From contig SHMQ01000057.1 of assembly GCA_008534395.1 (NCBI GenBank), positions 1 to 5,727 on the forward strand: a stretch of DNA of 5,727 nucleotides, given 5' to 3'. The stretch comes from Candidatus Acidulodesulfobacterium acidiphilum (GTDB lineage Bacteria; SZUA-79; Acidulodesulfobacterales; Acidulodesulfobacteraceae). Made by a program: the position numbers and the translations under genes. Positions 1 to 5,727 of the stretch are shown one piece after another (position 1 is the stretch's first letter; each line of letters opens with the position of its first letter). The notes under the pieces were generated by a model. The model saw nothing but the letters and a program-made list of their open reading frames with translations, was not told the origin of the DNA and ran no database searches.

Positions 1-248
1 TAAGTAAGATTTTAATCTGCTTTAATTATTTTCGGCGGCCTAATTATCCCCGCCCTCCCGCCCTAACGTCTTAAATAAATATGTATATTAAATTATATTA
101 TGTATATTATACAAGATTTATTTATTTATTCTCTCACTCTCGCCTGAGTTTGCCAGAATTTTGCTTCTGAAACGATTTATGAAAAAATAACCGGGTAAAT
201 TGTTACGTATTATTTTTATTCTAATCAATTAGCGAGGGAGGTAAAACA
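1..248. other. Gene-free region downstream of the HEPN gene
   Basis: No convincing coding region is seen here on either strand. The left part has a GC-rich patch (ggcgg at 34-38, ccgcc at 50-54 and again at 58-62) followed by ctaacg at 63-68. Bases 72-124 are almost pure AT: a 9-bp inverted repeat (72-80 against 116-124) encloses a direct repeat of atgtatatta (81-90 and 100-109) and a small near-palindrome, gtata-t-tatac (102-112). This is the 3' side of the minus-strand HEPN gene, but no hairpin plus U-run terminator was found after that gene's stop codon. Confidence 0.6.
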
Positions 249-647
249 TTATTTAATTTTAACTTTAACAAATTCTTTTACATTCTCTGCAATATATATC
301 GCTTGATTGCTTTCTTCAACGGACGGTAGATAAAAGTCGTCCGGATATCTCGCTTCGATAGAATAATTTGTTAATCTATCGGCATCGTTATCCGATATTA
401 GTTGTTCAAAATCTTTATCTATATCCTTGCAGTAATCGATTAATTCGCTAATATCGTGAGTTTTTAAAGATTTTATTATTTCTATACCGTTGAAAACAAG
501 ATATGCTTTTAAATATTTTTCAACGCACTGCTGGGCGTGAAAACAGACGGTGTCGGTAGCGGGATCGTTTGCGGTTATTTCATCTTTAGCCGTTTTCAGA
601 TCATGGTCTGCTTTAATTATCCAGAGATTTACTAATTCGTCATTCAT
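249..647 (-). CDS. HEPN domain protein, toxin-side partner of an MNT nucleotidyltransferase
   Basis: This is a 132-residue, all-helical protein of the HEPN family (the PF05168-like group). Family hallmarks are visible: an ADHDLKTAK stretch at about residues 13-21, CFHAQQCVEKYLKAYL at about 35-50, THDI at 63-66 and the closing SIEARYPDD at about 96-104. In known HepT/MntA systems the HEPN protein is an RNase toxin and its partner neutralises it by adding AMP to a tyrosine. Here the RNase signature of many HEPN toxins (Arg, 4-6 residues, His) is not seen: the arginines at 91 and 100 have no His after them. So RNase activity is uncertain; it may be a non-nuclease HEPN acting as a partner subunit. 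The start codon overlaps the stop of the upstream MNT gene in an ATGA arrangement, which implies translational coupling. Family assignment is confident; the toxic activity is inferred from gene pairing. Confidence 0.88.
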   Translation of the reverse strand: MNDELVNLWIIKADHDLKTAKDEITANDPATDTVCFHAQQCVEKYLKAYLVFNGIEIIKSLKTHDISELIDYCKDIDKDFEQLISDNDADRLTNYSIEARYPDDFYLPSVEESNQAIYIAENVKEFVKVKIK

Positions 648-979
648 ACGGCTAAGCCTTCTTTTAATGCAAAATATGCTACATAACCGGATTGTTTTTT
701 TCTTTCGTTTACGATATTAAGAGGCTGAATAAGTATATCGCTCGATATTCTTAATTTATTTCTCAGTCCCCTTCTAATATCTCCGGATACTCTTATTTTT
801 GTATCTCTTTCCATATTTTTATCTACGACGACATAAAAGTCCCAATCGCTATCCTCTTTATAGTCACCTCTTGCACGGGAACCGAAAAGATAAATTGCTT
901 CGGTTTTATATCCAGCTTTTTCGACTTCTTCAGTAATTATTAGTTTTGCGGTATTTAATATATAATTTTTATTTTCCAT
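644..979 (-). CDS. MNT-type nucleotidyltransferase, antitoxin of the HEPN/MNT pair
   Basis: This is a 111-residue minimal nucleotidyltransferase of the DNA polymerase beta fold. The catalytic signature is intact: GSRARG at residues 33-38, then the SDWD metal-binding pair (Asp45, Asp47) after the usual gap, and a third candidate acidic residue, Asp81, in the strand SSDILI. In characterised MntA proteins these residues bind metal and ATP and the enzyme transfers AMP to the paired HEPN toxin, silencing it; that chemistry is inferred here from the family. The gene is first in a two-gene unit and overlaps the HEPN gene by 4 bases. No Shine-Dalgarno sequence precedes its ATG, and a TATAAT box ends only 6 bases upstream, so the mRNA may have almost no leader. 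Family assignment is secure because all motif residues are present; the target is inferred. Confidence 0.92.
   Translation of the reverse strand: MENKNYILNTAKLIITEEVEKAGYKTEAIYLFGSRARGDYKEDSDWDFYVVVDKNMERDTKIRVSGDIRRGLRNKLRISSDILIQPLNIVNERKKQSGYVAYFALKEGLAV
657..662 (-). promoter_or_regulatory. Ribosome binding site of the HEPN gene
   Basis: On the minus strand an AGAAGG lies 9 bases before the HEPN ATG, inside the end of the MNT coding sequence. It supports the chosen start codon and translation of the second gene from a shared mRNA. Confidence 0.55.
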
Positions 980-985
980 AGATTA

Positions 986-991
986 ATTATA
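986..991 (-). promoter_or_regulatory. Candidate -10 box for the MNT-HEPN unit
   Basis: On the minus strand a perfect TATAAT lies 6 bases before the MNT ATG. A -35 at normal distance would fall at 1009-1014 (TTATAA, 3 of 6 matches), so the upstream half is weak. If used, transcription would begin at or within a few bases of the ATG, giving a leaderless or near-leaderless message, consistent with the missing Shine-Dalgarno. The surroundings are very AT-rich, so chance matches are expected. Confidence 0.3.
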
Positions 992-1063
992 TCATTATTT
1001 ATAAATTTTTATAAATAAACTGGATTTCCCAAAACTAAAATTAAAGTCAGATTTAATCACTCT

Positions 1064-1100
1064 GGCGGACATAAAAGCTTCACTTTTATAAGCGCCCGCC
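1064..1100. repeat. Two-part stem-loop upstream of the MNT gene
   Basis: An outer ggcgg/ccgcc pair (1064-1068 with 1096-1100) encloses a perfect 7-bp inner stem, ataaaag (1071-1077) with cttttat (1083-1089), and a 5-base loop. It lies about 85-120 bases upstream of the MNT start, so it could be a protein binding site or a folded transcript segment. No role can be assigned. Confidence 0.5.
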
Positions 1101-1231
1101 TCCATATTCGCACTCTCGACTGCGTTTGACTTGGTCGGGATGTTTTTGTTTAATAAAATAATGTATGAAGTGTGAACACTGCCGGAAATAACCATTAACG
1201 TTCGGTTAACGCCTCTATAACCCCCTGCGGT

Positions 1232-1271
1232 CAAGCGTGCATACGCTTGTCAGGTTCGGGCGGAAGCCCGA
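1232..1271. repeat. Tandem pair of perfect short hairpins
   Basis: There are two adjacent hairpins: caagcgt/acgcttg (1232-1238 with 1243-1249, 4-base loop gcat) and tcgggc/gcccga (1256-1261 with 1266-1271, 4-base loop ggaa). Both stems are perfect and separated by 6 bases. They are markedly GC-richer than the surroundings. Neither is followed by a U-run on either strand. Confidence 0.55.
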
Positions 1272-1287
1272 TACAATGCTTTTAAAT

Positions 1288-1381
1288 GTTTGTTTCGCCG
1301 TAGTTTAATTTTGCCGCAAGGCTTGGTTTTCAAACCGCTTGCCGGTTTGGAAACCAAAATAAAACGAAGCAAGAAACAAAC
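1288..1381. repeat. Branched inverted-repeat structure, possible structured RNA
   Basis: This is a nested set of complementary arms. The outer stem gtttgtttc (1288-1296) pairs perfectly with 1373-1381. Next, 1303-1310 pairs with 1358-1365 with one mismatch. Inside lie a mini-hairpin gcc-gcaa-ggc (1313-1322), whose GCAA loop fits the GNRA type, and a 15-bp hairpin, 1323-1337 with 1343-1357, whose single non-Watson-Crick position would be a U-G wobble on the plus-strand RNA. The whole would fold as a three-way junction. The wobble and the GNRA loop favour a plus-strand RNA, but a DNA cruciform or a recombinase or relaxase substrate is equally possible. I recognise no known RNA family. Confidence 0.55.
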
Positions 1382-1403
1382 CTCAACATCGTTGTTTAAA
1401 TTG

Positions 1404-1445
1404 TTGCGGATTACAAAATTAATTAATTCTGCAATATATCCGCAA
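1404..1445. repeat. 8-bp inverted repeat with AT-rich loop
   Basis: Perfect arms ttgcggat (1404-1411) and atccgcaa (1438-1445) enclose a 26-base AT-rich loop. It sits between the branched structure and the 19-bp hairpin and looks like part of one array of stems. Confidence 0.45.
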
Positions 1446-1449
1446 ACCC

Positions 1450-1499
1450 GCTCTCTGTTTGTATTTTTGAGCTTTAGCGAAAAAATACAAACAGAGAGC
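1450..1499. repeat. Perfect 19-bp stem-loop
   Basis: The arm at 1450-1468 (gctctctgtttgtattttt) is exactly complementary to 1481-1499. The 12-base loop itself contains gc/gc pairs flanked by opposed GA/GA positions, which could extend the helix. No T-run follows on either strand, so it is not a standard terminator. A perfect stem this long is far above chance in 5.7 kb and suggests selection or recent origin, for example a mobile-element end, a regulatory RNA or a protein-binding cruciform. Confidence 0.7.
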
Positions 1500-1560
1500 T
1501 AACGACAAAACCTGTTTTAAATAAAAAGTTAAAGAAGGATTTGCGCCGACAGGAAAAAAG

Positions 1561-1590
1561 TTGCCGGATTATTTTTAACTTGGCTATAAG
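1561..1590 (+). promoter_or_regulatory. Candidate promoter of the NusA-like gene
   Basis: TTGCCG (1561-1566) and TATAAG (1585-1590) are separated by 18 bases and would start transcription near 1597, about 65 bases before the ATG. The -10 matches 5 of 6 and the -35 4 of 6. An alternative pair is TTGCAA (1592-1597) with TAAAAC (1615-1620). Neither can be confirmed from sequence. Confidence 0.3.
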
Positions 1591-1606
1591 TTTGCAACGT
1601 TCAATA

Positions 1607-1626
1607 ATATATGCTAAAACATATAT
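1607..1626. promoter_or_regulatory. AT-rich palindrome, possible operator
   Basis: Perfect 7-bp arms atatatg (1607-1613) and catatat (1620-1626) surround a 6-base centre, 36-55 bases before the NusA-like start codon and just downstream of the candidate promoter. The placement suits a repressor operator or a leader hairpin; AT richness makes chance more likely than for the GC-rich stems. Confidence 0.3.
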
Positions 1627-1661
1627 CATGAATAAATTAACTTATTTAATGAATAATTTTT

Positions 1662-2483
1662 ATGGAACGGTTTCAGGATATTAAAAACATAATTCGGACA
1701 ATATCGTCAACGAATGGATTAAGTATGCCAGAGGCTATATTTATTATAGAAAAAGCGATGGAAAACGTTTTTTACGGCAAATACAGGGTTGTATTTGATG
1801 ATTCCTATGATTTATACGCCGAAAACGATGATGAAAAGATACTTATATCGTCGCTTAAGGACGTGAGAAATATCAGGCATAAGATATTTTTAAAAGTTAT
1901 TAACCTGAAAAATGAGTATATAAGCAATTTGAGAGACAGCATTTCTCTTAAAGAGATAGTTTTGGAGATTAACAAAGAAGCCAATAAATTAAGCACTTCA
2001 AAGGATTGGGTTAAATATAATTATTTAATTTCTAAACACATTAGGGGTATGATAGTATCTAAAACGGACGAGTTCTACATTGTTGATATAGGGGTGGGTA
2101 AAATCGCATATTTGCCGTTATCGGAAGGTTATTACGAAACTTTTAAAAAATATCCATTTTTCGTTAAAAGCGTTGTCCGTCATTTCGACAAAGGTTTTGT
2201 CCGTATATTTTTATCTAAGCCTAAAATAAAAGCGAAACAGGAACGTTCCGGCAAGAAGTTGACGGAAATATTTAAAGACGGCAAGACGGGAAAAGTCGTA
2301 AGTCATAAAATAACTGTATTGGTTACGGATAGTTTTGTATGGGTTTACGAAACGAATCATAAACCCATACAGCATACGGAAACGCTTTATAGAAAAGAAT
2401 TTGTGAAAGGAGATAATTTATCGCGCGTGATAGCCTTATCCGAAGCGGAAAGTTTTTTTAGGCAAATTAATAAAAAGTCTTGA
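1662..2483 (+). CDS. NusA-like protein with N-terminal NusA-type and S1 domains, no clear KH domains
   Basis: This is a 273-residue soluble protein. Residues about 1-115 follow the layout of the NusA N-terminal domain: a helix with GLSMPEAIFIIEKAMENVF (about 19-37), compare the NusA pattern GIS..E.I..IE.AL..AY, then a short beta segment. Residues about 118-187 look like an S1 RNA-binding domain in the NusA style: IRGMIVSKTDEFYIVDIG, the KIAYLPLSEGYYE strand-turn, FFVKSVVRHFDKG, and FVRIFLSK in place of the IxxSR ending. NusA binds RNA polymerase and nascent RNA and controls pausing, termination and antitermination. Full NusA is usually well over 340 residues with two KH domains; here about 85 C-terminal residues follow S1 with no GxxG motif, so KH domains appear absent or replaced. 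I infer a divergent accessory NusA paralogue or element-encoded transcription modifier. The ATG at 1662 lacks a clear Shine-Dalgarno. Assignment is by pattern recognition, without alignment. Confidence 0.6.
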   Translation: MERFQDIKNIIRTISSTNGLSMPEAIFIIEKAMENVFYGKYRVVFDDSYDLYAENDDEKILISSLKDVRNIRHKIFLKVINLKNEYISNLRDSISLKEIVLEINKEANKLSTSKDWVKYNYLISKHIRGMIVSKTDEFYIVDIGVGKIAYLPLSEGYYETFKKYPFFVKSVVRHFDKGFVRIFLSKPKIKAKQERSGKKLTEIFKDGKTGKVVSHKITVLVTDSFVWVYETNHKPIQHTETLYRKEFVKGDNLSRVIALSEAESFFRQINKKS

Positions 2484-2509
2484 CATAGAATTTAAAAATA
2501 TGAGAAAAT
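2480..2509 (+). promoter_or_regulatory. Candidate promoter reading into the non-coding region
   Basis: A consensus TTGACA (2480-2485) overlaps the TGA stop of the NusA-like gene. Eighteen bases on is GAAAAT (2504-2509, 4 of 6), preceded by TG at 2501-2502 as in extended -10 promoters. Transcription would begin near 2516 and run into about 1 kb without a convincing ORF, so it may drive a non-coding RNA or the long leader of the recombinase operon. Confidence 0.45.
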
Positions 2510-2538
2510 AAAATCAATTAATTAGAAATATCTTTCAT

Positions 2539-2578
2539 GCTTCGTTTACGGTATCTCTCTTAAGAGAAAAACGAAAGC
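2539..2578. repeat. Stem-loop with 12-bp palindrome
   Basis: Outer arms gctt-cgttt (2539-2547) pair with aaacg-a-aagc (2569-2578), with one bulged base. The inner part is a perfect palindrome, tctctt/aagaga (2556-2567). It begins about 23 bases after the predicted start of transcription at 2516, as expected for a folded 5' region of an RNA. No U-run follows. Confidence 0.5.
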
Positions 2579-2637
2579 ACTGCCGGTTATGCACACATTT
2601 TGTTTACCTTTTTCAAGTAGTATTTTTGGGGGTGTGT

Positions 2638-2672
2638 TCAGCAAGAGCTTTTTAGATTAAACAACTTGCTGA
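2638..2672. repeat. 8-bp inverted repeat
   Basis: Perfect arms tcagcaag (2638-2645) and cttgctga (2665-2672) enclose a 19-base loop. This is the second stem downstream of the candidate promoter at 2480-2509. Confidence 0.45.
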
Positions 2673-2824
2673 TTAGCTTAAAACCGGAAATTATAACAAA
2701 AAGCGAAAAGATTTTAAATTCAAAACTTAAAATCAACAAAAGGGATACCACTGAAAATTTATCCCCGAAGATTTATCCACGCGGTTGAGTTTTAAAATTA
2801 TTATTTTAAAGTAGACACCGCCGT

Positions 2825-2880
2825 TAGATAATTGCCTTTAATAATTATCTATTTTATCCATTCTACGGACAATTTTGTCC
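2825..2880. repeat. Two inverted repeats beside the AT-rich block
   Basis: Tagataatt (2825-2833) pairs perfectly with aattatcta (2843-2851) around a 9-base loop. A few bases later ggacaa/ttgtcc (2867-2872 with 2875-2880) forms a near-palindrome with two central bases. These could be binding sites for an initiator or recombinase at the edge of the AT-rich region. Confidence 0.45.
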
Positions 2881-3040
2881 AAAAATCCTAAATTTAAATA
2901 ATATTAAAAATTATTTATTATTATTTAAATCCTATTAGAAATTATTATTTATTTTATTATAATATCCGCTTTTACGGATAATCTATAATTCTTTAAATAA
3001 TAAAACATTAATAAAATCCTTAAAATTTTAAATTTATTTA
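2881..3040. other. Extremely AT-rich block, possible DNA unwinding element
   Basis: By hand count only 17 of 160 bases are G or C, well below the neighbouring genes. It includes internal repeats: attattattta at 2917-2927 and 2941-2951, a 10-bp inverted repeat made of tttaaataat and attatttaaa, and the hairpin tatccg/cggata (2963-2968 with 2975-2980). Low duplex stability next to DnaA-box-like motifs suits an origin, but AT-rich intergenic DNA is common in low-GC genomes. Confidence 0.5.
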
Positions 3041-3093
3041 ACACCTGTTTTCAGGTATAGGGATATTTTTATTTTTTTAGGATTTTACTTTTT

Positions 3094-3277
3094 GGCGGTC
3101 ATAGCATTTCTTTGTTTTATTCAATTTACCGCCCCCTAACGCAAATCACGCTAATCTATTTTACACACCCCCGCCTTAAAGGCGGAGAGAAAGATTTGCG
3201 GCACTAAAACGCCCGTATTGCCGGGAAACTTCTTATCTAAAAAATATATAATAAAACTGCATACCCAGTTATGCGGT
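3094..3277. repeat. Cluster of GC-rich stem-loops
   Basis: Several perfect or near-perfect stems occur in a row. Ggcggt/accgcc (3094-3099 with 3128-3133) is followed by cgcaaatc/gatttgcg (3140-3147 with 3193-3200), which encloses the tight hairpin ccgcc/ggcgg (3171-3175 with 3181-3185). Then come cccg/cggg (3212-3215 with 3222-3225) and actgcata with tatgcggt (3256-3263 with 3270-3277, one T-G position). The cluster resembles a folded RNA or a set of single-strand hairpins of the kind used at oriT or integron sites, but it matches no family I can name. Confidence 0.5.
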
Positions 3278-3404
3278 TCATTCCTGTTTCAAACAATCCC
3301 ATTATTTTAGGCTTTTCAAAGATTTTATCGCCGCTAATTTAGCCCGTCGGAGCTTTTTTGCAACAAACCATTCCGATTTTATTCAAACAAGAAAATCTTA
3401 ACGC

Positions 3405-3449
3405 TTTGTTTATGCGCTTTTCTTAATTAATTTAAGAAAAATAAACAAA
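3405..3449. repeat. Interrupted 18-bp inverted repeat upstream of the recombinase
   Basis: The arm ttttcttaa (3418-3426) pairs perfectly with ttaagaaaa (3432-3440) across a 5-base centre. The helix continues as tttgtttat (3405-3413) with ataaacaaa (3441-3449), interrupted only by a 4-base gcgc on the left side. It sits about 90 bases before the recombinase ATG. Two opposed arms around a short spacer are the geometry of a tyrosine recombinase core site, so this may be an attachment or autoregulatory site; a leader hairpin is the alternative. Confidence 0.45.
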
Positions 3450-3524
3450 AGGACAAACACCTTTCTAAAAAGTTTCTGTTCTAAACTTATGTATGCGACA
3501 GCTTTATCTAAAATATATTTAAAT

Positions 3525-3530
3525 AGGAGA
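3525..3530 (+). promoter_or_regulatory. Ribosome binding site of the first recombinase
   Basis: AGGAGA ends 9 bases before the ATG at 3540. The earlier in-frame ATG at 3489 has no such site, so this motif decides the start codon. Confidence 0.7.
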
Positions 3531-3539
3531 TTTTGTATT

Positions 3540-4460
3540 ATGAAAGGTAGCGTAAAGTGGCAAGTTACGGAAATTTTTAAAGAGATAAAAGAAATCGGAA
3601 ATTCAAAATACGCCGCTAAAAATTTAGCACGGCAAAATGGGGCGCATGGTTCGGCTGGTATTGCAAAAGAAACGGGTATCTATGGCTATCGAACGAATGA
3701 CACATACAGGGATGATGTCGTTAAATTTGGCGATTGGGCAAAAGAAAATTTAAAACTCAAAGATCTAACCAAAACCGATGCTCCGGCCGTTATAGCATAT
3801 CTAGAAAGCCGGATAGCCGATGACAATGCACATGGTACTTTTCAGGGCGATAAAGCCGCGCTGAATAAGTTTGAAGTAGCTCTAAATAAGTACTCCCAGA
3901 GCCATAATCTTGGCAAAACTTACGACTTTAAACTCAACGAAACCTTTAAGGATAGCCATAAATCTTTGCGACACGCGGATGTCCGGGCTTACAATAAAGC
4001 AACTGTAGATAAACTTCTAAACATGGAAAACAAAGCCGTAAATCTTGCCGTTAGGTGCGCTTTAAACGCCGGCTTGCGTAAATCAGAAATCTTAAAATTA
4101 GGTTTAAAGCCAGATAGCATTACTAACAATAATATCAACGTTTACGGCGGAAAGGGCGGCAAGGATAGGACAATATCCGAAATCGCTGACAAGTCTTTAA
4201 TTACCGATATTAAAATATTTTTAAAAGAAAATAATATAGAAAAATTCGGCGATGCCGTTACTGGGAGTAAGATAAATTATGAAATCCGCAAGGTATTAGG
4301 GGATACCGGGTCAATTCACGCATTAAGGCATAACTATGCAATAAATTGCATAAAAGAATTTGAAATGAAAGGGTTTTCGCATGTCGAAGCCGTTCATTTA
4401 ACAAGCTTGCAACTCGGACACAACAGAAATGAAATTATAGAGGGGGTTTACTCAAAATGA
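3540..4460 (+). CDS. Tyrosine recombinase (phage-type integrase), complete
   Basis: This is a 306-residue site-specific recombinase from the ATG at 3540, chosen because AGGAGA sits 9 bases upstream; the ATG at 3489 would add 17 residues without a ribosome site. Residues about 46-125 form the N-terminal core-binding region (GIYGYRTNDTYRDDVVKF onward). The catalytic domain follows with every active-site residue visible: Arg180 in GLRKSEIL, a beta-hairpin Lys (205 or 208) in GGKGGKDRT, His260 and Arg263 in HALRH, His294 in LGH, and the nucleophile Tyr304 just before the C-terminus. Enzymes of this family cut and rejoin DNA at specific sites through a 3'-phosphotyrosine link. Its partner DNA site is unknown; the inverted repeat at 3405-3449 is a candidate. 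It overlaps the next gene by 4 bases. It lacks the long C-terminal tail of some integrases. Family call is firm; biological role (integration, resolution or cassette movement) is open. Confidence 0.93.
   Translation: MKGSVKWQVTEIFKEIKEIGNSKYAAKNLARQNGAHGSAGIAKETGIYGYRTNDTYRDDVVKFGDWAKENLKLKDLTKTDAPAVIAYLESRIADDNAHGTFQGDKAALNKFEVALNKYSQSHNLGKTYDFKLNETFKDSHKSLRHADVRAYNKATVDKLLNMENKAVNLAVRCALNAGLRKSEILKLGLKPDSITNNNINVYGGKGGKDRTISEIADKSLITDIKIFLKENNIEKFGDAVTGSKINYEIRKVLGDTGSIHALRHNYAINCIKEFEMKGFSHVEAVHLTSLQLGHNRNEIIEGVYSK
4441..4446 (+). promoter_or_regulatory. Ribosome binding site of the small downstream protein
   Basis: AGGGGG lies 10 bases before the ATG at 4457, within the end of the recombinase gene, and supports the overlapping start. 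Confidence 0.5.
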
Positions 4461-4897
4461 TTGATACGGAAAAATTGCAAATTTTATTAAATCGCCGCAA
4501 AGACAAATTCAGAATACTTCAGGAAACATTTAACTTAACGGCAAATCTCTTAAACATCGATATAGATAATTTTAACGATAAACTTAATGCCGCTTTAGCT
4601 AAAATTATAAACCTGCTCGAACTTGAAGCGCAATCTAAGCGGACGACTGGGCGAATCCTAACTAACAGCGACTACAAAGCTATCGGTATTTTTCAAAAAA
4701 GGATTAAAAAACTTAAAAACAAAAGAAAACCGGCATTGAAGGAAAATAGGCTCATTAGGTTAATGCCCAAAATATATAAAATTAAAGAAAAAAAGGGGCT
4801 GAGTTTTAGGGAACTAGCGGAATACATAAAGGAAAAATATCATATTGAAGTAAATTTTACTTATCTAAATAGAATTTACAAAAAGATTAACAAATAA
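4457..4897 (+). CDS. Small basic protein with helix-turn-helix-like C-terminus, function unknown
   Basis: This is a 146-residue, Lys/Arg/Asn/Ile-rich protein that I do not recognise as a named family. Residues 1-60 are predicted helical and leucine-rich (LLNRRKDKF, AALAKIINLLELEAQ), possibly a dimer helix. Residues about 80-100 are strongly basic (KRIKKLKNKRKPALK). Residues about 105-146 read like a helix-turn-helix: KEKKGLSFRELAEYIKEKYHIEVNFTYLNRIYKKI, where LSFRELAEYI would be the first helix and VNFTYLNRIYKKI the recognition helix. This suggests DNA binding. The ATG overlaps the recombinase stop in an ATGA arrangement, so the two are almost certainly translated from one mRNA and probably act together, for instance as a recombination directionality factor or accessory DNA-bending protein. 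That role is inferred from position only. Confidence 0.75.
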   Translation: MIDTEKLQILLNRRKDKFRILQETFNLTANLLNIDIDNFNDKLNAALAKIINLLELEAQSKRTTGRILTNSDYKAIGIFQKRIKKLKNKRKPALKENRLIRLMPKIYKIKEKKGLSFRELAEYIKEKYHIEVNFTYLNRIYKKINK

Positions 4898-4931
4898 ATT
4901 TTATGGATTTAAGGGAGCCTAAAATAAATAA

Positions 4932-5159
4932 ATGAAAAAACTCTTAACGGTTAAAGATGTTGCGGATTTGTTATGCGTAAGCCCGAAGACGCTTTACCAG
5001 TGGGCTGAATACGGGTCTATCCCCTGCTTTAAACTTAACGGAAGCTTAAGGTTCGACGAAGAAAAAATAACCGAATGGGTAAATTCTAATGAAAAAAAAT
5101 CAATTGTTGGGTATAATAACCTTAAAGGCGGAGTGCCCATGAAAAGGAGGTGTAATTAA
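4932..5159 (+). CDS. Excisionase-type helix-turn-helix DNA-binding protein
   Basis: This is a 75-residue protein of the excisionase/AlpA-like group with a MerR-type winged helix-turn-helix (HTH_17 style). The domain spans residues about 4-51: LLTVKDVADLLCVSPKTLYQWAEYGSIPCFKLNGSLRF, followed by DEEKITEWV. The TVKDVADLL..S..TLY.W pattern and the wing (GSLRF) are characteristic. Such proteins bind near attachment sites to direct excision, or regulate the adjacent integrase. It ends 2 bases before the second integrase gene, and the tail (from about residue 52) is a Lys/Gly-rich extension that carries the next gene's ribosome site in its codons. GGGAG at 4913-4917 is 14 bases from the ATG, longer than usual; a 10-codon mini-frame (4903-4935) ends on this start codon and might couple translation. 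Confidence 0.88.
   Translation: MKKLLTVKDVADLLCVSPKTLYQWAEYGSIPCFKLNGSLRFDEEKITEWVNSNEKKSIVGYNNLKGGVPMKRRCN
5145..5151 (+). promoter_or_regulatory. Strong ribosome binding site of the second integrase
   Basis: AGGAGGT, the full Shine-Dalgarno core, lies 10 bases before the ATG at 5162 and within the last codons of the excisionase-like gene. It fixes the start of the second integrase. Confidence 0.75.
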
Positions 5160-5161
5160 AC

Positions 5162-5727
5162 ATGGGCATCTTCAGACGAAAAGGGTCGGAATTTTACTGG
5201 ATGGATATAATCGCAAACGGCAAAAGATACCGGGAGTCCACGAAGTCCAAAAACAAAAAACAAGCCGAAGCGGTTTACGCAAACAGGTATTTTGAAATCG
5301 TAAACGGAAAAACGATTAAAAATGTCGAACCTAAGGCAAAGGAAGACAGATTCACCTTTGCGGAGCTTGCGGAAAAATATTTGGCGTGGGTTTACGGAAA
5401 ACAGGTATCGTACGGCAATAAAAAATCCGCTATAAATTGCTTTTTTATAAACAGGTTTAAATATTTAGACGATATTAAAATCTACGATATAGAAAAGCTG
5501 CAAAGCGAATTAATCGCAAAGGGGTATCAAAAATCCTATATCAATAAAACGTTTTCGGTATTTAAGCATATGTTTACGAAAGCGTTAGATTGGGAAATGA
5601 TCGACGAAAGCGCTTTGCAAAGGGTAAGAAGGGTTAAAAACCTAACCGGCACAAATAAAATCCTAAGGTATCTGACCAAAGAAGAAATAGAAGTCTTAAT
5701 CTCAAACTGTCCGCCGCATTTAAAACC
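5162..5727 (+). CDS. Second tyrosine recombinase/integrase, 3' end cut by the window edge
   Basis: An uninterrupted frame of 188 codons plus 2 bases runs from an ATG with a strong Shine-Dalgarno to the edge of the window. The N-terminus (MGIFRRKGSEFYWMDIIANGK) is typical of integrases with a small arm-binding domain: a beta-stranded start, then RYRESTKSKNKKQAEAVYANRYFEIVNGK to about residue 50. The core-binding domain follows at about 63-150 (FTFAELAEKYLAWVYGK, the helix ending in KTFSVFKHMFTKALDWEMI). The catalytic domain has just begun (RYLTKEEIEVLISNCPPHLK, about 169-188); all active-site residues lie beyond the edge. Integrases of this class are usually 330-400 residues. The sequence shows no obvious similarity to the first recombinase outside the general family plan. 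It forms a unit with the excisionase-like gene 2 bases upstream, a standard integration-excision module. Confidence 0.88.
   Translation, partial: MGIFRRKGSEFYWMDIIANGKRYRESTKSKNKKQAEAVYANRYFEIVNGKTIKNVEPKAKEDRFTFAELAEKYLAWVYGKQVSYGNKKSAINCFFINRFKYLDDIKIYDIEKLQSELIAKGYQKSYINKTFSVFKHMFTKALDWEMIDESALQRVRRVKNLTGTNKILRYLTKEEIEVLISNCPPHLK

Follow-up and report, generated by a model that had tools for sequence, protein, structure and literature searches.

A putative accessory transcription elongation factor: a NusA-like protein without KH domains, encoded on mobile elements in one bacterial family

Accessory paralogues of NusG that turn on acquired operons are well known, whereas NusA is regarded as one core gene. 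We found no NusA paralogues in the literature (open-access papers). The N-terminal domain (NTD) of NusA alone suffices for binding to RNA polymerase (RNAP) and for enhancement of hairpin pauses, while its S1, KH1 and KH2 domains are RNA readers (PMC12288461, PMC4642336). LoaP, a NusG paralogue, acts through a hairpin that it reads in a leader RNA and by antagonism to NusA (PMC12691694), and it is the closest functional precedent for the role proposed here for the NusA-like protein. RfaH, LoaP and UpxY resemble this protein in concept, as accessory paralogues of a core elongation factor that are linked with acquired operons; they are NusG-derived, whereas the present family appears to be NusA-derived.

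We analysed a stretch of 5,727 nucleotides (the window), in which a preliminary description had proposed a shortened NusA-like reading frame beside recombinases and a toxin-antitoxin pair. The reading frame is confirmed, and its neighbours do include a HEPN/MNT pair, two tyrosine recombinases or integrases and an Xis-like protein. The features are as follows.

249-647, minus strand: HEPN protein of a HEPN/MNT (type VII) toxin-antitoxin pair (E 1.6e-26)
644-979, minus strand: MNT nucleotidyltransferase antitoxin (domain match)
1206-1499, plus strand: structured non-coding element with hairpins and a long terminal hairpin at 1450-1499 (fold z -7.5; covariation; dispersed)
1591-1661, plus strand: conserved 5' region tied to the NusA-like gene (88-96% identity upstream of the orthologues in genomes G020, G028 and G023)
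1662-2483, plus strand: KH-less NusA-like gene (ATG start, 273 aa), with a NusA-NTD-like part (residues ~5-125), an S1-like part (~125-188) and a lineage-specific C-terminal domain (~200-272)
2484-2605, plus strand: 3' flank conserved with the NusA-like gene (~80% in G020/G028)
2587-3167, no strand: non-coding region rich in A+T (17-19% GC at 2800-3100); DnaA-box-like motifs lie at 2587, 2773 and 3159
3489-4460, plus strand: tyrosine recombinase, XerA/XerC/integron-integrase-like; the region upstream (~3008-3533) is part of its module
4457-4897, plus strand: 146-aa protein, C-terminally helix-turn-helix-like, usually paired with the recombinase
4932-5159, plus strand: excisionase (Xis)-like HTH_17 protein (domain match)
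5162-5725, plus strand: second tyrosine integrase, truncated where the contig ends (full-length homologue at 141-1226 of locus L066)

The NusA-like family is present in nine of 30 genomes of one bacterial family. Identities to the 273-aa protein run from 100% (G019, a different genus) through 91, 75, 71, 69 and 43 down to ~33%. No relatives were found in ~165 genera outside this bacterial family, nor in phages, plasmids or IMG/VR; weak matches outside it were rejected as relatives, being ribosomal S1 or rpoA/rps neighbours. Searches of the reading frame against Pfam (E<=1), PHROGs, PADLOC and PDB sequences gave no match, and its best NCBIfam hit (E 0.026) is a chance match. Among six homologues all 15 pairwise comparisons gave a dN/dS of 0.21-0.36, and 1662-2483 is therefore a real gene under purifying selection. 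The loss of the KH domains and the divergent sequence could also be expected of a functionless, decayed former nusA copy, but this idea is highly improbable and is refuted by the selection on the coding sequence; there are likewise no internal stops, and both the C-terminal domain and the 5' flank are conserved.

The genome has its own complete nusA, as an independent check suggested in the preliminary description bears out. Its one NusA_N gene above the cut-off, on contig C4, encodes 439 aa with NusA_N, S1, KH_5, KH_2 and HHH_5 domains and is directly followed by infB (IF2); the NusA-like gene lies with the recombinases on contig C57. Because a complete nusA is present beside infB, the NusA-like gene is an accessory, additional gene. 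NusA_N matches were obtained in 184 of 193 genomes; most of these have a single copy, and nine have two.

To compare the family with NusA we aligned a profile of eight NusA-like relatives with one of 20 NusAs (hhalign), with 200 column shuffles and the reversed profile as controls. The results show a single collinear alignment of family residues 5-190 with NusA residues 15-214 (E 1.3e-5). The whole profile scores 44.4 against NusA, compared with at most 25.7 for the column shuffles (n=200), 20.0 for the reversed profile and 16 for IF2. The N-terminal region alone reaches 22.2 (shuffle maximum 20.5), which is marginal by sequence. The S1 region scores 30.7 against the NusA S1 (shuffles <=19.2, 0/200 as high) and 39.8 against ribosomal S1. 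Since ribosomal S1 outscores NusA S1, the domain is a generic S1: the S1 assignment made earlier stands, while its designation as NusA-type is unsupported. It is the N-terminal region and the collinear order that carry the NusA specificity of the family. The Pfam search that had been proposed as a check matched neither domain: the reading frame has no match at E<=1, and so no NusA_N (PF08529) above cut-off and no S1, and its relatives have no NusA_N match either; the S1 domain after the NTD is supported by hhalign. Kinship with NusA is visible only by profile-profile and fold comparison.

AlphaFold2 models were built for the 273-aa protein (pLDDT 66) and for residues 1-195 (pLDDT 68); their confidence is moderate because the input alignments had 4-5 rows. 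The N-terminal part is modelled as alpha-alpha-beta-beta-beta-alpha-alpha-alpha, and residues ~3-118 match NusA NTDs end to end in about ten PDB entries (VIA-align), including 2kwp (Z 5.2, rmsd 3.6 over 88), 6tqn (Z 5.2, rmsd 2.6 over 77), 6j9e (Z 4.9) and 6flq (Z 4.4), as well as 7ubn, 8y5l, 9a74, 6gov and 6xas; 8pil is a further NusA structure matched by the longer model. Such Z values are moderate, and biotin-ligase-like folds also appear in this list within the Z 4-5 range. Based on the models, a NusA NTD fold is likely for the N-terminal part. Foldseek of the models against structures gave no significant NusA match (best NusA row E 0.1), and the S1 region is modelled with no clean OB barrel (pLDDT 40-57). 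The NusA N-terminal helix pattern reported at the outset gains from the collinear alignment and the fold matches, but has no single-sequence or Pfam match behind it, and the N-terminal part alone is weak by sequence.

The C-terminal ~85 residues had been described as unlike KH1-KH2, and they are: their score against NusA is 14.5, 31 of 200 shuffles are equally high, and no Pfam KH match was found in this part of the reading frame or in its relatives. The last ~70 residues are modelled as four strands and a helix (beta-beta-beta-beta-alpha; pLDDT ~75-85 in parts), unlike a KH domain. Overall, the initial identification of a NusA-like protein is largely supported.

Set against NusA itself (TIGR01953; NusA_N PF08529-S1-KH_5/KH_2), the family shares the collinear NTD and S1, the same N-terminal start and, as predicted with moderate confidence, probably the NTD fold. 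It differs in having an unrelated C-terminal domain in place of KH1-KH2, in falling below all NusA model thresholds, and in being encoded by an extra gene on mobile DNA and not in the nusA-infB region. Ribosomal S1 and generic S1-domain proteins resemble it in their S1 domain; unlike them, the family has a single S1 following an NTD that aligns with NusA.

The surroundings of the gene vary between genomes. It precedes the same recombinase in the window, G023 and G020. In G004, G014 and G016, by contrast, the recombinase and the region upstream of it (window ~3008-3533) are not accompanied by the NusA-like gene; the DNA conserved with the NusA-like gene is confined to its surroundings, from 1591 to ~2605. 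The NusA-like gene thus forms a separate unit of cargo that is found with different neighbours. The ~33% relatives (G023:C170, G026:C164) lie in an element where genes for int, xis, a recombinase and the RepB primase come first, then the NusA-like gene and, downstream of it, an operon for type I restriction-modification that also contains AbiU/AIPR, OLD and HNH genes. The NusA-like gene is separated by 86 bp from the first cargo gene, which is hsdR in G023. In G006 a TnpB gene is found upstream of the NusA-like gene, and genes for DndC-like and HerA proteins lie at a distance of a few kb. The recombinase neighbours in three genomes, the RepB/defence element and TnpB support the mobile-element setting that the window had suggested.

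Several further observations concern these elements. The integrative element with RepB, type I restriction, AbiU, OLD and HNH is near-identical in two genera (L066 141-16075 and L067). At L064 10899-14969 a DndC-like PAPS reductase, a protein of 380 aa in which a NurA-like motif was recognised by eye, and a HerA-like ATPase stand in a row, possibly an unrecognised defence system. The recombinase at 3489-4460 resembles XerA and integron integrases, and its distant plasmid relatives are annotated as hypothetical or site-specific integrase.

The 5' region at 1591-1661 is shared by the G020, G028 and G023 orthologue loci, beyond which the DNA differs further upstream. It contains a candidate promoter (possible -35 TTGCAA, extended -10 TGCTAAAAC) and an inverted repeat, ATATATG-CTAAAA-CATATAT, which is possibly an operator. 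A promoter-like TTGACA-18-GAAAAT is located at 2480-2509. DnaA-box-like motifs are mildly enriched in 2484-3488 (2 perfect versus 0.46 expected; 17/200 shuffles), and those of 2587-3167 are not conserved in related loci; a replication origin in 2587-3167 would be a weak guess from these motifs.

A structured non-coding region next to the gene, also claimed in the preliminary description, is borne out. The leader at 1200-1661 folds far better than shuffles (z -7.5), and in an alignment of the window with a second subtype of the 1206-1499 element 97% of cells retain the pairing, and in five pairs both partners have changed (2.0 in shuffles). The element is also found without the gene. Copies occur in 19 of the 30 genomes, several per genome and many ending at 1499; the second subtype lies upstream of other recombinases. 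In G028 and G020 the NusA-like gene is preceded by a diverged version whose terminal hairpin has the same architecture, and the distant family members have no such element upstream. We therefore rejected 1206-1499 as a private leader of the gene, as it is a dispersed element with many loci lacking the gene; its link to the NusA-like protein is one of proximity only. Possible identities are a regulatory leader, an element used in recombination or replication, and a mobile repeat. For a processive antitermination factor of the RfaH/LoaP type, acting on a defined operon, it would be a candidate cis element. An Rfam gathering search returned no family, and weaker Rfam matches were rejected as chance matches to the long near-perfect hairpin.

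The element family is ~300 nt long, with several hairpins and two subtypes that differ in the terminal hairpin (L101-L118, L084, L071, L070, L068, L069); it is scattered through one bacterial family and often lies close to genes for recombinases or replication. Positions 120-154 and 1112-1152 of the window are partial copies of another, ~55-nt hairpin repeat (TTATTTATTCTCTTACTCCCGACTGCGTTTGACGCGGCCGGGAGTTTTT), present in up to 44 copies per genome. In arrays of this repeat (L065 4405-13452) one small toxin-antitoxin-type gene lies between copies, an arrangement that calls to mind integron cassette arrays or a shared terminator.

We consider it moderately probable that the protein is an accessory factor for transcription elongation, derived from NusA and carried by integrative mobile elements of one bacterial family. 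The collinear NTD-S1 resemblance, the lack of KH resemblance, the separate nusA, selection, the mobile contexts and the identical protein in another genus argue for this; the lack of a database family or single-sequence match, the marginal NTD sequence signal, the mean pLDDT of 66-68, the Foldseek result, biotin-ligase-fold proteins at similar Z, an S1 that is not specifically NusA-like and an upstream structured element that is not confined to the gene and is missing in the distant members argue against it. The protein could instead be a generic S1-domain RNA-binding protein of the element, which might for example regulate copy number, replication or recombination by acting on structured RNA or DNA, with its NusA N-terminal likeness due to fold convergence. 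The higher score of ribosomal S1, the marginal N-terminal part, the biotin-ligase-like folds listed by VIA-align and the neighbourhood of RepB, a possible origin and recombinases fit this explanation. We regard it as somewhat unlikely, since the NusA alignment runs collinearly through NTD, linker helices and S1, ~12 points above S1 alone, and NusA NTD entries recur in the structure list in end-to-end registers.

A sub-version of the accessory elongation factor is a NusA antagonist, that is, a dominant-negative decoy on the NusA site of RNAP that would relieve NusA/Rho-dependent termination of A+T-rich foreign genes. This is a tentative possibility: a NusA-NTD-like region is kept and the KH RNA readers are absent, and LoaP is a precedent for an accessory factor that antagonises NusA (PMC12691694), yet the retained S1 and the conserved C-terminal domain argue for more than a simple decoy.

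As an accessory elongation factor, the protein would dock through its NusA-like NTD on the RNAP beta-flap near the RNA exit channel, as NusA does, and its S1 and new C-terminal domain may substitute for the KH1-KH2 RNA readers with another target specificity. It could then compete with or reprogramme host NusA at hairpins in element transcripts, either in its own structured leader or in the downstream cargo operon. In this way the element would control where its own transcripts pause and terminate, by analogy with NusG paralogues such as RfaH and LoaP. From the sequence and models an element-borne pausing, antitermination or anti-NusA function is plausible, and by analogy retuning of, or competition with, host NusA on element transcripts seems the most likely. 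A more far-reaching proposal, which we hold to be unlikely, is that these proteins are the first class of mobile-element NusA paralogues: factors without KH domains that would sit on RNAP through a NusA NTD and, by means of a C-terminal domain of their own and a structured leader RNA, bring about processive antitermination specific to the element or lift the silencing of foreign DNA, phage-defence cargo operons included.

If true, a KH-less NusA relative travelling with recombinases and anti-phage cargo would show that the NusA site on RNA polymerase is a further position hijacked by mobile DNA, and the family would represent a natural split of the RNAP-binding part of NusA from its RNA-reading KH part.
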